Both the position numbers and the translations under genes were made by a program. This document shows positions 1 through 64,000 of a stretch of 64,000 bases of DNA, piece by piece. The DNA is from Chitinophagales bacterium (GTDB lineage Bacteria > Bacteroidota > Bacteroidia > Chitinophagales > CAIOSU01): the NCBI GenBank assembly GCA_040877935.1, contig JBBDNB010000043.1, positions 90,109 to 154,108 on the forward strand. The letters are read 5' to 3'. The number at the start of each line of letters is the position of its first letter. Position 1 is the first letter of the stretch. A model generated the notes under the pieces. That model was not told the origin of the DNA and did no database searches. It saw only the letters and a program-made list of their open reading frames with translations.

Positions 1-2
1 AT

Positions 3-770
3 GTAGATACAATAGGTTTTGAAAGCTTGGAATTTTTCAATGTTGATCCTATTCGTCCCGAGCAGGTTAGAACTATAGAACTGGGCTATCGAGGGCAATT
101 ATTCGGACTTTTGTACATAGACGCTTCGTATTACCACAGTTGGTATAAAGATTTCATTGGCTTTAAATTAGGTATTGATACTGAGTTTGACAATTTAGGG
201 GTTCCAAATGTAATCCAGGCTTACCGTGTATCGGCCAATTCAGATGACATTGTCACCACACAGGGCTTTTCTATAGCGGCCAATTATTATGTTGGTAAAT
301 ACTTCAACCTTACGGGAAACTATTCTTGGAATCGACTTGATTTACAAGGATCAGATGATGAGATTATACCGGCATTCAATACCCCAGAACACAAATTCAA
401 CTTGGGTTTTTCAGGGCGTAATATTATTTGGAATTTTAAAAATCGTAGTTTCAGAAATTTTGGATTTGCCGTAAATTACAAATGGATACAGGGCTTTTTG
501 TTTGAAGGCTCTCCACAGTTTACCGGGCAAATTCCCACATATGATATGCTGGACATTCAGATCAACAAGACAATTCCTAAAATCTACACTACTGTAAAAA
601 TTGGTGTTTCCAACCTTATGGGCATTACTCCACTGGTAGAACGCGACAATGGCGACATAGGAAACCGGTTCAGTGAAGCCTGGAACAACAATAATTTCCA
701 GGTATATGGTGGGCCAAGAGTTGGGCGCCTTGCTTATATTTCACTGCTTTTCGAGATTGATAAATTTTAA
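3..770 (+). CDS. TonB-dependent receptor, C-terminal part (partial)
   Basis: The frame is open to the left edge of the window (first full codon at base 3), so only about the last 255 residues are present. They look like the final strands of an outer-membrane beta-barrel: alternating polar/hydrophobic stretches, many Tyr/Trp/Asn, the late-barrel motif RPEQVRTIELGYRG, and a terminal aromatic residue (FEIDKF) as expected for BAM-dependent insertion. The family imports siderophores, vitamins or glycans with TonB energy. The substrate cannot be told because the plug domain is outside the window. A secreted esterase gene follows 51 nt downstream on the same strand. Confidence 0.8.
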   Translation, partial: VDTIGFESLEFFNVDPIRPEQVRTIELGYRGQLFGLLYIDASYYHSWYKDFIGFKLGIDTEFDNLGVPNVIQAYRVSANSDDIVTTQGFSIAANYYVGKYFNLTGNYSWNRLDLQGSDDEIIPAFNTPEHKFNLGFSGRNIIWNFKNRSFRNFGFAVNYKWIQGFLFEGSPQFTGQIPTYDMLDIQINKTIPKIYTTVKIGVSNLMGITPLVERDNGDIGNRFSEAWNNNNFQVYGGPRVGRLAYISLLFEIDKF

Positions 771-821
771 CCTTATTCTTCAAAATATTCCTTATTTTTA
801 GCTTAATCAAACCAAAATATC

Positions 822-2462
822 ATGAAAAAATATCACAACCTATTATTGTTAGTTTTATTTCTTTGCTTTAGCCTGAAGGGTTTTTCACAGCGTTACACTT
901 CAGAAATATTCAGCTATTTGAATATTGAAGTTGAAAGCGATGTGCTTTACGGACAAAATTATGAACGTGTAAGTCTCATATCTCCCAATGTTGAAATGAA
1001 GGAATTAAGAATGGATATTTATCAACCCAAACAGTCTGTTGATACTGTTTCTGAACGGCCTTTAATGATTTACCTGCACACAGGTAATTTTTTGAATCCA
1101 CCTCAAAATGGTGCTCCAACGGGGCTAAAGACTGACCTTACAGCAGTGGAGATATGCAGACAGTTTGCGCGAAGGGGGTATGTAGCGGCATCTATTTATT
1201 ACAGACTTAACTGGAATCCTGCTACTACTAATGCAGATACAAGGAAAACCACACTCTTGCAAGCTGTGTTCAGAGCCATAATTGATGCCAAAACAGCAGT
1301 TCGTTATTTTAGAAAATCCCATGCAGAAAACAACAATCCATACAATATTGACCCCAATAAAATCATGCTTTTTGGAGAAGGTTCAGGTGGTTATGTAGCA
1401 TTGGCTCACGCTACACTTGACAAGCAAAGCGAAATTGAATTGACTAAATTTTTGGATGCAGGGGGAGATCCAGTACTTGAAACATCAGTCATAGGTGGTT
1501 TTGATGGATTTGGCGGCAGTGAGAACTATGACAATCATGTTGGGTATTCCGCAGATGTACAACTGATAGTCAATATTGGAGGTTCGCTTGCTGATACATC
1601 ATGGATGGAACCTGGCGATCCACCAATGGTAGCATTTCAATGTGTGCGTGACCCTTTTGCTCCTTATCTTGACGGTACAGTAGTGGTGCCTACTACCAAT
1701 GAGAATGTAGTAGATGTACAGGGAGCAGGTGTGTTTATGAAAAAAGCTGTGGCTGTTGGAAACAATGCGGTTTTTGACACTGCCAACCTGAATGATCCGA
1801 TTACTCAAATTGCAAGATCAAGGTATGATCAAACGGTAGATCACTGGGGAAATGCACCTGATTTTGAAATATCTGTAGCAGGCGATGAAGGCCTGATGCC
1901 TTTTTTATTGCCTTTAGCTCCATCGGGCGCACAATTTGATAACCAAAGCAGCCCTTGGCAGTTTTGGGATCCAAACTCTGATTTGGCCAATAAACCCTCT
2001 ACTGAACCAGGTTTGACAACCCATGAATCTGCTTTACAAAGCAACCCCGATATGTCACGTGAAAAAGCTTTGCGCTATATTGATACTATTCAGTGGTATT
2101 TACAGCCCCGCGCTGTATTGGCTTTAGATTTGGATACTACAACTACTTATAAAGATTCGCTGGCCGGAATTCCAGACCCAACTACTGTTGTAGGATTAAA
2201 AGATATTCCTTTAAAAGAAGTGAATATGCGTCTGTACCCTAATCCAGCTTCAGAAACTGTAGTACTTCAGTTGAATGACAATGAATTGAAAATGGAATCT
2301 TTTGAAATCTATAATTTGAATGGCCAAATCGTAGCACAGGACAGAATTATTGATCCCAATAACGTGAAAATCAATCGCAATGGTTTGAGTAAAGGCATAT
2401 ACTTCATTAATGTGCGCTATGATGATAAGCGTTCATCGGTACACAAGGTGATTTTTGAATAA
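822..2462 (+). CDS. secreted carboxylesterase-like alpha/beta hydrolase with T9SS type A tail
   Basis: 546 residues. An N-terminal signal peptide (MKKYHNLLLLVLFLCFSLKG, ending near FSQ) is followed by an alpha/beta-hydrolase core: an oxyanion region around LMIYLHTGNF and the nucleophile elbow GEGSGG with Ser188. A following segment has the dienelactone hydrolase/carboxylesterase look. The last ~75 residues (from about LYPNPASE to the end) form a T9SS type A sorting domain, so the enzyme is probably exported through the outer membrane and released or anchored at the surface. Substrate unknown. It follows the receptor gene closely and ends at a clear terminator, so the two may form one unit. 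Confidence 0.8.
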   Translation: MKKYHNLLLLVLFLCFSLKGFSQRYTSEIFSYLNIEVESDVLYGQNYERVSLISPNVEMKELRMDIYQPKQSVDTVSERPLMIYLHTGNFLNPPQNGAPTGLKTDLTAVEICRQFARRGYVAASIYYRLNWNPATTNADTRKTTLLQAVFRAIIDAKTAVRYFRKSHAENNNPYNIDPNKIMLFGEGSGGYVALAHATLDKQSEIELTKFLDAGGDPVLETSVIGGFDGFGGSENYDNHVGYSADVQLIVNIGGSLADTSWMEPGDPPMVAFQCVRDPFAPYLDGTVVVPTTNENVVDVQGAGVFMKKAVAVGNNAVFDTANLNDPITQIARSRYDQTVDHWGNAPDFEISVAGDEGLMPFLLPLAPSGAQFDNQSSPWQFWDPNSDLANKPSTEPGLTTHESALQSNPDMSREKALRYIDTIQWYLQPRAVLALDLDTTTTYKDSLAGIPDPTTVVGLKDIPLKEVNMRLYPNPASETVVLQLNDNELKMESFEIYNLNGQIVAQDRIIDPNNVKINRNGLSKGIYFINVRYDDKRSSVHKVIFE

Positions 2463-2490
2463 ACCGGATTAAGAATTTAAAATGCAATTG

Positions 2491-2520
2491 AAAGACACTC
2501 GCTTGCGGGTGTCTTTTTTT
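2491..2520 (+). terminator. intrinsic terminator after the secreted esterase
   Basis: An 8-bp perfect stem, AAAGACAC pairing with GTGTCTTT around a 10-nt loop, runs into seven T residues 28 nt after the stop codon. The layout is that of a factor-independent terminator. Confidence 0.85.
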
Positions 2521-2584
2521 GTTGGAATTGTCGCAACTTTGAGGAATTCTCCTTAAATTAAAGAAACATTAAAAATCAATAGCA

Positions 2585-4279
2585 GTGAAAGATATAAAAG
2601 AGAAAACATCAATAAAAAACAAAGTAGTAAGCAAATACAAAGCCAGTGAAAATTTCTTTAACAGTGATCTGGTTTTGAGGGAATATCTGAATAGAAAAGT
2701 AAGTAAGGCTGGTCTTGAATATATGCAGGACAAGCTTCAAGCCATTGGAAAACAAGCGGCAACTGAAATGGATGCCCTTTCGCTTGAGGCCGACAAGAAA
2801 AGCCCCGAGCTGGTAAAAAGGGATTTTTTTGGAGAAAATATTGAAGAGGTAAAATTTCATCCTGCTTATAATCGCTTGCTGCAAATGGCCATTGACTCAG
2901 AAATGTTTACCGTAAAATGGAAGCCCGAACTCAAAAAGAAATTTCAAAAAGAATTGCACAGCCTGGGTTTTGCTTCGGGCTATTTGTATTCATTGAGTGA
3001 ACTGGGTCAGTATTGTCCCTTGTGCATGACCGATGGTGTTGCCCGTCTGATTGATTTGTATTGTGATGAAGAAGATAAACAGCGATTGCTACCGCATATT
3101 GCTACCAAAAATCTTGAGGAATTATATACCGGAGCAATGTTCCTTACGGAAAAATCCGGAGGTTCGGATGTAGGGCGAAATATTGTAAAGGCCGAAAAAG
3201 TTCAGGGAAAAACCTATCACCTGAGTGGTGAAAAATGGTTTTGCAGTAATGTGAATGCAGAGCTGATTTTTGCACTGGCCCGAACTGATGAAAATGTAGA
3301 GGGGACACGTGGGCTTTCCATCTTTTTGGTAGAAAAACATTTGCCCAATGGTGAAAGAAACAATTTACCGATCGTGCGATTGAAAGATAAATTGGGTGTA
3401 CGTTCTATGGCAAGTGCAGAATGTGTGCTCGACAAAACTGTGGGGACCCTGGTAGGTGAGGAGTTCAAAGGCTTTAAGATCATGACTGATATGATCAATT
3501 TGTCGCGACTATACAATTCTGTTGCGGCTTTATCTGGGGCCAGAAGGGCATTGGTAGAAGCTTATAATTTTACATTATTTCGCCAGAGTTTTGGAAAAAC
3601 AGCTGTAGAACACACCCTTATCAGGGATAAATTTTTTGAACTCGGAAGTTTGAATGTTGCCAATTTTTACCTCACATGGCGTGCCATTGAAGCACTGGAC
3701 AATGCAGACAATGGCAATGAAAATGAAAAACACCTTTCCCGTTTGCTCACCCCTATGGTCAAAAAATGGTCGGCTGAAAAAGCGGTGTACATCACTCGCG
3801 AAAGCATGGAGCTGATGGGTGGTATCGGTTATATTGAAGATGGCGTGTTGCCCAAGATTATGCGTGATGTGATGGTGCTGCCAATTTGGGAAGGTGCCGG
3901 AAATATCATGGTGCTGGACATGTTACGTGCCTGCTTTAAATCAGATGGATTGAAAGTGATGATGGCGGAAATAAAAACTGCACTGGGCAAAAATTCAGAA
4001 TATGATGATTTGTTATTGAGTGGTTTGGGCAAAAGCGAAAAGGCTGCCAAAGCATTGTTTGAAATGGATCGCGAAAATATGGAACTCAATGCCAAATACC
4101 TTTTTGAAGAACTGACTACTTTATATCAGCTCAGTATTATTCTCAACAACACGAATGCAGAAAATGAAAAATGGATGCTTCCTACGGCACAGTACCTTAA
4201 AAATCAATTGGAGCACGTTCCCAACTCTGAGGTATATTCTGTGGAAAGTATTAAAGGATTGATAGGCTGGGAAATTTGA
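2585..4279 (+). CDS. acyl-CoA dehydrogenase family protein
   Basis: 564 residues from a GTG start; no ATG lies in a better place. It has the N-terminal helical, middle beta-barrel and C-terminal helical arrangement of FAD acyl-CoA dehydrogenases: FLTEKSGGSDVGRN and LSGEKWFCSN in the middle domain, and MELMGGIGYIEDGVLPKIMRD in the C-terminal domain. The RDVMVLPIWEGAGNIMVLD segment and ~120 extra C-terminal residues resemble the AidB-like branch more than short-chain dehydrogenases of ~380 residues. It likely oxidises an acyl-CoA using FAD and an electron-transfer flavoprotein. Substrate unknown. It is monocistronic after a terminator. Confidence 0.88.
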   Translation: MKDIKEKTSIKNKVVSKYKASENFFNSDLVLREYLNRKVSKAGLEYMQDKLQAIGKQAATEMDALSLEADKKSPELVKRDFFGENIEEVKFHPAYNRLLQMAIDSEMFTVKWKPELKKKFQKELHSLGFASGYLYSLSELGQYCPLCMTDGVARLIDLYCDEEDKQRLLPHIATKNLEELYTGAMFLTEKSGGSDVGRNIVKAEKVQGKTYHLSGEKWFCSNVNAELIFALARTDENVEGTRGLSIFLVEKHLPNGERNNLPIVRLKDKLGVRSMASAECVLDKTVGTLVGEEFKGFKIMTDMINLSRLYNSVAALSGARRALVEAYNFTLFRQSFGKTAVEHTLIRDKFFELGSLNVANFYLTWRAIEALDNADNGNENEKHLSRLLTPMVKKWSAEKAVYITRESMELMGGIGYIEDGVLPKIMRDVMVLPIWEGAGNIMVLDMLRACFKSDGLKVMMAEIKTALGKNSEYDDLLLSGLGKSEKAAKALFEMDRENMELNAKYLFEELTTLYQLSIILNNTNAENEKWMLPTAQYLKNQLEHVPNSEVYSVESIKGLIGWEI

Positions 4280-4358
4280 TCTTCATTTTTCAGCGGTGTA
4301 TTGCCTTGTTTGTGAATGTTATTTGTGAAATTAGCAGGATAAAAAATAAATTCTGTTG

Positions 4359-4706
4359 ATGAAACGCATCTACTACCTTTCCACCTGCTCTACCTGCAAA
4401 AGAATTCTTAAGGATTTGGGAGACAAAACCCAATCATTTGAATTGATTGATATCAAAAGCGATCCGCTGGATGAAAAGCAAGTGGAAGAATTGGCTGCTA
4501 TAGCAGGATCCTATCAAGCACTGTTTAGCCGTACCGCGAGAAAATACAAAGAACTGGGGCTGAAAGACAAAAAGCTTGATGAGAAAGATTACAAACATTA
4601 TTTACTGGAACATTACACTTTTTTAAAACGCCCTGTTTTAGTTGAGGGTAATAAAATATTCATAGGTTCCAGGGCTGTTCAAAAATATGCTGATGGAGCC
4701 AACTGA
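4359..4706 (+). CDS. ArsC/Spx/YffB-family thioredoxin-fold protein
   Basis: 115 residues from the ATG at 4359; a TTG one codon earlier is less likely. Thioredoxin-fold start with the redox motif CSTC (Cys10, Cys13), then SRTARKYKELG and the conserved KRPVLVEG strand of the arsenate reductase-like family. Genuine arsenate reduction is unproven: there is no ars operon here and YffB-type relatives are also common. The gene overlaps the start of the next gene by 20 nt, indicating translational coupling to the membrane-anchored hydrolase. Confidence 0.8.
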   Translation: MKRIYYLSTCSTCKRILKDLGDKTQSFELIDIKSDPLDEKQVEELAAIAGSYQALFSRTARKYKELGLKDKKLDEKDYKHYLLEHYTFLKRPVLVEGNKIFIGSRAVQKYADGAN

Positions 4707-5697
4707 ATCTAAAAAGGGCAAGGCATTTTATTATTTTTTGTTTGCAACCATGCTCCTGAGCCTGGCTTTGTTTTTTGCAAAGAATAAATATTATAAACCA
4801 GTAAAGCCATCTAAGGAAATAGCTTTTCATGATTTTTACGAAAATAAATTAGACAAGAGTAAGACATTAGGAGTAAGGCCTGGTGATGAAGAGAAATTAA
4901 TTTATTTTGGTGAAAAAACAGACCGGGTTTTGCTGTATATTCACGGATATGGTGCATCGAGGGCTGAAGGTGAATACATTACAGATTCACTGGCAAAGAA
5001 ATGGCAGGCCAATGCTTATTACCTGCGTCTTCCCGGGCATGGACTGGACAAGGAAGCGCATAATCGTGCTGCTTTTGATGATTATTTAAGGGAAGTGGAA
5101 GAAACCCTTTATCGTGTACAAGAATTGGGGGATACTGTAATTGTGCTTGGTACAAGTATGGGAGCTTTGCTTGCCACATATCTTGCTGCACAGTATCCCG
5201 ATAGAGTTCAGGCACTTATCCTTTTTTCCCCATTTTATGATTATGTAAGCCCGCTTGGTGTTTTGGCGAAAATACCGGGACTTATTCAGCTCTATGCCCT
5301 GCTAAATGGCAATGAACGTAATTTTGAAGCTTCTGAAGAACTCCAGAAAAGAATAGACCCGGAATACTACGATCATTGGACAATAGAACAAAAAATAACA
5401 GCTGTTCAGTCAATCGAAGATTTGAGGAATTTTGTAGCTAAAAGTAGTACTTATGAAAAAATACAAGCACCTCTTGTTTGCTTTTATTATTATAAAGATG
5501 AAGCCAATCAGGATCATGCGGCCAGTGTAAAAGCCATGCTCAATGCATTTGATCAATTTGCTTCAGATTTGAAAATGAAATTCCCGATTGAAGAAGGCAG
5601 TCATGTCCTTGCCAGTGAATATGTACGCACGGATAAAGCTGCTATTTTTAGTGGTATTGAGCAGTGGAATAGCAAGTGGATTGGTGCAGCACAATAA
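4687..5697 (+). CDS. membrane-anchored alpha/beta hydrolase
   Basis: 336 residues. One N-terminal transmembrane helix (about residues 13-31) anchors a periplasm-facing alpha/beta-hydrolase domain. Visible core features are LLYIHGYGASRAEGEY near the oxyanion loop, the nucleophile elbow GTSMGA with Ser157, and a late His in EEGSHVLASE. Monoacylglycerol lipase or carboxylesterase relatives are the closest families; the substrate is unknown. Met1 at 4687 and Met3 at 4693 are both possible starts. It overlaps the ArsC-like gene and is convergent with the small GMC-partner gene. Confidence 0.75.
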   Translation: MLMEPTESKKGKAFYYFLFATMLLSLALFFAKNKYYKPVKPSKEIAFHDFYENKLDKSKTLGVRPGDEEKLIYFGEKTDRVLLYIHGYGASRAEGEYITDSLAKKWQANAYYLRLPGHGLDKEAHNRAAFDDYLREVEETLYRVQELGDTVIVLGTSMGALLATYLAAQYPDRVQALILFSPFYDYVSPLGVLAKIPGLIQLYALLNGNERNFEASEELQKRIDPEYYDHWTIEQKITAVQSIEDLRNFVAKSSTYEKIQAPLVCFYYYKDEANQDHAASVKAMLNAFDQFASDLKMKFPIEEGSHVLASEYVRTDKAAIFSGIEQWNSKWIGAAQ

Positions 5698-5719
5698 CTA
5701 TTATCAAAGTCAATACTTC

Positions 5720-6118
5720 TCAATCCTCCACCCTTTCAATCTCATAGCCAATAATATCCAGCGGGTTTTTGCCATTATAACCATCGCCCGTTTTGCCGCT
5801 GTAGTAGCAGGAAAAAATCAGTCCTTTTACCCCAAAATCCAGTTGGCGGAAAAGGGTGCCGAGTGCCCCTTTGTTTTCCCTGGAAGTTTCCATTTTCTTA
5901 ACCAACCAGGCCAATACAAAACCCGGCATAAATGACAAAATAATGAGGAGCATATTCAGGTCTTTGATATCATTTTCCGGTGCATAAGCCAGCAAATCAT
6001 CAATATGCTGAATGGATGCAGTATCCGAAAATTTGGGGAATTCCCCGTTTTCGGGAATAATTATATCGCCTATTCTATTTAGCGCTTTCAGCGCGTTTTT
6101 GCTCAGTATCTTTGACAT
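5720..6118 (-). CDS. small partner protein of the GMC oxidoreductase
   Basis: 132 residues. The start codon lies 44 nt inside the 3' end of the GMC oxidoreductase gene, so the two are translationally coupled. The N-terminal half (LNRIGDIIIPENGEFPKF) resembles small subunits of membrane-associated GMC/gluconate-type dehydrogenases. A hydrophobic segment follows (MLLIILSFMPGFVLAWLV, residues ~57-74), and the C-terminal half contains a GLIFSCYYSGKTGDGYNG stretch. No signal peptide is seen, whereas typical gluconate dehydrogenase small subunits carry a Tat signal. It probably binds or matures the large subunit. Confidence 0.65.
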   Translation of the reverse strand: MSKILSKNALKALNRIGDIIIPENGEFPKFSDTASIQHIDDLLAYAPENDIKDLNMLLIILSFMPGFVLAWLVKKMETSRENKGALGTLFRQLDFGVKGLIFSCYYSGKTGDGYNGKNPLDIIGYEIERVED

Positions 6119-7511
6119 CTTCTTCAGGAATTAATTGTTCGCTTAATTTTTGTGACAGTGCAAATATGCTCAAGGATGGATTGATTCCCGGAGCAGAAGG
6201 GTAGATGCTGGAATCTGCAATATAGATATTGCGATGTCCGTGCAATCTGAATTCGGGATCCACTACCGATGTTTTGGGATCCGTTCCCATGCTGCAACCA
6301 CCCATCAGGTGTAGCCCGAAATAATATGGCGATTGGATAACTCTTTTGGCATTGCTTGCTGAGAGAATATTATTCACCACTTCCAGCCCTCTGTCCCTCC
6401 GCCTTTTATCCTGATCGCTCAATGGCTTACTAACCGATAGTTTTCCTTTGTTATCCAGTTTTATTTCTCCAATATTTTCATCCCTGATGGCCACTTCAAT
6501 ACATTGCATATTGCGGTAATTGCGCATAATTTCCTGATGCTCCTTTCCAAGCGAATTGAAAAGCATAGCTACAGAAATGGGCGGGGCAAATACATTCTCC
6601 AGTTTAAAACCCTGTTCCCTGAAAACTGGTTCTTTTGATGCCACTGTTTGGAAATAGCCTTTGTGTGCATCAATGGGCTCATCGAAAATACCAAAACTCA
6701 TAAACTGTGGATGTGAAGAGAATTTTTTGCCCAGGGCAGGCAATTCATCTCCAAACCCTGATTGCAATAGCATTTTTGTTGTGCCAAAAGCTCCACCTGC
6801 AAGGATCAGGTTTTTGCCTTCTATCGTTATTTCTTTTTCTTTTTTGTAAAGGGCATGCACCTGTATTGTCCGGTCTTTTTTAATGATTTTTTGAACCTCA
6901 GTTTCACTGGAAATTTGCAGTCCTTCTTTTTCAGCTTTCTGGATATAAGTGGCCATGGAACTTTGCTTGGAATCGCGATGGCAGCCACTTAAACAGGCGA
7001 TACAATCGTTGCCTCGTTCGTGGGCACAATCGCCCTGTCCTTTTCGCAGGTAATTCCATTTATAGCCCAATCTTTCACAACTTTCGCAAAAGAGCTCTGC
7101 ATTTTTATTGCGCTCTTCCGGTGTAAAAGTGTGCAGATTGAGGAAATCTTCTACTTTGTCGTAATAGGGTTTCATATGTTCGGAATTGAAAAAATCAACT
7201 CCTGAGCGATCTTTCCAGTCTTTCCAGGCATTGTCGTCAAATCGGTCGAGCAGACATTGATTCACAATGGATGTGCCGCCCATCACACGTGCACGAAGAA
7301 ATATCATCTCAGCTTTATCATCAAACTCAATTCCACCGCCCCAATACAATTGAGCTGAGGTATCGGCTTCATTGCGCGGAAAAGTGTCCTTTCTGAAAAA
7401 CTTGCCCGCTTCCAACAGCAGACAACTTGCCCCGGCCTTGTTCAGGTTGTAGGCCAGGTTACCGCCCGATGGTCCCGAACCAACTATAATGTAATCGTAG
7501 TGTTTTGCCAT
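6075..7511 (-). CDS. GMC-family FAD oxidoreductase
   Basis: 478 residues. N-terminal FAD-binding beta-alpha-beta motif YIIVGSGPSGGNLAYNL, GMC signature region around MGGTSIVNQ, and C-terminal catalytic His region LHLMGGCSMGTDP with the conserved Asn in GINPSLSIFALSQ. A Cys-rich insertion near residues 160-190 (CAHERGNDCIACLSGC) resembles that of cholesterol-oxidase/gluconate-dehydrogenase-like members. It probably oxidises an alcohol or sugar to a carbonyl. The coupled small gene downstream suggests a two-subunit dehydrogenase, and the aldehyde dehydrogenase gene lying upstream on the same strand is a logical next step. Substrate unknown. Confidence 0.85.
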   Translation of the reverse strand: MAKHYDYIIVGSGPSGGNLAYNLNKAGASCLLLEAGKFFRKDTFPRNEADTSAQLYWGGGIEFDDKAEMIFLRARVMGGTSIVNQCLLDRFDDNAWKDWKDRSGVDFFNSEHMKPYYDKVEDFLNLHTFTPEERNKNAELFCESCERLGYKWNYLRKGQGDCAHERGNDCIACLSGCHRDSKQSSMATYIQKAEKEGLQISSETEVQKIIKKDRTIQVHALYKKEKEITIEGKNLILAGGAFGTTKMLLQSGFGDELPALGKKFSSHPQFMSFGIFDEPIDAHKGYFQTVASKEPVFREQGFKLENVFAPPISVAMLFNSLGKEHQEIMRNYRNMQCIEVAIRDENIGEIKLDNKGKLSVSKPLSDQDKRRRDRGLEVVNNILSASNAKRVIQSPYYFGLHLMGGCSMGTDPKTSVVDPEFRLHGHRNIYIADSSIYPSAPGINPSLSIFALSQKLSEQLIPEEDVKDTEQKRAESAK

Positions 7512-7526
7512 TTTTTTAAAGTGTCT

Positions 7527-8023
7527 AAAGTGAGCTAAAGTGCCTAAAGTGAGCTAAAATGCCTAAAATTTTTAAGTGCCAAAAATGAACTGAAGTTGAA
7601 AGTGATATGGAGAGCAGTTTCATATTTTTGCGTTTAATTTTTTACCAATTGAAGTGAATATTGCCAGCAATTCTTTGGCTTCATTTATTATTAGGCTTAA
7701 CACTTTATATTCTATCCATTTCATTTCCGTAATTATTTCAAGCCAATAAAGAGTTTCACTTGTCTTACTTTCACAAATTTTGATTTTGCTTTTAAAATCT
7801 GCCTTGCTTCATGCCCTGTTTGCCTCTCTGTAATTTGCTCCAATACTCGTGCCTGATTTTGTGAGTTGATATCTGATAACTCTGGCTTCAGGGGAGTTCG
7901 GTAATAGAACAGATAATTTGATTATCTCAATAGCAAATCTTTTAGTTCTTTCTTCAAGTTGAGTTGCAAATTCTTTGTTTACCATATTTCAAATTTAACG
8001 CACTCTAAACTTTAGCTCACTTT
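7527..8023. repeat. 15-bp inverted repeat around a broken four-helix-bundle gene
   Basis: AAAGTGAGCTAAAGT at 7527-7541 is repeated exactly as its reverse complement at 8009-8023. Further degenerate copies of the CTAAAGTG/CACTTTAG unit occur at 7516-7575 and 8001-8047. The arms bracket the four-helix-bundle pseudogene almost symmetrically. Confidence 0.75.
7620..7985 (-). pseudogene. four-helix-bundle (23S rRNA intervening-sequence type) protein, one internal stop
   Basis: Reading the minus strand from ATG at 7985 gives 58 codons, one TGA at 7811-7809, then 62 more codons in the same frame before the true stop. The conceptual protein (KSGTSIGANYREANRA, stop, SKADFKSKIKICESKTSET) matches the four-helix-bundle family (TIGR02436) found in rRNA intervening sequences and scattered through Bacteroidota genomes. 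The stop sits where the family usually has Arg (CGA to TGA would do it). Only one lesion is visible, so it is a very young pseudogene, a stop-readthrough case, or a sequencing error. Confidence 0.85.
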
Positions 8024-8041
8024 AAGTACTTCAAACTTTAG

Positions 8042-9616
8042 TCACTTTATTTTTTCCTTATTCCCAATCGTATCCATTTTCAAGCCCTTGATGGCAAATT
8101 TGATCCAATTTTTAGTCCTGGGGAAATAGGCATCCATTAAATCTGTTAGTAAGTCGAATTTGTTTTTTGTGAAAGGATACCAATGCGCCTCAATGGTGGA
8201 GCCTTGTTTGTCAGTCAAGACGGATTTCACATTAGAGAAAGTGGTCAGTCCCCAATCGCCTTTGTAGCGGCCAAATCCACTGTCTTTGGTGCCGCCAAAT
8301 GGCAAGGCAGGATTGCCTTCCGTGAGCATATGGCTATTGATGGAAACATTGCCCGTTACGATTTTTCGCGCTACACGATCGGCTCTTTTCAAATCTTTTG
8401 ACCAAACACTTGCACTCAATCCATAGGGCGAGTCATTGGCCAGACGGATGGCCTCGGCTTCATCCTTGAATTTCATGACGGCCACTACCGGCCCAAAAGT
8501 TTCTTCAGATGCTATTTTAAAGCTGTGATCTACATCCACAACAATGGTAGGAGGGAAGTGATGCGAATCGCCTTCCCGTTTTCCTCCGGTCAATATTTTC
8601 CCGCCTTTTTCCACGGCATCTTTGATGTGCTCTTCTATAATCTTGATTTGAAATTCAGCTGTTACGGCACCTACATCACAACTATTTGGATCCCGGTAAT
8701 CTACATCGGGAGAGGAAAGACGCAGTTTTTTGGTTTTATCCACCAGCATTTCCAGCAATTGATCATAAATGCTTTCCTGCACATACAATCGCTCAATGGA
8801 AGTACAGGATTGCCCGGCATTGGTAAAGGCGCCCCACATAATGCCGTTTACGGTGCGTTCCAAATCCACATCGTCAAATACAATAGATGGGTCTTTTCCA
8901 CCCAGTTCCAGGTCAACGGGAGTGAGGTTTTTGGAAGCCAATTCCATGATTTTTTTGCCGGTGCGCACGCTTCCCGTAAAATGGATTTTGTCTGGACGGG
9001 CAGCAATGGCCTTGGCTCCGGTTTCTTTTGCTCCGTATATCACTTGGAAAGCATCTTTCATAAATCCGCTTTTTTCAATCATATCTTCCCAAAGTCCTTT
9101 GAGCGGAGTGACTTCAGAGGGTTTGAAAACTACTGCATTTCCCGCCAGGAAAGCCAGCAGACCGGGAACAATACCCTGGTAAAATGGGAAATTCCAGGGA
9201 GAAATAATAAGGACGGTACCCAATGGTTCAAAAATCACTTTTGATTTTTTGCCCATCAGGAAAATAGGGGTGGAGACTTTTTGGTCTTTCAGCACTTTGG
9301 GCGCCACTTTTTTGAAGTGATCAATTACATCACAGACTTCAAAGACTTCGGCTACCAGGGCATCTACCCTTGATTTTCCGGTTTCCTGAATAATGTGGTC
9401 CAGGATTTTGTCTTTATTCGCCAGGATATAATCATTGATCTTGAGCATTTCGGCCACCCGCTCTTTTACGCTCATGGCAGCAATTTTGGGATGAATGCTG
9501 CGGGCGGTTTCAAATACTTTGTCAATATTTTCCTGCGATTGTTCTCCAATGGTGTAGAGAACTGAATTGTCAATCGGGTTGGTAACTTTTACTTCGGTTA
9601 GGGTTTGGCTTTCCAT
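8042..9616 (-). CDS. NAD(P)-dependent aldehyde dehydrogenase
   Basis: 524 residues, typical ALDH superfamily length plus a ~40-residue C-terminal extension. Visible motifs: SPWNFPFYQ (nucleotide-binding entry), FTGSVRTGKKIMELAS (Rossmann turn), LELGGKDPSIV (general-base Glu), NAGQSCTSIERLYV (catalytic Cys), EETFGPVVAVMKF. It oxidises an aldehyde to a carboxylate in the cytoplasm. The closest groups by look are succinate-semialdehyde and other broad-range dehydrogenases. It lies upstream of the GMC oxidoreductase on the same strand, separated by the four-helix-bundle pseudogene; together they could form an alcohol-to-acid route. Confidence 0.9.
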   Translation of the reverse strand: MESQTLTEVKVTNPIDNSVLYTIGEQSQENIDKVFETARSIHPKIAAMSVKERVAEMLKINDYILANKDKILDHIIQETGKSRVDALVAEVFEVCDVIDHFKKVAPKVLKDQKVSTPIFLMGKKSKVIFEPLGTVLIISPWNFPFYQGIVPGLLAFLAGNAVVFKPSEVTPLKGLWEDMIEKSGFMKDAFQVIYGAKETGAKAIAARPDKIHFTGSVRTGKKIMELASKNLTPVDLELGGKDPSIVFDDVDLERTVNGIMWGAFTNAGQSCTSIERLYVQESIYDQLLEMLVDKTKKLRLSSPDVDYRDPNSCDVGAVTAEFQIKIIEEHIKDAVEKGGKILTGGKREGDSHHFPPTIVVDVDHSFKIASEETFGPVVAVMKFKDEAEAIRLANDSPYGLSASVWSKDLKRADRVARKIVTGNVSINSHMLTEGNPALPFGGTKDSGFGRYKGDWGLTTFSNVKSVLTDKQGSTIEAHWYPFTKNKFDLLTDLMDAYFPRTKNWIKFAIKGLKMDTIGNKEKIK

Positions 9617-9811
9617 TTTGAGCTATGCTTTGGTTTATTAATGCCATGAATTTACAGAATTAAGTGTAGAAATTGAGAAACGAGCATTTGGAAATCAACA
9701 AGTAGAAGATGTGGAATGAAGAATAGTGCTTTTGTTATTTACCCTTCAGCAGAGCAATGGATAATTACATTTAAATTCACATATCTTTGCCCTTGCCATT
9801 TTTTAAAAGAT

Positions 9812-11428
9812 ATGTTTTCATTTTTTTCGGATAAACCCTATACTCAGAAGTCGATTTGGTACTTGTTGCTAATTGCTTTTGTATTGCTTTTTGGCAACAA
9901 TTGGGTCAGCTTATGGGATCAAGACGAGAGTGCTTATGCTGGTTTTGCAAAGCATATGCTGGAAAGTGGCAATTGGCTGATGCCCGAATTTATTTGGTCG
10001 GAAGTACACAGAAAGCCACCGCTGCACTTTTGGAATATTGCTATTTCCTATAAGATTTTTGGTATAAATGAGTTTGCTGTCCGATTTCCATCTGCCGTAT
10101 TCATATTGCTAACTATTGCGGCTGTATTTTTTCTTGGCAAAAGATTGTTTGGCGAAAAACAAAGCTTTTACGGAATGGTCGTGCTCAGCAGTTCATTTTT
10201 GGTGATGGCACTGGCTAAAATTTCGGTAACCGATGCTACTCTGCTCTTTTTCACGAGCATTTGTGGCTTTGCAATGTTGTATGTTTTGCTGTTCAGGGAG
10301 TTCAAATGGGTATTGGTATTTTGGATTTCCTTTGCTCTTGCACTGCTCACAAAAGGACCTCCCGTCATTATCTTCACTGCTGTCCTGTCATTCCTGCTTT
10401 TTGTGTTTCATCCCAATCGCAAGCAATTACTTCGGCTGCACCCTTGGTTTTTCTTGCCACTTTCTGCAATGCCGCTTTTTCTCTGGGGATGGATGTGTAC
10501 CCAAGAAGAAGGGGGGCAGGAGTTTATCTCCTGGATGATAGACTGGTATATTTTAAAGCGTGTAGGCGGCAGTGTTTTTGGGCAAACAGGACCTCCGGGA
10601 ACCCATCTATTGGGAATGGCGCTATTCTTTTTGCCTTATTTGCTGTTTTTCCCAAAAGCAATTTATAAGGGAGTCATTAATTTATTCGGCAAAGAAAAAG
10701 ACCAGCATTTTTTGCTGTCGGCATGGTTTATTTCTGCCTGGTTGATTTTTGAATTTTCACCGAGCAAGTTGCCCGCTTATGTTGTGGCAGCGCATGTTCC
10801 CCTGGCCTTGATTATTGCCCGATTGGCCATTGACCTAAAGGAAAATCGCCCCGGTAAAGTAGTTCAGGCACTTCATTTTGGCTTAAATTTCATTTTGCTC
10901 TTAGCCCTGGCCATTGCTCCTTTTATCCTCGAACTGTCCAATGCTTTGAAAATCATATTTCTACTGGGCAGTTTGGCATTTATTATTGCAAATGTGTTCC
11001 TTGTTAATGCCATAAAAAAAGCAGTATTTGTCAAATATCTGCTTTCAATAAATGTGGCTTTTCAATTGGTTTTATGGTGTCTTTTTTTACCCTTTGCCGA
11101 TGAAGTAAAAAATGCTACGCTTAGGGTTGCGCAATACATAGAGCAATCGGCCGATCAAAGAGCGGAAGTAATTATTGCCAACAAAACAGCCAAACCGCCA
11201 AGCCTTCCTTTTTATCTTATGCAGCGATTTGAAAAGGTTTCGGAAGAATACGATTTTGCTGCTTTGGAAGAAATGTACAATAAAGCAGCACCCTGCGCTT
11301 TGGTATTGAACCACAGCTTAAAAGATCAGTTTGAGGACAAGTATCCCAATCTAAATTTTAAGGAAATAAAACCCCTGCCTACTGATAAAATCAAGCAGCC
11401 CAGTTATTTTATATTGCTGAATCATTAA
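9812..11428 (+). CDS. GT39-type (ArnT/PMT-like) membrane glycosyltransferase
   Basis: About 538 residues from the ATG at 9812. An in-frame upstream ATG at 9716 would add 32 residues with no family match before the first helix, so the later start is preferred. About 11-12 transmembrane helices follow. The first periplasmic loop carries the family's acidic motif (SLWDQDESAYAG), then HRKPPLHFW, as in dolichyl/undecaprenyl-phosphate sugar transferases (PMT_2). It likely transfers a sugar from a lipid carrier to lipid A, a glycan or a protein at the periplasmic face; acceptor unknown. It is the only gene of its unit. Confidence 0.85.
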   Translation: MFSFFSDKPYTQKSIWYLLLIAFVLLFGNNWVSLWDQDESAYAGFAKHMLESGNWLMPEFIWSEVHRKPPLHFWNIAISYKIFGINEFAVRFPSAVFILLTIAAVFFLGKRLFGEKQSFYGMVVLSSSFLVMALAKISVTDATLLFFTSICGFAMLYVLLFREFKWVLVFWISFALALLTKGPPVIIFTAVLSFLLFVFHPNRKQLLRLHPWFFLPLSAMPLFLWGWMCTQEEGGQEFISWMIDWYILKRVGGSVFGQTGPPGTHLLGMALFFLPYLLFFPKAIYKGVINLFGKEKDQHFLLSAWFISAWLIFEFSPSKLPAYVVAAHVPLALIIARLAIDLKENRPGKVVQALHFGLNFILLLALAIAPFILELSNALKIIFLLGSLAFIIANVFLVNAIKKAVFVKYLLSINVAFQLVLWCLFLPFADEVKNATLRVAQYIEQSADQRAEVIIANKTAKPPSLPFYLMQRFEKVSEEYDFAALEEMYNKAAPCALVLNHSLKDQFEDKYPNLNFKEIKPLPTDKIKQPSYFILLNH

Positions 11429-11796
11429 AGTTTTTTAATAAGTTGTAAGCTTGAAGAATAGGGAGAATTATTCTGTCTTGCACCAGTGGATAAACATCCT
11501 TTATACAACAGAACTAAAATGATTATTTTTAGGTAAATAAAAACAATACATTGTTATAATTCAATGATTACACATTACTATATATTATAATTAATAATAT
11601 TGCAATGAGATTAAAAAAGTATTAAAATGCTGATTTAGAATAAAATAAATGACATACCAACTCTAAGTATAATTAAAAATACGATTTATTTACAGTCCTG
11701 TATTGTAAATAATTAAAACTTTAACATTAGCAAATGCTGTTAAGGCAAATTTATTAATTTTGCAGTCAGATAAACCCAAACTCAATTTCAAAAGAA
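11429..11796 (+). other. AT-rich intergenic region upstream of the glycine-rich T9SS protein
   Basis: No gene is seen in these 368 nt. The sequence is strongly AT-rich, especially 11515-11760, and ends with a -7-like box before the next start. No convincing hairpin or repeat was found. Confidence 0.6.
11755..11762 (+). promoter_or_regulatory. candidate -7 box for the glycine-rich T9SS protein
   Basis: TAATTTTG fits the Bacteroidota TAnnTTTG -7 element and lies 34 nt upstream of the start codon. No clear TTTG -33 element is found at the usual 19-21 nt spacing, so this is only a candidate. Confidence 0.5.
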
Positions 11797-14445
11797 ATGA
11801 AAATATTTAAAATACTATTAACCGCCCTTTTTGCACTTTTTTCTACTTCAATATACGCACAAGATGAAACCTTTGCTGGTAACCCTTGTGGAAGTGGAGC
11901 CAATTCCAGCACCTGGGATGTGCCTTGTGGTGTTACCGAAATCACCGTAGAAGTATATGGAGCCGGTGGTGGCGGTGGCGGTGGTGGCGGAGGAAGTAAT
12001 GGAGGTTTTTTTAATACCCGTGGTGGCGGTGGTGGAGGAGGTGGTGGTTACACCACTATCACAATAAATGTAACACCGGGTTCTACTTTTAACTATAGTG
12101 TTGGAGCTGGTGGTTGCGGAGGAGATGGAAATGATGATGGGTTTTCTGGAGATAATGGAAATACCGGAGGAAACAGTACTTTTTCAGGTACTGATGCAGG
12201 AGGTAATGCAATAAGCCTTCAGGCAAATGGTGGTGTGAGAGGAACTGGTGGATCCGGTACTGGTGGTAGTACGGGATCAGGTGGTTCTGGTGGCACTGCC
12301 AGTGGTGGCACAACAAATACTACAGGTGGTTCTGGAAATAATGGTAGTGGAGGAGATGGAGGTGCTGGAGGCGCTGGAGCAGGCCCAGACGGAGGTGCAG
12401 GTGGACCCAATACTACTGATGATGGAAGCGTATATGGCGGGGGTGGTGCCGGGGGTGGTGCTAATAGCGATGGTGGTAATGGAGCAGAGGGCGTGATTTT
12501 TATCACCTTTGTTACTTCAGGAGCGACTACACCTACTCCTACGGTATCTACAACTCCTGCCACTTGTACGGATGATGGCGAAGCTACCATTGACAATTAC
12601 GATGCTTCCTTTACCTATACCTTTACGCCTGCCGGGCCTACGGTGGGTGCCGGAGGTGTTATTTCCGGGATGACACCAGGTACAACTTACACGGTAATAG
12701 CAACGGATGCCGGTTGTGATTCACAGCCAAGTACTGATTTTAGCATTGATCCTCAAACATCCGGGCCTAATGCGCCAACAGTTACAACAGACCCGGCAAC
12801 TTGCTTTAGTGATGGAACTGCAACGATTACAAATTATGATGCCAACTTTACCTATACATTTACACCTGCCGGGCCAAGTGTAGGTGTTGGTGGTGAAATA
12901 TCCGGGTTGACACCCGGAACAAGCTATACAGTAATAGCAACAGACAATGGTTGTGATTCTCCGGCAAGTAATTCTTTTAGCGTTGACCCTGCAACTTCAG
13001 GCACATCTATTGTTTTTAATCCTGATCCCGGGCCATATTGCATTGATGATTCAAACCCTGTAGCATTGAATGCCACACCAACAGGCGGTACTTATAGTGG
13101 CCCTGGTGTAAGTGGAACAGATTTCATTCCATCAAATGCCAATATTGGAACCAATACAATCACTTATACCTATGACGATGGTAGCGGCTGTGTGGATGAC
13201 GAATCAGTTGATATTGAGGTTGTTGATTTGCCTACAGTTAGCTTTTCGGGCCTGAATGGCCCCTATTGTGCAGATGATGCTTCAGCAGTTGCACTCACAG
13301 GTCAACCTGCCGGAGGTACTTTCAGTGGCCCTGGCATTTCAGGAACAGATTTTATTCCTGAAGATGCAGGAACAGGAAATCACACCATTAGCTATGAGTT
13401 TACAGATGGGAATGGATGTAGCAATACGGAGGATAATACGGTAGAGGTTGTTGACTTGCCCAATGTTTCTGCCGGAAATGATGCATTTATTTGTGATGGT
13501 GAAGACGCACAGTTGAATGCTACAGGTGCGGATACTTATGTTTGGAGTCCAACTACAGGATTGAGTGATCCTAATGTAGCTGATCCAACAGTAAATATTG
13601 CTTCGGAGGAAACTTATGTTGTCACAGGTACAGATGCCAATGGTTGTGTGAATACCGATACGGTTACCGTAGGTGTCGGAACCAACCCTACTGCTGAATT
13701 TGAAGCAGCATCTGCTTGTGCAGGAACACCAATAACTTTTACCAATAATTCTTCGCCTGCTGGCCTGGATTACAACTGGGATTTTGGCAATGGAAATACT
13801 TCCAATGCAGAAAACCCTTCAGAAACATATAGTAGCGGAGGCGATTTCGATGTGCAGTTGATCGTTGATAATGAAGGTTGTAGGGACACAGCAGTTCAAA
13901 CATTAACTGTGCTTGAACAACCAACAGCCGAATTTACTGCATCCCCATTGCGGGCAATTGCCAATGAAGATCAGGTATTATTTAACAATACTTCTTCTAA
14001 CGGCAGTACCTGGACTTGGGATTTTGGGGATGGTTCCAATTTGAATGATTCATTTGAACCTTCGCACATTTACACCGAACCTGGACTTTATTCTCCTACG
14101 TTGATTGCAAGCTCTGCTGATGGTTGCACAGACACCCTTACAATAGAAGAATACATTGAAGTCATAGAGCCCTCAAACTTTTTTGTGCCCAATGCTTTTT
14201 CTCCCAATGGAGATGGAGTGAACGATGTTTTTGAAGTTTTCGGAGAAGGAATCAGGGAGTACTATATCAGAATTCACGATAGATGGGGCGAGTTGGTATT
14301 CGCTTCAGATGATATAACAGAAACCTGGGATGGTACTAATAAAGGAAATATTTTGCCACCTGATGTTTATGTTTATTATATAAAGGTGTCTTTTGAAGAC
14401 CTGACCCAGAAGACTTACAAAGGCAGTCTTCATTTGTTGAAATAG
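11797..14445 (+). CDS. glycine-rich, PKD-repeat cell-surface protein with gliding-motility-type C-terminal domain
   Basis: 882 residues. Signal peptide (ends near IYAQ), then a glycine-rich block (about residues 50-240, with long Gly runs), two copies of a ~80-residue repeat (PATCTDDGEATI... and PATCFSDGTATI...), two copies of a second repeat (GPYCIDDSN..., GPYCADDAS...), two PKD-like domains (WDFGNGN, WDFGDGS), and the CHU_C/type B T9SS domain at the end (FSPNGDGVNDVFEV, DRWGELVF, WDGT). It should be exported by T9SS and displayed on the surface as a structural or adhesive protein. Specific role unknown. A hairpin-rich region follows. Confidence 0.85.
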   Translation: MKIFKILLTALFALFSTSIYAQDETFAGNPCGSGANSSTWDVPCGVTEITVEVYGAGGGGGGGGGGSNGGFFNTRGGGGGGGGGYTTITINVTPGSTFNYSVGAGGCGGDGNDDGFSGDNGNTGGNSTFSGTDAGGNAISLQANGGVRGTGGSGTGGSTGSGGSGGTASGGTTNTTGGSGNNGSGGDGGAGGAGAGPDGGAGGPNTTDDGSVYGGGGAGGGANSDGGNGAEGVIFITFVTSGATTPTPTVSTTPATCTDDGEATIDNYDASFTYTFTPAGPTVGAGGVISGMTPGTTYTVIATDAGCDSQPSTDFSIDPQTSGPNAPTVTTDPATCFSDGTATITNYDANFTYTFTPAGPSVGVGGEISGLTPGTSYTVIATDNGCDSPASNSFSVDPATSGTSIVFNPDPGPYCIDDSNPVALNATPTGGTYSGPGVSGTDFIPSNANIGTNTITYTYDDGSGCVDDESVDIEVVDLPTVSFSGLNGPYCADDASAVALTGQPAGGTFSGPGISGTDFIPEDAGTGNHTISYEFTDGNGCSNTEDNTVEVVDLPNVSAGNDAFICDGEDAQLNATGADTYVWSPTTGLSDPNVADPTVNIASEETYVVTGTDANGCVNTDTVTVGVGTNPTAEFEAASACAGTPITFTNNSSPAGLDYNWDFGNGNTSNAENPSETYSSGGDFDVQLIVDNEGCRDTAVQTLTVLEQPTAEFTASPLRAIANEDQVLFNNTSSNGSTWTWDFGDGSNLNDSFEPSHIYTEPGLYSPTLIASSADGCTDTLTIEEYIEVIEPSNFFVPNAFSPNGDGVNDVFEVFGEGIREYYIRIHDRWGELVFASDDITETWDGTNKGNILPPDVYVYYIKVSFEDLTQKTYKGSLHLLK

Positions 14446-14490
14446 GAAAATATTAAACATAAGTTTGTTAGAATAATCCGGGATTAATCA

Positions 14491-14510
14491 GTAGCAAGGG
14501 TGCTACTGAT
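14491..14510 (+). terminator. hairpin after the glycine-rich protein gene
   Basis: CAGTAGCA pairs perfectly with TGCTACTG around a 4-nt loop 45 nt after the stop codon. It has no T-run of its own; the T-rich hairpin at 14549-14570 follows. It may stabilise the transcript end. Confidence 0.5.
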
Positions 14511-14546
14511 AGTTGGAGCACCACCACGTGTCTCGCCAATATTTTT

Positions 14547-14610
14547 TTGGCCAGCCTCCGGCCTTTTTTTGAAATATTTTGCAGTACGCAATTCAAATCC
14601 TCGCTCGCTG
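14547..14610 (+). repeat. 64-bp repeat, left copy (inverted partner at 31946-32009)
   Basis: This segment aligns without gaps to the reverse complement of 31946-32009: by hand 54 of 64 positions match, including an exact 18-bp core TCAAATCCTCGCTCGCTG. Its first part contains GGCC...GGCC followed by T7, so it can also act as a terminator for the upstream gene. The two copies bracket the whole metal-efflux island. Confidence 0.8.
14549..14570 (+). terminator. terminator-like hairpin with T-run
   Basis: GGCC, a 7-nt loop, GGCC, then seven T residues. The stem is short, but the T-run and the position after the T9SS gene fit an intrinsic terminator. It is part of the 64-bp repeat. Confidence 0.5.
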
Positions 14611-14673
14611 TAAGCGGAGCAAGGCATGTCACTAATAAATAAAGTTAAACCCTACTTCTTGATCGTCCATTAC

Positions 14674-14704
14674 TTGTTTTCTGAAACATTTACTTATAGA
14701 TTTG
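14674..14704 (+). promoter_or_regulatory. promoter of the first metal operon head gene
   Basis: TTG at 14674-14676, a 20-nt spacer, then TAGATTTG at 14697-14704, matching the Bacteroidota -33/-7 pattern. The box overlaps a TTG that could otherwise extend the next gene upstream, which supports the ATG at 14729 as the real start. Confidence 0.65.
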
Positions 14705-14728
14705 CAACAATTCAAACCGCTTAACAGC

Positions 14729-15148
14729 ATGAGAATGCTCAAACCTTTCATATCAGCCCTTTTAGTTCTGACCTATTCTATTGGGTTTGCGCACAATCTT
14801 ATTCCACACTGTCATGAATTGCATAAAGAGACACATTCTAAAGACCACAACAGTGTAAATCATGTAGATGAGGAGTCAGAAAAAAGATTTCTGGACTTAA
14901 TTTTTTTATTTTTCAGCGAATTGGAGCACAGTTCAGATATTATAAAGTTTGAGCGCAATAAGAATACCGATAAAAGTTTTCTTAGTGATTTAGCCAAAGT
15001 TAAAACACTGGCCATTGTCGCTGCTTTTTTCCATTTGGTAGAAGTAGAACAAGAAACACCAACTACCCACAGCGAACAATTACTCGTTTACCACGCATCC
15101 TTTCAGGAAAATGCTCCATCGCGTGGTTCCCCCATTTTATCTTGCTAA
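14729..15148 (+). CDS. small His-rich exported head protein of the CDF operon
   Basis: About 139 residues from ATG 14729 (MRMLKPFISALL). Signal peptide, then a His/Cys cluster near residues 20-45 (HNLIPHCHELHKETHSKDHN) suited to metal binding, then a helical region. No known family is recognised with confidence. In position and layout it is like the head genes at 17248 and 31392: small, secreted, His-rich, first in a metal-export operon. The ATG is preferred over the TTG at 14702 because the latter falls inside the promoter. Probably a periplasmic metal buffer or sensor. Confidence 0.65.
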   Translation: MRMLKPFISALLVLTYSIGFAHNLIPHCHELHKETHSKDHNSVNHVDEESEKRFLDLIFLFFSELEHSSDIIKFERNKNTDKSFLSDLAKVKTLAIVAAFFHLVEVEQETPTTHSEQLLVYHASFQENAPSRGSPILSC

Positions 15149-15156
15149 TACCTTTT

Positions 15157-15199
15157 CACAGGCTTATCTCCTGTGCAGTCTAACATTAATCTGTTAGAC
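15157..15199 (+). promoter_or_regulatory. two adjacent hairpins between head gene and lipoprotein gene
   Basis: CACAGG pairs with CCTGTG (15157-15175), followed at once by GTCTAAC pairing with GTTAGAC (15178-15199). They start 8 nt after the head gene's stop. No T-run of terminator quality follows. They may tune expression between the head gene and the rest of the operon. Confidence 0.55.
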
Positions 15200-15269
15200 A
15201 AATATTTATTTTTTCAAATAAAATTTAATCAAACAGTAATATATTTAATCAAACTAAAAACCAAAACCA

Positions 15270-15590
15270 ATGAAAAATTTAATCTTAGGAGTATTATTAG
15301 GAGGACTATTTTTATTAATCTCTTGTGCCGAAAACGAAAACACAGATGTTGTAAATTCAGGAACCTATCAAGGTGTTGCCGAAAAAGTTAAGCCAGGCGA
15401 AAAAGAAATTTATGTAAAAACTTCTGATGACAAATTAGTTGAACTGTATTTTACAGACGAAACTAAAGTATTGACTAGTGATGGTGAAACTGCAACTTTC
15501 GATGCAATAAAAGAAAAAAGCAAAGTTGAAATAACAGTTGAGAAAAAAGGAAATAAAAATGTTCCTCTTTCTGTGAAAATATTAGAATAA
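15270..15590 (+). CDS. small lipoprotein of the CDF operon
   Basis: 106 residues with a lipoprotein signal (LFLLISC, lipidation Cys ~residue 19). The mature part is a small beta-rich domain (GTYQGVAEKVKPGEKEIYVK ...) that looks like an OB-like or PepSY-sized periplasmic fold; no family is recognised. It lies between the His-rich head gene and a DUF2231-type membrane protein gene, 10 nt upstream of the latter, so it belongs to the metal-export operon. Role unknown. Confidence 0.7.
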   Translation: MKNLILGVLLGGLFLLISCAENENTDVVNSGTYQGVAEKVKPGEKEIYVKTSDDKLVELYFTDETKVLTSDGETATFDAIKEKSKVEITVEKKGNKNVPLSVKILE

Positions 15591-15599
15591 CACAAGCTA

Positions 15600-16091
15600 A
15601 TGAATGCAGAAATACCTCCAATGTGGAGAGAAGAATTATGGCATCCACTTCTTGTACACTTACCAATAGCCACTTTGCTTTTAGCATCTTTGGCAGCTAC
15701 CTTAAGTTTAGTTGTTAAACATCTTTTTCTAAAACAGATGATTTATGCAATGTTGGCTATTGGCGTGTTAAGTGGTTGGATTGCCATTTATACAGGAGAA
15801 TTGGCATACTCTATTGAGGTAAGAAAAATCTGTGAGCCCAATGTTTTAAAAGAGCATCAATGGTGGGCTTATGCTACATTAATTGTTTATTCAGTAGCAT
15901 TCGGCCTTATGACTTCATCCAAAATCATTTCACACAATTATTTAAGTGCAATTAAATCAGTTAGTCTTTTTCTAATAATTATGGCACTCTTTGGCTTGTT
16001 TTACACAGGGCATTTGGGAGCTTCCTTAGTCTATCAACAAGGAGCAGGGACTTATAAACCTTCTGCTGATTGTTCTGAATTTGTTAAATAG
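15600..16091 (+). CDS. DUF2231-like integral membrane protein
   Basis: 163 residues with four predicted membrane helices. The N-terminus has the DUF2231 hallmark WHPLLVHLPIATLLLA, whose His residues can bind heme or metal, and another His occurs in a later helix (TGHLGASLVY). The gene is 10 nt after the lipoprotein gene and 10 nt before a CDF transporter, so all four genes likely share a transcript. It may assist metal or redox handling in the membrane; no direct function can be assigned. Confidence 0.75.
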   Translation: MNAEIPPMWREELWHPLLVHLPIATLLLASLAATLSLVVKHLFLKQMIYAMLAIGVLSGWIAIYTGELAYSIEVRKICEPNVLKEHQWWAYATLIVYSVAFGLMTSSKIISHNYLSAIKSVSLFLIIMALFGLFYTGHLGASLVYQQGAGTYKPSADCSEFVK

Positions 16092-16100
16092 AAATGTTTA

Positions 16101-17024
16101 ATGGAATTAACAAATGAAAAATCAGCAACAAAGGCAACCTATTTTAGCATTGTTGGTAATATACTATTAGCAGCCATAAAACTCATTTCGGGATTTTTAG
16201 GTAATTCATATGCCTTGATTGCAGATGGCATTGAATCAACAACCGATATTTTTTCTTCATTTTTTGTGCTTTTAGGATTTAAATATGCTCAACGACCACC
16301 AGACGAAAACCATCCCTATGGTCATTCTCGAATAGAGCCATTAATAACATTTTTAGTAGTAGCTTTTTTAGTCACTTCGGCAACCGTGATTGCTTACGAA
16401 AGCATCATCAATATTCAAACACCCCATAAAATCCCTGAGGCATGGACACTCATAGTTCTTGCTGTAATAATACTATGGAAAGAAGGTGCATATAGATATG
16501 TTTCCAAAAAAGCAAAGGCTATTAAAAGTTCTTCTCTAAGAGCAGATGCTTGGCATCATAGAAGTGATGCTATAACCTCTGTAACTGCTTTTATAGGTAT
16601 ATCAATTGCATTGTATTTTGGAGAAGGGTATGAAACGGCTGATGATTGGGCTGCTCTATTTGCTTCTGCATTCATTTTATACAATGCTTATCTAATTTTC
16701 AGACCCGCACTTGGAGAAATAATGGACGAACATCTTTATGATGATTTGATTGAGGATATCCGTAAAATTTCAATTACTGTAAATGGTATAAAAGGAACGG
16801 AAAAATGTTTTGTGCGAAAAGCAGGGATGAAATATCTAGTGGAGCTTCACGCCATGGTGAACGGAAAAATTACAGTAGAAGAAGGGCATTTTTTAGCCCA
16901 TAAACTACAAGATACAATTCAGGAAGAACTTCCTGAAATAGCACACATTACTATTCACGTAGAACCAAGCTATCAGTCAATTAACACAGAACTTGATCGA
17001 CAGTTCAACCGAACAAAGACATAG
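16101..17024 (+). CDS. cation diffusion facilitator (CDF) metal exporter
   Basis: 307 residues, the usual CDF length. Six membrane helices, with the TM2 site LIADGIESTTDIFSS, the HPYGHSRIEPL loop, the TM5 site WHHRSDAITSVTAF (HxxxD), and a C-terminal cytoplasmic ferredoxin-like domain ending in an HIxIHVEPS strand. It is an H+-coupled Zn2+/Co2+/Cd2+/Fe2+-type exporter of the inner membrane. Codon usage and AT content match the three upstream genes but differ from the more GC-rich RND operon that follows. Confidence 0.9.
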   Translation: MELTNEKSATKATYFSIVGNILLAAIKLISGFLGNSYALIADGIESTTDIFSSFFVLLGFKYAQRPPDENHPYGHSRIEPLITFLVVAFLVTSATVIAYESIINIQTPHKIPEAWTLIVLAVIILWKEGAYRYVSKKAKAIKSSSLRADAWHHRSDAITSVTAFIGISIALYFGEGYETADDWAALFASAFILYNAYLIFRPALGEIMDEHLYDDLIEDIRKISITVNGIKGTEKCFVRKAGMKYLVELHAMVNGKITVEEGHFLAHKLQDTIQEELPEIAHITIHVEPSYQSINTELDRQFNRTKT

Positions 17025-17060
17025 GCGACTGACAAGAATGAAAAAAGAAAAGACCCCCGC

Positions 17061-17166
17061 TTCGCATTTTTGAAAATTTCTGCCAGCGCACATTGCACAC
17101 ATCCCGCAAACCCCACATATCCACCGCTGCAAGCCAAAGTTTGCGGGAAGAGTGCAATTTTGCGAA
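17061..17166. repeat. long bipartite palindrome upstream of the RND operon
   Basis: Three nested arm pairs: TTCGCA (17061) with TGCGAA (17161), ATTGCAC (17092) with GTGCAAT (17151-17157), and CCCGCAAAC (17103) with GTTTGCGGG (17139-17147). The last two are separated by equal 4-nt internal loops. No gene is present here. It lies between two operons of different base composition. Confidence 0.7.
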
Positions 17167-17206
17167 ACACCTTCTATTCTAATAAAAATCCCACAACTGA
17201 ACTCCA

Positions 17207-17242
17207 TTTGGTTTTTCAAATGCTCTATTTTCACTAATTTCG
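17207..17242 (+). promoter_or_regulatory. promoter of the first RND operon
   Basis: TAATTTCG at 17235-17242 matches TAnnTTTG at seven of eight positions. A TTTG at 17207-17210 could be the -33 element, but the 24-nt spacer is long. The GTG start of the head gene begins only 5 nt after the box, so the transcript is predicted to be leaderless or nearly so. Confidence 0.55.
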
Positions 17243-17247
17243 CAACC

Positions 17248-17571
17248 GTGCTAAAAGTTCTATCAGCCATATTATCCATTTACTTCCTGGCGCTATCTGT
17301 GGTGCCTTGTGCCGATGGCGTTGACTGTGCGGAAGTACAGGTATATCAGGAAATGCTGGCGGAACATGATCATTCTGGTCATGATCACCCGGCCGGTGAG
17401 GATCTTTGCACTCCTTTTTGTGCTTGCCAGTGTTGCCATACCAGTATTACTGTAAGTGCCTTTTTTGCTTTGAGTGAGTCGCCAAGGATGCACGCACAAC
17501 TCACATCCTTCTATTCAGAACATCCTTATTCTACTTATCCGGCTCCTCTGCTGGATCCGCCCCAGGTTTAA
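17248..17571 (+). CDS. DUF6660-like small His/Cys-rich head protein of the first RND operon
   Basis: 107 residues from GTG at 17248 (read as MLKVLSAILSIYFLALS), giving a clean signal peptide; the frame continues upstream but has no signal peptide and runs through the promoter. The mature part holds PCADGVDCAE, HDHSGHDHP and CTPFCACQCCH, a dense Cys/His set able to bind metal. It ends in DPPQV. Proteins of the DUF6660 type sit at the head of metal-efflux operons in Bacteroidota. Its stop codon lies inside a perfect inverted repeat that reaches to the next gene. Confidence 0.72.
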   Translation: MLKVLSAILSIYFLALSVVPCADGVDCAEVQVYQEMLAEHDHSGHDHPAGEDLCTPFCACQCCHTSITVSAFFALSESPRMHAQLTSFYSEHPYSTYPAPLLDPPQV

Positions 17572-17629
17572 TTCAACAAATACTTAGAGGACTCTCGTCC
17601 TCACCAACCATTTTATTGTTGAATTAAAC
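17566..17629 (+). promoter_or_regulatory. nested stem-loop linking head gene stop to RND start
   Basis: A 14-bp perfect outer stem, GTTTAATTCAACAA (17566-17579) with TTGTTGAATTAAAC (17616-17629), encloses an inner hairpin GAGGAC-TCTC-GTCCTC (17587-17602). The left arm contains the head gene's last codon and stop; the right arm ends 9 nt before the RND start. There is no T-run, so it is not an ordinary terminator. Confidence 0.8.
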
Positions 17630-17638
17630 TTTAATTTC

Positions 17639-20600
17639 ATGATTGATAAAATCATTGCTTTTTCCGTAAGGAACAAGTTCATTATCGGTCTGCTCACCCT
17701 GGTTCTTATTGGTGCCGGCATCTGGAGCATGACCAAAGTACCCATTGATGCCGTACCGGATATCACCAACAATCAGGTACAGGTTATCACCCAGGCGCCA
17801 AATCTCGGAACAGAGGATATTGAGCAGTTTGTAACCTATCCGGTGGAGGTTGCTATGGCCAACTTACCGGGAGTCATAGAGATTCGTTCTGTATCCCGCT
17901 TCGGGCTTTCAGTGGTAACCATTGTTTTTAAAGACGATATGGGCACCTACCTGCCGCGCCAGCTTGTGAGCGAAAAACTACAGGCGGTAGAAGAGGAAAT
18001 ACCGGAAGGCTTTGGCGATCCTTCCATGGGTCCTATTTCCACCGGCCTCGGTGAAATCTACCAGTACACCCTTCAGGTAGATGAGGCCTATGAAGACCAA
18101 TATTCCGCCACAGATTTGCGCACCATGCAGGATTGGATTGTACGCAGACAAATGGCTATGGTGCCGGGAGTTGTGGAGGTCAATGCTTTTGGAGGAAAAA
18201 TAAAACAGTACGAAGTTGCCGTTGATCCCGATGAACTCAGGGCCATCGACCTTACTATAACCGATGTTTTTGTGGCCCTGCAGCGAAACAACCAGAATAC
18301 GGGTGGTGCCTATATAGAAAAGAACCACTACGCCAACTTTATCCGCGGGGAAGGCCTCGTCCGTAGTCTTGACGACTTGCGGGATATCGTAGTGAAAACG
18401 TTGGACGGAGTGCCTATCCGCATCAAGGATATTGCTGAAGTGCAGTTTGGAAATGCTGTGCGCTACGGAGCTTTTACCAAAGATGGTAAGGGTGAGGCGG
18501 TGGGAGGCATGATCCTGATGCTCAAAGGCGCCAATTCCAACGAAGTGATAGAGGAGGTGAAGGAGCGGGTGGCACAGATCCAGGGATCTCTTCCCGATGG
18601 TGTTACAATCGAACCCTTTCTTGACCGCAGCGAACTTATTGCCGAAACCACCGGCACCGTTACCGGCAATCTGTTGGAAGGCGCTCTGATCGTAATTTTT
18701 GTGCTGGTGTTCCTGTTGGGCAACTGGCGCGGTGGACTTATTGTGGCTTCTACCATTCCGCTGTCGCTGCTTTTCGCCTTTATCCTGATGCATGTGTTTG
18801 GCGTATGGGCCAACCTGATGAGCCTCGGAGCCATCGACTTCGGGATAATTGTAGATGGTGCCGTGATAATTGTGGAAGGTACTGTGTTCTTCCTGGTTCA
18901 GAAGATGGGAATAGGTAAAAAGCGCTTCACTCAGCAAGAGCGTGATGAAACGACCATTAAGGCTTCTTCCAAAATGATGAACTCTGCATTTTTTGGCCAG
19001 CTTATCATTTTGATCGTGTTTCTGCCCATTCTCTTTCTTGAAGGTGTAGAAGGCAAAATGTTCCAACCGATGGCGCTCACCTTCATGTTTGCCATGATCG
19101 GTGCCATGATACTATGCCTCACTTATGTACCGATGATTTCCGCCCTGTTTATCAGGGTAAAACCGGAAGAGAAGAAGTCGTGGGGAGATCGTATTGTTAT
19201 TTGGCTGGAAGAAAAATATGAGCGGGCTTTGGGAGGCACCCTTCGAAAAGCGGGCCTGGTCATAGGTTCGGCTGTAGTATTATTGATACTTGCCGTATTT
19301 ACGTTTACCCGAATGGGTGGCGAATTTATTCCACAATTGGACGAGGGTGACATTGCTTTTCACATTATCCTGAAGCCGGGAAGTTCCCTTTCCGAAAGCA
19401 TCGAAACTTCCACCCGGATTGAAAAGATCATTCTGGAAGACTTCCCCGAAGTGCAACACGCCATGACGCGTTTTGGAGTGGCCGATGTCCCCACCGATCC
19501 CATGCCTATGGATATTGGAGACTGCTTCCTGATTCTCAAACCGCAGGATGAGTGGGTTTCGGCAGACACTAAAGAAGAGCTGATAATTAAAATTAAAGAA
19601 GCACTAAGTATCGTTCCTGGGGTAAACTATGAATTTACCCAACCCATTGAAATGCGCTTTAATGAACTACTCACCGGTGTACGTGAGGATATCGCGATAA
19701 AACTTTATGGTGAAGACCTGCAGGTATTGGCCGATAAAGCCGAAGAAATGGGTCAAATTATTTCCACTGTAGAGGGTGTAGGCGATATGCGCGTGGAAGC
19801 TACCAGCGGCCTGCCTCAAATGACGGTAAAATATGATCGTGCCGACCTGGCCCAATATGGCCTGAATATCTCAAGCGTAAATCAAGTGATTCAATCTGCC
19901 TTTGCGGGTGGAAAAGCCGGGGTGATCTTTGAGGGTGAGAAAAGATTTGACCTGGTGGTTCGCCTTGATTCAGCACATCGCAGCAATATTGATGACCTGA
20001 AGAATCTTTACGTGAATACTCCAACTGGTGCGCAAATACCCTTGAATGAGGTAGCCGACATCAGCTACGAACCCGGCCCGATGCAGATCAGCCGCGACAA
20101 TACCAATCGCAGGACTTATGTGGGGGTAAATGTGCGTGGCCGTGACGTTAAATCATTGGTGGAAGAAATCCAGCAGAAGCTGAACGCTCAACTTGATCTT
20201 CCGGCCGGATACTACATCCGCTACGGGGGAGCTTTTGAAAACCTGGAACGCGCTACAAATCGGTTACAGATAGTGGTTCCCCTGGCGCTGGCACTGATAT
20301 TCATCCTGATTTTCTTCGCTCTTAGGAGCTTCAAACAAAGTATCATGATCTATATGGCTATCCCCCTCGCTGCCATTGGTGGGGTATTCGCCCTATGGTT
20401 GAGGGACATGCCTTTTAGCATTTCTGCAGGTGTTGGGTTTATTGTGCTTTTTGGGGTGGCCGTACTCAACGGATTGGTACTTATCAGTGGCTGGAATGAA
20501 CTTAAAGAAGAAGGGGAAATGGATTTAAGTAAAAGGATCAAAGACGGAGCAAGACGAAGGGTGCGACCAATTTTACTAACTGCACTCACAGATATTCTTG

Positions 20601-21988
20601 GCTTCCTTCCCATGGCACTTTCAGTATCAGCAGGAGCAGAAGTACAACGTCCATTGGCCACTGTAGTGATCGGGGGAATGATTACTGCTACCCTTTTAAC
20701 ATTGTTCGTATTGCCCATACTTTATCGCTGGACAGAAAAAAGATCACTCAATCCTTCCGGTGCGGGTATAGCCACAGTTGTTGTAATTCTGGGCTTCACT
20801 GTATTTGCGCCAACTACTGTCAGTGCTCAGAATGCGGGAGAACTTCCCGAAATATCCATGGAAGAAGCTGTAAACCGTGCGGTGTCTTCTTACCCCACAT
20901 TACAAGCAGCCCGCCTTGAAATAGAACAACAAGAGGCATTGAAGAAAACCGCCTGGGATTTTGGAAATACTCAACTATTTACTGGTGGGGAAGAAATAGG
21001 TGATGGTACAGGGGTTTACACCACCATTGGCATACAGCAGCAACAAATGGACATCTTTGGTATTGCCCCAAAACTGAAAGCCCGGAAAAGTCAGGTGGCT
21101 CTTGCAGAAGCTGCACTAAATCTGAGCAAATTGGAATTGCAGCAAAAGGTGAAAGAGGCTTATGCCAACGCATGGATCGCCCGGCAGAATTACCAGCTAT
21201 ATCAAAGGCTGGATTCCATTTATCAGAATTTTCAGCGAGGTGCCAGGCTCAGATACGAGGTTGAGGAAACTTCTAAGCTCGCCTTTTTGGCGGCTTCGAA
21301 CCAGGTGAAACAAATGACCTTGCAAAAGGAGCAGGCCGCTTTTGATTATCAAACATCTCTCTACAAGCTCAACCTTTGGTTAGTGAACGACTCCGTGTTT
21401 ACAGTAGTGGATTCACAATCCGAAAATTGGGCAAACTCCATTCTGCCGCCTGATTCGCTCAGCTCTCACCCCAGGCTAAGTATGGCAGCCCAACAGGTGG
21501 AGGTGGCTAATGCCGAACGCAAAGCCGCTAATACCGACTTCCTTCCCAAATTGAATGCACAATACGGCATTCAGGAAATTAGTGGGCAAAGTGGTTTTTA
21601 TCAATACCAGGTAGGGCTCACCATTCCTTTATTATTTTTTATGAAGGAACAAGGGCGGGCTCAGGCTGCCCGTATTGAGCAGGAAATAGCTGAGCAAAAC
21701 CTGAGGCAAACCCAATTTGAGCTGAGGGCTGAATACCTTTCACTATTGCAAGAGTATGAAAAATGGCAGGCTTCATGGCTGTTCTACGAACAGGAAGCTT
21801 TACCCCTGGCCCGCGAACAGCGCAAAGGGGCAATTTTAGCTTATGAAGAAGGAGGTATCGATTACGTATCCTTTATTCAAAACCTAAAGGAAAGCCTGCA
21901 GGTGGAAGTAAAAGCACGGGAAGCATTGCAAGAGTATCTGCAAGCCCGTTTCCAATTGGAATATTACCTCAATTCATCAAACCAGTAA
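17639..21988 (+). CDS. heavy-metal RND pump (CzcA/CusA type) fused to a TolC-like outer-membrane domain
   Basis: 1449 residues. Residues ~1-1035 are a full HME-RND pump: VPIDAVPDITNNQVQV at the start, large periplasmic loops and 12 membrane helices. TM4 carries DFGIIVDGAVIIVE, the signature of divalent-cation (Zn/Co/Cd/Ni) pumps. Residues ~1041-1063 form a hydrophobic segment ending VSA-Q1064, like a signal peptide. Residues 1064-1449 are a TolC/CzcC-type outer-membrane efflux protein with coiled-coil helices (RLEIEQQEALKKTAWDFGN...). The fused half is as long as the separate TolC of the second operon (394 aa). The adaptor gene starts 11 nt downstream. Confidence 0.9.
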   Translation: MIDKIIAFSVRNKFIIGLLTLVLIGAGIWSMTKVPIDAVPDITNNQVQVITQAPNLGTEDIEQFVTYPVEVAMANLPGVIEIRSVSRFGLSVVTIVFKDDMGTYLPRQLVSEKLQAVEEEIPEGFGDPSMGPISTGLGEIYQYTLQVDEAYEDQYSATDLRTMQDWIVRRQMAMVPGVVEVNAFGGKIKQYEVAVDPDELRAIDLTITDVFVALQRNNQNTGGAYIEKNHYANFIRGEGLVRSLDDLRDIVVKTLDGVPIRIKDIAEVQFGNAVRYGAFTKDGKGEAVGGMILMLKGANSNEVIEEVKERVAQIQGSLPDGVTIEPFLDRSELIAETTGTVTGNLLEGALIVIFVLVFLLGNWRGGLIVASTIPLSLLFAFILMHVFGVWANLMSLGAIDFGIIVDGAVIIVEGTVFFLVQKMGIGKKRFTQQERDETTIKASSKMMNSAFFGQLIILIVFLPILFLEGVEGKMFQPMALTFMFAMIGAMILCLTYVPMISALFIRVKPEEKKSWGDRIVIWLEEKYERALGGTLRKAGLVIGSAVVLLILAVFTFTRMGGEFIPQLDEGDIAFHIILKPGSSLSESIETSTRIEKIILEDFPEVQHAMTRFGVADVPTDPMPMDIGDCFLILKPQDEWVSADTKEELIIKIKEALSIVPGVNYEFTQPIEMRFNELLTGVREDIAIKLYGEDLQVLADKAEEMGQIISTVEGVGDMRVEATSGLPQMTVKYDRADLAQYGLNISSVNQVIQSAFAGGKAGVIFEGEKRFDLVVRLDSAHRSNIDDLKNLYVNTPTGAQIPLNEVADISYEPGPMQISRDNTNRRTYVGVNVRGRDVKSLVEEIQQKLNAQLDLPAGYYIRYGGAFENLERATNRLQIVVPLALALIFILIFFALRSFKQSIMIYMAIPLAAIGGVFALWLRDMPFSISAGVGFIVLFGVAVLNGLVLISGWNELKEEGEMDLSKRIKDGARRRVRPILLTALTDILGFLPMALSVSAGAEVQRPLATVVIGGMITATLLTLFVLPILYRWTEKRSLNPSGAGIATVVVILGFTVFAPTTVSAQNAGELPEISMEEAVNRAVSSYPTLQAARLEIEQQEALKKTAWDFGNTQLFTGGEEIGDGTGVYTTIGIQQQQMDIFGIAPKLKARKSQVALAEAALNLSKLELQQKVKEAYANAWIARQNYQLYQRLDSIYQNFQRGARLRYEVEETSKLAFLAASNQVKQMTLQKEQAAFDYQTSLYKLNLWLVNDSVFTVVDSQSENWANSILPPDSLSSHPRLSMAAQQVEVANAERKAANTDFLPKLNAQYGIQEISGQSGFYQYQVGLTIPLLFFMKEQGRAQAARIEQEIAEQNLRQTQFELRAEYLSLLQEYEKWQASWLFYEQEALPLAREQRKGAILAYEEGGIDYVSFIQNLKESLQVEVKAREALQEYLQARFQLEYYLNSSNQ

Positions 21989-21999
21989 AAAAGAAAAAC

Positions 22000-23208
22000 A
22001 TGAAATTCAAAATAAATAATATCATCATTGTATTGTGTGCTACCTTTCTTTTAGCGGCTTGTAATAGTAAGTCACCTGATACTCACGATCACGGAGAAGA
22101 AAAGCAGGGGCATGAAGATGAACACGGTCACACCGAACATGAAGGGGAAGGCGAAAGCGTTCATCTTTCTCAGGCGCAATTCAAAGCCTTGGAAATGCAG
22201 GTAGGTCCGGTTCCCCGAAAAAACCTCTCCAATATAGTTGAAGCCAACGGAGAACTTGAGGTTCCTCCAAAAAATGAGGCAACGGTGACCGCTATTTTAG
22301 GTGCCAATATATCAAGCATCGAAATTATTGAAGGAGATGATGTACAAAAAGGACAGGTGCTGGCTTATCTCTCCCACCCGAATATCATTGAACTTCAGCG
22401 CAGTTATCTGGAATCATTTAACCGCGAAGCATTTCTTGAGCAGGAGTACAATCGTCAGCAAAAGCTGTATGAGGAAGAGGTGGGTTCCGGAAAAGCTTTT
22501 CAGCAAACTACGGCCGATTATCGCTCAGCACAGGCCACAGTAAAAAGTTATGAAGCACAACTTCGGCAGTTGGGAATCAATCCTGAAAAGATACAGGAAG
22601 GCGACTTTTACAACCGCATTCCCGTGGTAAGTCCTATCAAAGGCTCCATTACTAAAGTGGAAGTGAAAACCGGTCAGTATGTGCAGCCGCAGAATGATCT
22701 TTTCGAGATTGTAAACATTGATCATATCCATGCAGACCTTATGGTTTTTGAAAAAGATGTGCACAAAGTAAATGAAGGGCAGCGTGTCCGATTTACGGTT
22801 GAGACTATGCCCGGTAAGGAGCTTTATGCTGAAATTTACTCCGTGGGGAAAAAGTTTGAGCAAGATCCTAAAGCTATTCACGTCCATGCTGAAATCGAGA
22901 ATGAGTTGGGTAAGTTAATTCCCGGCATGTATGTGCGCGGGGAGATACTCACCGACAGCATTACTTCACTTGCCTTACCCGAAAGCGCCATTACCCGTGA
23001 GGGTGACGATTACCTGGCTTTTACAGCCGCAAAAGAAGGTGAAGAGTGGATGTTTGCACCCGTGAGAGTAACCATCGGAACCAAAAGCAATGGCTGGGTG
23101 GCTGTCAATTTTTTGGATGCCGTGCCCGAAGACACACAATTTGCCCTCAACAATGCCTACTATTTGATAGCGGAAATGAAAAAAGGTGAAGGCGGCCACC
23201 ATCATTAA
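22000..23208 (+). CDS. RND periplasmic adaptor (CzcB/CusB type) lipoprotein
   Basis: 402 residues. Lipoprotein signal (FLLAACNS), then a His/Glu-rich stretch (HDHGEEKQGHEDEHGHTEHE) likely to bind metal. A membrane-fusion-protein body follows: a barrel-sandwich hybrid half (IEIIEGDDVQKGQVLAYLSHP), alpha-hairpin (residues ~125-180), second lipoyl half (VVSPIKGSITKVEVKTGQYV), beta-barrel (GKELYAEIYSVGKKF) and membrane-proximal domain. It ends in GGHHH. It links the inner-membrane pump to the outer-membrane channel. A paralogue survives only as 3' fragments at 24888-25104 and 32025-32435. Confidence 0.9.
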   Translation: MKFKINNIIIVLCATFLLAACNSKSPDTHDHGEEKQGHEDEHGHTEHEGEGESVHLSQAQFKALEMQVGPVPRKNLSNIVEANGELEVPPKNEATVTAILGANISSIEIIEGDDVQKGQVLAYLSHPNIIELQRSYLESFNREAFLEQEYNRQQKLYEEEVGSGKAFQQTTADYRSAQATVKSYEAQLRQLGINPEKIQEGDFYNRIPVVSPIKGSITKVEVKTGQYVQPQNDLFEIVNIDHIHADLMVFEKDVHKVNEGQRVRFTVETMPGKELYAEIYSVGKKFEQDPKAIHVHAEIENELGKLIPGMYVRGEILTDSITSLALPESAITREGDDYLAFTAAKEGEEWMFAPVRVTIGTKSNGWVAVNFLDAVPEDTQFALNNAYYLIAEMKKGEGGHHH

Positions 23209-23217
23209 TAAAAATGA

Positions 23218-23865
23218 ATGACCATGAAAGACAACAGATCAAAACTGCTTAAAACCGCACTTATACTCAGTATAGTGACTATAGCTTACAATGCAGCGGA
23301 AGGGATTGTGGCTACTTTTTTCGGTGCTACGGATGAAACCCTGGCACTATTCGGTTTTGGAGTAGATAGTTTTGTGGAAGTGCTTTCCGGCCTTGGCATT
23401 GCCCATATGGTCATTCGCATGAGGAAAAACATAAATGTGCAGCGCGACACCTTTGAAAAGAACGCCCTGCGCATCACTGGTACGGCATTCTACATTTTAG
23501 TAGTTGGATTGGTGGTAGGTTCGGCTCTGGCAGTTTACACCGGGGCCGAACCCCGCACCACCCTTGCAGGCATCATCATATCCCTTATTTCCATTGCCAC
23601 GATGTATTTTTTGTACCGAATGAAACTTAATGTAGGACAAAAGCTGAATTCGGCACCTATCATTTCAGATGCTAAATGCACCAAAACTTGTTTTTACTTA
23701 TCTTTTATCCTGCTTGGATCAAGTCTGCTCTATCAGTGGTTTCAAATTCCATATGTTGATGCTATTGGTAGCTTGGGAATTGCCTGGTACGCATTTAAAG
23801 AAGGACGCGAGGCTTTTGAAAAGGCAAAGTCGAAAAACCTAAGCTGTGCGGATGACTGTTGCTAA
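23218..23865 (+). CDS. CDF-like cation transporter, short form
   Basis: 215 residues with about six helices (ATG 23218, or ATG 23224 two codons on). It resembles the transmembrane half of CDF proteins (TIAYNAAEGIVATFFG, FGFGVDSFVEVLSGLGI with an Asp/Ser metal-site region, YVDAIGSLGIAWYAFKEG) but lacks the cytoplasmic C-terminal domain. It ends in Cys-rich CADDCC. It is 9 nt after the adaptor gene, so part of the RND operon, and probably moves divalent metal to the periplasm for the pump. A broken paralogue start lies at 25115. Confidence 0.8.
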   Translation: MTMKDNRSKLLKTALILSIVTIAYNAAEGIVATFFGATDETLALFGFGVDSFVEVLSGLGIAHMVIRMRKNINVQRDTFEKNALRITGTAFYILVVGLVVGSALAVYTGAEPRTTLAGIIISLISIATMYFLYRMKLNVGQKLNSAPIISDAKCTKTCFYLSFILLGSSLLYQWFQIPYVDAIGSLGIAWYAFKEGREAFEKAKSKNLSCADDCC

Positions 23866-23877
23866 AATTCAAAAAAC

Positions 23878-24219
23878 ATGAACATCATTGAAATAACACG
23901 ATCATTGGGCTTGTTTGCACTGGGGGGCCTTTTCGAAATTGGTGGTGGCTACCTGGTTTGGCTCAGCCTGCGTAGTGAAAAGCCCTGGTGGTGGGGTCTT
24001 TTGGGCGGTATTGCACTTGTGCTTTATGGCATTGTAGCCACCTGGCAACCGGCCAACTTCGGGAGGGTATATGCGGCCTACGGAGGTGTTTTCATCGTTA
24101 TGGCTATCCTGTGGGGATGGAAGGTAGATGGCATTGCTCCCGACAGGTATGATCTTATTGGTGGTTTTGTGGCACTGATAGGCGTGCTTATCATTATGTA
24201 TGCACCACGGGGAAATTAA
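23878..24219 (+). CDS. YnfA/UPF0060 family membrane protein
   Basis: 113 residues with four membrane helices, small-multidrug-resistance-like size and topology. Typical family stretches are [17 protein letters not shown], the Trp-rich PWWWGLLGG and [19 protein letters not shown]. It is in the RND operon, 12 nt after the CDF-like gene. The family's exact substrate is not settled; the context points to a role in metal tolerance. Confidence 0.88.
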
Positions 24220-24248
24220 ATAAGGTATGGAACAAATCCGAAAGAGAA

Positions 24249-24632
24249 ATGAAAATCAACACATCGATGCCCCAAAAACTAAAACCCTTTTTCCGGAAGG
24301 AAATTAGTGACTACCGAGAAAATCTTCAGCACGGTCATCTTCAAAGAGCATGGGAGCATTTGGAACGTGCCCATATTTTGGGCCAGGCTTTTCCATTGGA
24401 ACACACTTATGTGCACTGGAAGATGTTGCTTTTCGGTATCAAAATCAAAAGCACCCGCGAAGTGATCGGGCAGATACCGCGACTGCTGGTGGGGGGAGTG
24501 AAATCTTTTGTGGGGAAAATTCCCGTTGGCAATACAGGCGGAGCCAATGTGCCGTCTTTAAAACCCTTGCCAATCGACAAAGATATTCTCGAAATATTCA
24601 CCAAAGCAGGATTGCACAATTATGGCTCATGA
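24249..24632 (+). CDS. DUF3703 family protein
   Basis: 127 residues, cytoplasmic, with the conserved helical core EISDYRENLQHGHLQRAWEH and HILGQAFPLEHTYVHWKML rich in His/Trp. DUF3703 proteins are regularly found with Czc/CDF genes. The last codons overlap the start of a broken CDF gene by 11 nt, showing that the latter was once translated as part of this operon. Biochemical role unknown. Confidence 0.82.
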   Translation: MKINTSMPQKLKPFFRKEISDYRENLQHGHLQRAWEHLERAHILGQAFPLEHTYVHWKMLLFGIKIKSTREVIGQIPRLLVGGVKSFVGKIPVGNTGGANVPSLKPLPIDKDILEIFTKAGLHNYGS

Positions 24633-24887
24633 TCATTCACATCAGCATGGGGGCGGTACCAAAAATCTGAAGATTGCCTTCTTCATAAACATCGGTTTTA
24701 CCTGTCTCGAGATTGTGGGTGGTTTTTTTACCAACAGCATCGCCATCATGTCTGACGCCCTGCATGACCTGGGCGATAGTCTTTCGCTGGGCCTTGCCTG
24801 ATATCTGGAAAAAAAGGCTTCCCGAAAGGGCAGCACCAATCGCTTTAGCTTTGGTTATGCCCGCTTTCGCCTGCTCGGGCTTGTTAT
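24622..24887 (+). pseudogene. CDF exporter (CzcD/ZitB type), truncated and with internal stop
   Basis: ATG at 24622 opens a CDF protein (MAHDHSHQHGGG, then TM1-TM2 with IAIMSDALHDLGDS). Codon 60 is TGA at 24799-24801, where the family usually has Trp (GLA-W-YLEKKA). The CDF match continues to RFRLLGLV and then stops abruptly near 24887, where sequence from an adaptor-gene end begins in the same frame. Both a nonsense change and a fusion have destroyed the gene. Confidence 0.85.
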
Positions 24888-25104
24888 AGATTACTTAGCT
24901 TTTATTGCAAAAAAGGAAACAAAACAAACAGAGGAGCTTTGGAGCTTTATCCCCATAAGGGTAGTAAGCGGTACAATAGAAAATGAATGGATTGCTGTTG
25001 ATTTTATGGATGACATTAATGAGAAAACCCTGTTTGCTATGAATAATGCATATTATCTATTGGCAGAATTGAACAAAGGAGAAGGAGGGGGGCACCATCA
25101 CTAA
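24888..25104 (+). pseudogene. 3' fragment of an RND adaptor (CzcB) gene
   Basis: The frame reads DYLAFIAKKE then ELWSFIPIRVVSGTIENEWI and ends GEGGGHHH, the last ~70 residues of an adaptor protein. It is nearly identical at DNA level to 32229-32435 and homologous to the end of the intact adaptor at 22000-23208. It has no start of its own and is fused to the CDF remnant. Confidence 0.88.
24898..25104 (+). repeat. ~205-bp direct repeat, left copy (right copy 32229-32435)
   Basis: From GCTTTTATTGCA to the adaptor stop codon, this segment aligns without gaps to 32229-32435 (constant offset 7331). The first ~30 bases differ at several positions; after that only two differences were seen by eye across ~175 bases. 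The two copies, in the same orientation, bracket the second RND operon. Confidence 0.88.
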
Positions 25105-25114
25105 TAGGAAAGAA

Positions 25115-25200
25115 ATGACTAAGAAAAGTGAAGTTAATTGCTAAAAAACGCACTGATACTCAGTATGGTGACTATAGCCTACAATGTAGTGGAAGAAATT
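25115..25200 (+). pseudogene. 5' remnant of a CDF-like transporter gene
   Basis: ATG at 25115 starts MTKKSEVNC then stops. One frame over, the sequence reads LLKNALILSMVTIAYNVVEE, matching residues ~10-30 of the intact CDF-like gene at 23218 (LLKTALILSIVTIAYNAAEG). It is therefore frameshifted and truncated near 25197. Its place just after an adaptor stop mirrors the order of the intact operon. Confidence 0.8.
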
Positions 25201-25239
25201 TTCCAATCAGTTACTATATTTTTTAGTTTCGCAATTCAT

Positions 25240-28200
25240 TCATTTGGTCACCAACCGATAAACACAAGGTATCACCACTAAATTCAAAATGGTGGCTGAT
25301 AACAAACCACCTAGAATTACTACGGCCATGGGACTTTGAATCTCACTGCCCGGCTCACCACCTTTCATAGCCAATGGAATTAGGGCTAATCCGGTAGTGA
25401 AGGCCGTCATCAGGATTGGGTTCAGTCGGTCTAAAACACCTTCCTGAATTAAAGCCAATCCTTGTTTGCCTTCTTTTCGCAAATCTTCATATCGGGAAAC
25501 AAGCAAAATTCCATTCCGTGTGGCAATACCGAACAAACTAATAAAACCAATGGTAGCAGCAATACTGATAATCCCGGAGGTGAAGTACACAATCAGAATT
25601 CCACCAATTAACGCCAGAGGCAGATTGATCAAGACCACAAAAGCCAGTTTCACGTCTTTAAACTCAAAGTAGAGTAGCAGGAATATGATCAGAATTGCGA
25701 TAACGGCAGTAATCAAGAGTAATTGTGAAGCCTTTGCTTCACTCTCAAATTGCCCACCATATTCCACACGGTAGCCTTCAGGTATTTCAATACTGCTAGT
25801 AATGGTCTCCTGAATCTCATTGACCGCACTTCTCAAATCCCTTCCCTGTACATTGGCCGCTACTACAATCTTACGCTGTACATCTTCCCTGCTTATCTTA
25901 TTCGGGCTGCTCACTGAAGATACCGTGGCCAGCTGGTCAATAGTAGTATAGCCTCCATTAGGCAAGCTCACCAGGGTCGTTTTGATGCGCTCAATATTGC
26001 TCCTGAACTCTTCCTGATAACGCACTATTAGGTCAAAGTACTTTTGCCCTTCATAAATCTCACCGGCTTCCTCTCCTGCAAATGCAATGTCCACCTGTTC
26101 CATGAGGTCGCCAACCGTCATCCCAAAAGCCGATAACATTTCACGTTTTGGTTTGATCCTAATTTGCGGCACTTCAATTTGCTGGGCAACCGCTACATCG
26201 GCCAGTCCTTGAATTGGTTTAATATCCGTTTCTATTTTTTTGCCCACTTCATAAAGGCGTTGCAGATCAGGCCCGAAAATTTTTATAGCAATATTGGCTC
26301 GTGTCCCGGAAAGCATGTGGTCAATCCGGTGAGCTATTGGTTGTCCCAATGTAATGTTTACTCCCGGCACAATGCTGAGTTTTTTTCTCACTTCTTCAAA
26401 AAACGCCTCTTTGCTTTTGTCTTCGAGGGTAAAAGGCACATCAATCTCGGCCGCATTTACGCCCTGGGCATGTTCGTCCAGTTCGGCACGTCCCGTCCTG
26501 CGGGTGACCACCTCTACTTCAGGCATTTCTAATAATTGTTGCTCTATCAGCTTCCCCACTTTATTGCTTTCTTCCAACGACATTCCGGGAGGGCCGACCG
26601 CACTGATGACAAGCGAGCCTTCATTGAATTCCGGTAAAAAGCTTCTTCCCAATTGAGTAAGCAGCCCCATACTTGATAAAAAGGTAATTACTGTAACCGT
26701 AATTATGGTTTTCGGAAATTTTAAAGTGCCACCCAATAGCCTTGAATAATGTTTTCGAAGCCATCTTTCAACTCTGGTTCCTTCGGCATTTTTGCTCAAT
26801 ACTTTTTCTCTTTTCAATAAATAAGAGCAGAGAACTGGTGTCACAGTAACAGCCACCACCAAAGAAGTAAGTACCGAGGTTACAAAAGCAATTCCCAATG
26901 GTTTCAATAACCGTCCTTCCATACCACTTAGGAAGAACAAAGGCACAAACGATACTATGATGATCAATGTAGCGATGATGATGGAACTCCTGATTTCTAC
27001 AGAAGCATCTTTTACCACTGTTAATACAGGGAGTCGTTCGCTTTTGGGCTTTCTGATATTTTCCCGTAAGCGTTTATAAACATTCTCTACATCTATAATT
27101 GCATCATCCACCAAAGTGCCAATAGCAATGGCCATCCCCCCCAGGCTCATGGTATTGATGGTGTAGCCTAATAATTTTAGCACGATAATAGATACCAGCA
27201 GGGAAATTGGTATGGCCAGCAAAGAGATCAGTGTGGTGCGCCAATTCATCAGGAAAATAAATAAGACAATGACCACAAAAAACGTACCCTCCAGCAGGGT
27301 TTGGTTGAGGTTGCTGATGGAGGCTTCTATAAAATCGGATTGCCTGAAAATATGGCTTTTAATCTCAACCCCTTCCGGTAGTGTTTGTCCTAATTCAGCA
27401 ATGGCTTCATCCAATCGGCCGGTCAAATCCAGTGTGTTTACGTCTGGTTGTTTGGAGATTGTCAGTATGACCGCAGGTGAGGCATTCAGTGAACCGTCAC
27501 CAATCTTATCGGACGCACCAATCTGCACAGTGGCCACATCTTTAATTTTAATGCTTTGGCCGTTAAGCTGTTTTACCACAGCTTCCTGCAATTCTCCCAC
27601 TGCATAAGCCCTGCCGCTGCCCTTGATGATGTATTGGTTTCCGTGTTCATTGAAAAAACCTCCGGGGGCATTTACGTTGGCTTCTTTTACTTTTTCCACC
27701 AACTCACTAAGACTTACATTATAGTGTTTGAGCTTTTCCGGATGGGCAAACACCTGATATTGTTTATAATCACCACCAATAACAATTACGTTGGCAATTC
27801 CTCCAATGGCTTTTAACCTAGGCCTAATTGTCCAGTCAGAAATCGTTCGCAATTTCATGGGCGACAAGCTGTCGGATGTAACCCCCAAAAGCATAATCTC
27901 TCCCATAATTGAGGAAATGGGCGCCATTGTGGGCGCACCGATACCACTCGGAAGGTTTTCACGTACCATTGGGATGCGTTCACTCACAATTTGCCGCGCC
28001 CTGTAAATATCCGTTCCCCAATCAAACTCTACCCATACAATGGAAATACCTGCCGCTGAGGATGAACGGATTCTCCTTACATTCGGAGAGCCGTTGAGTG
28101 CTGTCTCCAACTGATAGGTTACCAGTTTCTCCACTTCTTCTGACTCCAAACCATGTGCCTCTGTTAGGATAGTTACAGTAGGTGCCGTAAGGTCAGGAAA

Positions 28201-28314
28201 AACATCCACATTCATTGTACGTGCCAAAAACAAACCTGCCACACTCAGCACTACTGCACCCAATAAGACCAAAAGCCTGTTTTGAAGTGATATTGATAAT
28301 ATCTTATTTAGCAT
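25240..28314 (-). CDS. heavy-metal RND pump (CusA/CzcA type) of the second operon
   Basis: 1024 residues, full length. VDVFPDLTAPTVTILTEA near the start, FDWGTDIYRARQIVSERI in the first porter loop, and 12 helices. TM4 reads LGGMAIAIGTLVDDAIIDVEN, without the DFG..DGA signature of divalent pumps and closer to the CusA-like monovalent (Cu/Ag) group; this substrate guess is tentative. It works with the adaptor (13 nt upstream), the separate TolC and probably the His-rich lipoprotein of the same operon. It is the last gene of the unit and converges on the pseudogene block. Confidence 0.9.
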   Translation of the reverse strand: MLNKILSISLQNRLLVLLGAVVLSVAGLFLARTMNVDVFPDLTAPTVTILTEAHGLESEEVEKLVTYQLETALNGSPNVRRIRSSSAAGISIVWVEFDWGTDIYRARQIVSERIPMVRENLPSGIGAPTMAPISSIMGEIMLLGVTSDSLSPMKLRTISDWTIRPRLKAIGGIANVIVIGGDYKQYQVFAHPEKLKHYNVSLSELVEKVKEANVNAPGGFFNEHGNQYIIKGSGRAYAVGELQEAVVKQLNGQSIKIKDVATVQIGASDKIGDGSLNASPAVILTISKQPDVNTLDLTGRLDEAIAELGQTLPEGVEIKSHIFRQSDFIEASISNLNQTLLEGTFFVVIVLFIFLMNWRTTLISLLAIPISLLVSIIVLKLLGYTINTMSLGGMAIAIGTLVDDAIIDVENVYKRLRENIRKPKSERLPVLTVVKDASVEIRSSIIIATLIIIVSFVPLFFLSGMEGRLLKPLGIAFVTSVLTSLVVAVTVTPVLCSYLLKREKVLSKNAEGTRVERWLRKHYSRLLGGTLKFPKTIITVTVITFLSSMGLLTQLGRSFLPEFNEGSLVISAVGPPGMSLEESNKVGKLIEQQLLEMPEVEVVTRRTGRAELDEHAQGVNAAEIDVPFTLEDKSKEAFFEEVRKKLSIVPGVNITLGQPIAHRIDHMLSGTRANIAIKIFGPDLQRLYEVGKKIETDIKPIQGLADVAVAQQIEVPQIRIKPKREMLSAFGMTVGDLMEQVDIAFAGEEAGEIYEGQKYFDLIVRYQEEFRSNIERIKTTLVSLPNGGYTTIDQLATVSSVSSPNKISREDVQRKIVVAANVQGRDLRSAVNEIQETITSSIEIPEGYRVEYGGQFESEAKASQLLLITAVIAILIIFLLLYFEFKDVKLAFVVLINLPLALIGGILIVYFTSGIISIAATIGFISLFGIATRNGILLVSRYEDLRKEGKQGLALIQEGVLDRLNPILMTAFTTGLALIPLAMKGGEPGSEIQSPMAVVILGGLLSATILNLVVIPCVYRLVTK

Positions 28315-28326
28315 ATCATTTCCATT

Positions 28327-29838
28327 TTAATGTTCATGACCATGAGCCGGTGTTGTTCCTGACATGGAGGCCATTTTTACTTGGTAAGCACCCTTTGTCA
28401 CGACCACTTCTCCCGCTTCAAGTCCATCCTTCACTTCTACATACTCACCATTTCTTCTCCCGATTTTTACAGGGCGTCTTTCAAAACTTTCTCCAGATAG
28501 TTGGATGATTACCGAGAAGCTTCCATAATCTTCCAAAAGGGATGCCTCGGGAACCAGTAAGCCTTGTCTTGGCTCACCATAGGCAATTTGCACTTCCGTA
28601 TAACTGCCTTCGGGCATAGAAATTTCCTCCGAAACCTCAACATAAATCGGAAGCATCGGCTTTGCAGGCTCCACTGCCTTCCCAAACGAAAGGACAGACC
28701 CACCGGCAGAACCTATGCTCGACCATTGATCGTTTAGCTTTTTGTAATGAATATTTTGAATCGTCTGCAAATCGGCAGCATAAGCGGCACTGACTTGTGC
28801 TTCCAATAAGCTTGGAGGATGGGTTACCAAGGTCAACAATGGAGTGCCTTGATTTACAAAATCACCATTTATTACATCGATTGATTTAATGTAACCGTCA
28901 TAAGGAGCTGTAATTTGTTTACCACTTAAGGAAAAGCCTGATTTCAAAGTTTCATAATTTGATTTGGCCACTTTGTATTTGCTTTCCACCTGTTCCATTT
29001 CTGCTTTAGGTACAATCTTGGATTCGTGGAGCTGCTTTTTACGCTCGTATTCCGCTTTAGCCTGTTCAAAATTGGCCTTGGCTTGCTCAATCTCACTTTG
29101 TAAATTATTGGAAGTAAGCCCTTTACTACTTATGGTCATCAGAGGTTGCCCTTGCTTTATTCTTGTACCTGCGGTGAGGTTTTTCATGGTAAAACTTGCT
29201 ATACCATTGGCAGTGGCGGAAAGTGACCGCACATTAACGGGTGAAGCCTTCCAAATCCCCGAGGTTTTGATGACATCATAGATCTCACCGGAAATGACAG
29301 GAGCTGTCTGGAAATCAATCTTCCAGGCTTGTTCTTTTAGAAAGCTAATAGCCCCTCCATTTTCCTCCTTACTTCCAAGAGATTTTGTAGCCTCCTCCGT
29401 ATTTGCAAATACCCGAATATCATTTATGACAATTCTATCCTGATAACCAGGAGTTGTTAAATCAAAGATCAACTGGTAAGTACCGGCAGCCTTAGGTTGC
29501 AGGGAAGGAGAAAAAATACCCGGTGAAGAAGGAGCTTCTACTGTGTGCCTAATCCCTTTTCCATCTTTGACCAAACTCACGGTTACATTGCCTTCCCTTA
29601 TGGGTTGATGCTTATCCAGCACAGTAAAGTGAGCGGCAAAGCGGCTGGTTTCATTCACTACCAAAGCCGGGAATTCTACAAATAATTCTGTTTTATCTGT
29701 CCATCGGGTATAGTCCACAGCCGGTATATCGCTGCCTTCGTTGATATGGCCACCCTCCGCATCGTGGGCGTGACCGTTCTCTTGTGCTGACTGACAAGAT
29801 GCCATCAGTACAGCCATTAATACTATTATATATCGCAT
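28327..29838 (-). CDS. RND periplasmic adaptor lipoprotein of the second operon
   Basis: 503 residues. Lipoprotein signal (VLMASCQS), a short His-rich stretch (HAHDAEGGHINEG), an additional N-terminal beta-domain (~residues 40-140, WTDKTELFVEFPALV) that is absent from the first operon's adaptor, then the usual hairpin, lipoyl and barrel domains (ITAPYDGYIKSIDVINGDFV), ending with GHEH. The extra domain resembles the N-terminal domain seen in large CusB-like adaptors of Bacteroidota. It should bridge pump and TolC and may take metal from the His-rich lipoprotein encoded 24 nt upstream. Confidence 0.88.
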   Translation of the reverse strand: MRYIIVLMAVLMASCQSAQENGHAHDAEGGHINEGSDIPAVDYTRWTDKTELFVEFPALVVNETSRFAAHFTVLDKHQPIREGNVTVSLVKDGKGIRHTVEAPSSPGIFSPSLQPKAAGTYQLIFDLTTPGYQDRIVINDIRVFANTEEATKSLGSKEENGGAISFLKEQAWKIDFQTAPVISGEIYDVIKTSGIWKASPVNVRSLSATANGIASFTMKNLTAGTRIKQGQPLMTISSKGLTSNNLQSEIEQAKANFEQAKAEYERKKQLHESKIVPKAEMEQVESKYKVAKSNYETLKSGFSLSGKQITAPYDGYIKSIDVINGDFVNQGTPLLTLVTHPPSLLEAQVSAAYAADLQTIQNIHYKKLNDQWSSIGSAGGSVLSFGKAVEPAKPMLPIYVEVSEEISMPEGSYTEVQIAYGEPRQGLLVPEASLLEDYGSFSVIIQLSGESFERRPVKIGRRNGEYVEVKDGLEAGEVVVTKGAYQVKMASMSGTTPAHGHEH

Positions 29839-29862
29839 TACTATATAGTTTTTTTTAAAAAA

Positions 29863-30120
29863 TTAATGCTCATGGTGTTCACTTCCATCTTCATGCACGT
29901 GTGTTGAGTCGGATTTCATTTCGGTTGAATCTCCTGAAACCCTAAACTCTTCCTGTTCATGGTGATGATCTCCATTCTCATGATCATGGCCATGTTCTTC
30001 AACTTGGTGAATGTGTGTTTCACTGCCGTGCTCGTGTCCGTGGTCATCCTGTTTTCCACCTGAATTACATCCGAAAGTGAATGCTAAGGCCGCTATAAAA
30101 AGACTTACTTTGAATTTCAT
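29863..30120 (-). CDS. small His-rich lipoprotein
   Basis: 85 residues. Lipoprotein signal with Cys18 (ALAFTFGC), and a mature part of ~67 residues, of which about a quarter are His and many others Asp/Glu. His pairs and triplets repeat (HGHEHGSETHIHQ, HGHDHENGDHHHEQ). No fold or family is evident; it is probably disordered and metal-binding. It lies between tolC and the adaptor gene, 20 nt after the first, so it is co-expressed with the pump. A periplasmic metal buffer or chaperone feeding the adaptor is the natural guess. Confidence 0.78.
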   Translation of the reverse strand: MKFKVSLFIAALAFTFGCNSGGKQDDHGHEHGSETHIHQVEEHGHDHENGDHHHEQEEFRVSGDSTEMKSDSTHVHEDGSEHHEH

Positions 30121-30140
30121 AATTGTTGTTTTTTTGAGGT

Positions 30141-31325
30141 TTACAATTGATGTTTTAATAATTCCGCCCTGAGTTGCCGGAGTTCCTTCTCAATTTCCAG
30201 CATCCGGTTTTCCGCTTCGCGGTAAAAGGTAACTTCGCGGTAATAGTCCATAAAGGAAATCTCACCCAGTTCATAGGAACTTTTAAGAAGAACTTCGCTG
30301 TTCAACCCGGACAGTGCTACTTCGTATTCTCTAAATTTTTTAAGCAACAGTTGATAGCGTTGTACCTGCGATGAAAACTCACTTTTCAAAGAGGTAATCA
30401 CATCAGATTGGCGCTGATCGCGGTAGTTGATTTGCGCTTCTGCCATCTTTACTTTACTGCGGCCGCTCCAAAGCGGAATACTGATACCACCATAAAAACC
30501 CGAGTAATTGTTTCCGGCCACCCCCTGCTGGTTGTAACCGGCTGTAATGTCCGGCAAAAGCTGATTTCGCTCTACTTTCAAGCGTTGCTCAGCCACTTGT
30601 TTTTCCCGTTCTAAAAGGGAGATTTGCGCATCTCTTATTAACCGTTCATTCCAAAGGCTGTCAGGAACAGGAATTTCCATGTTGTTGGGGTAAGAATTTA
30701 ACTGAAGCCTGACTTCGTTTCCACCATTCAGAGCTTTTAATTCTTGTTTTACATTCGTCTCGCGGGTATTCAGTTCTTCCAGTGCAAACTGTTGATCCAG
30801 CCAAATGATTCTGGCTTTATTCCTGTCAAGAATACCGCTCTGGCCTTTTTCAAACAAGGTTTCTACCTGCTCATACACCTTTTTGGATTGGGTTACCCGC
30901 TCCTGAACCAACTCGCGCTGCTTTTGCAGGTAAACCCATTCCACCCCAAGCTTTTTCGCCTTCAGGAGAATGTCCTGTTTTAGCTTTTGATATTCCTGTT
31001 CCAGTCGCTCTTGCTGCTCGTCTATCCAGTTGCCTCTGCTGGTGTATACGGTGGGAAATTCTATGCGTTGTGAGATTTGAAATTCACTGTAATTGCCTGT
31101 AGTGTGCTCACCAAAAGGAAGATAAAAAGCATCAGCCTGCGGATCGGGAAGCCTGTTTTGCGATTTATACTGCCAATTTTCACCTTCCATATAGCTTCGG
31201 TAGGCTGCAAGTGATTTGTTGTTGGCTTCTACAGTTTGCAATACTTCCTCTAAAGTCGAGTATTGCGCCTTTACGGCACTTACGCATAGGGTAAGTGCCA
31301 GCACGAGAAAAAATGATTTATGCAT
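30141..31325 (-). CDS. TolC/CzcC-family outer-membrane efflux protein
   Basis: 394 residues, signal peptide (ends near VKAQ), and two similar long helical halves with TolC-type repeats (LEEVLQTVEANNKSLAAYRS..., LIRDAQISLLEREKQVAEQRL...). It forms the trimeric outer-membrane channel for the second RND pump. It is second in the operon, with its start 10 nt after a large inverted repeat that begins inside the head gene's end. The counterpart in the first operon is fused to the pump. Confidence 0.88.
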   Translation of the reverse strand: MHKSFFLVLALTLCVSAVKAQYSTLEEVLQTVEANNKSLAAYRSYMEGENWQYKSQNRLPDPQADAFYLPFGEHTTGNYSEFQISQRIEFPTVYTSRGNWIDEQQERLEQEYQKLKQDILLKAKKLGVEWVYLQKQRELVQERVTQSKKVYEQVETLFEKGQSGILDRNKARIIWLDQQFALEELNTRETNVKQELKALNGGNEVRLQLNSYPNNMEIPVPDSLWNERLIRDAQISLLEREKQVAEQRLKVERNQLLPDITAGYNQQGVAGNNYSGFYGGISIPLWSGRSKVKMAEAQINYRDQRQSDVITSLKSEFSSQVQRYQLLLKKFREYEVALSGLNSEVLLKSSYELGEISFMDYYREVTFYREAENRMLEIEKELRQLRAELLKHQL

Positions 31326-31335
31326 AAATGAATTT

Positions 31336-31402
31336 CTTTAGGTTAAAATGAGAAATGCTCCCTCATAGCAGGGAGCCATTAATTCTTCGGTTTAACCTAA
31401 AG
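31336..31402 (-). promoter_or_regulatory. nested stem-loop linking head gene stop to tolC start
   Basis: A 12-bp perfect outer stem, CTTTAGGTTAAA (31402-31391) with TTTAACCTAAAG (31347-31336), encloses an inner hairpin GCTCCCT/AGGGAGC (31376-31357, 6-nt loop). The left arm contains the head gene's final codons and stop; the right arm ends 10 nt before the tolC ATG. Same plan as the element at 17566-17629, with unrelated sequence. Confidence 0.8.
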
Positions 31403-31853
31403 CAGGAGGGGCGCGGAGGCCATGCGAGGCAAAAAGCTGCTGATCGGCAAGAGGCCGGATAAATGCATATTGGTGGTAGCTACTTTCGTTCAGCTGATCC
31501 GGGAGTCTCCAATGATGTGCTGCCGGATATTGAACAACAAAATCACTCTGAGGGATTAATTTATCTTTTGAGGCAGCACGATAAGCTAGCTCATGTTGAT
31601 GCCCATCAAAATCGGAATGGCTGTGTGCGTGGATTAGCTGATTGTCCCATGGACTACTTTCTGAAGACTCAGGTGGTTTGTCCTGCTGGTGATCTTTATC
31701 ATGCGAATGATTCCCATGATGCTGATGGGCTTCAGAAACAGTTTGATCTGCTCCCTGATGATTGTGATGCGTATGGGGAATGAAATCATGCAGCAACAGG
31801 AGCGCGTAAGCACTCAGCAAAAACAAAGACAATATGTTGCGATAGGATTTCAC
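31392..31853 (-). CDS. small His-rich exported head protein of the second RND operon
   Basis: 153 residues from GTG at 31853 (read as MKSYRNILSLFLLSAYALLLLH), a good signal peptide or signal anchor. The frame extends to a TTG at 31895, but that stretch covers the promoter. The mature part is very His-rich (HTHHNHQGADQ, HQHHGNHSHDKDHQQD, HAHSHSDFDGHQHE) and ends RAPPALG. It resembles the head gene at 14729 in its first 40 residues (FIPHTHHNH versus LIPHCHELH). Likely a periplasmic metal-binding protein or metal-responsive leader for the operon. Confidence 0.7.
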   Translation of the reverse strand: MKSYRNILSLFLLSAYALLLLHDFIPHTHHNHQGADQTVSEAHQHHGNHSHDKDHQQDKPPESSESSPWDNQLIHAHSHSDFDGHQHELAYRAASKDKLIPQSDFVVQYPAAHHWRLPDQLNESSYHQYAFIRPLADQQLFASHGLRAPPALG

Positions 31854-31858
31854 GGGTA

Positions 31859-31889
31859 CAAAGGAAGTGAAAAAAGGGCAGCTTTCAAA
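31859..31889 (-). promoter_or_regulatory. promoter of the second RND operon
   Basis: On the minus strand TTTG (31889-31886), a 19-nt spacer, then TTCCTTTG (31866-31859), matching the -33/-7 pattern at all but one position. The GTG start of the head gene begins 5 nt after the box, exactly as in the first RND operon, so the mRNA is predicted to be leaderless. Confidence 0.7.
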
Positions 31890-31945
31890 ACTCAAAACTT
31901 ACTGGTTCACGACCAATTTTCGTTTTTCCCACTCTCGCCCCGCCC

Positions 31946-32009
31946 CAGCGAGCGAGGATTTGAGTTGTGTCCCGCAAAATATTCCAATATACAGCCGGAG
32001 GCTGGTCAA
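31946..32009 (-). repeat. 64-bp repeat, right copy (inverted partner at 14547-14610)
   Basis: Reverse complement of the left copy, 54 of 64 bases identical by hand alignment. It lies between the promoter region of the second RND operon and the broken adaptor gene, about 16 bases from the point where the latter's homology begins. Confidence 0.8.
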
Positions 32010-32024
32010 TAATTCAGGGTTCAG

Positions 32025-32435
32025 GGTAAAGAACTTATGGGTGAAATTTATTCTATTGGTAAAAAATTTGACAGAGTACCCAAGGCGGTTCATGTGCACG
32101 TAGAAATTGAAAATGAGTCGGGAAAGCTATTGCCTGGGATGTATGTAAGGGGACAGATTCTGACAGGAAGTGCAGAATCCTATGTTTTGCCTCAAAGTGC
32201 AGTTACACGGGATGGTGACCACTATGTTGCTTTTATTGCAGAGAAAGAAATGAAACAAACAGAGGAGCTTTGGAGCTTTATCCCCATAAGGGTAGTAAGC
32301 GGTACAATAGAAAATGAATGGATTGCTGTTGATTTTATGGATGACATTAATGAGAAAACCCTGTTTGCTATGAATAATGCATATTATCTATTGGCAGAAT
32401 TGCACAAAGGAGAAGGAGGGGGGCACCATCATTAG
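32025..32435 (+). pseudogene. 3' third of an RND adaptor (CzcB) gene
   Basis: The frame from 32025 (GKELMGEIYSIGKKFDR...) matches the last third of the intact adaptor at 22000-23208 (GKELYAEIYSVGKKFEQ...) to its GGGHHH end. An ATG at 32037 exists but would yield only the membrane-proximal part, with no signal peptide. Homology begins about 16 bases after the 64-bp repeat. The last ~205 bases are duplicated at 24898-25104. Confidence 0.85.
32229..32435 (+). repeat. ~205-bp direct repeat, right copy
   Basis: Partner of 24898-25104 (offset 7331, same orientation). It is the end of an adaptor gene; the two copies enclose the whole second RND operon. Confidence 0.88.
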
Positions 32436-32519
32436 AGAAATGAAAGTTTTTCAGTTTGCTCATTCCATTTCTATTCCTTAGTTTTAGAGCATTCGTTAAC
32501 AAAAACATTTATTAAAGCC

Positions 32520-32996
32520 ATGAAAATTCAAAAGAGTATTTTGAAATTATTAGTAATCTTATTTTTCACCTTACCATTATTCACTGCATGCCAGGGAGGT
32601 GGAGAAAACTCTGAAACAAAGGATGATGAGAATCTAGAGGAAGTAAAAGAAGAAGCCAAAGAATTAAAGGAGGAAGCTGGCGAAGCCTGGAAGCAGGAAA
32701 GAGATGAACTGGTTCAGGCATTGGAGGAGCAGAGCAACAAAATGAGAGAGAAATTGGGTAAGCTTAAGGAAAAATCTGAGAATACAACAGATCAGGCTAC
32801 CGATAAAGCAGATGAGCAGTTTGAAGAGTTGAAAGAAAAGTATGACGAATTGCTTTCAGATATTGATGAGTATTCTAAGGCAAGCAAAGACAAGTGGGGT
32901 GAATTGAAATCAGAGGCTGAAGAGCAACTACAAGCCGCAGAGGATGAGGTGAAATCCTGGAAAGACAAAGCCAAAGAGAAAGTTGAGGACATGTAG
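32520..32996 (+). CDS. coiled-coil lipoprotein
   Basis: 158 residues. Lipoprotein signal (FFTLPLFTAC), then an almost wholly charged helical region (EEVKEEAKELKEEAGEAWKQ...) with 11-residue-like periodicity, like apolipoprotein- or LEA-type amphipathic helices. No catalytic motif. It is probably attached to the outer or inner membrane and may support the envelope. It is not obviously part of the metal system although it follows the broken adaptor gene; it has a terminator of its own. Confidence 0.75.
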   Translation: MKIQKSILKLLVILFFTLPLFTACQGGGENSETKDDENLEEVKEEAKELKEEAGEAWKQERDELVQALEEQSNKMREKLGKLKEKSENTTDQATDKADEQFEELKEKYDELLSDIDEYSKASKDKWGELKSEAEEQLQAAEDEVKSWKDKAKEKVEDM

Positions 32997-33021
32997 TTTT
33001 AACGGTCTCAATTCTATAATA

Positions 33022-33055
33022 AATGCCGGGTGTTTTCTTAACCCCGGCATTTTTA
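33022..33055. terminator. intrinsic terminator between convergent genes
   Basis: AATGCCGGG pairs with CCCGGCATT around an A/T-rich loop, followed by T residues on the plus strand and preceded by A residues, so it can stop transcription in both directions. It overlaps the last codon of the nth gene on the other strand. Confidence 0.85.
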
Positions 33056-33703
33056 ATGCATGTCCAATTGTTTCAAAAAACTCCTTCTCCCTATTTTTCG
33101 CGTAATAATATCTTGTTCGATTTTCAACCCTCGTGCAGGGGAATAAACCCTGCCGTATAATATGATCTGAATGTGTAGTTTGTTCCATTTTTCTTTTGGA
33201 AAAAGGCGCTTGCAGTCTTTTTCGGTTTGCTTAACATTTTTCCCTGAAGACAATCCCCAGCGATAGATCAGGCGGTGTATGTGTGTATCCACCGGAAAAG
33301 CAGGATAGCCAAACGCCTGGCTCATGACCACTGAAGCTGTTTTGTGCCCCACACCCGGCAATGCTTCCAAATCCTCAAAAGTATCCGGTACTTTGCCATT
33401 GTGTTTTTCTACAATAATTTTTGAGAGATTCCATATGGCTTTGGATTTGGCAGGGGAAAGTCCGCAGGGTCTGATTATTGCTTTAATTTCTTCAATACCC
33501 AGTTTGATCATATCAAAAGGATTGTCAGCTTTTTCAAAAAGCAAAGGAGTAATCTTATTGACCCGCTCATCAGTACATTGTGACGAAAGCAGTACAGCAA
33601 TCAAAAGTGTGTAAGGATCTTTGTGATCAAGAGGTATATCTATTTTTGGAAATAAATCTTCAAGAGTACTGATAATAAATTCTACTTTTTCTTTTTTGGT
33701 CAC
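33053..33703 (-). CDS. nth: endonuclease III-like DNA glycosylase without Fe-S cysteines
   Basis: 216 residues. Helix-hairpin-helix LPGVGHKTASVV with the catalytic Lys, and the catalytic Asp in FPVDTHIHRL, so base excision of oxidised pyrimidines is expected. The usual C-terminal Cys-x6-Cys-x2-Cys-x5-Cys cluster of Nth is absent: after ILYGRVYSPARG the protein has no Cys. All three Cys residues are in the N-terminal and central parts. The start overlaps the 3' end of the hydrolase gene by 4 nt. Confidence 0.85.
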   Translation of the reverse strand: MTKKEKVEFIISTLEDLFPKIDIPLDHKDPYTLLIAVLLSSQCTDERVNKITPLLFEKADNPFDMIKLGIEEIKAIIRPCGLSPAKSKAIWNLSKIIVEKHNGKVPDTFEDLEALPGVGHKTASVVMSQAFGYPAFPVDTHIHRLIYRWGLSSGKNVKQTEKDCKRLFPKEKWNKLHIQIILYGRVYSPARGLKIEQDIITRKIGRRSFLKQLDMH

Positions 33704-34629
33704 AACAATTCAGTATTTAGATTTTTAATGAATTTTTTTGTGCTGTCGGCTGTGGGGACAGGTATTTCTTCCATCGGCACATGTCCTGCACCAGGAAACA
33801 AGATCAGCTTGCTGTGGGGAATATCTTCCTTAAACTTATATGCAAAGTCCAGCGGGATCCACTCGTCTTCTTCTCCCCAAAGAATAAGGGTTGGTGCTTT
33901 TATTTTATCAATTAATTTACTGTCTTTGTTTTCAACTTGTTGCATTCTATCAATCATTGCCTGACGATTTCCTTTCCTTAATGAAAGCAAATAATAGCGA
34001 TCAATCAAAGTGTCAGTAATTAAATCGGTATTGCCATATACCTGCATGATATTCCATTTGTAGATAAAGCGAGGAGAGAAGCGGGTCATCAATTTTGCAA
34101 CGCCCGGGTATTGGGTGATTCTAAAAATAAAGGGTATTTTTCTTCCAAAATGATAACCCGATGCATCAATCAATACCAGGCTTTTTGTCATTTCGGGATA
34201 AAGTGCAGCAAAATGAAAAGCCACAGCTCCGCCCAGGGAATTTCCTGCAATATGCGCTTTGTGAATGTTCAGGTGCTTTAATAGTGCTTCAACAACTTCG
34301 GCATACAATTCTTCGGAATAATCTTTTGAAGGATTGGGTCCTGTCAGTCCAAATCCGGGCAAGTCGAGGCGAATAATCTTAAAATCATTTTTTAACCGTT
34401 CTACCCAGCCTTCCCAAGTATGCAGTGAGGATGCTGTGCCATGAATTAATACAATTGGCTCACCTTCCCCTTCTACACAATAGTGGAGGCGCATTCCTTC
34501 ATAATCTAAAAACTGAGAATGCGGATAGGCAAATCTTTCCTCAATTTTTGCAGCAGGAATATCAAAACGCCATTGGGTGGCCGTGAGCAATACAAAAAGG
34601 AATAAAGGCAGTAAAATAAATTTTTTCAT
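33700..34629 (-). CDS. membrane-anchored alpha/beta hydrolase
   Basis: 309 residues. N-terminal hydrophobic segment (KKFILLPLFLFVLLTATQW), then a classical alpha/beta-hydrolase: oxyanion motif IVLIHGTASSLHTWEGW, nucleophile elbow GNSLGGAVAF, acid region LILWGEEDEWIP and catalytic His in GAGHVPMEE. The haloalkane dehalogenase/epoxide hydrolase/esterase families share this pattern; the substrate is unknown. It is in one unit with the endonuclease III gene (4-nt overlap). Confidence 0.82.
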   Translation of the reverse strand: MKKFILLPLFLFVLLTATQWRFDIPAAKIEERFAYPHSQFLDYEGMRLHYCVEGEGEPIVLIHGTASSLHTWEGWVERLKNDFKIIRLDLPGFGLTGPNPSKDYSEELYAEVVEALLKHLNIHKAHIAGNSLGGAVAFHFAALYPEMTKSLVLIDASGYHFGRKIPFIFRITQYPGVAKLMTRFSPRFIYKWNIMQVYGNTDLITDTLIDRYYLLSLRKGNRQAMIDRMQQVENKDSKLIDKIKAPTLILWGEEDEWIPLDFAYKFKEDIPHSKLILFPGAGHVPMEEIPVPTADSTKKFIKNLNTELL

Positions 34630-34696
34630 GGATGCAACAATAAAGATATGGTCTAAGACTATGGAATAGCTATAATTTTTGGTAAGATAAACATAC

Positions 34697-35722
34697 TTAA
34701 TTTGTTTGTGTGTGGGATTGCGGACAGAATTCCATTCCTTTTAAATGTTCATAAATGAAGCGGCTCATAAGCAGATATCCCCTGGAATTAAAATGCCCGT
34801 CTTTAGGCCAATAGTATTGTTTGGAATTGTTTTTGGCAAAGTGCTTTTCAAAGTCGGGGTATAAATCAATGGTTTTTATGTTTTCGGGCAGCAATTTTTT
34901 TAGCTCAGGAAAATCTTCGTGGAATGGTACATTTTTGTCTTTGAAGTAAGGGTAGGGGTGAATGATAAGTACGAGGTTTTTTGTATTGTTTTGCAGCCAT
35001 ATTATCTGATTGGCTATTTCGGATAAAATTTCTGGAAGCCGCTCTTTTAATTCATCTTTTTTTCGAAGTGTAAAGTCATAGTTCAATATGAAATGGACAA
35101 AAAACCGGACTACATGTGAATGCTTGTAGTAAACTTCCCAATCCGGACCGGAAGGGTAATAGGTGTTGCCGTCATCACGGAATCTTTCAGCACCACCCCG
35201 GTAAATGTATTCAGAAATATCCGAGTAATTCAGGCAAAGGAAAAGTAAATCAGGATTTAGTTTTTCAAGCTTTTGCTCATAGAGCTTTCTCATAAAGAAA
35301 ACATCGCTTCCAGCTACACCTGCATTGTAGGTTTGAATCGGGCAATCTGCATCTGTTTGTTTTTCCAGTAATCTAGCCCAGGTAGAATCGGCAGGCGCGC
35401 CAATTCCTTCTGTGAATGAATCGCCAAGTACTATTCCCAGAATCTTGCTGGTGTCGATTTCACGGTCTTCGCTTAAGCCCAGCTTGTTTGTATTTCTGAA
35501 ATAAGTAAATTCAGTCTGTTCAATAGCAATTTCGCTATTTGGCAGGCGGGTAATTATTTGTCCGCTGATACTGTCCTTTGCATAATAACTTTGGTAAGCG
35601 TTGTAATTCTTTTCAAAATAGGTGTTGTAAATGCCCACCAATCGCAAAAGCCCTTCTAAACAAAGCACAGCAAAAAGAGCAACAAGCAATAGAAAGAGGC
35701 TGTATTGGAGGGCTCTTTTCAT
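34697..35722 (-). CDS. membrane-anchored SGNH/GDSL-like hydrolase
   Basis: 341 residues. N-terminal transmembrane segment (YSLFLLLVALFAVLCLEGLL), block I motif GIVLGDSFTEGIG with the nucleophile Ser, block V-type DGHFNSRGYLLMS with His. Such proteins act as periplasmic acyl-esterases or O-acetyltransferase partners on glycans. No acyltransferase gene lies nearby. It follows a methyltransferase gene on the same strand but an A/T hairpin separates them. Confidence 0.75.
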   Translation of the reverse strand: MKRALQYSLFLLLVALFAVLCLEGLLRLVGIYNTYFEKNYNAYQSYYAKDSISGQIITRLPNSEIAIEQTEFTYFRNTNKLGLSEDREIDTSKILGIVLGDSFTEGIGAPADSTWARLLEKQTDADCPIQTYNAGVAGSDVFFMRKLYEQKLEKLNPDLLFLCLNYSDISEYIYRGGAERFRDDGNTYYPSGPDWEVYYKHSHVVRFFVHFILNYDFTLRKKDELKERLPEILSEIANQIIWLQNNTKNLVLIIHPYPYFKDKNVPFHEDFPELKKLLPENIKTIDLYPDFEKHFAKNNSKQYYWPKDGHFNSRGYLLMSRFIYEHLKGMEFCPQSHTQTN

Positions 35723-35765
35723 CTGTTCAAATTTATTTTTTCAATGGTCAGACGTAACTCACAAA

Positions 35766-35808
35766 ACAAAAAAATTTGATCATCATCATGTGTGTCAAAT
35801 TTTTTTGT
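35766..35808 (-). terminator. AT-rich hairpin between methyltransferase and SGNH genes
   Basis: Perfect 14-bp stem ACAAAAAAATTTGA / TCAAATTTTTTTGT with a 15-nt loop. The T-rich arm gives a terminator-like end for the methyltransferase transcript. Confidence 0.6.
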
Positions 35809-35833
35809 CATGTTCGTTTCATTTAGGCAAAGG

Positions 35834-36604
35834 TTATTTTTCAGCTATGTAAAAAAGATCAAAACAATCTTCGCTTACCGGACCTATTTTGTAGTCTTTA
35901 TGTGAAATGGTATTGACCAGATCATTGTTCTTGTCAAGAAGTTTCTTGCGGTTCATGCTGTTTAGGATATCGTATGGTATCTGCAGCAATTGTCTCGGCA
36001 GGCGGTATTGTAAATTGAAAATATCAAAGCGGGTGATTTTTGCCACCGACTTTTTGTTTTCTTCATAATATTCCATAATTTTTTCATTCCCGGAAACACC
36101 CTGCGCATCAACTTTAGAGAAATATTTTGACAATAATTTTTTCAATTCATCAATGGTATATTCCCGCACATGCCAGGGATTGCGGGTAATGGACATTTTT
36201 ATGTTTGGAGTGGTGACAATGAACTTCCCTCCCGGCTTCAAAACCCTTGCAATTTCTTTTACAAAGGTGTCATCGTCTTCAATATGCTCAATGACCTGGA
36301 AGGAAACCACAAAATCAAAGCTGTTGTCATCAATTCCGGCAAGTGGGGGCACAGTCATCTGGCGAAATTCCACATTGGGAAATTTTGAAAAATCAAGATT
36401 TGTGGGAAATTTATCGATGGTAATATAAGTGTCGGCTTTGGGTGAAATGTGTTGTACACCATAGCCCATCCCACAGCCGATTTCAAGCACTTTTCCGTGC
36501 ACGATTTCTGCTGCTTTCAAATAGGCCAGTAGGCTGCGTTGAAATACATAATTGCTCGATGGGTCTTCGGCAGATACACGCTCTGCGGTTTGTAGAATCT
36601 TCAT
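35834..36604 (-). CDS. class I SAM-dependent methyltransferase
   Basis: 256 residues. SAM-binding motif I KVLEIGCGMGYGVQHI, acidic loop TIDKFP, motif with SFDFVVSFQVIEHIED, and RVLKPGGKFIVTTPN, all as in UbiE/Methyltransf_11 proteins. The acceptor cannot be told. Its relatives in Bacteroidota often act on glycans or small metabolites. Downstream on the same strand is an SGNH protein gene. Confidence 0.85.
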   Translation of the reverse strand: MKILQTAERVSAEDPSSNYVFQRSLLAYLKAAEIVHGKVLEIGCGMGYGVQHISPKADTYITIDKFPTNLDFSKFPNVEFRQMTVPPLAGIDDNSFDFVVSFQVIEHIEDDDTFVKEIARVLKPGGKFIVTTPNIKMSITRNPWHVREYTIDELKKLLSKYFSKVDAQGVSGNEKIMEYYEENKKSVAKITRFDIFNLQYRLPRQLLQIPYDILNSMNRKKLLDKNNDLVNTISHKDYKIGPVSEDCFDLFYIAEK

Positions 36605-36667
36605 GTGTTTGTCTATTCTGAAAAGTAGTTTGCTAAATTACTTCTTTCAGCCAGCTTATACAAAGCT

Positions 36668-37036
36668 TTAGATAGCCGGAGATTTGTAGAGCAGGTATAT
36701 AATGCCAATACACGCAATTAAGCTTATGCCAATATTGATAAATGCCCAGTGCGCGGCATTGTTTTTCAGCAGTTCAAATGTTTCCAGGCTAAAGGTTGAA
36801 AAAGTGGAAAATCCACCGCAGAACCCAATGATAATAAGTGGCTTCAACCATTTGGTGGTGTTTTCATTGCTGTTGAAATAATTGAGCGCAAATACCAGTA
36901 TCAGACAAGCCAGGAAATTTGATAGCAGGGTGGCATAAGGGAGGTTTGTTTTGAAATATTTCAGCAGTATTACCGATATCCCAAAACGGGAAAGTGAGCC
37001 TATGCCGCCTCCAATAAAAACTGCCAACCAATTCAT
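36668..37036 (-). CDS. crcB: fluoride channel CrcB/Fluc
   Basis: 122 residues from ATG 37036; the frame extends 20 codons upstream into the L19 terminator, so the later start is preferred. Four membrane helices with WLAVFIGGGIGSLSRFGISV at the start and the Fluc signature GFCGGFSTFSTFSLET. It forms a dual-topology dimer that lets fluoride leave the cell. No fluoride riboswitch is seen upstream. Confidence 0.92.
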   Translation of the reverse strand: MNWLAVFIGGGIGSLSRFGISVILLKYFKTNLPYATLLSNFLACLILVFALNYFNSNENTTKWLKPLIIIGFCGGFSTFSTFSLETFELLKNNAAHWAFINIGISLIACIGIIYLLYKSPAI

Positions 37037-37080
37037 TTGATATAAATTATGATGTGAAATTATGAATTTGAGCGAAACAA

Positions 37081-37115
37081 AAAAGCGTTTGCCCAATATT
37101 TGAACAAACGCTTTT
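37081..37115 (-). terminator. intrinsic terminator of the L19 gene
   Basis: AAAAGCGTTTG pairs with CAAACGCTTTT across a 13-nt loop just after the rplS stop codon; on the minus strand the stem runs into T residues. Confidence 0.88.
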
Positions 37116-37134
37116 ATAATCGATAGAAAGTGGT

Positions 37135-37500
37135 TTATTTGCTTTCTTTTTTCTTTGGTCTTCTTTCCTTGATGCGGGCAGCTTTACCTTTCAGATCGCG
37201 AAGGTAAAATATTCTTGCTCTGCGCACACGTCCTTTTTTGTTTACAACAATGCTTTCAATATTAGGTGAGTACAATGGGAAAATACGCTCAACACCGGTA
37301 CCGTTTGAGATTTTTCTAACAGTAAAAGTTTGCGTTACACCAGTGCCTTTTCTTTGCAATACATCTCCCTGGAATGCCTGGATTCTTACTTTTTCACCTT
37401 CTTTAATTCTGTAGTTAACAGTAATATTATCTCCTGCTTTAAATTCAGGAAATTCTTGTTTGGGGCGGATTTCATATTCCAATGCTTTAACAGCGTCCAT
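37135..37500 (-). CDS. rplS: 50S ribosomal protein L19
   Basis: 121 residues with the conserved L19 blocks [60 protein letters not shown] and [20 protein letters not shown]. It binds at the 30S-50S interface. In most bacteria it directly follows trmD; here 4.5 kb of other genes separates them, and a scrap of trmD remains 97 nt upstream. It has its own -7 box. Confidence 0.97.
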
Positions 37501-37534
37501 TGCTTAGAATTTATTCGTTTGTAAAATCGAATTG

Positions 37535-37542
37535 CAAAGGTA
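37535..37542 (-). promoter_or_regulatory. -7 box of rplS
   Basis: Minus strand TACCTTTG followed by CA, the textbook Bacteroidota -7 element, about 35 nt upstream of the rplS start. It gives L19 a promoter independent of the trmD operon. Confidence 0.7.
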
Positions 37543-37597
37543 AAATTTTTTTGTGTAAATGCCATTAATTTTTTGAGGGAGAAATTGGAGGGTTTAA

Positions 37598-37647
37598 TTA
37601 CTCATCTTCCAACAAATCCGGTCTTCTTGTTTTGGTTTTTTCAAGGG
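37598..37647 (-). pseudogene. 3' remnant of trmD next to rplS
   Basis: On the minus strand the sequence reads [16 protein letters not shown] followed by TAA. It is a second copy of the end of trmD ([16 protein letters not shown]). Bases 37608-37647 match 42074-42113 at 39 of 40 positions; the single change is synonymous (AGA/AGG). It marks the original trmD-rplS junction. Confidence 0.88.
37608..37647 (-). repeat. 40-bp direct repeat, rplS side (partner 42074-42113)
   Basis: 39/40 identical to the end of the intact trmD gene and in the same orientation. The two copies flank a 4.4-kb block of genes unrelated to translation. The layout is that of attachment sites left by an element that integrates in the 3' end of trmD. 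Confidence 0.85.
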
Positions 37648-37663
37648 AAGGCATACCCGATAA

Positions 37664-37683
37664 AAGTGATTAAAAAATCACTT
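37664..37683 (-). terminator. terminator overlapping the end of the propeller protein gene
   Basis: AAGTGATT pairs with AATCACTT around a 4-nt loop, followed on the minus strand by TTTATC. It begins inside the last codons of the gene. Confidence 0.6.
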
Positions 37684-39462
37684 CTTAATAACCTTAATGA
37701 TTTCAGTATTTTGCCCGTCTATTTTAAGCTGGATAAAATAAATGCCGGACTCTTCATCTATTTCATGTTCAATTAGATCAGTGTTGGTATGTGATTCTTC
37801 TGCAATTACCTGACCTATGCTGTTTTGCACTTCTATTTTCACAAAATCCTTTCTGCTTCCAAGATCAATTTTAATATGCCCCTCAGTTGGATTGGGAAAT
37901 AATTTAAGGTCATTGAAAGAAGATGTTTCTGCAATGCTCACAATATTTACATTATAGCAGTCAGATACACTACTGCATGAGTTTTCAGTAATGATTACTG
38001 CATAATTTCCGTTTTCGGCAGGAGTAAAACTTTGCTGTACCGCCCCGCTTACAGGAGCATTTTCATTGTCGCAATCTACCCATTGATAGCTTGCTCCAGC
38101 CAGATCTGCACTAAGTGTATTGTTGCTTTGCTGTACAGAAACATCAACCGTACAAGCCGCTGTGTCTATTTTTACCAGCCAAAAATCAAAACCGCCTTTG
38201 TTTCCCGTGAGATCAATATCACCGGATTCTGAAACACCGGCCAAAAGATACTTTCCATCAGTTGTTTGAATAATTTCAGAGGAACCGTCATAAAGGGTTC
38301 CTCCATAATTTTGCTTCCATTCAATATTGCCGTTGGCATCCAACTTCAATAACCAACTGTCATACGCTCCATAATTCCCCGAAAAGTCATTGTCATTTGA
38401 TTCCGTGTCTCCGGCTACCAGGTAGCCGCCATCTTGGGTTTGCAAAACAGAATAAACTTCATCATATCCACTGCCCCCAAAGTTTTGTTCCCATTCCAGG
38501 TTGCCATTTGCATCTAATTTAATTACCCAATAATCGTAATCACCATAATTATTAGAAACATCTTGGTCACTGGATTCTGAGGAGCCACCAACAATATAAC
38601 CGCCATCTGATGTTTGTGTTATGGAAAAAACCTCATCTTCCCAACTGCCGCCATAGTTTTGCCCCCACTCTACATTTCCACTGCTGTCTAATTTTAAAAC
38701 CAGGAAGTCAAAATCACCGTTGTTATCCGGAGCATCAAAATCCTGGGAATCTGAATGACCTGCCAATACGTAGCCACCATCCATTGTTGGCTTCATGGAA
38801 GCAGCCGTTTCGTCTCCTGTGCCGCCATAATTTTGCTCCCATTCTATACCACCGTTTGCATCTAATTTCAGTACCCAGAAATCATCCCAGTCGTAAATAT
38901 TCGAAACATCATTATCAAAGGAGCTGGTATATCCGGCTACGATATAGCTACTGTCAGTCGATTGCAAAACAGAAGCTGCATAATCATCATCGCTTCCACC
39001 GTAGTTTTGCTCCCATTCAATATTGCCATTGGCATCCAATTTTAATATCCAGTAATCAAACCAGCCATAATTGCCTGAAACATCAAAATCACTGGACTCT
39101 GATGAACCGGCTACTACATAGCCACCATCAAAAGTTTGATGAACAGAGCTTGCAAAATCATCTCCGCTTCCCCCGTAATTTTGTTCCCATTCTATATTGC
39201 CATTAACATCTGTTTTCAGTATCCAGTAGTCAACACCACCGTTGTTGCCTGAAATATCCTGATCGCTGGATTCAGAACCACCAACCATAATATAGCCGCC
39301 ATCTGTTGTTTGCTGAATTGAACTGACAAAATCATCATTGCTGCCTCCGTAATTTTTTTGCCATTCGATACTTTGTGCCGAAACAGAAAATGCAGCTAAT
39401 AAAATGCTGAAAAGTAAAAACAGCAAGGATGGTGGAGCGATAGTGGTTTTTAGAGCGTTCAT
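37678..39462 (-). CDS. secreted seven-repeat beta-propeller-like protein with T9SS type A tail
   Basis: 594 residues. Signal peptide (ends near VSAQ), then seven tandem copies of a ~58-residue unit with the pattern EWxQNYGG...D(E/D)xxxSxxQTxDGGYxxAGxSES.D.D...G..DYWxLKLDANGN. Seven blades suggest a closed beta-propeller. A Cys-containing linker domain (CTVDVSVQQSNNTL) and an ~85-residue T9SS type A sorting domain (LFPNPTEGHIKIDL) follow. It is surface-exposed or secreted; ligand unknown. It is the first-named gene of the block inserted between trmD and rplS. Confidence 0.82.
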   Translation of the reverse strand: MNALKTTIAPPSLLFLLFSILLAAFSVSAQSIEWQKNYGGSNDDFVSSIQQTTDGGYIMVGGSESSDQDISGNNGGVDYWILKTDVNGNIEWEQNYGGSGDDFASSVHQTFDGGYVVAGSSESSDFDVSGNYGWFDYWILKLDANGNIEWEQNYGGSDDDYAASVLQSTDSSYIVAGYTSSFDNDVSNIYDWDDFWVLKLDANGGIEWEQNYGGTGDETAASMKPTMDGGYVLAGHSDSQDFDAPDNNGDFDFLVLKLDSSGNVEWGQNYGGSWEDEVFSITQTSDGGYIVGGSSESSDQDVSNNYGDYDYWVIKLDANGNLEWEQNFGGSGYDEVYSVLQTQDGGYLVAGDTESNDNDFSGNYGAYDSWLLKLDANGNIEWKQNYGGTLYDGSSEIIQTTDGKYLLAGVSESGDIDLTGNKGGFDFWLVKIDTAACTVDVSVQQSNNTLSADLAGASYQWVDCDNENAPVSGAVQQSFTPAENGNYAVIITENSCSSVSDCYNVNIVSIAETSSFNDLKLFPNPTEGHIKIDLGSRKDFVKIEVQNSIGQVIAEESHTNTDLIEHEIDEESGIYFIQLKIDGQNTEIIKVIKK

Positions 39463-39609
39463 GTGTTTTTTATGTTAAAATAAAAAAAATAAGTTGTATT
39501 ATTCCTTCAAAGTCATACGATGACTTTGCTTAATAAGCTTACTCCCCCAGATTTACAGTGCCAATATGTATATGAAACCAGTCATCGTATGACTATTTCA
39601 ATCCCTACC

Positions 39610-40424
39610 CTACTTTTTCTTCCTCAAATTAAAGGCATAGTAAAAAGTAAGGAAGAGGAGGTGTTATATGAAGCAAAATGTTTTTCGCCTTCATTGCTGA
39701 AATTTCCCACATTATCAATTCCAGACTCTGAAATAATTCGTGATATTTCTGCGTAATCATTTCTTGTAATATGAAAATCAATACCTACATTAGTGTGTTT
39801 TCCTTCAAAAGTTTTTAAGAGTCCGGCATTCAGCATGAATTTTAGACCCCACCTTGAATTGTTTTTTGTTTTCTTTTCAAAGCCAATTCCTAGCAGGACA
39901 TTTAATGCAAATAAGTTGTCCTGATATGATGGAATAATGACTTGACTTAATGTATCACCGGGCGTATTGCTTTGAAAGCCGGAACCACTTGAGTCGTTAA
40001 GACCTTGAGATATATTTATTCCAGGACTGATTCCTGTATAAAGTGTGAAAAATAATGGTTTGTTTTTGCTTATGGCAAAATTACTTTGGAGTGTTATTGG
40101 CATATATACAAACCATTTTAACAACCACAGATCAATAGATTGCTCAATATTGGGAGCGGTATATCCTATACCGTAATTGTGGTTTTTAAAACGTAACCCT
40201 ATATTTCCTGAAAACTTTTCAGAAAAATCATAGCGTGTATTAACTCCTAAAGACATGGAAGGCATATAGTTTTCTTTAGAGTTCTCAAAAGTTCCAACTC
40301 CTTCACTCAGGGCTTGGGTGAAAGTATGGCCAAAACCTCCTTCAAGGGATAGGTAAATGTTTTTTTGGCCAAAACCTTCCTTAGCAAAAGAGAACAGCAA
40401 TATGAGTAAAAGTAAACGGTACAT
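39610..40424 (-). CDS. outer-membrane beta-barrel protein, paralogue 2, frameshifted near its end
   Basis: The unshifted frame ends at 39624 (266 residues, ...LLFTMPLI). Compared with its neighbour at 40446-41252, one base is missing in the run at 39656-39661 (GAGGAGG versus GAGGGAGG). Restoring it gives the expected last strand FLTFYYAFNLRKKK and a stop at 39610. Signal peptide (YRLLLLILLFSFAKEGFGQ) nearly identical to the paralogue; the body is a PorT/OMP_b-brl-type barrel with alternating hydrophobic strands. Loss of the last strand would probably block membrane insertion unless the change is a sequencing error. Confidence 0.72.
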
Positions 40425-40445
40425 ATAAAGTTGAATTTAATAAAC

Positions 40446-41252
40446 TCATTTATTTTTTTTCTTTTTCCTCAAATTAAAGGCATAGTAAAAAGTGAGGAAG
40501 AGGGAGGTGTTGGTGGAAAAATAACTTCCAAAAGTTTCACGCTCCTTATAAGCGGGCTCTTCTATTAATGGCCTCATTGGATAGGGTAATGGTTCTTGAT
40601 ATTCAGTATCGTTTAAAGAACCCTCAAATGATTTTAATACCCCAGCTTGGATAAAAAGCTTAAAACCAAATCGGGATAAATTTTTTGTCTGCCATTCCAA
40701 TCCAGTTCCCAGAACAAAACCCAAGGAAAACCGATGTCCTTTATTTGATGTTCCATAAACCCCATTAACTGAATCTTTTGTTGCATTTAGATCTAAAACT
40801 CCTCCTCCAGAAACCATATCATCTACTTTTACTCCAAAAGTAACTCCCGTTAACAAATACAGGTAGAGTGGTTTAGACTTTCTAATATTAAAGTTACTTT
40901 GCAATGCCAGTGGAAATGATAAATACCTTTGTGCTTGAATACTACTCAGTGATGAACTTGAACGATTATTGCTTTGCGAAGAATCGATTAAGGTAAATTC
41001 TATTCCATACCCGTAGTTAAAAATATGCAGCCCTAACAGTCCCGATAACCTTTCATTAAAATCATACCTAGCTGCTAAACCTAATGTAAGAGAAGGATAA
41101 TACGTACGATTGATTAAATCTGGTGAATTACCATCCAAAATATGTACAAAAGTAGAACCTGTTCCAGCTTCAATAGATAGGTAAATGTCTTTTTGGCCAA
41201 AACCTTCCTTGGCAAAATAGAACAGCAATATGAGTAAAAGTAAACGGTACAT
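40446..41252 (-). CDS. outer-membrane beta-barrel protein, paralogue 1
   Basis: 268 residues. Signal peptide YRLLLLILLFYFAKEGFGQ, then an ~8-stranded beta-barrel with strands such as YYPSLTLGLAARYDFNERLSG and FLTFYYAFNLRKKKK at the C-terminus. No specific family beyond outer-membrane beta-barrel is recognised. It is 21 nt upstream of its tandem copy. The first ~20 and last ~20 residues of the pair are almost identical while the middle has diverged strongly, especially the predicted loops. Confidence 0.78.
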   Translation of the reverse strand: MYRLLLLILLFYFAKEGFGQKDIYLSIEAGTGSTFVHILDGNSPDLINRTYYPSLTLGLAARYDFNERLSGLLGLHIFNYGYGIEFTLIDSSQSNNRSSSSLSSIQAQRYLSFPLALQSNFNIRKSKPLYLYLLTGVTFGVKVDDMVSGGGVLDLNATKDSVNGVYGTSNKGHRFSLGFVLGTGLEWQTKNLSRFGFKLFIQAGVLKSFEGSLNDTEYQEPLPYPMRPLIEEPAYKERETFGSYFSTNTSLFLTFYYAFNLRKKKKNK

Positions 41253-41353
41253 AGATGTTTTAATTAATTTTCATTTATTTCTTACTAAAATTAAAGGAGT
41301 TTACATGGCTTTAATACAAGAGAAAAACATTTTTTAGCCTTAACTTAATAATT

Positions 41354-41869
41354 TTACTTACATGATTTTGATAGCTTGTTTGGTATCAAATCCTCGTATT
41401 TTTCAATGAATTTTTTATACGATTGACATGCCTCGGTTTTTTTGAAATAAAAAAGTGAGATAATATATAGCCTCATTCCCTCTTGATTATTTGCTATATT
41501 GTCTTTATAGTCATTGAATACTTCAAATGCTTTTTCATCTTCTCCTTTTAGCGCATAAGTTGTGGCCAGATACAAGTACGAATCATTATTCTCTTTTCGT
41601 AATTCCAAGGATTGTTTGAAATCAGTCTCTGCTTTATTTACGTCTTTATTAACCAGATGTATATATCCTCTTTCTAAATGTGCATATGGCATATTTCCCC
41701 TCTTTTCTAAAATGTTGTCGTAATATTTTATAAGGGAATCAGCTTCTGTGTTGTTGTGTATAGGAAACCCATATAATTCAAAAAGACGTTCATCAAAACG
41801 GGGTTCTTTATTAGTACAGGATTGAAAGCTAAAAGAAATTATAACTGCAAAAAGAACAATGAGATTCAC
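41354..41869 (-). CDS. TPR-repeat lipoprotein
   Basis: About 171 residues from GTG 41869; a TTG at 41926 would add 19 residues ahead of the hydrophobic segment. Lipoprotein signal (AVIISFSFQSC), then two or three tetratricopeptide repeats (AHLERGYIHLVNKDVNKAETDF, SYLYLATTYALKGEDEKAFE), likely a periplasmic protein-protein adaptor. It is the first gene of the inserted block next to trmD. Partners unknown; the outer-membrane proteins encoded downstream are candidates. Confidence 0.7.
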   Translation of the reverse strand: MNLIVLFAVIISFSFQSCTNKEPRFDERLFELYGFPIHNNTEADSLIKYYDNILEKRGNMPYAHLERGYIHLVNKDVNKAETDFKQSLELRKENNDSYLYLATTYALKGEDEKAFEVFNDYKDNIANNQEGMRLYIISLFYFKKTEACQSYKKFIEKYEDLIPNKLSKSCK

Positions 41870-42063
41870 AGTGCTATATCCCGCAACTGACCAGTTGCTT
41901 ACATGTTTTAAGCTGCTCACAATCAATTTTTTTTATGAATTTAGTGAAAATGTGCGAAAATTTTTACAATGTTTAATCCTATGATTTTGTTTGATAGAAC
42001 CTTTGTATTGTCAAAATTCCCCGTTACTTATGAATAGCAGTTATAGAATGATTGGGAAAAAGC

Positions 42064-42744
42064 TCAATGCTTATCCAACAAATCCGGCCTTCTTGTTTTG
42101 GTTTTTTCAAGGGCTTTTTCAAAACGCCATTTGTCGATTTTATTGAAATCACCACTGAGCAAAACCTCGGGTACTTTCAATCCTTCAAAATCAGCCGGGC
42201 GGGTATAAACAGGCGGTGCCAGCAAATTGTCCTGGAAGGAATCGGTGAGGGCGGAAGTTTCATCGTTCAGTACATTGGGAATCAATCTTCCGATAGCATC
42301 GGTGAGAATGGCAGCGGGCAATTCACCGCCAGAAACCACAAAATCGCCAATTGAAATTTCTTTGGTGATAAAAAGCGCCCGTACTCTTTCATCTATGCCC
42401 TTGTAATGCCCGCAGAGGATAATAAGGTTTTTCTTCAGTGAAAGTTGGTTGCAGGTGGATTGTTCAAGCCTTTCACCATCAGGAGTCATGTAGATGATCT
42501 CATCGTAATTTCTTGTTTCCTGCAATTTCCTGATGCATTTGGCAATGGGTTCTGCCATCATTACCATTCCGGCACCTCCGCCATACTGGTAATCGTCAAC
42601 CTGTCCGTGTTTGTTGATGGCATAATCGCGAAGGTCGTGCAATTTTATTTCAAGCAGTTTTTTATCCTGCGCTCTTTGAATAATAGAATGCCGGAAAAAG
42701 CTTTCTAACAATTTGGGTTGGACTGAAATAATATCAATGTGCAT
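42064..42744 (-). CDS. trmD: tRNA (guanine-37-N1) methyltransferase
   Basis: 226 residues with the SPOUT knot motifs [44 protein letters not shown] and [17 protein letters not shown]. It makes m1G37 in tRNAs reading CNN/proline codons. It follows rimM by 23 nt as usual. The last 13 codons are duplicated at 37598-37647, and the final residues here (LLDKH) differ from those of the remnant (LLEDE), as if the current end was supplied by inserted DNA. Confidence 0.96.
42074..42113 (-). repeat. 40-bp direct repeat, trmD side
   Basis: Inside the 3' end of trmD; partner of 37608-37647 with one synonymous difference. See the entry for the other copy. Confidence 0.85.
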
Positions 42745-42767
42745 GTCGGGAAAATTTTATTGATGCC

Positions 42768-43310
42768 TCAATCGAGGTAAATTTCCAGTAATCCATCGGG
42801 AATGTCGTATTTCAAGAAAGCCTTTTTTTCGTTGAATTCCAATACCCGGTTTTCTACAAAAGGAATCAAGACTTCTTTATCTCCGATCAGGACTTGTAAA
42901 AGCCTTTGCTCCATAGCATTTTCAAATATATCTGAAATCTTTCCCAGTTTTTTGTTTTTCCGGTCAATGAGTTCAAGTCCCATAAGTTGATCATCGCTGA
43001 ATTCGCCCTGGTTTTTCAGCTCAAATAATTGCTGTAGTTCCGATTTTAAGCAATAGATTTTTTTACCTTTTAATTTTCTTGCAGCTTCCAGGTTGGAAAT
43101 GTCTTCCAATTGAACACTGTAATGCCCGGCTTGGGAAAGTTGTTTTAAATTTTCAATAAAATAGGGCAGGGGAATGGGCTGATCTTCTACAAAAAAAGAA
43201 GCTAAAGCGGAAATATCCTTTGCAGGATAATCCAGCTTTAGCTCTATGTTTCCTTGGAGGCCATGTGGCCTGATCAGTACACCTATATTGATGAATTCAG
43301 AAGGATTCAT
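42768..43310 (-). CDS. rimM: ribosome maturation factor RimM
   Basis: 180 residues. N-terminal barrel domain starting INIGVLIRPHGLQGNIELKL, then the PRC-barrel with FSDDQLMGLELIDRKNKKLG and VLIPFVENRVLEFNEKKAFL. It assists 16S rRNA maturation in the 30S head. The gene lies between rpsP (11 nt) and trmD (23 nt), the standard order. Confidence 0.95.
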   Translation of the reverse strand: MNPSEFINIGVLIRPHGLQGNIELKLDYPAKDISALASFFVEDQPIPLPYFIENLKQLSQAGHYSVQLEDISNLEAARKLKGKKIYCLKSELQQLFELKNQGEFSDDQLMGLELIDRKNKKLGKISDIFENAMEQRLLQVLIGDKEVLIPFVENRVLEFNEKKAFLKYDIPDGLLEIYLD

Positions 43311-43321
43311 CTCAGGAGATT

Positions 43322-44344
43322 TTAAGCATCGCCTTTTTTCTTGTCTTCTTCAGGCTTTGACGCTTCTTCTTTTTTAGCCTCTTCCTTTGGAGCTTCTGCT
43401 TTTTCCTCTTTTGCAGGAGCGGTCTCTTTCTTTTCTTCAGCTTTAGGAGTTTCTTTTTTCTCCTCCGCTTTTTCTTCAGCCTTTTTTTCTTTATCAGGGG
43501 CAGCTTCTTTCTTTTCTTCAGCTTTTTTTGGCTCCTCTACTTTCTCCTCAGCTTTCTCTTCTTTATCAGTTTCAGGAGTAGCTTCTTTTTTCTCTTCGGC
43601 TTTTTCTTCTTTCTTAGCCTCTTCTTTTGGAGCTGCTTCTTTAGTCGTTTCGGCTTTTTGGTCTTTATCAGCTGCTTTCTCCTCAGTTTTTGCTTCTTCT
43701 TTAGGAGTTGCCTCTTCTTTCTTCTCTTCCGGCTTTGCAGCTTCTTCAGTTTTCACCTCTTCAGCAGCAGTTTCCTCTTTCACCTCTTTATCTTCAGCTT
43801 TTGTTGCCTCAGCAGCAGCTTCTTCGCCTTCTTCTTTTACTTCGGATTCCTCTGCTTTTTTTGCTTCTTCCGCTTTTTCTTCAGCAGCTTCTGCTTCTTT
43901 TTTCAGTTCTGCTTCCCTTGCTTCACGTTTTTTGGCTTCTTCAGCATAACGTGCTTCTCTCTCTGCTTCTGCTTTTTTCTTCAGATCTTCTGCGCGGTCG
44001 AATATTTTCTTGTCTTGTTCGTCCACCCATGCTTTGAATAAGCGGTCGGCTTCTTCCTGGTCAAAGGCTTTTTTGCGAACGCCTCTTTGCAGGTGTTTTC
44101 TGTAAAGTATTCCTCTGTAAGAAAGGATTGCACGAACAGTATCACTTGGTTGTGCGCCTTTCATTATCCATTCAAAAGCTTTTTCATTGTCGAGTTCGAT
44201 AGTTGCAGGGACTGTGTTGGGGTTGTATGCTCCTATTCTTTCAATGTATCTACCGTCTCTTTTTGCACGTGAATCGGCTATTACTATGAAATAATATGGC
44301 CTTTGTTTTCTTCCGTGTCTTTGTAATCTGATCCTTGTTGGCAT
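43322..44344 (-). CDS. rpsP: 30S ribosomal protein S16 with a very long Glu/Lys/Ala tail
   Basis: 340 residues. Residues 1-85 are ordinary S16 ([54 protein letters not shown]). A linker follows, then from about residue 110 to the end the protein is made almost only of Glu, Lys, Ala and some Pro/Thr, in imperfect repeats such as [13 protein letters not shown]16 is about 80-90 residues in most bacteria and commonly under ~190 in Bacteroidota. The tail is probably disordered or a single helix protruding from the 30S body. The frame is intact. Confidence 0.93.
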
Positions 44345-44388
44345 GAATGCGCGTTTAGAATTTGTGTGAAAAATAAAAAATTGAAGTG

Positions 44389-44396
44389 CGAAAATA
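44389..44396 (-). promoter_or_regulatory. -7 box of the rpsP-rimM-trmD operon
   Basis: Minus strand TATTTTCG followed by CA, a one-mismatch TAnnTTTG box about 44 nt before the rpsP start. No strong -33 element was identified. Confidence 0.5.
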
Positions 44397-44432
44397 CGCT
44401 TATAATTTATAAAAGCGAAATTTTAAAGTGGA

Positions 44433-45770
44433 TTAGTTCTTCATAAAAGGCATTCCTCCGCCCAATGATTTGCCCATGCCCTGCATTTTGGACATGTTGC
44501 GCATCATTTTTTTCATTTGCTCGAATTGTTTGAGAAACTGATTGACTTCCTGAATGCTATTGCCACTGCCGTTAGCAATTCGCTTTCTGCGCTTGCCGTC
44601 CATCAGGTCGGGGTTGGATCGCTCTTCCGGTGTCATGGAATAAATAATGGCTTCTATTTTGTTGAATGCATCATCATCAATATCAATGTCCTTGATGGCT
44701 TTTCCCACTCCGGGAATCATGGCCATCAGGTCTTTGATATTTCCCATCTTTTTTATTTGGTTCAATTGACTAATAAAGTCATTGAAATCAAACTGGTTTT
44801 TGCTGATCTTCTTTTGAAGTTTGGCAGCTTGTTTTTCATCGTACTGTTCCTGGGCGCGTTCCACAAAGGACACGATATCACCCATTCCCAATATACGCTG
44901 TGCCATCCGATCGGGGTGAAAGACATCCAGCGCTTCGGGTTTTTCGCCCGTACCCACAAATTTGATGGGTTTATCCACCACATATTTAATCGTGAGCGCT
45001 GCACCACCACGCGTATCACCATCTAATTTGGTGAGTACCACTCCATCGTAATCCAATCTTTCATTAAATGCTTTGGCAGTATTCACCGCATCCTGACCGG
45101 TCATGGCATCTACCACGAATAAAATCTCATTGGGGTTGGTGTGTTTTTTTACCTCTGAAATTTCAGTCATCATTTTTTCATCAATGGCCAGACGACCGGC
45201 AGTATCAATGATTACCACATTGTTGCCGTTTTGTTTGGCATGCGCAATGGCATTTTGTGCAATTTCCACCGGGTTTTTATTGCCTTCTTCGGTATAGACT
45301 TCCACGCCTACCTGTTCGCCCAGGACTTTCAACTGGTCAATGGCTGCCGGACGATAAACGTCACCGGCCACGAGCAATGGGTTTTTGCTTTTTTTGCTTT
45401 TTAGGAATTTTGCCAGTTTGCCGGAAAATGTTGTTTTACCGGAACCCTGTAATCCGGCAATAAGGATAATGCTGGGATCGCCACTCAGGTCGATTTCCTC
45501 ATGGGTACCGCCCATCAGTTCGGTGAGCTGGTCCTGCACGATTTTTACCATCAATTGGCTGGGGGAAACTGCGGTAAGCACTTTCTGGCCCATGGCCTTT
45601 TCCTTTACCGTGCTGGTAAATTCCTTTGCTATTTTATAGTTGACATCGGCATCTACCAGTGCTCTTCTCACTTCTTTCAATGAAGTAGCGATATTGATTT
45701 CGGTAATTTGCCCCTGTCCCTTTAATGTTTTGAATGCTCCTTCTAAGCGATCGCTGAGATTTTCAAACAT
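44433..45770 (-). CDS. ffh: signal recognition particle protein Ffh (SRP54)
   Basis: 445 residues. NG GTPase domain with GLQGSGKTTFSGKLAKFL (G1), DTAGRLAIDEKMM (G3), TKLDGDTRGGAALT (G4), then a Met-rich M domain ending GMGKSLGGGMPFMKN. With 4.5S RNA it targets inner-membrane proteins to the Sec translocon. It stands 88 nt upstream of rpsP on the same strand. Confidence 0.97.
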   Translation of the reverse strand: MFENLSDRLEGAFKTLKGQGQITEINIATSLKEVRRALVDADVNYKIAKEFTSTVKEKAMGQKVLTAVSPSQLMVKIVQDQLTELMGGTHEEIDLSGDPSIILIAGLQGSGKTTFSGKLAKFLKSKKSKNPLLVAGDVYRPAAIDQLKVLGEQVGVEVYTEEGNKNPVEIAQNAIAHAKQNGNNVVIIDTAGRLAIDEKMMTEISEVKKHTNPNEILFVVDAMTGQDAVNTAKAFNERLDYDGVVLTKLDGDTRGGAALTIKYVVDKPIKFVGTGEKPEALDVFHPDRMAQRILGMGDIVSFVERAQEQYDEKQAAKLQKKISKNQFDFNDFISQLNQIKKMGNIKDLMAMIPGVGKAIKDIDIDDDAFNKIEAIIYSMTPEERSNPDLMDGKRRKRIANGSGNSIQEVNQFLKQFEQMKKMMRNMSKMQGMGKSLGGGMPFMKN

Positions 45771-45907
45771 TTGTTTTTAGATTTTTAAAATTATTTAATT
45801 TGTTTTGTTTCGAAGTTTTTTTGTAAAAATTATCCTGGAATTTGTTTGAATGCACCAATTTTGATGGATAACTAAGCTACAAGATTCAAATTAGTAAAGT
45901 TGCATTT

Positions 45908-46207
45908 TTATATTTTTTTGTTATCAGGATTTTGTCTGTTTAAAAAGAATGATAAAATCTGAATTGTGTTTTTCCTTTCGCGATAGTATATGGTATTGAA
46001 TTTTCTAACTGGCACTTTTCTGATTTTTTGAGATTCTGATATTGGGAATAAAGTTGGATTCTTTGATATTAAATTCAAAATCCGGTCAATTTCGATTGAT
46101 AATTTGTGCAGTTCTTTTTCGGTAAAATTTTCTTGTAAATATCCATATGCGGCATCAAGTTCTTTTAGCGCGTGATCCGTCCATAGAATTTTATAACCAC
46201 TTTCCAT
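45908..46207 (-). CDS. ParE/RelE-family toxin
   Basis: 99 residues. ParE-like fold: ILWTDHALKELDAAYGYLQENF at the start, PTLFPISESQKIRKVPVRKF and NTIYYRERKNTIQILSFF at the end. Such toxins poison gyrase (ParE) or cleave mRNA (RelE); the sequence favours ParE. Overlaps the antitoxin gene upstream by 17 nt. Confidence 0.82.
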   Translation of the reverse strand: MESGYKILWTDHALKELDAAYGYLQENFTEKELHKLSIEIDRILNLISKNPTLFPISESQKIRKVPVRKFNTIYYRERKNTIQILSFFLNRQNPDNKKI

Positions 46208-46424
46208 AAATTTTCCTGGCTTCTGAATGTGGTTTTAAATTTTCTTTATCTGCATCTGATACTCCCTTTTGGATTGATTTTTTTTCAGTTTCAGAGATTT
46301 CATTCCACCAATCTTTGGATTCTGTACTTTTAATGTCAAGTATTTTTTGGAGTAATGAGCTATCTTCCACTGTAGTCAACCACTGGATTAGTTCGATTTT
46401 TGTATTTTGAATATTCATGCCCAT
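46191..46424 (-). CDS. antitoxin partner of the ParE-type toxin
   Basis: 77 residues, acidic. The region WWNEISETEKKSIQKGVSDA is typical of the short antitoxins paired with RelE/ParE toxins in Bacteroidota, which wrap the toxin with their C-terminal half (HSEARKIYGKWL). It overlaps the toxin start, the usual antitoxin-first order. Confidence 0.78.
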   Translation of the reverse strand: MGMNIQNTKIELIQWLTTVEDSSLLQKILDIKSTESKDWWNEISETEKKSIQKGVSDADKENLKPHSEARKIYGKWL

Positions 46425-46470
46425 CGTTCAAAGTTAGTGCATTTAGCTTTGTTATCAATTTAATACCATT

Positions 46471-47919
46471 TCAATAGTATCTCAAACGAATGACACCTGC
46501 AATAAGTTTGGCCAGGCGAATAACCTGGCGCGTGTAGCCGTATTCATTGTCGTACCAGGCGTAGAGTACAATATTTTTTCCGTCTTCTGAAACGATTGTT
46601 GAAGGGGAATCGACAACAGCAGCGTGGGGATTGCCCACTACATCGGTCGAAACAAGTTCATTGGATGTCGAAAAATCAATTTGTTCTACCAAATCACCTT
46701 CCATAGAAGCTTTTCTCAACAACTGATTGATGGCTTCCTTGCTGGTATTTTGTTTTAATTCAAGATTTAGAATGGCCAGGGAAACATTGGGTGTTGGAAC
46801 CCGGACTGCATTCCCGGTAAGTTTTCCTTTTAATACGGGCAAAACTTTGGCTACTGCTTTTGCGGCACCTGTAGAGGTAATGACCATATTCAGCGGTGCT
46901 GATTTTCCCCTGCGGTATTTCTTGTGATAATTATCGAGTAAATTTTGATCATTGGTGTAGGAATGTACCGTTTCCACATGTCCTTTTTCAATGCCTATTT
47001 CATCTTCAATTACTTTTAAAACAGGCGCTATGCAATTGGTGGTGCAGGATGCTGCTGTATAAATATTCTCATCCCTGTTTTCTGCTACTTCATTGTTTAC
47101 ACCATATACAATATCGGGCAAATCTTTTCCGGGAGCTGTAAAGAGCACCTTTTCTATTCCTTTGGATTTTAAGTGCTGGCCAAGTCCTGCTCTGTCGCGC
47201 CATACCCCGGTATTGTCAATCAACAGGGCATTGTTGATCTCATATTTGGTATAATCTATTTCAGAAGGATCATTGGCCGCTATCATATGTACGCGCTGGC
47301 CATTAATGACCAGTGTTTTTTGTTCTAAATCTTCTATAATGGTTCCAGCCATTTTGCCGTGAATGGAATCTTTTCTCAGCAAATTGGCCCTTTTCAGAAT
47401 GTCTTCATCAGAATTGCTGCGGGTGACTATTGCTTTAAGTCTTAATTGTTCCCCTTTTCCTGCTTCGGCAATTAAAATACGTGCAGCAAGTCGTCCGATT
47501 CTTCCAAAACCGTATAACACAACATCCTTGGGCTGCAATTTAAAATTTCCATTCCCCAGGTTTTTTAATTTATCGGCAATAAATTCTTTTTCAGAATTGT
47601 ACTGGTCTTTTTCCTCCAACCATTCTGCGCTAAGTTTTCCGAGGTCAATTTTTGAGGGGGCAAGCTGCTCTCCGATTTCTCGGATTGCTTTGGCTAATTT
47701 CAGTGAAATATCTATACTCAGTGGTAAATTAATATAGCGCCTGGCATAGAGGTGGTCATTTAGAATAGTAGAAACACTGTTGTCGATAATTTTTCTGCGG
47801 AAAATAATCAGCTCTATGGAATGATCAAGCCATAGTCCGCTGACTACGTGCATGAGTTCCATGGCTAATTTTTCCTTAGCAATCCATTTGTTCAGTTCGG
47901 TTTGGTAAGTATCGGTCAT
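46471..47919 (-). CDS. gap: glyceraldehyde-3-phosphate dehydrogenase, long form
   Basis: 482 residues, about 150 more than classical GAPDH because of an N-terminal helical extension (residues ~1-125). Rossmann motif YGFGRIGRLAARILIAEAG, catalytic Cys in SCTTNCIAPVLKV, HSYTNDQNLLDNYHKKYRRG, and WYDNEYGYTRQV at the end. It interconverts glyceraldehyde 3-phosphate and 1,3-bisphosphoglycerate. Such long forms are known in Bacteroidota. A TACCTTTG promoter box lies 38 nt upstream. Confidence 0.93.
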   Translation of the reverse strand: MTDTYQTELNKWIAKEKLAMELMHVVSGLWLDHSIELIIFRRKIIDNSVSTILNDHLYARRYINLPLSIDISLKLAKAIREIGEQLAPSKIDLGKLSAEWLEEKDQYNSEKEFIADKLKNLGNGNFKLQPKDVVLYGFGRIGRLAARILIAEAGKGEQLRLKAIVTRSNSDEDILKRANLLRKDSIHGKMAGTIIEDLEQKTLVINGQRVHMIAANDPSEIDYTKYEINNALLIDNTGVWRDRAGLGQHLKSKGIEKVLFTAPGKDLPDIVYGVNNEVAENRDENIYTAASCTTNCIAPVLKVIEDEIGIEKGHVETVHSYTNDQNLLDNYHKKYRRGKSAPLNMVITSTGAAKAVAKVLPVLKGKLTGNAVRVPTPNVSLAILNLELKQNTSKEAINQLLRKASMEGDLVEQIDFSTSNELVSTDVVGNPHAAVVDSPSTIVSEDGKNIVLYAWYDNEYGYTRQVIRLAKLIAGVIRLRYY

Positions 47920-47957
47920 AACGCGCGTTTATTTCTGGATTTTTGAGTTTCAGGCTG

Positions 47958-47965
47958 CAAAGGTA
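47958..47965 (-). promoter_or_regulatory. -7 box of the GAPDH gene
   Basis: Minus strand TACCTTTG followed by CA, a consensus Bacteroidota -7 element, 38 nt before the start codon. Confidence 0.7.
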
Positions 47966-48078
47966 GGTGATTTTCAATTATTATGAATATTAATCGTCCT
48001 GGAAAAATTGGGTGTGTTTATGCTAAAAGCGCTTGTTTTTTCCACAAATTGCAGAGTTTTCTAACAAGTGAGCTAATT

Positions 48079-48086
48079 TAATTTTG
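48079..48086 (+). promoter_or_regulatory. -7 box of the START-like gene
   Basis: TAATTTTG followed by CG, 62 nt before the start codon; divergent from the GAPDH promoter. Confidence 0.55.
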
Positions 48087-48148
48087 CGAATTAGGGGATT
48101 AAAATTAAATTGGGCACCGCTAACAAAAAATAAACAGAAAAAATCCAG

Positions 48149-48532
48149 ATGGGAAATAAAAGTGTAAAATTTGAAATGGAGTTTGATGTTAAATCATCAC
48201 CAGGAATATTGTATGATTTTTTAACTACTCCTTCGGGTTTGGCACAGTGGTTTGCAGATGATGTAGATATCAATGAGGATGAATGTACTTTTTCCTGGGA
48301 AGGTGCTGAAGATGTAGCTTACATAATTGATTCCGAAGAAAATGTTTTTGTACGCTACAGATGGGAATACCAGGATGAAGAAGAGTATTTCGAGTTCAGA
48401 ATTGGCAAATCAGAGATTACTCGCGACACCATATTATACATCACGGATTTTGCTCCGGATTATGATGTGGAAGATCAAAAACTGCTTTGGGAAAACCAGG
48501 TGAAGATGCTGAAGCAGCAAATTGGAGGCTGA
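48149..48532 (+). CDS. START-like (SRPBCC) domain protein
   Basis: 127 residues, cytoplasmic, with an SRPBCC fold outline: KFEMEFDVKSSPGILYDFLT, LAQWFADDVDINEDECTFSW, FRIGKSEITRDTILYITDFA and a C-terminal helix. This START-like family is conserved in Bacteroidota, acidic, and of unknown ligand. It is monocistronic. Confidence 0.82.
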   Translation: MGNKSVKFEMEFDVKSSPGILYDFLTTPSGLAQWFADDVDINEDECTFSWEGAEDVAYIIDSEENVFVRYRWEYQDEEEYFEFRIGKSEITRDTILYITDFAPDYDVEDQKLLWENQVKMLKQQIGG

Positions 48533-49148
48533 TAATATTTGGGCATTTGGTTATTTAAGCATTTGCTTGGTTTCAGAACTTTAAAAAACTTTCTACAATT
48601 ATTGATTTAAGCTGGAGTGTGGGATATACGACAATTTTCCAGGTTTTATCATTTACCAACCATTTTATCTCTATAAAAGCATTTTGACCTGTATGCTTGA
48701 ATTTATATTCTTGTTTGCTTTATCCAGTTTCCAACTAAAATAAGCCTCTTGGTATTTTATCCGTACTTTTTTCTTGAAAAAAAAGTACCAAAAAATTCAA
48801 GGCTGCGACCAATTGAACTCATAAAAGCTACGCAACACTGCGTTATTGCGACTAAACTCACTACGCAATTTGCGGAAAATTTTGAAAAAATTTTCCGATT
48901 GCTGTGCTTCGGACAAAGTCGCAATGGCCACTCCGTTTATGCTTGTTTTATGGCTCAATTGCTCAATGCCATTACTGTTTACAACATCTCCAAGCATCTA
49001 TACCCCACGGCAAAATACCACCGGATAAACTTTGCTACGCTGTTTGCATATCCCATATAAAAACGGGAAATATTACTGAAACGGAGTTTTGTCGTATGCT
49101 CGAAATGTGTTCGAAAATTTCTATCCAAAAATAAGTTTGAACACCCTA
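48533..49148. other. gene-free region with palindromes
   Basis: 616 nt with no convincing gene; the small open frames here lack family features and cross the palindromes. It contains a GTACTTTTTT/AAAAAAGTAC hairpin at about 48763-48788, an 11-bp perfect palindrome and an 8-bp outer pair at 48845-48925. It probably holds a dispersed repeat family. Confidence 0.65.
48845..48925. repeat. nested palindromic element
   Basis: ATTGCGAC (48845-48852) pairs with GTCGCAAT (48918-48925), and inside it CGGAAAATTTT-GAA-AAAATTTTCCG (48873-48897) is a perfect 11-bp stem with a 3-nt loop. Confidence 0.75.
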
Positions 49149-50678
49149 TCAGCTACCATTTTTAAGATACTCATCAAATCCCTTTTTCAGTCCAAAACAC
49201 ACAAAAAGCAAAACAATAGCAACGGGTACGCCTGTGGCGAGTGAGCCTGTTTGTAGGGCGATAAGCCCTCCGCCAAGCACCAGTACAGAAGCTACTATAC
49301 CCTCTATCAGTGCCCAGAATATACGCTGTCTTTTTGGTGGGTTGTGCTGCCCTCCGGTGGTTATAAAATCCACTACCAGTGAACCACTGTCCGAAGAGGT
49401 AACAAAAAATATGACCCCGGCCAGGATCACAAATACGGAACTAATGCCCTGTAATGGGAATCTTTCAAGTAGAACATACATGGAAGTTGAGAGATTGGCA
49501 TTGACAGCTTTTACAATGCCACCTGCTCCATAGAGTTCTTCGTGCAAAGCAGTGCTTCCAAAAACAGTGATCCAGACGAAAACAGCCAGTGTGGGAGCCA
49601 GCAATACTCCAAAAATAAATTCCCTGATGTTTCGCCCTCTCGAAATCCGGGCAATAAAAATCCCGACAAATGGCGCCCAGGCAAACCACCAACCCCAGTA
49701 AAAAATAGTCCATCCTGCCTGCCAGTCACCGGGTGTATAAACTGCTGACCAAGTTCCGAGCTCGGGGAGGTTTTGCAGGTAAAAACCCAGGTTCTGAACA
49801 AAAGAATTTACGATAAACAGTGTGGGGCCTGCAATAAGCATAAATAACATCAGCACTAAAATTAGCCCACTGCTAAGAATACTCAATCTGCGAATACCAT
49901 GCTGAAGTCCCAACACTACAGAGATTGTTGCAAAGAGGGTGATCAGCATAATCAGGAAAACCTGAAATTCGGGGGTTTGTGGCCAGTCGAAAAGATAAAA
50001 CAAACCGGCACTGATGTGTTTGATGCCCAGCCCAAGTGTCGTGGCCAGCCCGAATAAAGTGGCGACAACTGCTATTATGTCAATCAGGTCGCCTATCCAG
50101 GTATATATCCTTTCCCCGATAATGGGATAGAAAACAGACCGGATGCTCAGGGGCATTCCCTTGTTGTATGCAAAAAAAGCAACTGAAAGACCTACAATTG
50201 CATACACCGCCCAGCCGTGAAACCCCCAGTGCAGAAAGGTGAGCCCCATTGCCAACTGAGCTGAAGCTGTTGTTTCTGCTGTGCCATAAGGTGGATTGGA
50301 ATAGTGCAAAATGGGTTCTGCTATGCTGTAAAACATCAGTGCCAGCCCTATTCCTGCATTGAAAAGCATGGCAAACCAACTTAAAAAAGAAAATTCAGGT
50401 TTGCTGTCCTGTCCGCCAATTCGGATGTGTTTGTATTTGCTGAACCCGAGGTATATTGCAAATACAAGAATGAAATTAATGGCTAAGATATAGAACCAGC
50501 CCATTTTTTGGGAAATATTGAGCTGTAGTTCGGTGAAAAATTGCTCAACAGAATCCTGATAGATCAAGGTGAGTAAAACAAAAAAGAGTATCAAAAGGGC
50601 TGAGGTCCAGAATACCGTGGGGTTGGTTCTTAGGCCAAGTTTTTTTTCCAGCCTTCCGGGTTCTTTGAATTTGCTCAT
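49149..50678 (-). CDS. BCCT-family betaine/choline/carnitine transporter
   Basis: 509 residues with twelve helices. The Trp-box signature is clear: WTIFYWGWWFAWAPFVGIFI, followed by ISRGRNIREF, and an earlier GIGLALMFYSIAEPILHYSN. It should import a quaternary ammonium compound with Na+ or H+ for osmoprotection. Its start codon overlaps the stop of a sulfotransferase-like gene (ATGA, 50675-50678), so the two are co-translated. Substrate specificity unknown. Confidence 0.92.
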   Translation of the reverse strand: MSKFKEPGRLEKKLGLRTNPTVFWTSALLILFFVLLTLIYQDSVEQFFTELQLNISQKMGWFYILAINFILVFAIYLGFSKYKHIRIGGQDSKPEFSFLSWFAMLFNAGIGLALMFYSIAEPILHYSNPPYGTAETTASAQLAMGLTFLHWGFHGWAVYAIVGLSVAFFAYNKGMPLSIRSVFYPIIGERIYTWIGDLIDIIAVVATLFGLATTLGLGIKHISAGLFYLFDWPQTPEFQVFLIMLITLFATISVVLGLQHGIRRLSILSSGLILVLMLFMLIAGPTLFIVNSFVQNLGFYLQNLPELGTWSAVYTPGDWQAGWTIFYWGWWFAWAPFVGIFIARISRGRNIREFIFGVLLAPTLAVFVWITVFGSTALHEELYGAGGIVKAVNANLSTSMYVLLERFPLQGISSVFVILAGVIFFVTSSDSGSLVVDFITTGGQHNPPKRQRIFWALIEGIVASVLVLGGGLIALQTGSLATGVPVAIVLLFVCFGLKKGFDEYLKNGS

Positions 50679-51412
50679 GAATGTACGGCTTTTGCTGCAG
50701 CAGACTTTAATTTTTCATAGTAGGGCAGATGGTAGTCATAGTATTGCTGCAATAATGAGTTGTTTTCAACGGTATCGCTGTACTTGCGCTTTTTTTGTTC
50801 TATGCTTTTCGATTGAGCGGCATCTTTGTGCCAGGCTTCCCAGCTTTTCCAGGAATCGGGGGCTTGTTTTTTCCATTGCAGTGCTTCTGGTTTTGGAGGC
50901 AGTTTGCAGTATTGTTCAAATTTCTGGAGGGTAATGGCCGGGTTTTCCTGCAGCGATTCAGAAAGTAAAAGCAACGGTTTTTTGCCACTATTGCTCAGCA
51001 ACTCGTAGAGCATCCAGAGTTTTTGGTAGCCAATTTCATCACATTGTACATCTTTGTTTATTGCATAGTGTGAGGCTATGGCTGTTTTGGGATTCCTGAT
51101 AAGAAACACAGCTGCTGTGTCAAGCAACCATGCTGTATCATTTTTTAAATAATCCCAACAATGATAGGCCATGTCTTTAATGAAATAGTCAATATCATTA
51201 TTGAACAGCTTTTGCAGATGCGATTTGATATTGGGGTAGGAGGCAGGAAAATCATATTGGCTTTGAAACCCCACGGCTTTTGCTTTTTTGTCGTGTCCGT
51301 AGTAGAGGTCGGAAAATGGTTCGTGCAATATTTCGAGGTCGCCCCGTTCTGCAATGGTTCTTTCAAATGCGGTAGAAACAGATCTTGGATGTGTCCAAAG
51401 GAAAATGTTCAT
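50675..51412 (-). CDS. sulfotransferase-like protein coupled to the BCCT gene
   Basis: 245 residues. N-terminal PAPS-binding-like P-loop NIFLWTHPRSVSTAFERTIA, then DLEILHEPFSDLYYGHDKKA and a 3'-phosphate-type motif in TAAVFLIRNPKTAIASHYAI. This is the sulfotransferase/nucleotide-binding fold, but this subgroup is poorly characterised. The 4-nt overlap with a quaternary-amine transporter suggests a shared substrate, for example sulfation or handling of a choline-type compound; this is inference only. Confidence 0.78.
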   Translation of the reverse strand: MNIFLWTHPRSVSTAFERTIAERGDLEILHEPFSDLYYGHDKKAKAVGFQSQYDFPASYPNIKSHLQKLFNNDIDYFIKDMAYHCWDYLKNDTAWLLDTAAVFLIRNPKTAIASHYAINKDVQCDEIGYQKLWMLYELLSNSGKKPLLLLSESLQENPAITLQKFEQYCKLPPKPEALQWKKQAPDSWKSWEAWHKDAAQSKSIEQKKRKYSDTVENNSLLQQYYDYHLPYYEKLKSAAAKAVHS

Positions 51413-51459
51413 GGGGTAAAGTTAGGGAAGAAAGAGGAGAGGTGTTAGCCTGACTTTGA

Positions 51460-52344
51460 CTATTGGTTTAGAAACTCATTTAACAAATTGACTTTTTCAT
51501 TTGGGCAAAAAATGAAGTTACGTTCATCATTTGAATCAATTTTATACAAATTATTTATTTCATATAAATGGTTATTATCAATGTGATAACAATTGTAATC
51601 TTCCAATTCATCAATAATTAGCTGTACCTCTTTTTCAATTTCAGTATAAATCTCAGAAATTAGAATAGGTCTAAATTTTTTAAGCACCCCTAAGCTGTTT
51701 TTTAAAATTATATGTTCGGTAAATTCAGTGTCTAATTTAATTAAATCTATTTGTTGAATATTATAGTCTTCCACAACTTTAGCCAAAGTTGTTGTTGGTA
51801 CTTTATAAGATTCAGTTCTTTCTTTACCATATTTATTTTGGAGACTGTTGGAGCCATTTAGATAGTGTTTTAGCCAGGGGTATTTAGGGTTAATAACATC
51901 ATGAAATTCTAACTCACCATCTATATCTGCCACAGCTTTTCCAATTACATTTACATTATTTAGTTTGTTTGAAATAACATTTTTATTCAAATAATGTAAT
52001 GCGCCTCTTGAGGGTTCGAATGCGTAAGCTTGTATATTGTGATTTAATTTAGCGCTTAATACAGAAAATAGTCCAATGTTAGCACCTATGTCCATAAACA
52101 CCTTTGATTTTTTAATTAGTGAAGCAATTATAGGTGTGAATTCATAATTTTCTACTCCATCATAAAACAATACTTTTGTTACATAGCATGTTTGATTAGT
52201 GTATAGGTGAAAAGTTACATCTCTATATTTTAGGTTGAGTTTTCCTGATACAGAAATTAATTTCTTGTTGGAAAATAACCGTATCATATTTCTTAAAAAG
52301 AAATTAATAAAAGGGATGTAGATAATTTTTAGGATTAAATTCAT
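51460..52344 (-). CDS. FkbM-family methyltransferase
   Basis: 294 residues. SAM motif VFMDIGANIGLFSVLSAKLN, then AYAFEPSRGALHYLNKNV, and the FkbM-type block IDLIKLDTEFTEHIIL. Such enzymes O-methylate sugars in surface glycans. Strongly AT-rich, like its sulfotransferase neighbour, and grouped with glycan genes. Acceptor unknown. Confidence 0.85.
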   Translation of the reverse strand: MNLILKIIYIPFINFFLRNMIRLFSNKKLISVSGKLNLKYRDVTFHLYTNQTCYVTKVLFYDGVENYEFTPIIASLIKKSKVFMDIGANIGLFSVLSAKLNHNIQAYAFEPSRGALHYLNKNVISNKLNNVNVIGKAVADIDGELEFHDVINPKYPWLKHYLNGSNSLQNKYGKERTESYKVPTTTLAKVVEDYNIQQIDLIKLDTEFTEHIILKNSLGVLKKFRPILISEIYTEIEKEVQLIIDELEDYNCYHIDNNHLYEINNLYKIDSNDERNFIFCPNEKVNLLNEFLNQ

Positions 52345-52457
52345 TGTAACACATTTTTGTTATTAGAGGCATGAAAAGTACAAAGATTAGGAAAGTTTCA
52401 TGAAATCTATACTCAATTATGCTTCATGTAACTACTTAAAAAAGCCATATTGATTTG

Positions 52458-53102
52458 TTAACTTAGGTGTGGGTAGAAAAAGCGATAATCTTTTGAGTAA
52501 ATATTCTTTATTCTTTTGAGTTCAGAAGGTGTGAAATTGATATTTGCTTTTTTACTTTGATTTAGTTTTTCAGGTTGTGAGATCGGAAGACCAATTGTTT
52601 CACATAAGTAACAGAAGTCATTATTGAAGTTTTCAAAACGACCTAAAAAATCTATTTCATTAAGGTCAATTAGACTATTTTGCGATCGTATATGTTTATC
52701 GCATCGATCAATATCTTGCTTTTCTACCCATGAGATAAAATCTGTAAGATTTTGGTATTTTTCGCGTTCTTTTACGTTGAAATTAAAATAGTTTTTTTGA
52801 AGAACTTTATCTTTCCATGCGCTTATAAACCTCTCTGAAGGCTCTCTTATAAAGGCAAATTTAAAATAATCTTTACACATTGCAGGAATGTAATCAATTC
52901 CTGAACTAAATATGTCTTTATTATTTGGTGTGTATTTGTTGAAATGTTTTTTTATTGTTCTGCTTGCTACTTTGTAGTTTTGAAACCACATGGTTTTATA
53001 TTTGTAATTGTAGGTTATATAGTATTTATTCTTGGTGATTGGATCTACTAAATATTTATTTATAAAAAAATGTTTTAGTTTGTATGGGTTCATAATATCC
53101 AT
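52458..53102 (-). CDS. sulfotransferase family 2 (carbohydrate-type)
   Basis: 214 residues. A 5'-phosphosulfate-binding type loop in MWFQNYKVASRTIKKHFN and a 3'-phosphate site in FAFIREPSERFISAWKDKVL, as in Sulfotransfer_2/HNK-1-type carbohydrate sulfotransferases. No signal or membrane helix, so it likely acts on a cytoplasmic lipid-linked sugar using PAPS. It is AT-rich compared with nearby housekeeping genes, which hints at transfer. Confidence 0.82.
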   Translation of the reverse strand: MDIMNPYKLKHFFINKYLVDPITKNKYYITYNYKYKTMWFQNYKVASRTIKKHFNKYTPNNKDIFSSGIDYIPAMCKDYFKFAFIREPSERFISAWKDKVLQKNYFNFNVKEREKYQNLTDFISWVEKQDIDRCDKHIRSQNSLIDLNEIDFLGRFENFNNDFCYLCETIGLPISQPEKLNQSKKANINFTPSELKRIKNIYSKDYRFFYPHLS

Positions 53103-53258
53103 TTAGTTTTGTTTGTGCATGTATTTTATTCATTTTGAAATAAGCACTGTAGATGAAGTCTTAATTTAATGAAGAATAAAAAGAGAATTATGCTTTTATG
53201 TACTTTTGCATGGTCTTAATGTTGTGAGTTATAATGTTTGAACAGTATTAAATTTGAA

Positions 53259-54317
53259 ATGAAGAAAAGAATTTTTTTAGTAATTCCAGTAGATACCTCT
53301 TTTATTAATAAAGATGAAACTATTCTGAATAAGTATTGCAAAGTCAGAAAACATCATTTTAAAAGCAGCAAAAACCCTGTTTTACTTTCCTGGGAGCTGA
53401 TAAAGTTATTATTTGTATCGTTGATCTATGTGCCACAAAGTGATATCATCTACAACTGGTTTGTGGGTTATCATACCTTGTTCCCTTCACTTTTTGGGAA
53501 GTTAATGGGAAAGAAAAACATCATAGTGGTAGCAGGGTATGACGCTGTTTCTATTCCCTCGATAAAATTCGGGGTGTTTTGGAAACAAAATGCCATGACC
53601 TGGTTTGCAGTAAAGTCTTATAAGTTGGCAGATTATATTCTAACTGTAGATACAAGCCTTGAAAAAGGCATAAATTATTTTGCAGACCCAAGTGGAAAAG
53701 GGTATCCTATTGGAGTCAGAAGTTTTGTTCCCAATCTTAAAGCAAGATTTGAAAACATCCCATTTGGATTTGACACTGAAAAATGGAAACCAAATCCTGA
53801 AATTGAGAGAAAAGCTGCTGTCATCAGTATAGGAGTTGCATCTTCTATGCAAATTTTTAAGAGGAAAGGTTTTGATTTTTTAATTGAAACAGCAAAATTT
53901 TTGCCCAATGTAAAATTTACTATTGTCGGTTTAAGTGGTGAAATGTTGGAGTATGCCAAAAGAATAGCAAGCGAAAATGTGGATTTGGTTGGGAAGGTAC
54001 CCTTTGATCAATTACCTGATTATTTAAGTGCGCATAAAGTTTTTGCTCAATTGTCTTTGAGTGAAGGACAACCCAATACACTTTGTGAAGCAATGGCAAA
54101 TGGCTGTATTCCAGTTGGTTCAGATGTGAATGGAATTCCGGTGAGTATAGCTGATTGTGGTTTTATACTGAAAAAGAAAGATGCAAAATTAGCAGCTGAA
54201 TTAATCCAAAAAGCATTGGACGCGCCTGAGGAACTTGGTCATAAGGCAAGGCAGCGGATAATCAATAATTATCCAGCAGACAAAAGGGAAAAATTGTTAC
54301 TCAAATATATTCAATAG
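53259..54317 (+). CDS. GT4-type glycosyltransferase
   Basis: 352 residues from ATG 53259 (MKKRIFLVIPVDTS); a TTG seven codons earlier is less likely. Two Rossmann halves; the C-terminal half has GVASSMQIFKRKGFDFLIET and the donor-binding segment AQLSLSEGQPNTLCEAMANG with Glu residues, as in GT-B family 4. It probably adds a sugar to a surface glycan together with the neighbouring sulfotransferase and methyltransferase genes. Confidence 0.85.
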   Translation: MKKRIFLVIPVDTSFINKDETILNKYCKVRKHHFKSSKNPVLLSWELIKLLFVSLIYVPQSDIIYNWFVGYHTLFPSLFGKLMGKKNIIVVAGYDAVSIPSIKFGVFWKQNAMTWFAVKSYKLADYILTVDTSLEKGINYFADPSGKGYPIGVRSFVPNLKARFENIPFGFDTEKWKPNPEIERKAAVISIGVASSMQIFKRKGFDFLIETAKFLPNVKFTIVGLSGEMLEYAKRIASENVDLVGKVPFDQLPDYLSAHKVFAQLSLSEGQPNTLCEAMANGCIPVGSDVNGIPVSIADCGFILKKKDAKLAAELIQKALDAPEELGHKARQRIINNYPADKREKLLLKYIQ

Positions 54318-54324
54318 TAAACCA

Positions 54325-57045
54325 CTACCTTACTAATACAAAATCCCCCGCTTCATCCACTTCAGCGCCATCGGGTAATTTTAGTTTGGCCCTGTAAAGA
54401 TAATTGTCCATAGATTGTAAAGCACCTTTATAGTAGCCATTCCATCTTCCTTTATTGTCAGAATGGATCAATTCACCCCAGCGGTTGTATATTTTGAACT
54501 CCACTACCTCCACATTTTCGCTTATCAGTATTTCATAGGTATCATTGTGCCCGTCTCCATTAGGTGTAAAGCCTTCGGGAAAGATGAACAAATTGGGATT
54601 GACCTCTACCAATACCGTATCTGTAGTAATACAGCCGTTGTCGTCAATAAGGGTGACAATATAGGCCGTTGTGGAATCAGGACTGGCTGTAACCCTTATA
54701 CCGCTTTGGTTATCAAGTCCCCGATCAGGAGTCCAGCTATATGTATATGGAGGGCTTCCACCTTCAGATAGGATCACTTCAAGGTATGTATTATCACCCA
54801 GCGAAATAAGTACGTCTTCACCAGCATTGACACTAACAGTTTCAGGTTGGAATACCTCAACGCTGTCCACAGCAGAACAATCATGGGCATCAGTAACGGT
54901 CAGGCTGTACATTCCACTTGTTAGATTTGTAATACTGCTGTCATTGGCATTGTTGCTCCATTGATAATCAAAGGGGGGAATGGCAGATGAATCAATTATG
55001 ACCATTGCAGCACCTGAACTATCGCCATGGCACAAGACAGAGTCAGCATAGATGCTGATCTGAAGGCCAAGAGTAGTTAAATGCGTAATGACCGTACTAT
55101 CGCATAGGCCTGAACTGCTGAAAGTATCAATGTAGGTACCTGAACTGGATACCGTATCTCCACCGGGAAGTATATAATTGTCACCAAGGCAAATGGTATC
55201 GAAATTGCTGTACTGCGGAACAGAGAGAATGCTTACCACATTGCTGTCGCAACCAAAAATACTTGTAAGCATAGAAATATAAGTACCACTTTCGTCAACG
55301 ACTCTTCCATCTGGCAATGTATAAGATTCAAATGCACATATGGAGATGTTTAAAGTATCGGAAAAAATGGGTAAGATACTGAGGTCTACAACTACAATAC
55401 TGTCGCATCCTTCACTTGATAGAAGTGTATCAGGGTACGATCCTGCTGTGTTGACAGAGTCACCTCCAGGTAAAACATAGTACTGCCCAGGACAAACACT
55501 GTCATATATATTAAGCTGAGTATTGGGAATAACCAGCAAATCAACATTATATATTGAATCACAGGAGCTTGAAGAAACTACAGTATCAGAATAAAATCCT
55601 GTTTGAGTATAAATATTGCCGGAAAATTTAAAAGTATCACCCTGGCAAACTTGAGCAGAAGTATCAATTACCGTGTATTCATTAGGTTGAATAACTTCTA
55701 CCGTATCTGAAAAATTCGATGTATCGCAATTTGAATAGGCATTGAGGATATAAGTGCCCAGGGAATCGATTTGTACATCTTTACCTATTGATCCATTGCT
55801 CCAGGAAAGCGTACCGCCCGGGAAATCATTAACAGACAGGACAAAAGGAAAATCGCAGGTTTTAATAGTGGCAGGTAGGCCTGATTGATAAGGAATTTGC
55901 GATCCTTCCAGTATTATTAACTCCTGGTTTTGGTCAATTGGAAAATCTATAATGTTTCCGCTTGTTTGGCCGACAGTAACCAGTTTCCAGAGTGGGTCGT
56001 CATTGGCGGTCCTCCAGTAAACTCCCCCATAGGGTGGGTTTCCACCGCTGATGGATATATCGGCAGTAGGATTATTGGCTGTGGCCTGTGAGAAATATAC
56101 CCCGTGATAGCGGTCTTGCAGGCAGAAAGTATCATTGCCAATGCCATTGTAAGTATTGGGTGAATCAAGGACCGTATAAATCTGAACACCGTTGACGTTG
56201 TTGCTGGTATTGGATATGGTGACCGTATCTCCCAGGCTGTTGATGTGCTGGGTGTTTTGGTTTAAGGTATAATCAAAAGTGGATTCATCGCCAATATAGG
56301 CACCGGACAAACCCCTGCTGCCTCCGTTAACATGTGTCCCATTGTATGCATTAGGGCTTGAATCTATCACAGGACCATTGGCATCCGGCTCGTCAAATTT
56401 GTAATAAGCCACTAAATTGGGTGCATTTGTTGGTACTTTTTTACACATGTACTCCCTGATTTCATTTTGGGATAGTGCCCTGTTCCAAATAATTAATTCA
56501 TCCATTTGGCCTACTAATGGAGCGAAAAAAGAATTATATCTAATCTTTTTACCAATAGTTCCGACAGGATTATTGGTTAATAACATGTTTAAAGGACCAC
56601 TACCATTGTATTTCAAATTTAAAGATTGACCATTTAAGAACAGAGCACCATTATTTATTGAGTAAAATATACCTACCAAATGAATCCATTTGTCCTCATA
56701 ATAAAGAGGAATATCTGCTTGAATAGTTCTTCGGCAATATGGTTCAAAGCAACTACCGCTACCAGTGCTTATGCCAATTTCAAAGCTAGGAGATATGTTT
56801 AACCAAAAGCCAGCATATCCAGATGTAATTGATTCAGATGCGAAAATAGTTTGATAACCTGATTGAGCAGATGCTTTAACCCAGAACGAAACTGTAAATG
56901 GAAAATTAATTTGTTGGAAAGGGTTAACTTCTATATATGCATTGTCATTTAAATATTCATAAGCATTTCCACTTCCGGGTAATGATTGTGAGAATGCGAT
57001 GTTTGTGCAAAAGAGTAGTATTAGGAAAAGTATATTTTTATTCAT
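54325..57045 (-). CDS. LamG-domain surface protein with Cys repeats, SprB repeat and gliding-type C-terminal domain
   Basis: 906 residues from ATG 57045 (MNKNILFLILLFCTNIAFSQ); the frame extends ten codons upstream. Order: signal peptide, LamG/concanavalin-like domain (residues ~25-215, FPFTVSFWVKASAQSG), a jelly-roll-like middle part, four ~45-residue repeats of the type C.G..Y.LPGGD.V...G.Y.DT..S..GCDS, a SprB-type repeat (LCHGDSSGAAMVII...), a PKD-like domain, and the type B T9SS domain (GFTPNGDGHNDTYEIL, NRWGELIHSD). It is exported to the surface and may bind carbohydrate. Confidence 0.85.
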   Translation of the reverse strand: MNKNILFLILLFCTNIAFSQSLPGSGNAYEYLNDNAYIEVNPFQQINFPFTVSFWVKASAQSGYQTIFASESITSGYAGFWLNISPSFEIGISTGSGSCFEPYCRRTIQADIPLYYEDKWIHLVGIFYSINNGALFLNGQSLNLKYNGSGPLNMLLTNNPVGTIGKKIRYNSFFAPLVGQMDELIIWNRALSQNEIREYMCKKVPTNAPNLVAYYKFDEPDANGPVIDSSPNAYNGTHVNGGSRGLSGAYIGDESTFDYTLNQNTQHINSLGDTVTISNTSNNVNGVQIYTVLDSPNTYNGIGNDTFCLQDRYHGVYFSQATANNPTADISISGGNPPYGGVYWRTANDDPLWKLVTVGQTSGNIIDFPIDQNQELIILEGSQIPYQSGLPATIKTCDFPFVLSVNDFPGGTLSWSNGSIGKDVQIDSLGTYILNAYSNCDTSNFSDTVEVIQPNEYTVIDTSAQVCQGDTFKFSGNIYTQTGFYSDTVVSSSSCDSIYNVDLLVIPNTQLNIYDSVCPGQYYVLPGGDSVNTAGSYPDTLLSSEGCDSIVVVDLSILPIFSDTLNISICAFESYTLPDGRVVDESGTYISMLTSIFGCDSNVVSILSVPQYSNFDTICLGDNYILPGGDTVSSSGTYIDTFSSSGLCDSTVITHLTTLGLQISIYADSVLCHGDSSGAAMVIIDSSAIPPFDYQWSNNANDSSITNLTSGMYSLTVTDAHDCSAVDSVEVFQPETVSVNAGEDVLISLGDNTYLEVILSEGGSPPYTYSWTPDRGLDNQSGIRVTASPDSTTAYIVTLIDDNGCITTDTVLVEVNPNLFIFPEGFTPNGDGHNDTYEILISENVEVVEFKIYNRWGELIHSDNKGRWNGYYKGALQSMDNYLYRAKLKLPDGAEVDEAGDFVLVR

Positions 57046-57176
57046 AGATCGGGAGTTAATATGAATATTCTTCAATTTATGGTTAGATTATAATGTTATT
57101 ACACAAATATCGCAAATAATTTTTTAAGCTGACGATACTTTTAAATCACAGCATATAGCTTTTCCCATACTATTCC

Positions 57177-57184
57177 TATTTTTG
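57177..57184 (+). promoter_or_regulatory. -7 box of the dipeptidase gene
   Basis: TATTTTTG followed by CA, 14 nt before the GTG start codon; supports a very short leader and the GTG at 57199 as start. Confidence 0.65.
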
Positions 57185-57198
57185 CAAAAAAATAAACT

Positions 57199-58566
57199 GT
57201 GTACAAAGAATATTTAGAATCCAACAAGGATAGATTTTTAGAAGAACTTTTAGAACTCCTTAAAATACCATCGGTGAGTGCAGATCCCGAATTCAGGGAC
57301 GATGTTTTTGAAGCAGCGGAGTTTGTAAAATCTAAGCTTGAAGAAGCTGGGGCTGATTTGGTTGAAGTATCACCCACCAAGGGATACCCCATTGTTTATG
57401 CTGAAAAAATAGTAGATCCAGAGCTGCCCACTGTTTTGGTTTACGGACATTACGATGTACAACCTGCCGATCCATACGAACTGTGGAACTCACCACCCTT
57501 TGAGCCTGTGATAAAGGACGATAAAATATATGCCCGTGGCGCATCGGATGACAAAGGTCAAATGTATATGCACATCAAGGCTTTTGAAATGATGCAGAAA
57601 GAGGGCAATTTGCCTTGCAACATCAAATTCATGATAGAAGGAGAAGAAGAAGTTGGGTCTGCTAATTTGGGTGTATGGCTCAAGGAAAACAAAGACCGGT
57701 TGGATGGCGATGTCATTATGATTTCGGATACGGCCACATTGAGCAATGAAAATCCAAGCATCACAACAGGATTGCGGGGCTTAAGCTATGTGGAAGTGGA
57801 AGTAACAGGCCCTAATCGAGACCTGCATTCCGGTATTTACGGTGGTGCGGTGGACAACCCTATTAATGTCCTTTGTGATATGATTGCCCGTTTAAAAGAT
57901 AAAGACGGAAAAATCACCATTCCCGGCTTTTACGATAAAGTAGAAATAGTTGCTGAACAGGAGCGTAAAGCCATGTCCGAAGCTCCTTTTAGTTTGGAAG
58001 ATTATAAAGCACATCTTGATATTGATGCAGTTGCCGGAGAAAAAGGATATACTACTTTAGAGCGGGCATCTATCAGGCCAAGTTTAGATGTAAACGGAAT
58101 ATGGGGTGGTTATCTCAAAGAAGGTGCAAAAACAGTTTTACCTTCCAAAGCACATGCTAAAATCTCTATGCGCCTGGTACCAAATCAGAATGATGATGAA
58201 ATCACGGAATTATTTACCAATTATTTTCAATCACTTGCACCAGCTTCAGTTAAAGTAAAAGTAGAAAAACACCATGGGGCTTTGCCCGCTGTCACTCCTA
58301 TTGATTCAGAAGCATACAAAGCCGCAGAAAAAGCAATGGAAAAGACTTTTGGTAAAACGCCAATTCCAATCCGCTCAGGCGGCAGTATCCCTATTGTGGC
58401 TTTGTTTGAGCAGATATTGGGACTGAAAACCATTTTAATGGGCTTTGGCCTGGACAGTGATGCCATTCATTCACCAAATGAGCATTTTGGCCTTTTTAAT
58501 TTCTACAAAGGCATAGAAACCATTCCTTATTTCTATAAATATTTTGCTGAATTGAAACAGAAGTAG
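57199..58566 (+). CDS. M20-family dipeptidase
   Basis: 455 residues from a GTG start. M20 metal sites are visible: VYGHYDVQPADP (His, Asp), ARGASDDKGQMYMH (bridging Asp), IEGEEEVGSANLG (catalytic Glu pair), and a late metal His in SDAIHSPNEHFGLFNF. The dimerisation lid domain contains GPNRDLHSGIYGGAVDNPI. It hydrolyses dipeptides with two Zn2+ in the cytoplasm, like CNDP dipeptidases. Single-gene unit. Confidence 0.93.
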   Translation: MYKEYLESNKDRFLEELLELLKIPSVSADPEFRDDVFEAAEFVKSKLEEAGADLVEVSPTKGYPIVYAEKIVDPELPTVLVYGHYDVQPADPYELWNSPPFEPVIKDDKIYARGASDDKGQMYMHIKAFEMMQKEGNLPCNIKFMIEGEEEVGSANLGVWLKENKDRLDGDVIMISDTATLSNENPSITTGLRGLSYVEVEVTGPNRDLHSGIYGGAVDNPINVLCDMIARLKDKDGKITIPGFYDKVEIVAEQERKAMSEAPFSLEDYKAHLDIDAVAGEKGYTTLERASIRPSLDVNGIWGGYLKEGAKTVLPSKAHAKISMRLVPNQNDDEITELFTNYFQSLAPASVKVKVEKHHGALPAVTPIDSEAYKAAEKAMEKTFGKTPIPIRSGGSIPIVALFEQILGLKTILMGFGLDSDAIHSPNEHFGLFNFYKGIETIPYFYKYFAELKQK

Positions 58567-58569
58567 TGT

Positions 58570-59121
58570 TTATTCGAAGATAAAGCGGCCTTCTAAACTG
58601 AATGTATCAGCACTGAGCTGAATAATGTTTTGTGCACCCGATACATTAAATCCTCTGTCAGGGAACAATTCCAGATGCTGTACTGAATGATACAGCGTAT
58701 TCTTTGTCGCCATTTTTATTTCAATGTGTTGGATATTGCCATTTTGATCTTTAGTGACACTCAGGCTTTTGACACGGATTTTCTTGTCATCAGTTTTATA
58801 GTTTAAAACTTGTTGTCCCAGCTTATTTACATTGCTGTCAACCGCAATTTTCCCTTTGTAAGCTGTTTTATTGATTTCTGCTTCTTTGAAAATACTCAGT
58901 TCATTTTCCCAATTGACATTCTGTATTAGTGAACTGTCTTGTTTCCCATTTAATAAAGCCTGTTTTGATAATGCTGCATTTTTATTCTCCAACTCATTGG
59001 CCAGATTATCTATAAAAGGCGAGATCGAAAAATAAATATCTTCCTGTGGACGTACTTTTATATCAGAACATGCGCTGAGCAAAAGGCACATGCTAAATAT
59101 GCAGATTATAAACCCTTTCAA
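58570..59121 (-). CDS. hypothetical lipoprotein
   Basis: 183 residues from TTG 59121 (read as MKGFIICIFSMCLLLSACSD), a textbook lipoprotein signal. A TTG seven codons upstream at 59142 would overlap the -7 box. The mature part has helices followed by beta-strands (KIRVKSLSVTKDQNGNIQHI, LFPDRGFNVSGAQNIIQLSA); no family is recognised. It converges on the dipeptidase gene with 3 nt between stops. Role unknown. Confidence 0.7.
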   Translation of the reverse strand: MKGFIICIFSMCLLLSACSDIKVRPQEDIYFSISPFIDNLANELENKNAALSKQALLNGKQDSSLIQNVNWENELSIFKEAEINKTAYKGKIAVDSNVNKLGQQVLNYKTDDKKIRVKSLSVTKDQNGNIQHIEIKMATKNTLYHSVQHLELFPDRGFNVSGAQNIIQLSADTFSLEGRFIFE

Positions 59122-59139
59122 ATTGATCTTGTTATTTGC

Positions 59140-59147
59140 CAAAATTA
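59140..59147 (-). promoter_or_regulatory. -7 box of the hypothetical lipoprotein gene
   Basis: Minus strand TAATTTTG followed by GC; a TTTG lies 22 nt further upstream as a possible -33 element. It decides the downstream TTG start. Confidence 0.6.
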
Positions 59148-59519
59148 TAGATTGAGTGTTTCAAAAGTACAAACAGCAGACATTGAAATAGGGGAATTGT
59201 TCATTTTTTTTAGCCCAAATGTTTTGTTTACAGATGAAATGCAGATATTTTGCCATTAAGTCTCAGAGGCACAAAGACTTTTTAAGGAAGAATATCAGCT
59301 AATTTAATCAATACATAAACATCAATTTATTTCCTGTAAAACCGTCATGTATAGTGTTGTTGTGACTTTGTGGTTATTTTAGCAGCAGGGATTAGTCACT
59401 GAAAATTGAATGTCATTATGATTCCTAACTGTATAACCCAATTTAAATAATATCCCGCATAGGAATTAATTTTTCATTGATTTCCTTAATTTGGCACAAT
59501 CTTAGCTTTATATTGAAAA
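59148..59519. other. intergenic region with a degenerate repeat
   Basis: No gene seen in ~370 nt between divergent genes. A segment at about 59254-59285 (CATTAAGTCTCAGAGGCACA then AAGACTTT) resembles the degenerate 'aaggcacaaag' extragenic repeats of Bacteroidota. The rest is AT-rich. Confidence 0.5.
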
Positions 59520-59924
59520 ATGCAACACATGAAACTCAGAAATGCAATATTGATTCTATTAATGCTTGTAATAAATACACCAATGCTTTTTGCACAGGAT
59601 GTATTGGATGAAATTACGCTTGCGCTGCAAACAGGCAATGCATCACAATTGGCGCGCGATTTTGACAATTCTGTTGAAATCACCATTGTAAACAGCGATG
59701 ATGTCTATTCTAAATCGCAGGCGGAAATGATTTTGAAGAAATTTTTCAACAGCAACCCGCCCAAATCCTTTCAGTTTGTGCATCAGGGCAATTCAGCTGA
59801 AGGTTCGCACTATGGAATTGGTAATTATGCCTCATCAGGAGGAGCCAATTACCGCACCTACGTGTATGTGAAGCAGAAAGGTGACAAATACCTGATTCAG
59901 GAAATTCGCTTTGAGAACGATTAA
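59520..59924 (+). CDS. DUF4783 family exported protein
   Basis: 134 residues (ATG 59520; ATG 59529 gives MKLRNAILILLML and is equally good). Signal peptide ending near MLFAQ, then a small NTF2-like alpha+beta fold with EITLALQTGNASQLARDFDN, SQAEMILKKFFNSNPPKSF, FVHQGNSAEGSHYGIGNY and YVYVKQKGDKYLIQEIRFEND. DUF4783 genes commonly precede nadC in Bacteroidota, as here (9-nt gap). Periplasmic; function unknown. Confidence 0.85.
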   Translation: MQHMKLRNAILILLMLVINTPMLFAQDVLDEITLALQTGNASQLARDFDNSVEITIVNSDDVYSKSQAEMILKKFFNSNPPKSFQFVHQGNSAEGSHYGIGNYASSGGANYRTYVYVKQKGDKYLIQEIRFEND

Positions 59925-59933
59925 AGCCATTTC

Positions 59934-60770
59934 ATGCAATTAAATGAGTTAATTCGCCTTGCACTTGCCGAAGACCTTGGAGAGGGCGACCACAGTGCAA
60001 AAGCATGTATTCCCGAAAATTCCAATCAAAAAGCTTTTATCTATGCCAAGTCAGATGGGGTATTGTCTGGCATTGCTGTGGCATGTGAGGTATTTAAGCA
60101 GGTAGATCCTGTTTTGGAAATAGAACCTGTAAAAACAGATGCAGAGCCTGTTGCCAATGGAGACAAGGTAATGTTGATCAAAGGTTCGGCCCGTTCAATA
60201 CTTGCCGGTGAAAGGTTGGCCTTGAATTTTTTGCAGCGTATGAGCGGTGTGGCAGGTTTGACCCGCCAATTTGTTGAGGCTGTGGAAGGTACCGGGGTTA
60301 AAATCCTGGATACGCGGAAAACCACGCCATTGCTCCGTGCATTGCAAAAGCAAGCGGTCTTACACGGAGGAGGGGAGAACCACCGCTTTGGCTTGTACGA
60401 TATGATCATGCTCAAGGAAAACCACATTGCTTTTGCAGGTGGTATTTCAAAAGCGCTGGACGCAGTGAAAAAATACCAGCAGGAAAACAATACCAATTTG
60501 CAGGTGGAAATCGAAACCAGGAATATTGACGAGGTCAGGGAAGTCTTGAAGAATGAAGTTGCCAATCGCATTATGCTGGATAATTTCACAGTAGAAGAAG
60601 CAAAAAAAGCTGTGCAATTGATTGACAAGCGCATGGAAACGGAAATCTCAGGCGGCATCAACCTTTCTACGGTTAGGAGTTATGCCGAAACCGGGGTTGA
60701 TTTTATTTCCGTGGGTGCATTGACCCATTCCGCGCCTATTTTGGATTTGAGTTTGTTGGCGGAGGATTGA
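59934..60770 (+). CDS. nadC: nicotinate-nucleotide pyrophosphorylase (quinolinate phosphoribosyltransferase)
   Basis: 278 residues. Family features: LALAEDLGEGDHSAKACIPE at the start, GERLALNFLQRMSGVAGLT, ILDTRKTTPLLRALQKQAVL, HRFGLYDMIMLKENHIAF, IEIxTRN-type IETRNIDEV and SGGINLSTVRSYAETGVDFI. It converts quinolinate and PRPP to nicotinate mononucleotide in NAD synthesis. No nadA/nadB in the window. Confidence 0.96.
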   Translation: MQLNELIRLALAEDLGEGDHSAKACIPENSNQKAFIYAKSDGVLSGIAVACEVFKQVDPVLEIEPVKTDAEPVANGDKVMLIKGSARSILAGERLALNFLQRMSGVAGLTRQFVEAVEGTGVKILDTRKTTPLLRALQKQAVLHGGGENHRFGLYDMIMLKENHIAFAGGISKALDAVKKYQQENNTNLQVEIETRNIDEVREVLKNEVANRIMLDNFTVEEAKKAVQLIDKRMETEISGGINLSTVRSYAETGVDFISVGALTHSAPILDLSLLAED

Positions 60771-60821
60771 ATTTAACTCCAAATCTAAAGTGTCATGCAG
60801 AACCTGAAAGGTACTATACAT

Positions 60822-60843
60822 AGGTTTATAGTATAAGGTTAAT
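60822..60843. terminator. weak hairpin between nadC and the ParDE pair
   Basis: TACTATA pairs with TATAGTA around an 8-nt loop; AT-rich and without a T-run. It overlaps the end of the parE-like gene. Confidence 0.35.
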
Positions 60844-61110
60844 GTCTTGCTGTCCAATAATGGCCATAATCTCAACTACATTGTTTTCGATTTTATAAAA
60901 AATGCTGTCAGAACCACATACACAACGCCTATAACCTGGTTTGATGTAGTCAACAGATTCAAATGAGTATGGTCTTTCAGCTATAATATCAAAGTATTCG
61001 AAAAAGGTGTTGAAATATTTATCAGCTTGATCTACTCCGAATTTTGTGATGCCAAATTGATGAATTCTAATAAGGTCATTTTTGGCTTCATTGCTTAATT
61101 TATAGGTCAT
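60826..61110 (-). CDS. parE: ParE-family toxin
   Basis: 94 residues of the RelE/ParE superfamily: YKLSNEAKNDLIRIHQFGIT, then YFNTFFEYFDIIAERPYSF, RRCVCGSDSIFYKIENNVVEI and IIGQQDINLIL. The family blocks DNA gyrase. The start overlaps the end of the ParD-type antitoxin gene by 11 nt. (The symbol is that of the plasmid RK2 toxin, not topoisomerase IV.). Confidence 0.87.
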   Translation of the reverse strand: MTYKLSNEAKNDLIRIHQFGITKFGVDQADKYFNTFFEYFDIIAERPYSFESVDYIKPGYRRCVCGSDSIFYKIENNVVEIMAIIGQQDINLIL

Positions 61111-61342
61111 TAAGTAAATCTTTGGACTGCTTCAAAATATCTGCTTTAGAATCGGAAGTAAACCCACTCTTTTCGGCCCTTTCTAATTTTAGTTTTAACC
61201 AATCAACTTGTTTTTGCTGGCTTCTGGCTTGCCGGATCAGATCGTTGATGATTTCACTTTTGCTCGAATATTCCTTTTTAGCGATTAAGCTTTTTAACCA
61301 CTTGTCATTAGGTTCTGTGAATGAAATACTTTGTCTGGCCAT
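61100..61342 (-). CDS. parD: ParD-type ribbon-helix-helix antitoxin
   Basis: 80 residues. N-terminal ribbon-helix-helix (RQSISFTEPNDKWLKSLIAK, then SKSEIINDLIRQARSQQ), C-terminal toxin-binding helix. Neutralises the ParE-type toxin encoded downstream and probably represses the pair's promoter. Confidence 0.87.
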   Translation of the reverse strand: MARQSISFTEPNDKWLKSLIAKKEYSSKSEIINDLIRQARSQQKQVDWLKLKLERAEKSGFTSDSKADILKQSKDLLNDL

Positions 61343-61538
61343 AACTTTAGATTTATGATGTAAAAGTACACCAAATACGCATCAAAATCAAAGTTTTAGA
61401 GATTTGCACTAAACTGGTGCACATTTGCAGTTGAGCTAAGAGTTTTGGGAATGCGTGCTTTTTTTGTGTGCTATAAAAAAATAAAACACTAGCAACCTGA
61501 CGGGAATTAGTATTTTTTTAGACGCATGTTATCAACAT

Positions 61539-62111
61539 TTATTCATTTTTAATTACTTCTCCATCTTTGTAATCTTCATACGCTCTTATACTTCCATCAA
61601 TATTGAACCAATAATGACGCCCTTCTTTTTTCCCATTTATAAAATCTCCTGTGCTTTCCATTTGACCGTTTGGATAATACCATGTCCAAGTTCCGTGTTG
61701 AAGTCCATTTAGGTATTCCCCAGTGATAATTTTATATCCTTCAAAATGAGTCCAAGTAGCAAGCCCGTTCAAGGTATCATTGTGAAAATGGACTTCTCTT
61801 ATTTCATTCTTTTCATAGTCCCATTCTATAAACTTACCTTCTTTTAAACCATTGCTGTAGTATACTTCATTGTGTTTCTTCCCATCAGGGTAGAAGTTTA
61901 TCCATTGTCCAGTTGGCAAACCATGAACATAATTTCCTTTAGATTGAATTGAATCGGTTAGATAAAAATAAATCCACTGGCCATGCTCTTTATCGTTATT
62001 GTCGTATTTTCCAATTGCTTTTAATGTTGGAGAAATTCTTAAAGTATCGGATTGCGTGAAAGCAATGTTGATTGACAAAAATGATATGATCAGTAGTATT
62101 GATACTTTCAT
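61539..62111 (-). CDS. MORN-repeat (YwqK-type) exported protein
   Basis: 190 residues. Signal peptide (ends near IAFTQ), then at least five MORN-type repeats of ~20-23 residues with G.W..YYPNG...G...NG patterns (HGQWIYFYLTDSIQSKGNYV, TGQWINFYPDGKKHNEVYYS, HGTWTWYYPNGQMESTGDFI). Proteins of this type are widely annotated as YwqK antitoxin family, but no toxin gene is adjacent. Probably periplasmic or outer-membrane-associated; function unknown. Confidence 0.8.
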   Translation of the reverse strand: MKVSILLIISFLSINIAFTQSDTLRISPTLKAIGKYDNNDKEHGQWIYFYLTDSIQSKGNYVHGLPTGQWINFYPDGKKHNEVYYSNGLKEGKFIEWDYEKNEIREVHFHNDTLNGLATWTHFEGYKIITGEYLNGLQHGTWTWYYPNGQMESTGDFINGKKEGRHYWFNIDGSIRAYEDYKDGEVIKNE

Positions 62112-62283
62112 TTTTATTGATGGTATTTAAATTTATACAATATCATTTTGACCACATAGCTCATGCAGATTATTGACATATAAAAACTTTTTTGTGATTA
62201 TGTATTCAAAAATATACTTTACCAACACAAGTGCCAAGAAAACATTGTTATAATTCACTTTTTTCATCTTCTAAAAAGCGTAC

Positions 62284-62291
62284 TAACTTTG
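62284..62291 (+). promoter_or_regulatory. -7 box directly before the SUI1-like gene
   Basis: TAACTTTG followed by CA, perfect consensus, with only 4 nt before the ATG at 62296. It predicts a leaderless transcript. Confidence 0.72.
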
Positions 62292-62295
62292 CAAT

Positions 62296-62628
62296 ATGTC
62301 AAACAAAAACAAACAAGGCGGCCTGGTCTATTCCACCAATCCCGATGTGGACACCAGCGCAGAGGAAGAATATATTGAAACACCAGAACCGGGCGATCAA
62401 CAACTCAGGGTATTGCTCGATGCCCGCCACCGCAAAGGCAAGATCATGACCGTAGTGGCAGATTTTGTGGGCTCGGAAGATGACCTCAAAGACCTGGGGA
62501 AAACCCTTAAAAACAAATGTGGAACAGGTGGTTCTGTTAAAGATGGCGAAATACTCATCCAGGGTAAATTCAAGGAAAAAGTAGCCCAGGAGCTTCGCAA
62601 AATGGGCTACAAGGTGAAGGTGCAGTAA
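62296..62628 (+). CDS. SUI1/eIF1-like translation factor (YciH family)
   Basis: 110 residues. N-terminal disordered part (to ~residue 35), then the SUI1 domain: RVLLDARHRKGKIMTVVADF, DLKDLGKTLKNKCGTGGSVK, GEILIQGKFKEKVAQELRKM. Bacterial YciH binds the 30S subunit and can influence start-site fidelity. It is a single gene; the -7 box ends 4 nt before its ATG. Confidence 0.92.
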   Translation: MSNKNKQGGLVYSTNPDVDTSAEEEYIETPEPGDQQLRVLLDARHRKGKIMTVVADFVGSEDDLKDLGKTLKNKCGTGGSVKDGEILIQGKFKEKVAQELRKMGYKVKVQ

Positions 62629-63013
62629 ACCTAACAATCAAGTACGTCATTGCAAATTTTTCGTAATGCAATGGAGAAAAATGTGGCAATCTGGTTGGAT
62701 GCATTACGTAAGCCTATGCTTTGGGTTGACCAGATTCTTCCTGCCCTGCCGCCTGCCCGAACGTACCTCGATACGGGCGGGGGGCAGGCGGGCACTTCGC
62801 TCTGAATGAACCTTGTAATTTTTGCTTTGGTTTTTTACTTTAAATGCAAAACCAAAGAAAAGTGCATTAATTGTCAGTAAGTTTCTTTTCGCTTTTTTCA
62901 GATCAAGTTTTTGCTGACTTATATTTACTGTTCTTCCATTAATTGACCGGATTTATTACCGCTTTCTATAAGCATACCTGTCAATTTTGATCATTCATTT
63001 AAAGCAGTATTCT
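62629..63013. other. gene-free region with REP-like repeat
   Basis: 385 nt with no gene. The first half contains the repeat described at 62646-62805; the second half is AT-rich and contains the likely promoter region of dnaE (no clean TAnnTTTG box found). Confidence 0.6.
62646..62805. repeat. REP-like extragenic element with G/C-rich stem
   Basis: Starts GTCATTGCAAATT and includes GGCAATCTGGTTGGATG, resembling degenerate GTCATTGCGAGG...GCAATCTGG repeats of bacterial intergenic regions. The following part has CCGCCTGCCC pairing with GGGGCAGGCGG, and an inner CCCG/CGGG, a strong hairpin in an otherwise AT-rich gap. Confidence 0.65.
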
Positions 63014-64000
63014 ATGTTTCTCATTTTTGACACTGAAACCACCGGCCTTGCGCTCGATTTTAAAGCACCTGTAAGCGATACCGATTCCTGGCCGCGAATG
63101 GTGCAGCTCGCATGGCAATTGCATGATGTAAACGGTAAGTTGCTCAATCAGAAAAGCTACATTGTCAAACCCGATGGTTTTAATATTCCTTTTAATGCAG
63201 CAAATATCCATGGCATCACTACTGAACGTGCTGAAGCGGAAGGCCATGACTTAAGTTTTGTGCTTGAAGAATTTGGAAAAGATGTAGGCCTCTCGCAGTA
63301 CCTTGTTGGGCACAATGTGCAATTTGATGTAAATGTGGTCGGCTGTGAATATTTTCGCCAGCAAAAGGAAAGCAACTTATTGGATATCCCTTCCTTAGAC
63401 ACACAGCGGTTAAGTACAGCCTATTGTGCCTTGCCGGGAGGAAGGGGCAAGCAATTCAAATTTCCCAAATTAGAAGAATTGCACGAAAAGCTCTTTGGGC
63501 ATAAATTTGAAGCTGCCCACGATGCCGCCTATGATGTAGATGCTACTACACGCTGCTTTTTTGAGCTGCTCAAGCGCAGAATTATTAAAACCGATGAAGT
63601 CGAAGATGTGGCTTTAATTGCCTATGAAGCTCCTGATCTCGATGCGGATAATTTTGAAAAGGCAAGTCAATATGAACATGAAAAGAAAAGTGGCCCTTCA
63701 AAATCTGAAACAGAAGCCGCAAAATCTTCCCTTGAAGATGTTCCATTTGTGCATCTGCATTGCCATTCACAGTTTTCAGTTTTACAGGCAACCACCAATA
63801 TAAAATCCCTTGTAGCGCGGGCCAAAGAATTGGAAATGCCAGCTATAACTATGTGCGATCACGGAAATATGATGGGGGCTTTTCAGTTTGTCACTGAAGC
63901 GGCAAATCACGACATAAAAGCCATTATCGGATGTGAGCTCAATCTTTGTAAAGACCGGAATGATAAAAGCAATAAAGACGATGGCTATCAAACTGTTCTT
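63014..64000 (+). CDS. dnaE: DNA polymerase III alpha subunit with N-terminal exonuclease domain (partial)
   Basis: ATG at 63014; the frame runs off the right edge after 329 codons. Residues ~1-180 are a DEDDh 3'-5' exonuclease domain (FLIFDTETTGLALDF, LVGHNVQFDVNVVG, HDAAYDVDATTRCFF). From ~residue 245 the PHP domain begins (FVHLHCHSQFSVLQATT, MPAITMCDHGNMMGAFQFVT, IIGCELNLC), as at the start of DnaE. Proofreading domain and polymerase on one chain are known for Bacteroidota DnaE. It is the replicative polymerase catalytic subunit. Confidence 0.92.
   Translation, partial: MFLIFDTETTGLALDFKAPVSDTDSWPRMVQLAWQLHDVNGKLLNQKSYIVKPDGFNIPFNAANIHGITTERAEAEGHDLSFVLEEFGKDVGLSQYLVGHNVQFDVNVVGCEYFRQQKESNLLDIPSLDTQRLSTAYCALPGGRGKQFKFPKLEELHEKLFGHKFEAAHDAAYDVDATTRCFFELLKRRIIKTDEVEDVALIAYEAPDLDADNFEKASQYEHEKKSGPSKSETEAAKSSLEDVPFVHLHCHSQFSVLQATTNIKSLVARAKELEMPAITMCDHGNMMGAFQFVTEAANHDIKAIIGCELNLCKDRNDKSNKDDGYQTVL

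Follow-up and report, generated by a model that had tools for sequence, protein, structure and literature searches.

The system closest to the one described here is CutF of R. capsulatus, an exported nascent chain which binds copper and has a proline-rich C-terminus, with a stem which shields the start of cutO (PMC9973294). Its logic is supported by experiments: copper prolongs the pause, the stem opens and CutO is made. The CutF tail by itself did not produce a stall in a LepB fusion (PMC9973294). The authors' list of CutF-like proteins takes in many Bacteroidota and RND neighbours (PMC9973294), so DUF6660 proteins, the subject of this work, may be among its entries. CruR of Bordetella pertussis, a DUF2946 protein, is Rho-dependent and acts over a gap of 162 nt; copper relieves its arrest and the uptake operon is turned off (PMC9426467). 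RAPP and RGPP are established arrest motifs, and their survey did not find copper-related uORFs in Bacteroidota (PMC10951233, PMC12992588). In SecM, VemP, MifM and the Sec-linked uORFs of Bacteroidota ending in NAP-stop or NSP-stop, translation of an exported leader pauses close to its C-terminus, which opens a stem downstream; uORFs ending in proline exist in Bacteroidota (PMC10987492). Our literature search found no paper on DUF6660 and no post-transcriptional sensor for the metal-efflux pumps of Bacteroidota.

The window, which is the whole stretch of 64,000 nt analyzed, contains two efflux operons headed by small leader genes. Head gene 1 (17248–17571, forward strand, GTG start at 17248 and TAA stop at 17569–17571) codes for a protein of 107 amino acids. 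The original prediction called this gene DUF6660-like, and it does match Pfam PF20365 (DUF6660), with E = 1e-13 and 52 bits, compared with a gathering cut-off of 27. The protein has a hydrophobic N-terminus, a CTPFCACQCC cluster and the C-terminus LLDPPQV-stop. In alignment A3, the hydrophobic N-terminus is followed by a conserved PC.D. The next gene (17639–21988, forward strand), which had been called an RND pump, indeed codes for a CusA/CzcA-family pump (TIGR00914, 1224.8 bits; PF00873) fused to a TolC-type (OEP) domain (PF02321). It is followed by an RND periplasmic adaptor at 22000–23208 on the same strand (TIGR01730, E = 2.6e-38). Farther along the forward strand, the ORF at 32037–32435 resembles the C-terminal part of this adaptor (GEIYSIGKKFDRVPKAVHVHVEIENE...), and is likely a remnant of a duplicated efflux operon.

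The gap between head gene 1 and the pump is 67 nt long and contains a nested stem-loop, all on the forward strand, whose predicted features we find as described. The left arm of the outer stem, GTTTAATTCAACAA (17566–17579), includes the last codon GTT and the stop TAA of the head gene. The right arm, TTGTTGAATTAAAC (17616–17629), ends 9 nt (17630–17638) before the ATG of the pump at 17639. The arms are complementary in 14 of 14 positions, and the helix may be extended to 16 pairs with one G-U. The second stem nested inside is a hairpin of 6 bp, GAGGAC-TCTC-GTCCTC, at 17587–17602 (stem 17587–17592/17597–17602). The minimum free energy of the junction is −33.6 kcal/mol, compared with −17.25 ± 3.08 for shuffled sequences (z = −5.31; none of 200 shuffles is as good). 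The control with ordinary gene pairs comprised 22 co-directional neighbours, all of them within the window: the stop-spanning helix has 16 bp in operon 1 and 12 bp in operon 2, and 3–9 bp in the other 20 pairs. No Rfam covariance model matches anywhere in the window at its gathering score.

A matching element had been proposed for the second operon, which lies on the reverse strand, and it is present. Head gene 2 (31392–31895 for the ORF as listed, although GTG 31847 is the more likely start) codes for an unnamed His-rich leader protein ending in LRAPPALG-stop. Its outer stem has a left arm, CTTTAGGTTAAA (31402–31391), with the stop TAA (31394–31392) inside, and a right arm, TTTAACCTAAAG (31347–31336), which ends 10 nt before ATG 31325. 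These arms are complementary in 12 of 12 positions and enclose an inner hairpin of 7 bp (GCTCCCT / AGGGAGC, 31376–31370/31363–31357). The controlled gene, after a gap of 66 nt, codes for a TolC-type outer-membrane efflux protein (30141–31325; PF02321, E = 8.5e-22) and is the first of an RND operon.

Searched against the phylum, the operon-2 protein on its own brought up few true relatives; a four-row profile yielded more, together with a paralogue in the window. The relatives we have used are L032 and L147–L150; two further candidates, L035 and L036, look spurious. L032, L147, L149 and L150 end in R-G-P-P-[SA]-L-G. These four, as well as L145 (with a PPP tail) and L037 (with a QPP tail), also carry stems which span the stop or lie next to it. 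Compared with the DUF2946 profile, the best value in this head family is only E = 0.81, for one member. The paralogue in the window is a third leader-like gene at 14702–15148 on the forward strand (profile E = 3.6e-5), which ends in NAPSRGSPILSC; after it come genes for a small lipoprotein-like protein, a DUF2231 protein and a cation-efflux (CDF) protein. We sought a stop-spanning stem at this gene and found none; strong local hairpins are found after its stop.

Across the phylum, 54 of 296 sampled genomes have DUF6660 genes; within the same order the figure is 101 of 249. In 120 junctions a downstream start could be read, and in 109 of these the next gene is an RND pump, judging from its N-terminal pattern. 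For each junction with a gap of up to 180 nt, the score is that of the best helix which the stop region can form with the last 42 nt ahead of the next start. The null was obtained by swapping right arms between loci, which keeps composition and position. For 60 representatives below 50% identity, helices made with their own arms score 18.6, compared with 12.6 ± 0.37 for swapped arms. Helices which span the whole stop codon score 16.9 in 93 loci, compared with 10.5 ± 0.32. At least 7 bp over the stop codon are found in 67 of these 93 loci, compared with 26 expected by chance, and 26 junctions (about 28%) lack a 7-bp helix there. A second set of 68 fresh loci from another collection gives the same picture (17.6 compared with 11.2 ± 0.48; at least 7 bp in 50 loci, with 20 expected). 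The right arm ends at a median distance of 10 nt before the next start.

Some DUF6660 junctions depart from this arrangement. In L003, L052, L070, L109, L134, L136 and L141 the leader precedes a non-RND gene, whose product has an N-terminus resembling those of exported proteins of the outer-membrane receptor type. Several of these junctions keep the stem, so the lock may serve other metal genes. Another group has a gap of about 250 nt (236–274 nt; L010, L059, L072, L074, L077, L100 and others). Leader and pump appear to be separated by a small ORF in L010 and L025.

For the analysis of covariation, 17 junctions were aligned with plain MAFFT (A2), and the register of the outer stem was read off one row. 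RNAalifold found no structure on this raw alignment; the helix register was given explicitly because gap lengths vary. The outer stem is 73.9% paired, compared with 47% or less for slid registers. It has 18 two-sided changes (8.2 ± 2.3 in shuffles) and a covariation score of 0.237, compared with 0.118 ± 0.023 in shuffles and 0.092 or less for slid partners. None of 500 shuffles reaches the values for pairing, two-sided changes or covariation score. The counts of varied pairs and of pair types are not decisive (33 and 103 of 500 shuffles). Shuffles ignore relatedness, which the slid-register controls take into account. The stop codon itself covaries: TAG pairs with CTA in L052, L079, L095 and L117, and the TGA of L145 pairs with TCA. 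Absence of a conserved, covarying stem in homologous operons would have spoken against the original prediction; the stem is both conserved and covarying.

The closest relative, L153, is a MAG labelled Flavobacteriales bacterium UBA4585, whose head protein is 65% identical to ours. Identity is 91.5% over the 70 intergenic nt but falls to 67.8% in the head gene and 41% at third codon positions in the pump, so the non-coding stretch is the most constrained part. The inner hairpin is almost unchanged. The loop sequence ACCAACCATTTT (17603–17609) is identical in both, although it is unpaired.

The original prediction missed the element which probably makes this junction a sensor: a C-terminus of the arrest type, diproline or RAPP, with a Cys/His chain about 43 residues upstream. 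Every head protein examined, 203 of 203, has Pro-Pro near the C-terminus: 123 in the first set and 80 in the second, which had been selected for the Cys motif and for resemblance to the protein of the window. In DUF6660 the tail is mostly W-Q-P-P-[KQR]-x(1-3)-stop, with W in 112 of 123 proteins and 2–4 residues after PP in 118 of 123. From the last Cys of the motif CxPxCxCxCC to the second Pro there are 41–47 residues, 42 in the window protein. All four Pro codons are seen at both PP positions, so selection acts on the peptide and not on the RNA alone. In head gene 1 the codons are CCG CCC (17557–17562, forward strand), the proposed pause site. Neither RAPP nor RGPP is present in this gene, whose tail is DPPQV; its relatives mostly have QPP. 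The head gene of operon 2 does have an arrest motif of that type, RAPP (RAPPALG), near its C-terminus. Among the features which define CutF-like proteins are a length below 150 amino acids and PP in the last 15 residues (PMC9973294), and the product of head gene 1, with 107 amino acids and DPPQV, has both. The CxPxCxCxCC motif upstream of the tail is a putative metal-binding site, and a stem-loop shielding the downstream start, another CutF-like feature, is indicated by prediction and comparative evidence. As to the metal, the Cys cluster suggests Cu(I), while the His-rich parts would fit Zn, Co or Ni.

Taking the 3' edge of the ribosome as +15, a ribosome whose P site holds the second Pro covers a median of 70% of the left arm; in 109 of 113 loci the covered share is half or more. 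For head gene 1 of the window its edge lies at approximately 17575, which leaves four of the 14 pairs. When the ribosome stretch is masked in folding, the unpaired probability at −20 to +5 of the pump start rises by a mean of 0.12, compared with 0.007 in controls (Wilcoxon p = 2e-11). The opening is above 0.15 in 37 of 93 loci and in none of the controls; in the window the value goes from 0.29 to 0.44. Bacteroidota initiate translation without Shine-Dalgarno sequences, and in Flavobacterium johnsoniae the structure between about −20 and +20 tunes initiation (PMC6847099), so a helix near the pump start should matter. In the original prediction, a ribosome finishing the head gene would cover the left arm and free the pump start. 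This logic, which would make the junction a switch, is supported by the conservation, the covariation and the modelled accessibility in many Bacteroidota.

The region upstream of the head genes also has characteristic features. A probable Bacteroidota −7 promoter box, TAATTTCG, is found at 17235–17242 (forward strand), with one mismatch to the TAnnTTTG consensus and 5 nt before the GTG. Head gene 2 likewise has a box with one mismatch 5 nt before its GTG. An exact box is present in 89 relatives, and in 70 of them the head start lies 4–7 nt after it. The positions of these boxes suggest that the leader mRNA is probably near-leaderless, so the sensor ORF and the lock would be almost all that precedes the pump. 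A palindrome, TGCAA-N3-5-TTGCA, is found upstream of DUF6660 heads in 19 of 123 loci (0.2 expected), with N5 in 15 of the 19; these include L001, L015, L042, L050, L064, L080 and 13 more. It is often placed just before the promoter box and is possibly a transcriptional operator, a candidate second layer of metal control. This form of the palindrome is not seen in the window. Some 100 nt before head gene 1, the window has a 20-nt inverted repeat with 90% complementarity (ATTGCACACATCCCGCAAAC at 17092–17111 and GTTTGCGGGAAGAGTGCAAT at 17139–17158).

We consider it likely that head gene 1 is a cis-acting metal sensor of the CutF type, dependent on translation, whose nascent chain opens a stop-codon lock on the translation of the pump. 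The near-leaderless head mRNA would be translated and its product exported co-translationally. The ribosome would slow down or stall at the C-terminal diproline motif: DPPQV for head gene 1, W-Q-P-P-[KQR] in the majority of relatives and R-[AG]-P-P for operon 2. The Cys cluster, about 42 residues upstream, would then be near the translocon or at the periplasmic face, where it could bind metal. The paused ribosome would cover the codons up to and beyond the stop and hold the left arm open; the right arm would stay single-stranded before the pump ATG, and the pump would be translated. If the chain is pulled out fast and the ribosome leaves, the stem would close and shut the pump start. Metal should prolong the pause, rather than relieve it, and turn the pump on. 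We choose this direction because copper prolongs the pause in CutF; CruR has the opposite sign, and the sequence does not fix it. In favour of this proposal, a second, seemingly unrelated head family with an established RAPP/RGPP motif has the same lock. Against it, stalling at QPP and DPP tails is a prediction, the CutF tail failed to stall by itself, and many PP pauses are relieved by EF-P. CruR, with its opposite sign and its action through Rho, also counts against it, as do the 26 of 93 junctions with no 7-bp helix over the stop codon and the third head-like gene of the window, where a stop-spanning stem is absent.

Other explanations must be considered. An unlikely one is premature transcription termination in the style of CruR, in which a stalled ribosome shields the mRNA from Rho and its release admits Rho, metal acting in either direction. 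CruR is indeed Rho-dependent and carries a Cys motif together with a RAPP tail, and operon 2 has RAPP. However, its intergenic region has 162 nt, compared with 67 and 66 nt here, Rho does not need a stem by the start, and the genes downstream are for efflux rather than uptake. A covarying helix which spans the stop near a start is explained by control of initiation, not by Rho. Slightly less likely still, we find, is plain translational coupling, with the stem tying the pump to translation of the head and neither sensing nor a programmed stall. Any ribosome terminating at the head stop would cover the left arm. Nevertheless, plain coupling leaves unexplained the near-universal W-[QH]-P-P tail placed 2–4 residues before the stop, the 41–47 residues between Cys and PP, and the repeated pairing of PP tails with metal genes.

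The remaining alternatives concern the hairpin alone. Intercistronic hairpins often stabilise or process mRNA, and this one might be such an element, for example an RNase site setting the ratio of pump to head. We think this very improbable, as such an element needs no stop codon in its arm, no spacing of about 10 nt to the start and no PP tail. An intrinsic terminator or attenuator in the gap before the pump would fit a hairpin in the 5' region of an operon, followed here by TTTAATTTC, but it is even harder to accept. No terminator-like site was found at this junction, T is not enriched after the right arm (3.10 per 8 nt, compared with 3.23 expected), the arm has about 20% G+C and the position of the helix is tied to the next start codon. 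We have rejected it, since a G+C-rich stem with a T run is absent. Chance is the least credible explanation, with a practically negligible probability. AT-rich DNA pairs readily, and helices of at least 7 bp are expected by chance in 26 of 93 junctions, but for the family as a whole chance is ruled out by two independent permutation tests, covariation and intergenic conservation.

Like CutF, the proposed sensor would have a small exported leader, a Cys motif about 45 amino acids before a proline-rich end (41–47 in DUF6660), a short gap, a stem and a metal gene downstream. Unlike CutF, which belongs to DUF2946, the DUF6660 leader has its own stop codon in the stem, a W-Q-P-P-[KQR] tail and an RND pump instead of a multicopper oxidase as its target; a Shine-Dalgarno sequence is not expected, and the response to metal would follow by analogy. 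None of 12 DUF6660 members matches DUF2946, nor is a DUF2946 protein found in the genome, so membership in that family was rejected. DUF6660, distinct from DUF2946 by profile, would therefore resemble CutF in its way of working, while the profile search gives no sign of homology. CruR shares with our loci a leader with a Cys motif heading a metal operon and, for operon 2, a C-terminal RAPP, but a stop-spanning stem has not been described for it (PMC9426467). The operon-2 leader and its relatives, which carry R-[AG]-P-P shortly before the stop, are like the RAPP/RGPP arrest peptides ApdA, ApdP and others (PMC10951233, PMC12992588), unlike head gene 1, which has D/Q-P-P. SecM, VemP, MifM and the NAP-stop/NSP-stop uORFs share with DUF6660 the pause proposed to open a stem, but what they monitor is export rather than metal, and their targets are sec/yidC genes (PMC10987492).

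In summary, the switch had been called undescribed. Its general kind is already known from CutF (PMC9973294) and CruR, while the DUF6660 form in Bacteroidota appears to be undescribed. According to the literature searched, the covarying stop-codon lock, the W-Q-P-P-[KQR] tail and the setting without Shine-Dalgarno sequences appear to be new, and so does the sharing of the lock by two head families which are not detectably related. We lean towards a wider reading, with less assurance than for the locus itself: Bacteroidota may have phylum-wide nascent-chain metal sensors of at least two families (DUF6660 with W-Q-P-P-[KQR], and the unnamed His-rich one with R-[AG]-P-P). Both would use the same covarying stop-codon lock, without Shine-Dalgarno sequences and on near-leaderless mRNA, and W-Q-P-P-[KQR] would be a new arrest motif. 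If this is true, a widespread family of unknown function, DUF6660, gains a role, and a phylum which does not use Shine-Dalgarno sequences gains a clear case of initiation gated by structure. W-Q-P-P-[KQR] would then be a probable new arrest motif, and the results would suggest that CutF-type switches evolved convergently in different protein families.

Follow-up and report, generated by a model that had tools for sequence, protein, structure and literature searches.

The gap between the His-rich head gene and tolC, in the second of two operons in the window (the whole 64,000-nucleotide stretch of Chitinophagales DNA that was analysed), raises the question of why the last codons of one gene should be paired with the start region of the next. 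The site (31326–31402, minus strand) is enclosed by an outer stem, P1, in which the left arm CTTTAGGTTAAA (31402–31391) and the right arm TTTAACCTAAAG (31347–31336) form 12 Watson–Crick pairs without interruption; the left arm takes in the final codons of the head gene, TTA GGT, together with its stop codon TAA (31394–31392), and 10 nt separate the right arm from the tolC ATG at 31325. This is the perfect 12-bp stem that the earlier note had described, and the inner 7-bp G/C hairpin of that description was likewise recovered, at 31376–31357 (GCTCCCT-gctatg-AGGGAGC, minus strand). The predicted RNA fold of the site has an energy of −28.6 kcal/mol (z = −4.9), which was equalled by none of 200 shuffled sequences, and the stem score in the register of the gap (L147) was reached by none of 300. 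The head gene itself (31392–31853, minus strand) encodes an exported His-rich protein of about 153 aa ending in ...GLRAPPALG-stop; its start was placed by homologue alignment at the GTG at 31853 (VKSYRN), the mechanical ORF extending to 31895, and the protein has no Pfam family above cut-off and no match to DUF6660. Downstream lies tolC (30141–31325, minus strand), encoding an outer-membrane efflux protein of 394 aa (PF02321) whose start region is predicted to be masked by P1, and the remainder of the operon (25240–30120, minus strand) comprises a small ORF (29863–30120), a HlyD-type fusion protein (28327–29838) and an RND pump of the ACR_tran type (25240–28314). It is true, as had been claimed, that the other gaps of this operon hold no similar stem, but this is a weak argument because those gaps measure merely 12–24 nt. 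A reading of the site as a repeat or mobile element was rejected, no second copy of the sequence being present in the genome.

The sister site lies on the plus strand, in operon 1. Here the head gene (17248–17571) encodes a protein of about 107 aa, counted from a GTG at 17248, that scores 51.3 bits against DUF6660 (PF20365; curated cut-off 27) and is thus a member of that family, with a Cys/His cluster followed by the C-terminal end ...LLDPPQV-stop. The left arm of its P1, AGGTTTAATTCAACAA (17564–17579), contains the stop codon (17569–17571), the inner hairpin GAGGAC-tctc-GTCCTC occupies 17587–17602, and the right arm (17616–17631) ends 7 nt before the ATG of czcA at 17639, with a 14-bp Watson–Crick core that ends 9 nt before it. 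The product of czcA (17639–21988) is an RND pump of 1449 aa with a fused OEP domain, and the start region of this gene, too, is predicted to be masked by P1. The folding energy of 17564–17631 was −22.8 (z = −5.65), again equalled by none of 200 shuffles. That the two copies are unrelated in sequence was broadly right, with the reservation that a covariance model built from tolC-type gaps alone returned the operon 1 site as its next independent match in the window, at E = 0.035; the same model gave no other convincing match in the genome.

What the earlier note, which had caught the RNA plan, missed was a feature of the proteins, namely a proline motif at the C-terminal end, close to the stop codon (RAPP in operon 2, DPP in operon 1). 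The RAPP codons CGC GCC CCT CCT (31404–31415, minus strand), a putative ribosome-arrest motif, stand three codons before the stop, the same position as in CruR, and in the head gene of operon 1 the PP codons, CCG CCC (17557–17562, plus strand), are a putative pause site. In both head genes the motif is encoded just beside the left arm, and it is this arrangement that suggests a mechanism.

The genome background was assessed by scoring, in co-directional gaps of 40–200 nt, the helix that takes in the stop codon of the first gene and finishes close to the start of the second. Within 417 kb of the organism's own genome the two sites took ranks 1 (16.4) and 2 (13.2) of 77 gaps, the next score being 10.8 and the median 6.0, and a PP within the last eight residues was found in 2 of 334 predicted proteins, exactly the two head genes (LRAPPALG and LLDPPQV); these counts of gaps and proteins are approximate because the gene calls are simple open frames. 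Three other Bacteroidota genomes supplied 107 gaps, two of which reach a score of 10.8. Neither shuffled sequences nor ordinary gaps, then, yield the paired layout, although it had been proposed that randomization at equal composition might do so often. An ordinary-looking gap in one genome (L196:5307–5837, G722) has a 14-bp stop-to-start stem that overlaps the start codon, behind a gene ending in IDFYLE, and is possibly another coupled pair. Neither site matched an Rfam family at the gathering score, sub-threshold matches being confined to other positions.

Homologues of the operon 1 arrangement were collected in a scan of reference genomes, which yielded 80 loci with a closely similar CzcA, 79 of them usable. 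At 63 of the 79, czcA is preceded by a gene whose product terminates a few residues after PP; the motif is QPP in 52 of these 63 heads, and in 52 of them PP stands exactly two residues before the stop. Between such heads and czcA there were 61 distinct gaps (median stem score 10.8), and a stop-anchored stem was present at a shuffle P≤0.05 in 52 and at P≤0.01 in 44. Among nine measured gaps lacking a recognized PP head a stem was seen in one (L126), where the upstream ORF has RGPP further inside, and no stem was found where another gene closely precedes czcA with a gap of 3–12 nt (L116, L118, L120, L123 and L130). The most common P1 arms are TTAATTCAGTT / AACTGAATTAA, others being TATAATGAAT / ATTCATTATA, GTGTAATCTA / TAGATTACAC and TTGGTTTAACATT / GATGTTAAACCAA. 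Over the homologous gaps measured, P1 was not found in L060, L164, L165 and L168 and is imperfect in L074, L105 and L132. A hydrophobic N-terminal segment is present in all 63 heads of this type and is visible in the family of the operon 2 head as well. The last Cys lies 40–45 residues before PP in 54 of the 59 Cys-containing heads (41 in the window head), a spacing that is steady despite head ORF lengths ranging from about 100 to 175 aa. At four DUF6660 loci (L040, L045, L048 and L057) the reading frame suggests that czcA starts with GTG, so that automatic ATG-based calls would set the start too late, and the fold shows a stop-anchored stem upstream. In the Flavobacteriia the inner hairpin AGGATAgctaTATCCT is well conserved in gaps of this type (L066, L068, L082, L087 and others) and seems to be more than a mere spacer.

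The same class also holds a third, sequence-distinct family of heads before czcA, of the form HYG...HENLPF...QPPxxx-stop (L134–L137, L140 and L141). In L134–L136 the czcA ATG itself is part of the right arm, and the ATG is inside the element in L158 too. These loci bear on one alternative, in which the nested stem would be cut by an RNase or act as a barrier and so fix how much head mRNA there is relative to pump mRNA. Long helices between the genes of an operon do often function in mRNA processing or stability; such an element, however, needs neither a stop codon within it, nor a near-constant distance to the next start, nor a stem that takes in the start codon, and we regard it as very improbable here.

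Relatives of the His-rich head were sought by direct and profile searches, the profile finding them in 23 of 395 genomes of the class, the organism's own included. Alignment of four such heads revealed a shared N-terminal hydrophobic segment, invariant histidines and the ending R-[AG]-P-P-x-L-G-stop, and little else. Within 15 residues of the stop, R[AG]PP was present in 21 of 24 readable relatives (that of the window included), in a protein with an unconserved middle; the remaining three have KAPP, RGSP and neither of these, respectively. The gene that follows encodes, in about half of the cases, a protein of 394–412 aa with a TolC-like start, and in the others a CzcA-type or a different protein. 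Most of these gaps contain a stop-anchored stem, which usually ends 9–10 nt before the ATG and has arms such as TCTTTGGGAT / ATCCCAAAGA, TTGGGATAAATC / GATTTATCCTAA, GTTTCCTGAA / TTCAGGAAAC and AATATTTTCTTGTTAA / TTAACAAGAAAATATT. Two relatives (L165 and L166), one of which ends in RGPP, precede a protein of 217–218 aa (MENKKYIPALGYDFLSKYYD...) without a clear stem, and may have a different target or mechanism. Close tolC homologues alone were dropped as a route of comparison, being too divergent or in a different gene order. Most homologous gaps across the Bacteroidota thus carry the stop-anchored stem, contrary to the outcome that would have spoken against it, and the suggestion that the two operons of the window share one plan was supported by these homologues as well as by the two top ranks in the genome.

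Compensatory changes within the stem fall on synonymous codon positions. The Gly codon next to the stop has its third base paired in 10 of the 11 tolC-type gaps that were aligned, as UA (5), AU (4) or CG (1), and the wobble base of the Leu codon occurs in AU, GC and GU pairs. The covariation score of the 11 gaps was 0.183, against 0.087 ± 0.019 in shuffles, none of 500 of which reached it, and sliding of the partner lowered the score. In a further locus (L151, 1401–1512, minus strand) a change of frame alters the translation of the left-arm DNA TTTAGGTTAAT, giving RGPPV-stop instead of RGPPSLG-stop, with DNA and pairing kept. From the compensatory changes at synonymous positions and this change of frame it appears that the pairing, and not the peptide alone, is under selection. 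The signal in the larger operon 1 alignment is weaker, with changes on both sides in 12 cells against 5.8 expected and a small excess of paired cells (79.3 vs 77.0% in shuffles), and the covariation score is just as high after a slide by +1; relatedness among the sequences could account for part of the covariation signal. In A/T-rich gaps stems can arise by chance, and a few ordinary gaps do score similarly, so that a fortuitous stem or a palindrome at the DNA level without a role in RNA has to be considered. The two highest ranks among 77 gaps, the recurrence in 52 of 61 homologous gaps and the matched synonymous changes nevertheless make such an origin scarcely credible.

How might the stem and the proline motif act together? 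Bacteroidota do without Shine–Dalgarno sites, and structure between about −20 and +20 tunes initiation in F. johnsoniae (PMC6847099), so that a helix near the start codon would provide a natural off state. Our working hypothesis, which we hold to be probable, is that head gene and gap together form a cis-acting translational switch of the CutF/CruR type, in which the nascent chain controls the pump gene; we infer the arrest, the sensing of metal and its sign, and the translational level of control. A ribosome making the exported metal-binding head protein would pause at the C-terminal PP, which belongs to RAPP in operon 2 and to DPP in operon 1. When the first Pro codon had reached the P site, the leading edge of the ribosome, at about +15, would cover codons of the left arm, and P1 would open, leaving the pump gene's initiation region (−25 to −9) free; once the ribosome had finished and left, P1 would re-form and the start would be shut again. 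How long the pause lasts would depend on metal bound to the exported portion of the nascent chain. For an efflux pump the sensible sign would be that metal lengthens the pause and so raises the amount of pump, as has been reported for CutF.

A leading edge at about +15 covers 9 of 12 left-arm positions in operon 2 and 9 of 16 in operon 1. The footprint was modelled by forcing the first 16 nt from the first Pro codon to be unpaired, at six sites (the two operons and four homologues), and in all six the predicted pairing of the −25 to −9 region dropped, from 0.72–0.89 to 0.32–0.48; the mean pairing probability changed from 0.76 to 0.32 in operon 2 and from 0.89 to 0.48 in operon 1, where, as a point against the model, seven A/U-rich pairs of P1 persist under the footprint. 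In CruR the two Pro codons occupy the P and A sites of the arrested ribosome, and a fusion assay in E. coli showed no stalling by the CutF tail on its own; the QPP/DPP tail of the DUF6660 heads is, on its sequence, a candidate rather than a proven arrest motif.

When considering such a switch it is necessary to ask at which level it would operate. A ribosome stalled on the head gene could instead decide between continuation of RNA polymerase and its termination, with or without Rho, as in CruR or TnaC, P1 and the inner hairpins being the terminator or pausing part. CruR does work through Rho-dependent termination that RAPP arrest prevents, and the inner hairpin of operon 2 has a terminator-like score on both strands. 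The T tract of that call is broken, however, and shuffles yield 0.9 ± 1.2 such sites, for which reasons an intrinsic terminator in the gap was considered weak; the inner hairpin of operon 1 is followed by ACCAACCATTTT, with no T run, and most homologous inner hairpins also lack one. Moreover, the gaps are A/T-rich with 20–22% C, a composition not obviously suited to Rho loading, and the conserved part is the outer helix beside the start codon. We therefore think transcriptional control unlikely. Plain translational coupling, in which P1 keeps the pump shut unless the head is translated, head and pump are made together and the head serves as a periplasmic metal buffer or chaperone with neither arrest nor sensing, would account for the anchoring of P1 on the stop codon in every family, since a terminating ribosome likewise covers the stop codon and the left arm. 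It leaves unexplained, though, a PP that hardly varies, two to four residues ahead of the stop, in proteins that evolve fast, as well as the RAPP/RGPP motif of family 2 and the 40–45 residue spacing from Cys to PP, and it seems to us a rather improbable account. We accordingly retain translational control by a pausing nascent chain as the preferred reading, and in this bacterium and many other Bacteroidota head gene and stem together look like a metal-responsive switch that is built into the operon and does without a separate regulator.

Elsewhere in the window, the gap before the gene at 37678–39462 (minus strand) contains an inverted repeat (39511–39594) whose 15-bp arm AGTCATACGATGACT lies 54 nt from its partner. 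Each arm is itself nearly palindromic, and for this reason the repeat may be a pair of operator sites.

If our hypothesis is correct, the metal-efflux pumps of Bacteroidota have a fast sensor that requires no regulator and reads extracytoplasmic metal while the leader is being synthesized, and such a switch can operate without a Shine–Dalgarno site. It would also suggest a function for DUF6660, of which no mention was found in the literature searched, and for the unnamed His-rich family, the RNA partner lying outside all Rfam families, and would offer a testable arrest-peptide system in Flavobacterium-type bacteria. Separate protein families would then have reached one plan. We would give roughly even chances to the wider proposition that several unrelated families of sensor leaders (DUF6660, His-rich R[AG]PP and HYG/HENLPF) each use C-terminal PP arrest and a stop-anchored mask, so that widespread nascent-chain metal switches control heavy-metal RND pumps across a phylum lacking Shine–Dalgarno sites, with two types in one genome.

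Among known systems, SecM-secA and similar monitors resemble the proposed switch in that a ribosome stalled on an upstream ORF opens a stem hiding the next start, yet they monitor protein export and not metal. Upstream ORFs of Bacteroidota with Pro at the C-terminal end are alike in the position of the Pro residues but precede sec genes instead of metal pumps. The RAPP/RGPP arrest peptides (PMC12992588; PMC10951233) are small exported proteins with R[AG]PP near the C-terminus, encoded upstream of their target gene; the same motif occurs in the head of operon 2 and in the majority of its relatives, with export judged from sequence and arrest putative, and whereas a survey of such peptides is reported to have found the copper-related class missing from Bacteroidota, the His-rich R[AG]PP heads described here stand before tolC- and czcA-type genes. 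CruR of Bordetella pertussis (DUF2946; PMC9426467) is likewise an exported metal-binding leader before a metal-related gene, and its RAPP stands three residues from the C-terminus, as in the operon 2 head; in contrast to the conserved stop-to-start stem before efflux genes found here, CruR acts through Rho-dependent termination, and copper turns an importer off.

The closest likeness is with CutF-cutO of Rhodobacter capsulatus (PMC9973294), where, by the main text of that report, a small exported metal-binding head protein with a C-terminal Pro motif precedes an intergenic stem-loop that masks the start of the next gene, and a metal-homeostasis gene follows. The distance from metal site to Pro motif is reported as 45 residues for CutF and CruR, against 40–45 in most DUF6660-type heads. 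Held against the rules given there for CutF-like proteins, both window heads have PP in the last 15 residues (RAPPALG and DPPQV) and a same-strand next gene within 1,000 nt (gaps of 66 and 67 nt); the limit of <150 aa compares with about 107 aa for the operon 1 head and about 153 aa, from the likely GTG, for that of operon 2, and, with regard to the Sec signal peptide, a hydrophobic N-terminal stretch was seen in heads of both types. A stem-loop over the next start region, as in the CutF model, is present by prediction and conservation, and metal-dependent stalling that raises downstream translation is, by analogy, putative here. The protein side was partly anticipated, since the CutF-like list of those authors already covers Bacteroidota and counts OEP/ACR_tran neighbours; the main text describes no Bacteroidota RNA element, and no earlier description appears to exist of the stop-anchored RNA partner or of the R[AG]PP heads of Bacteroidota. 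The differences from CutF, as that text presents it, are that neither head studied here has a Pfam match to DUF2946, the CruR/CutF family, operon 1 belonging to DUF6660 and operon 2 to no family; that there is no Shine–Dalgarno site to hide, P1 being anchored on the stop codon itself; and that the downstream gene is there an oxidase and here a pump gene, preceded in operon 2 by a His-rich R[AG]PP head.
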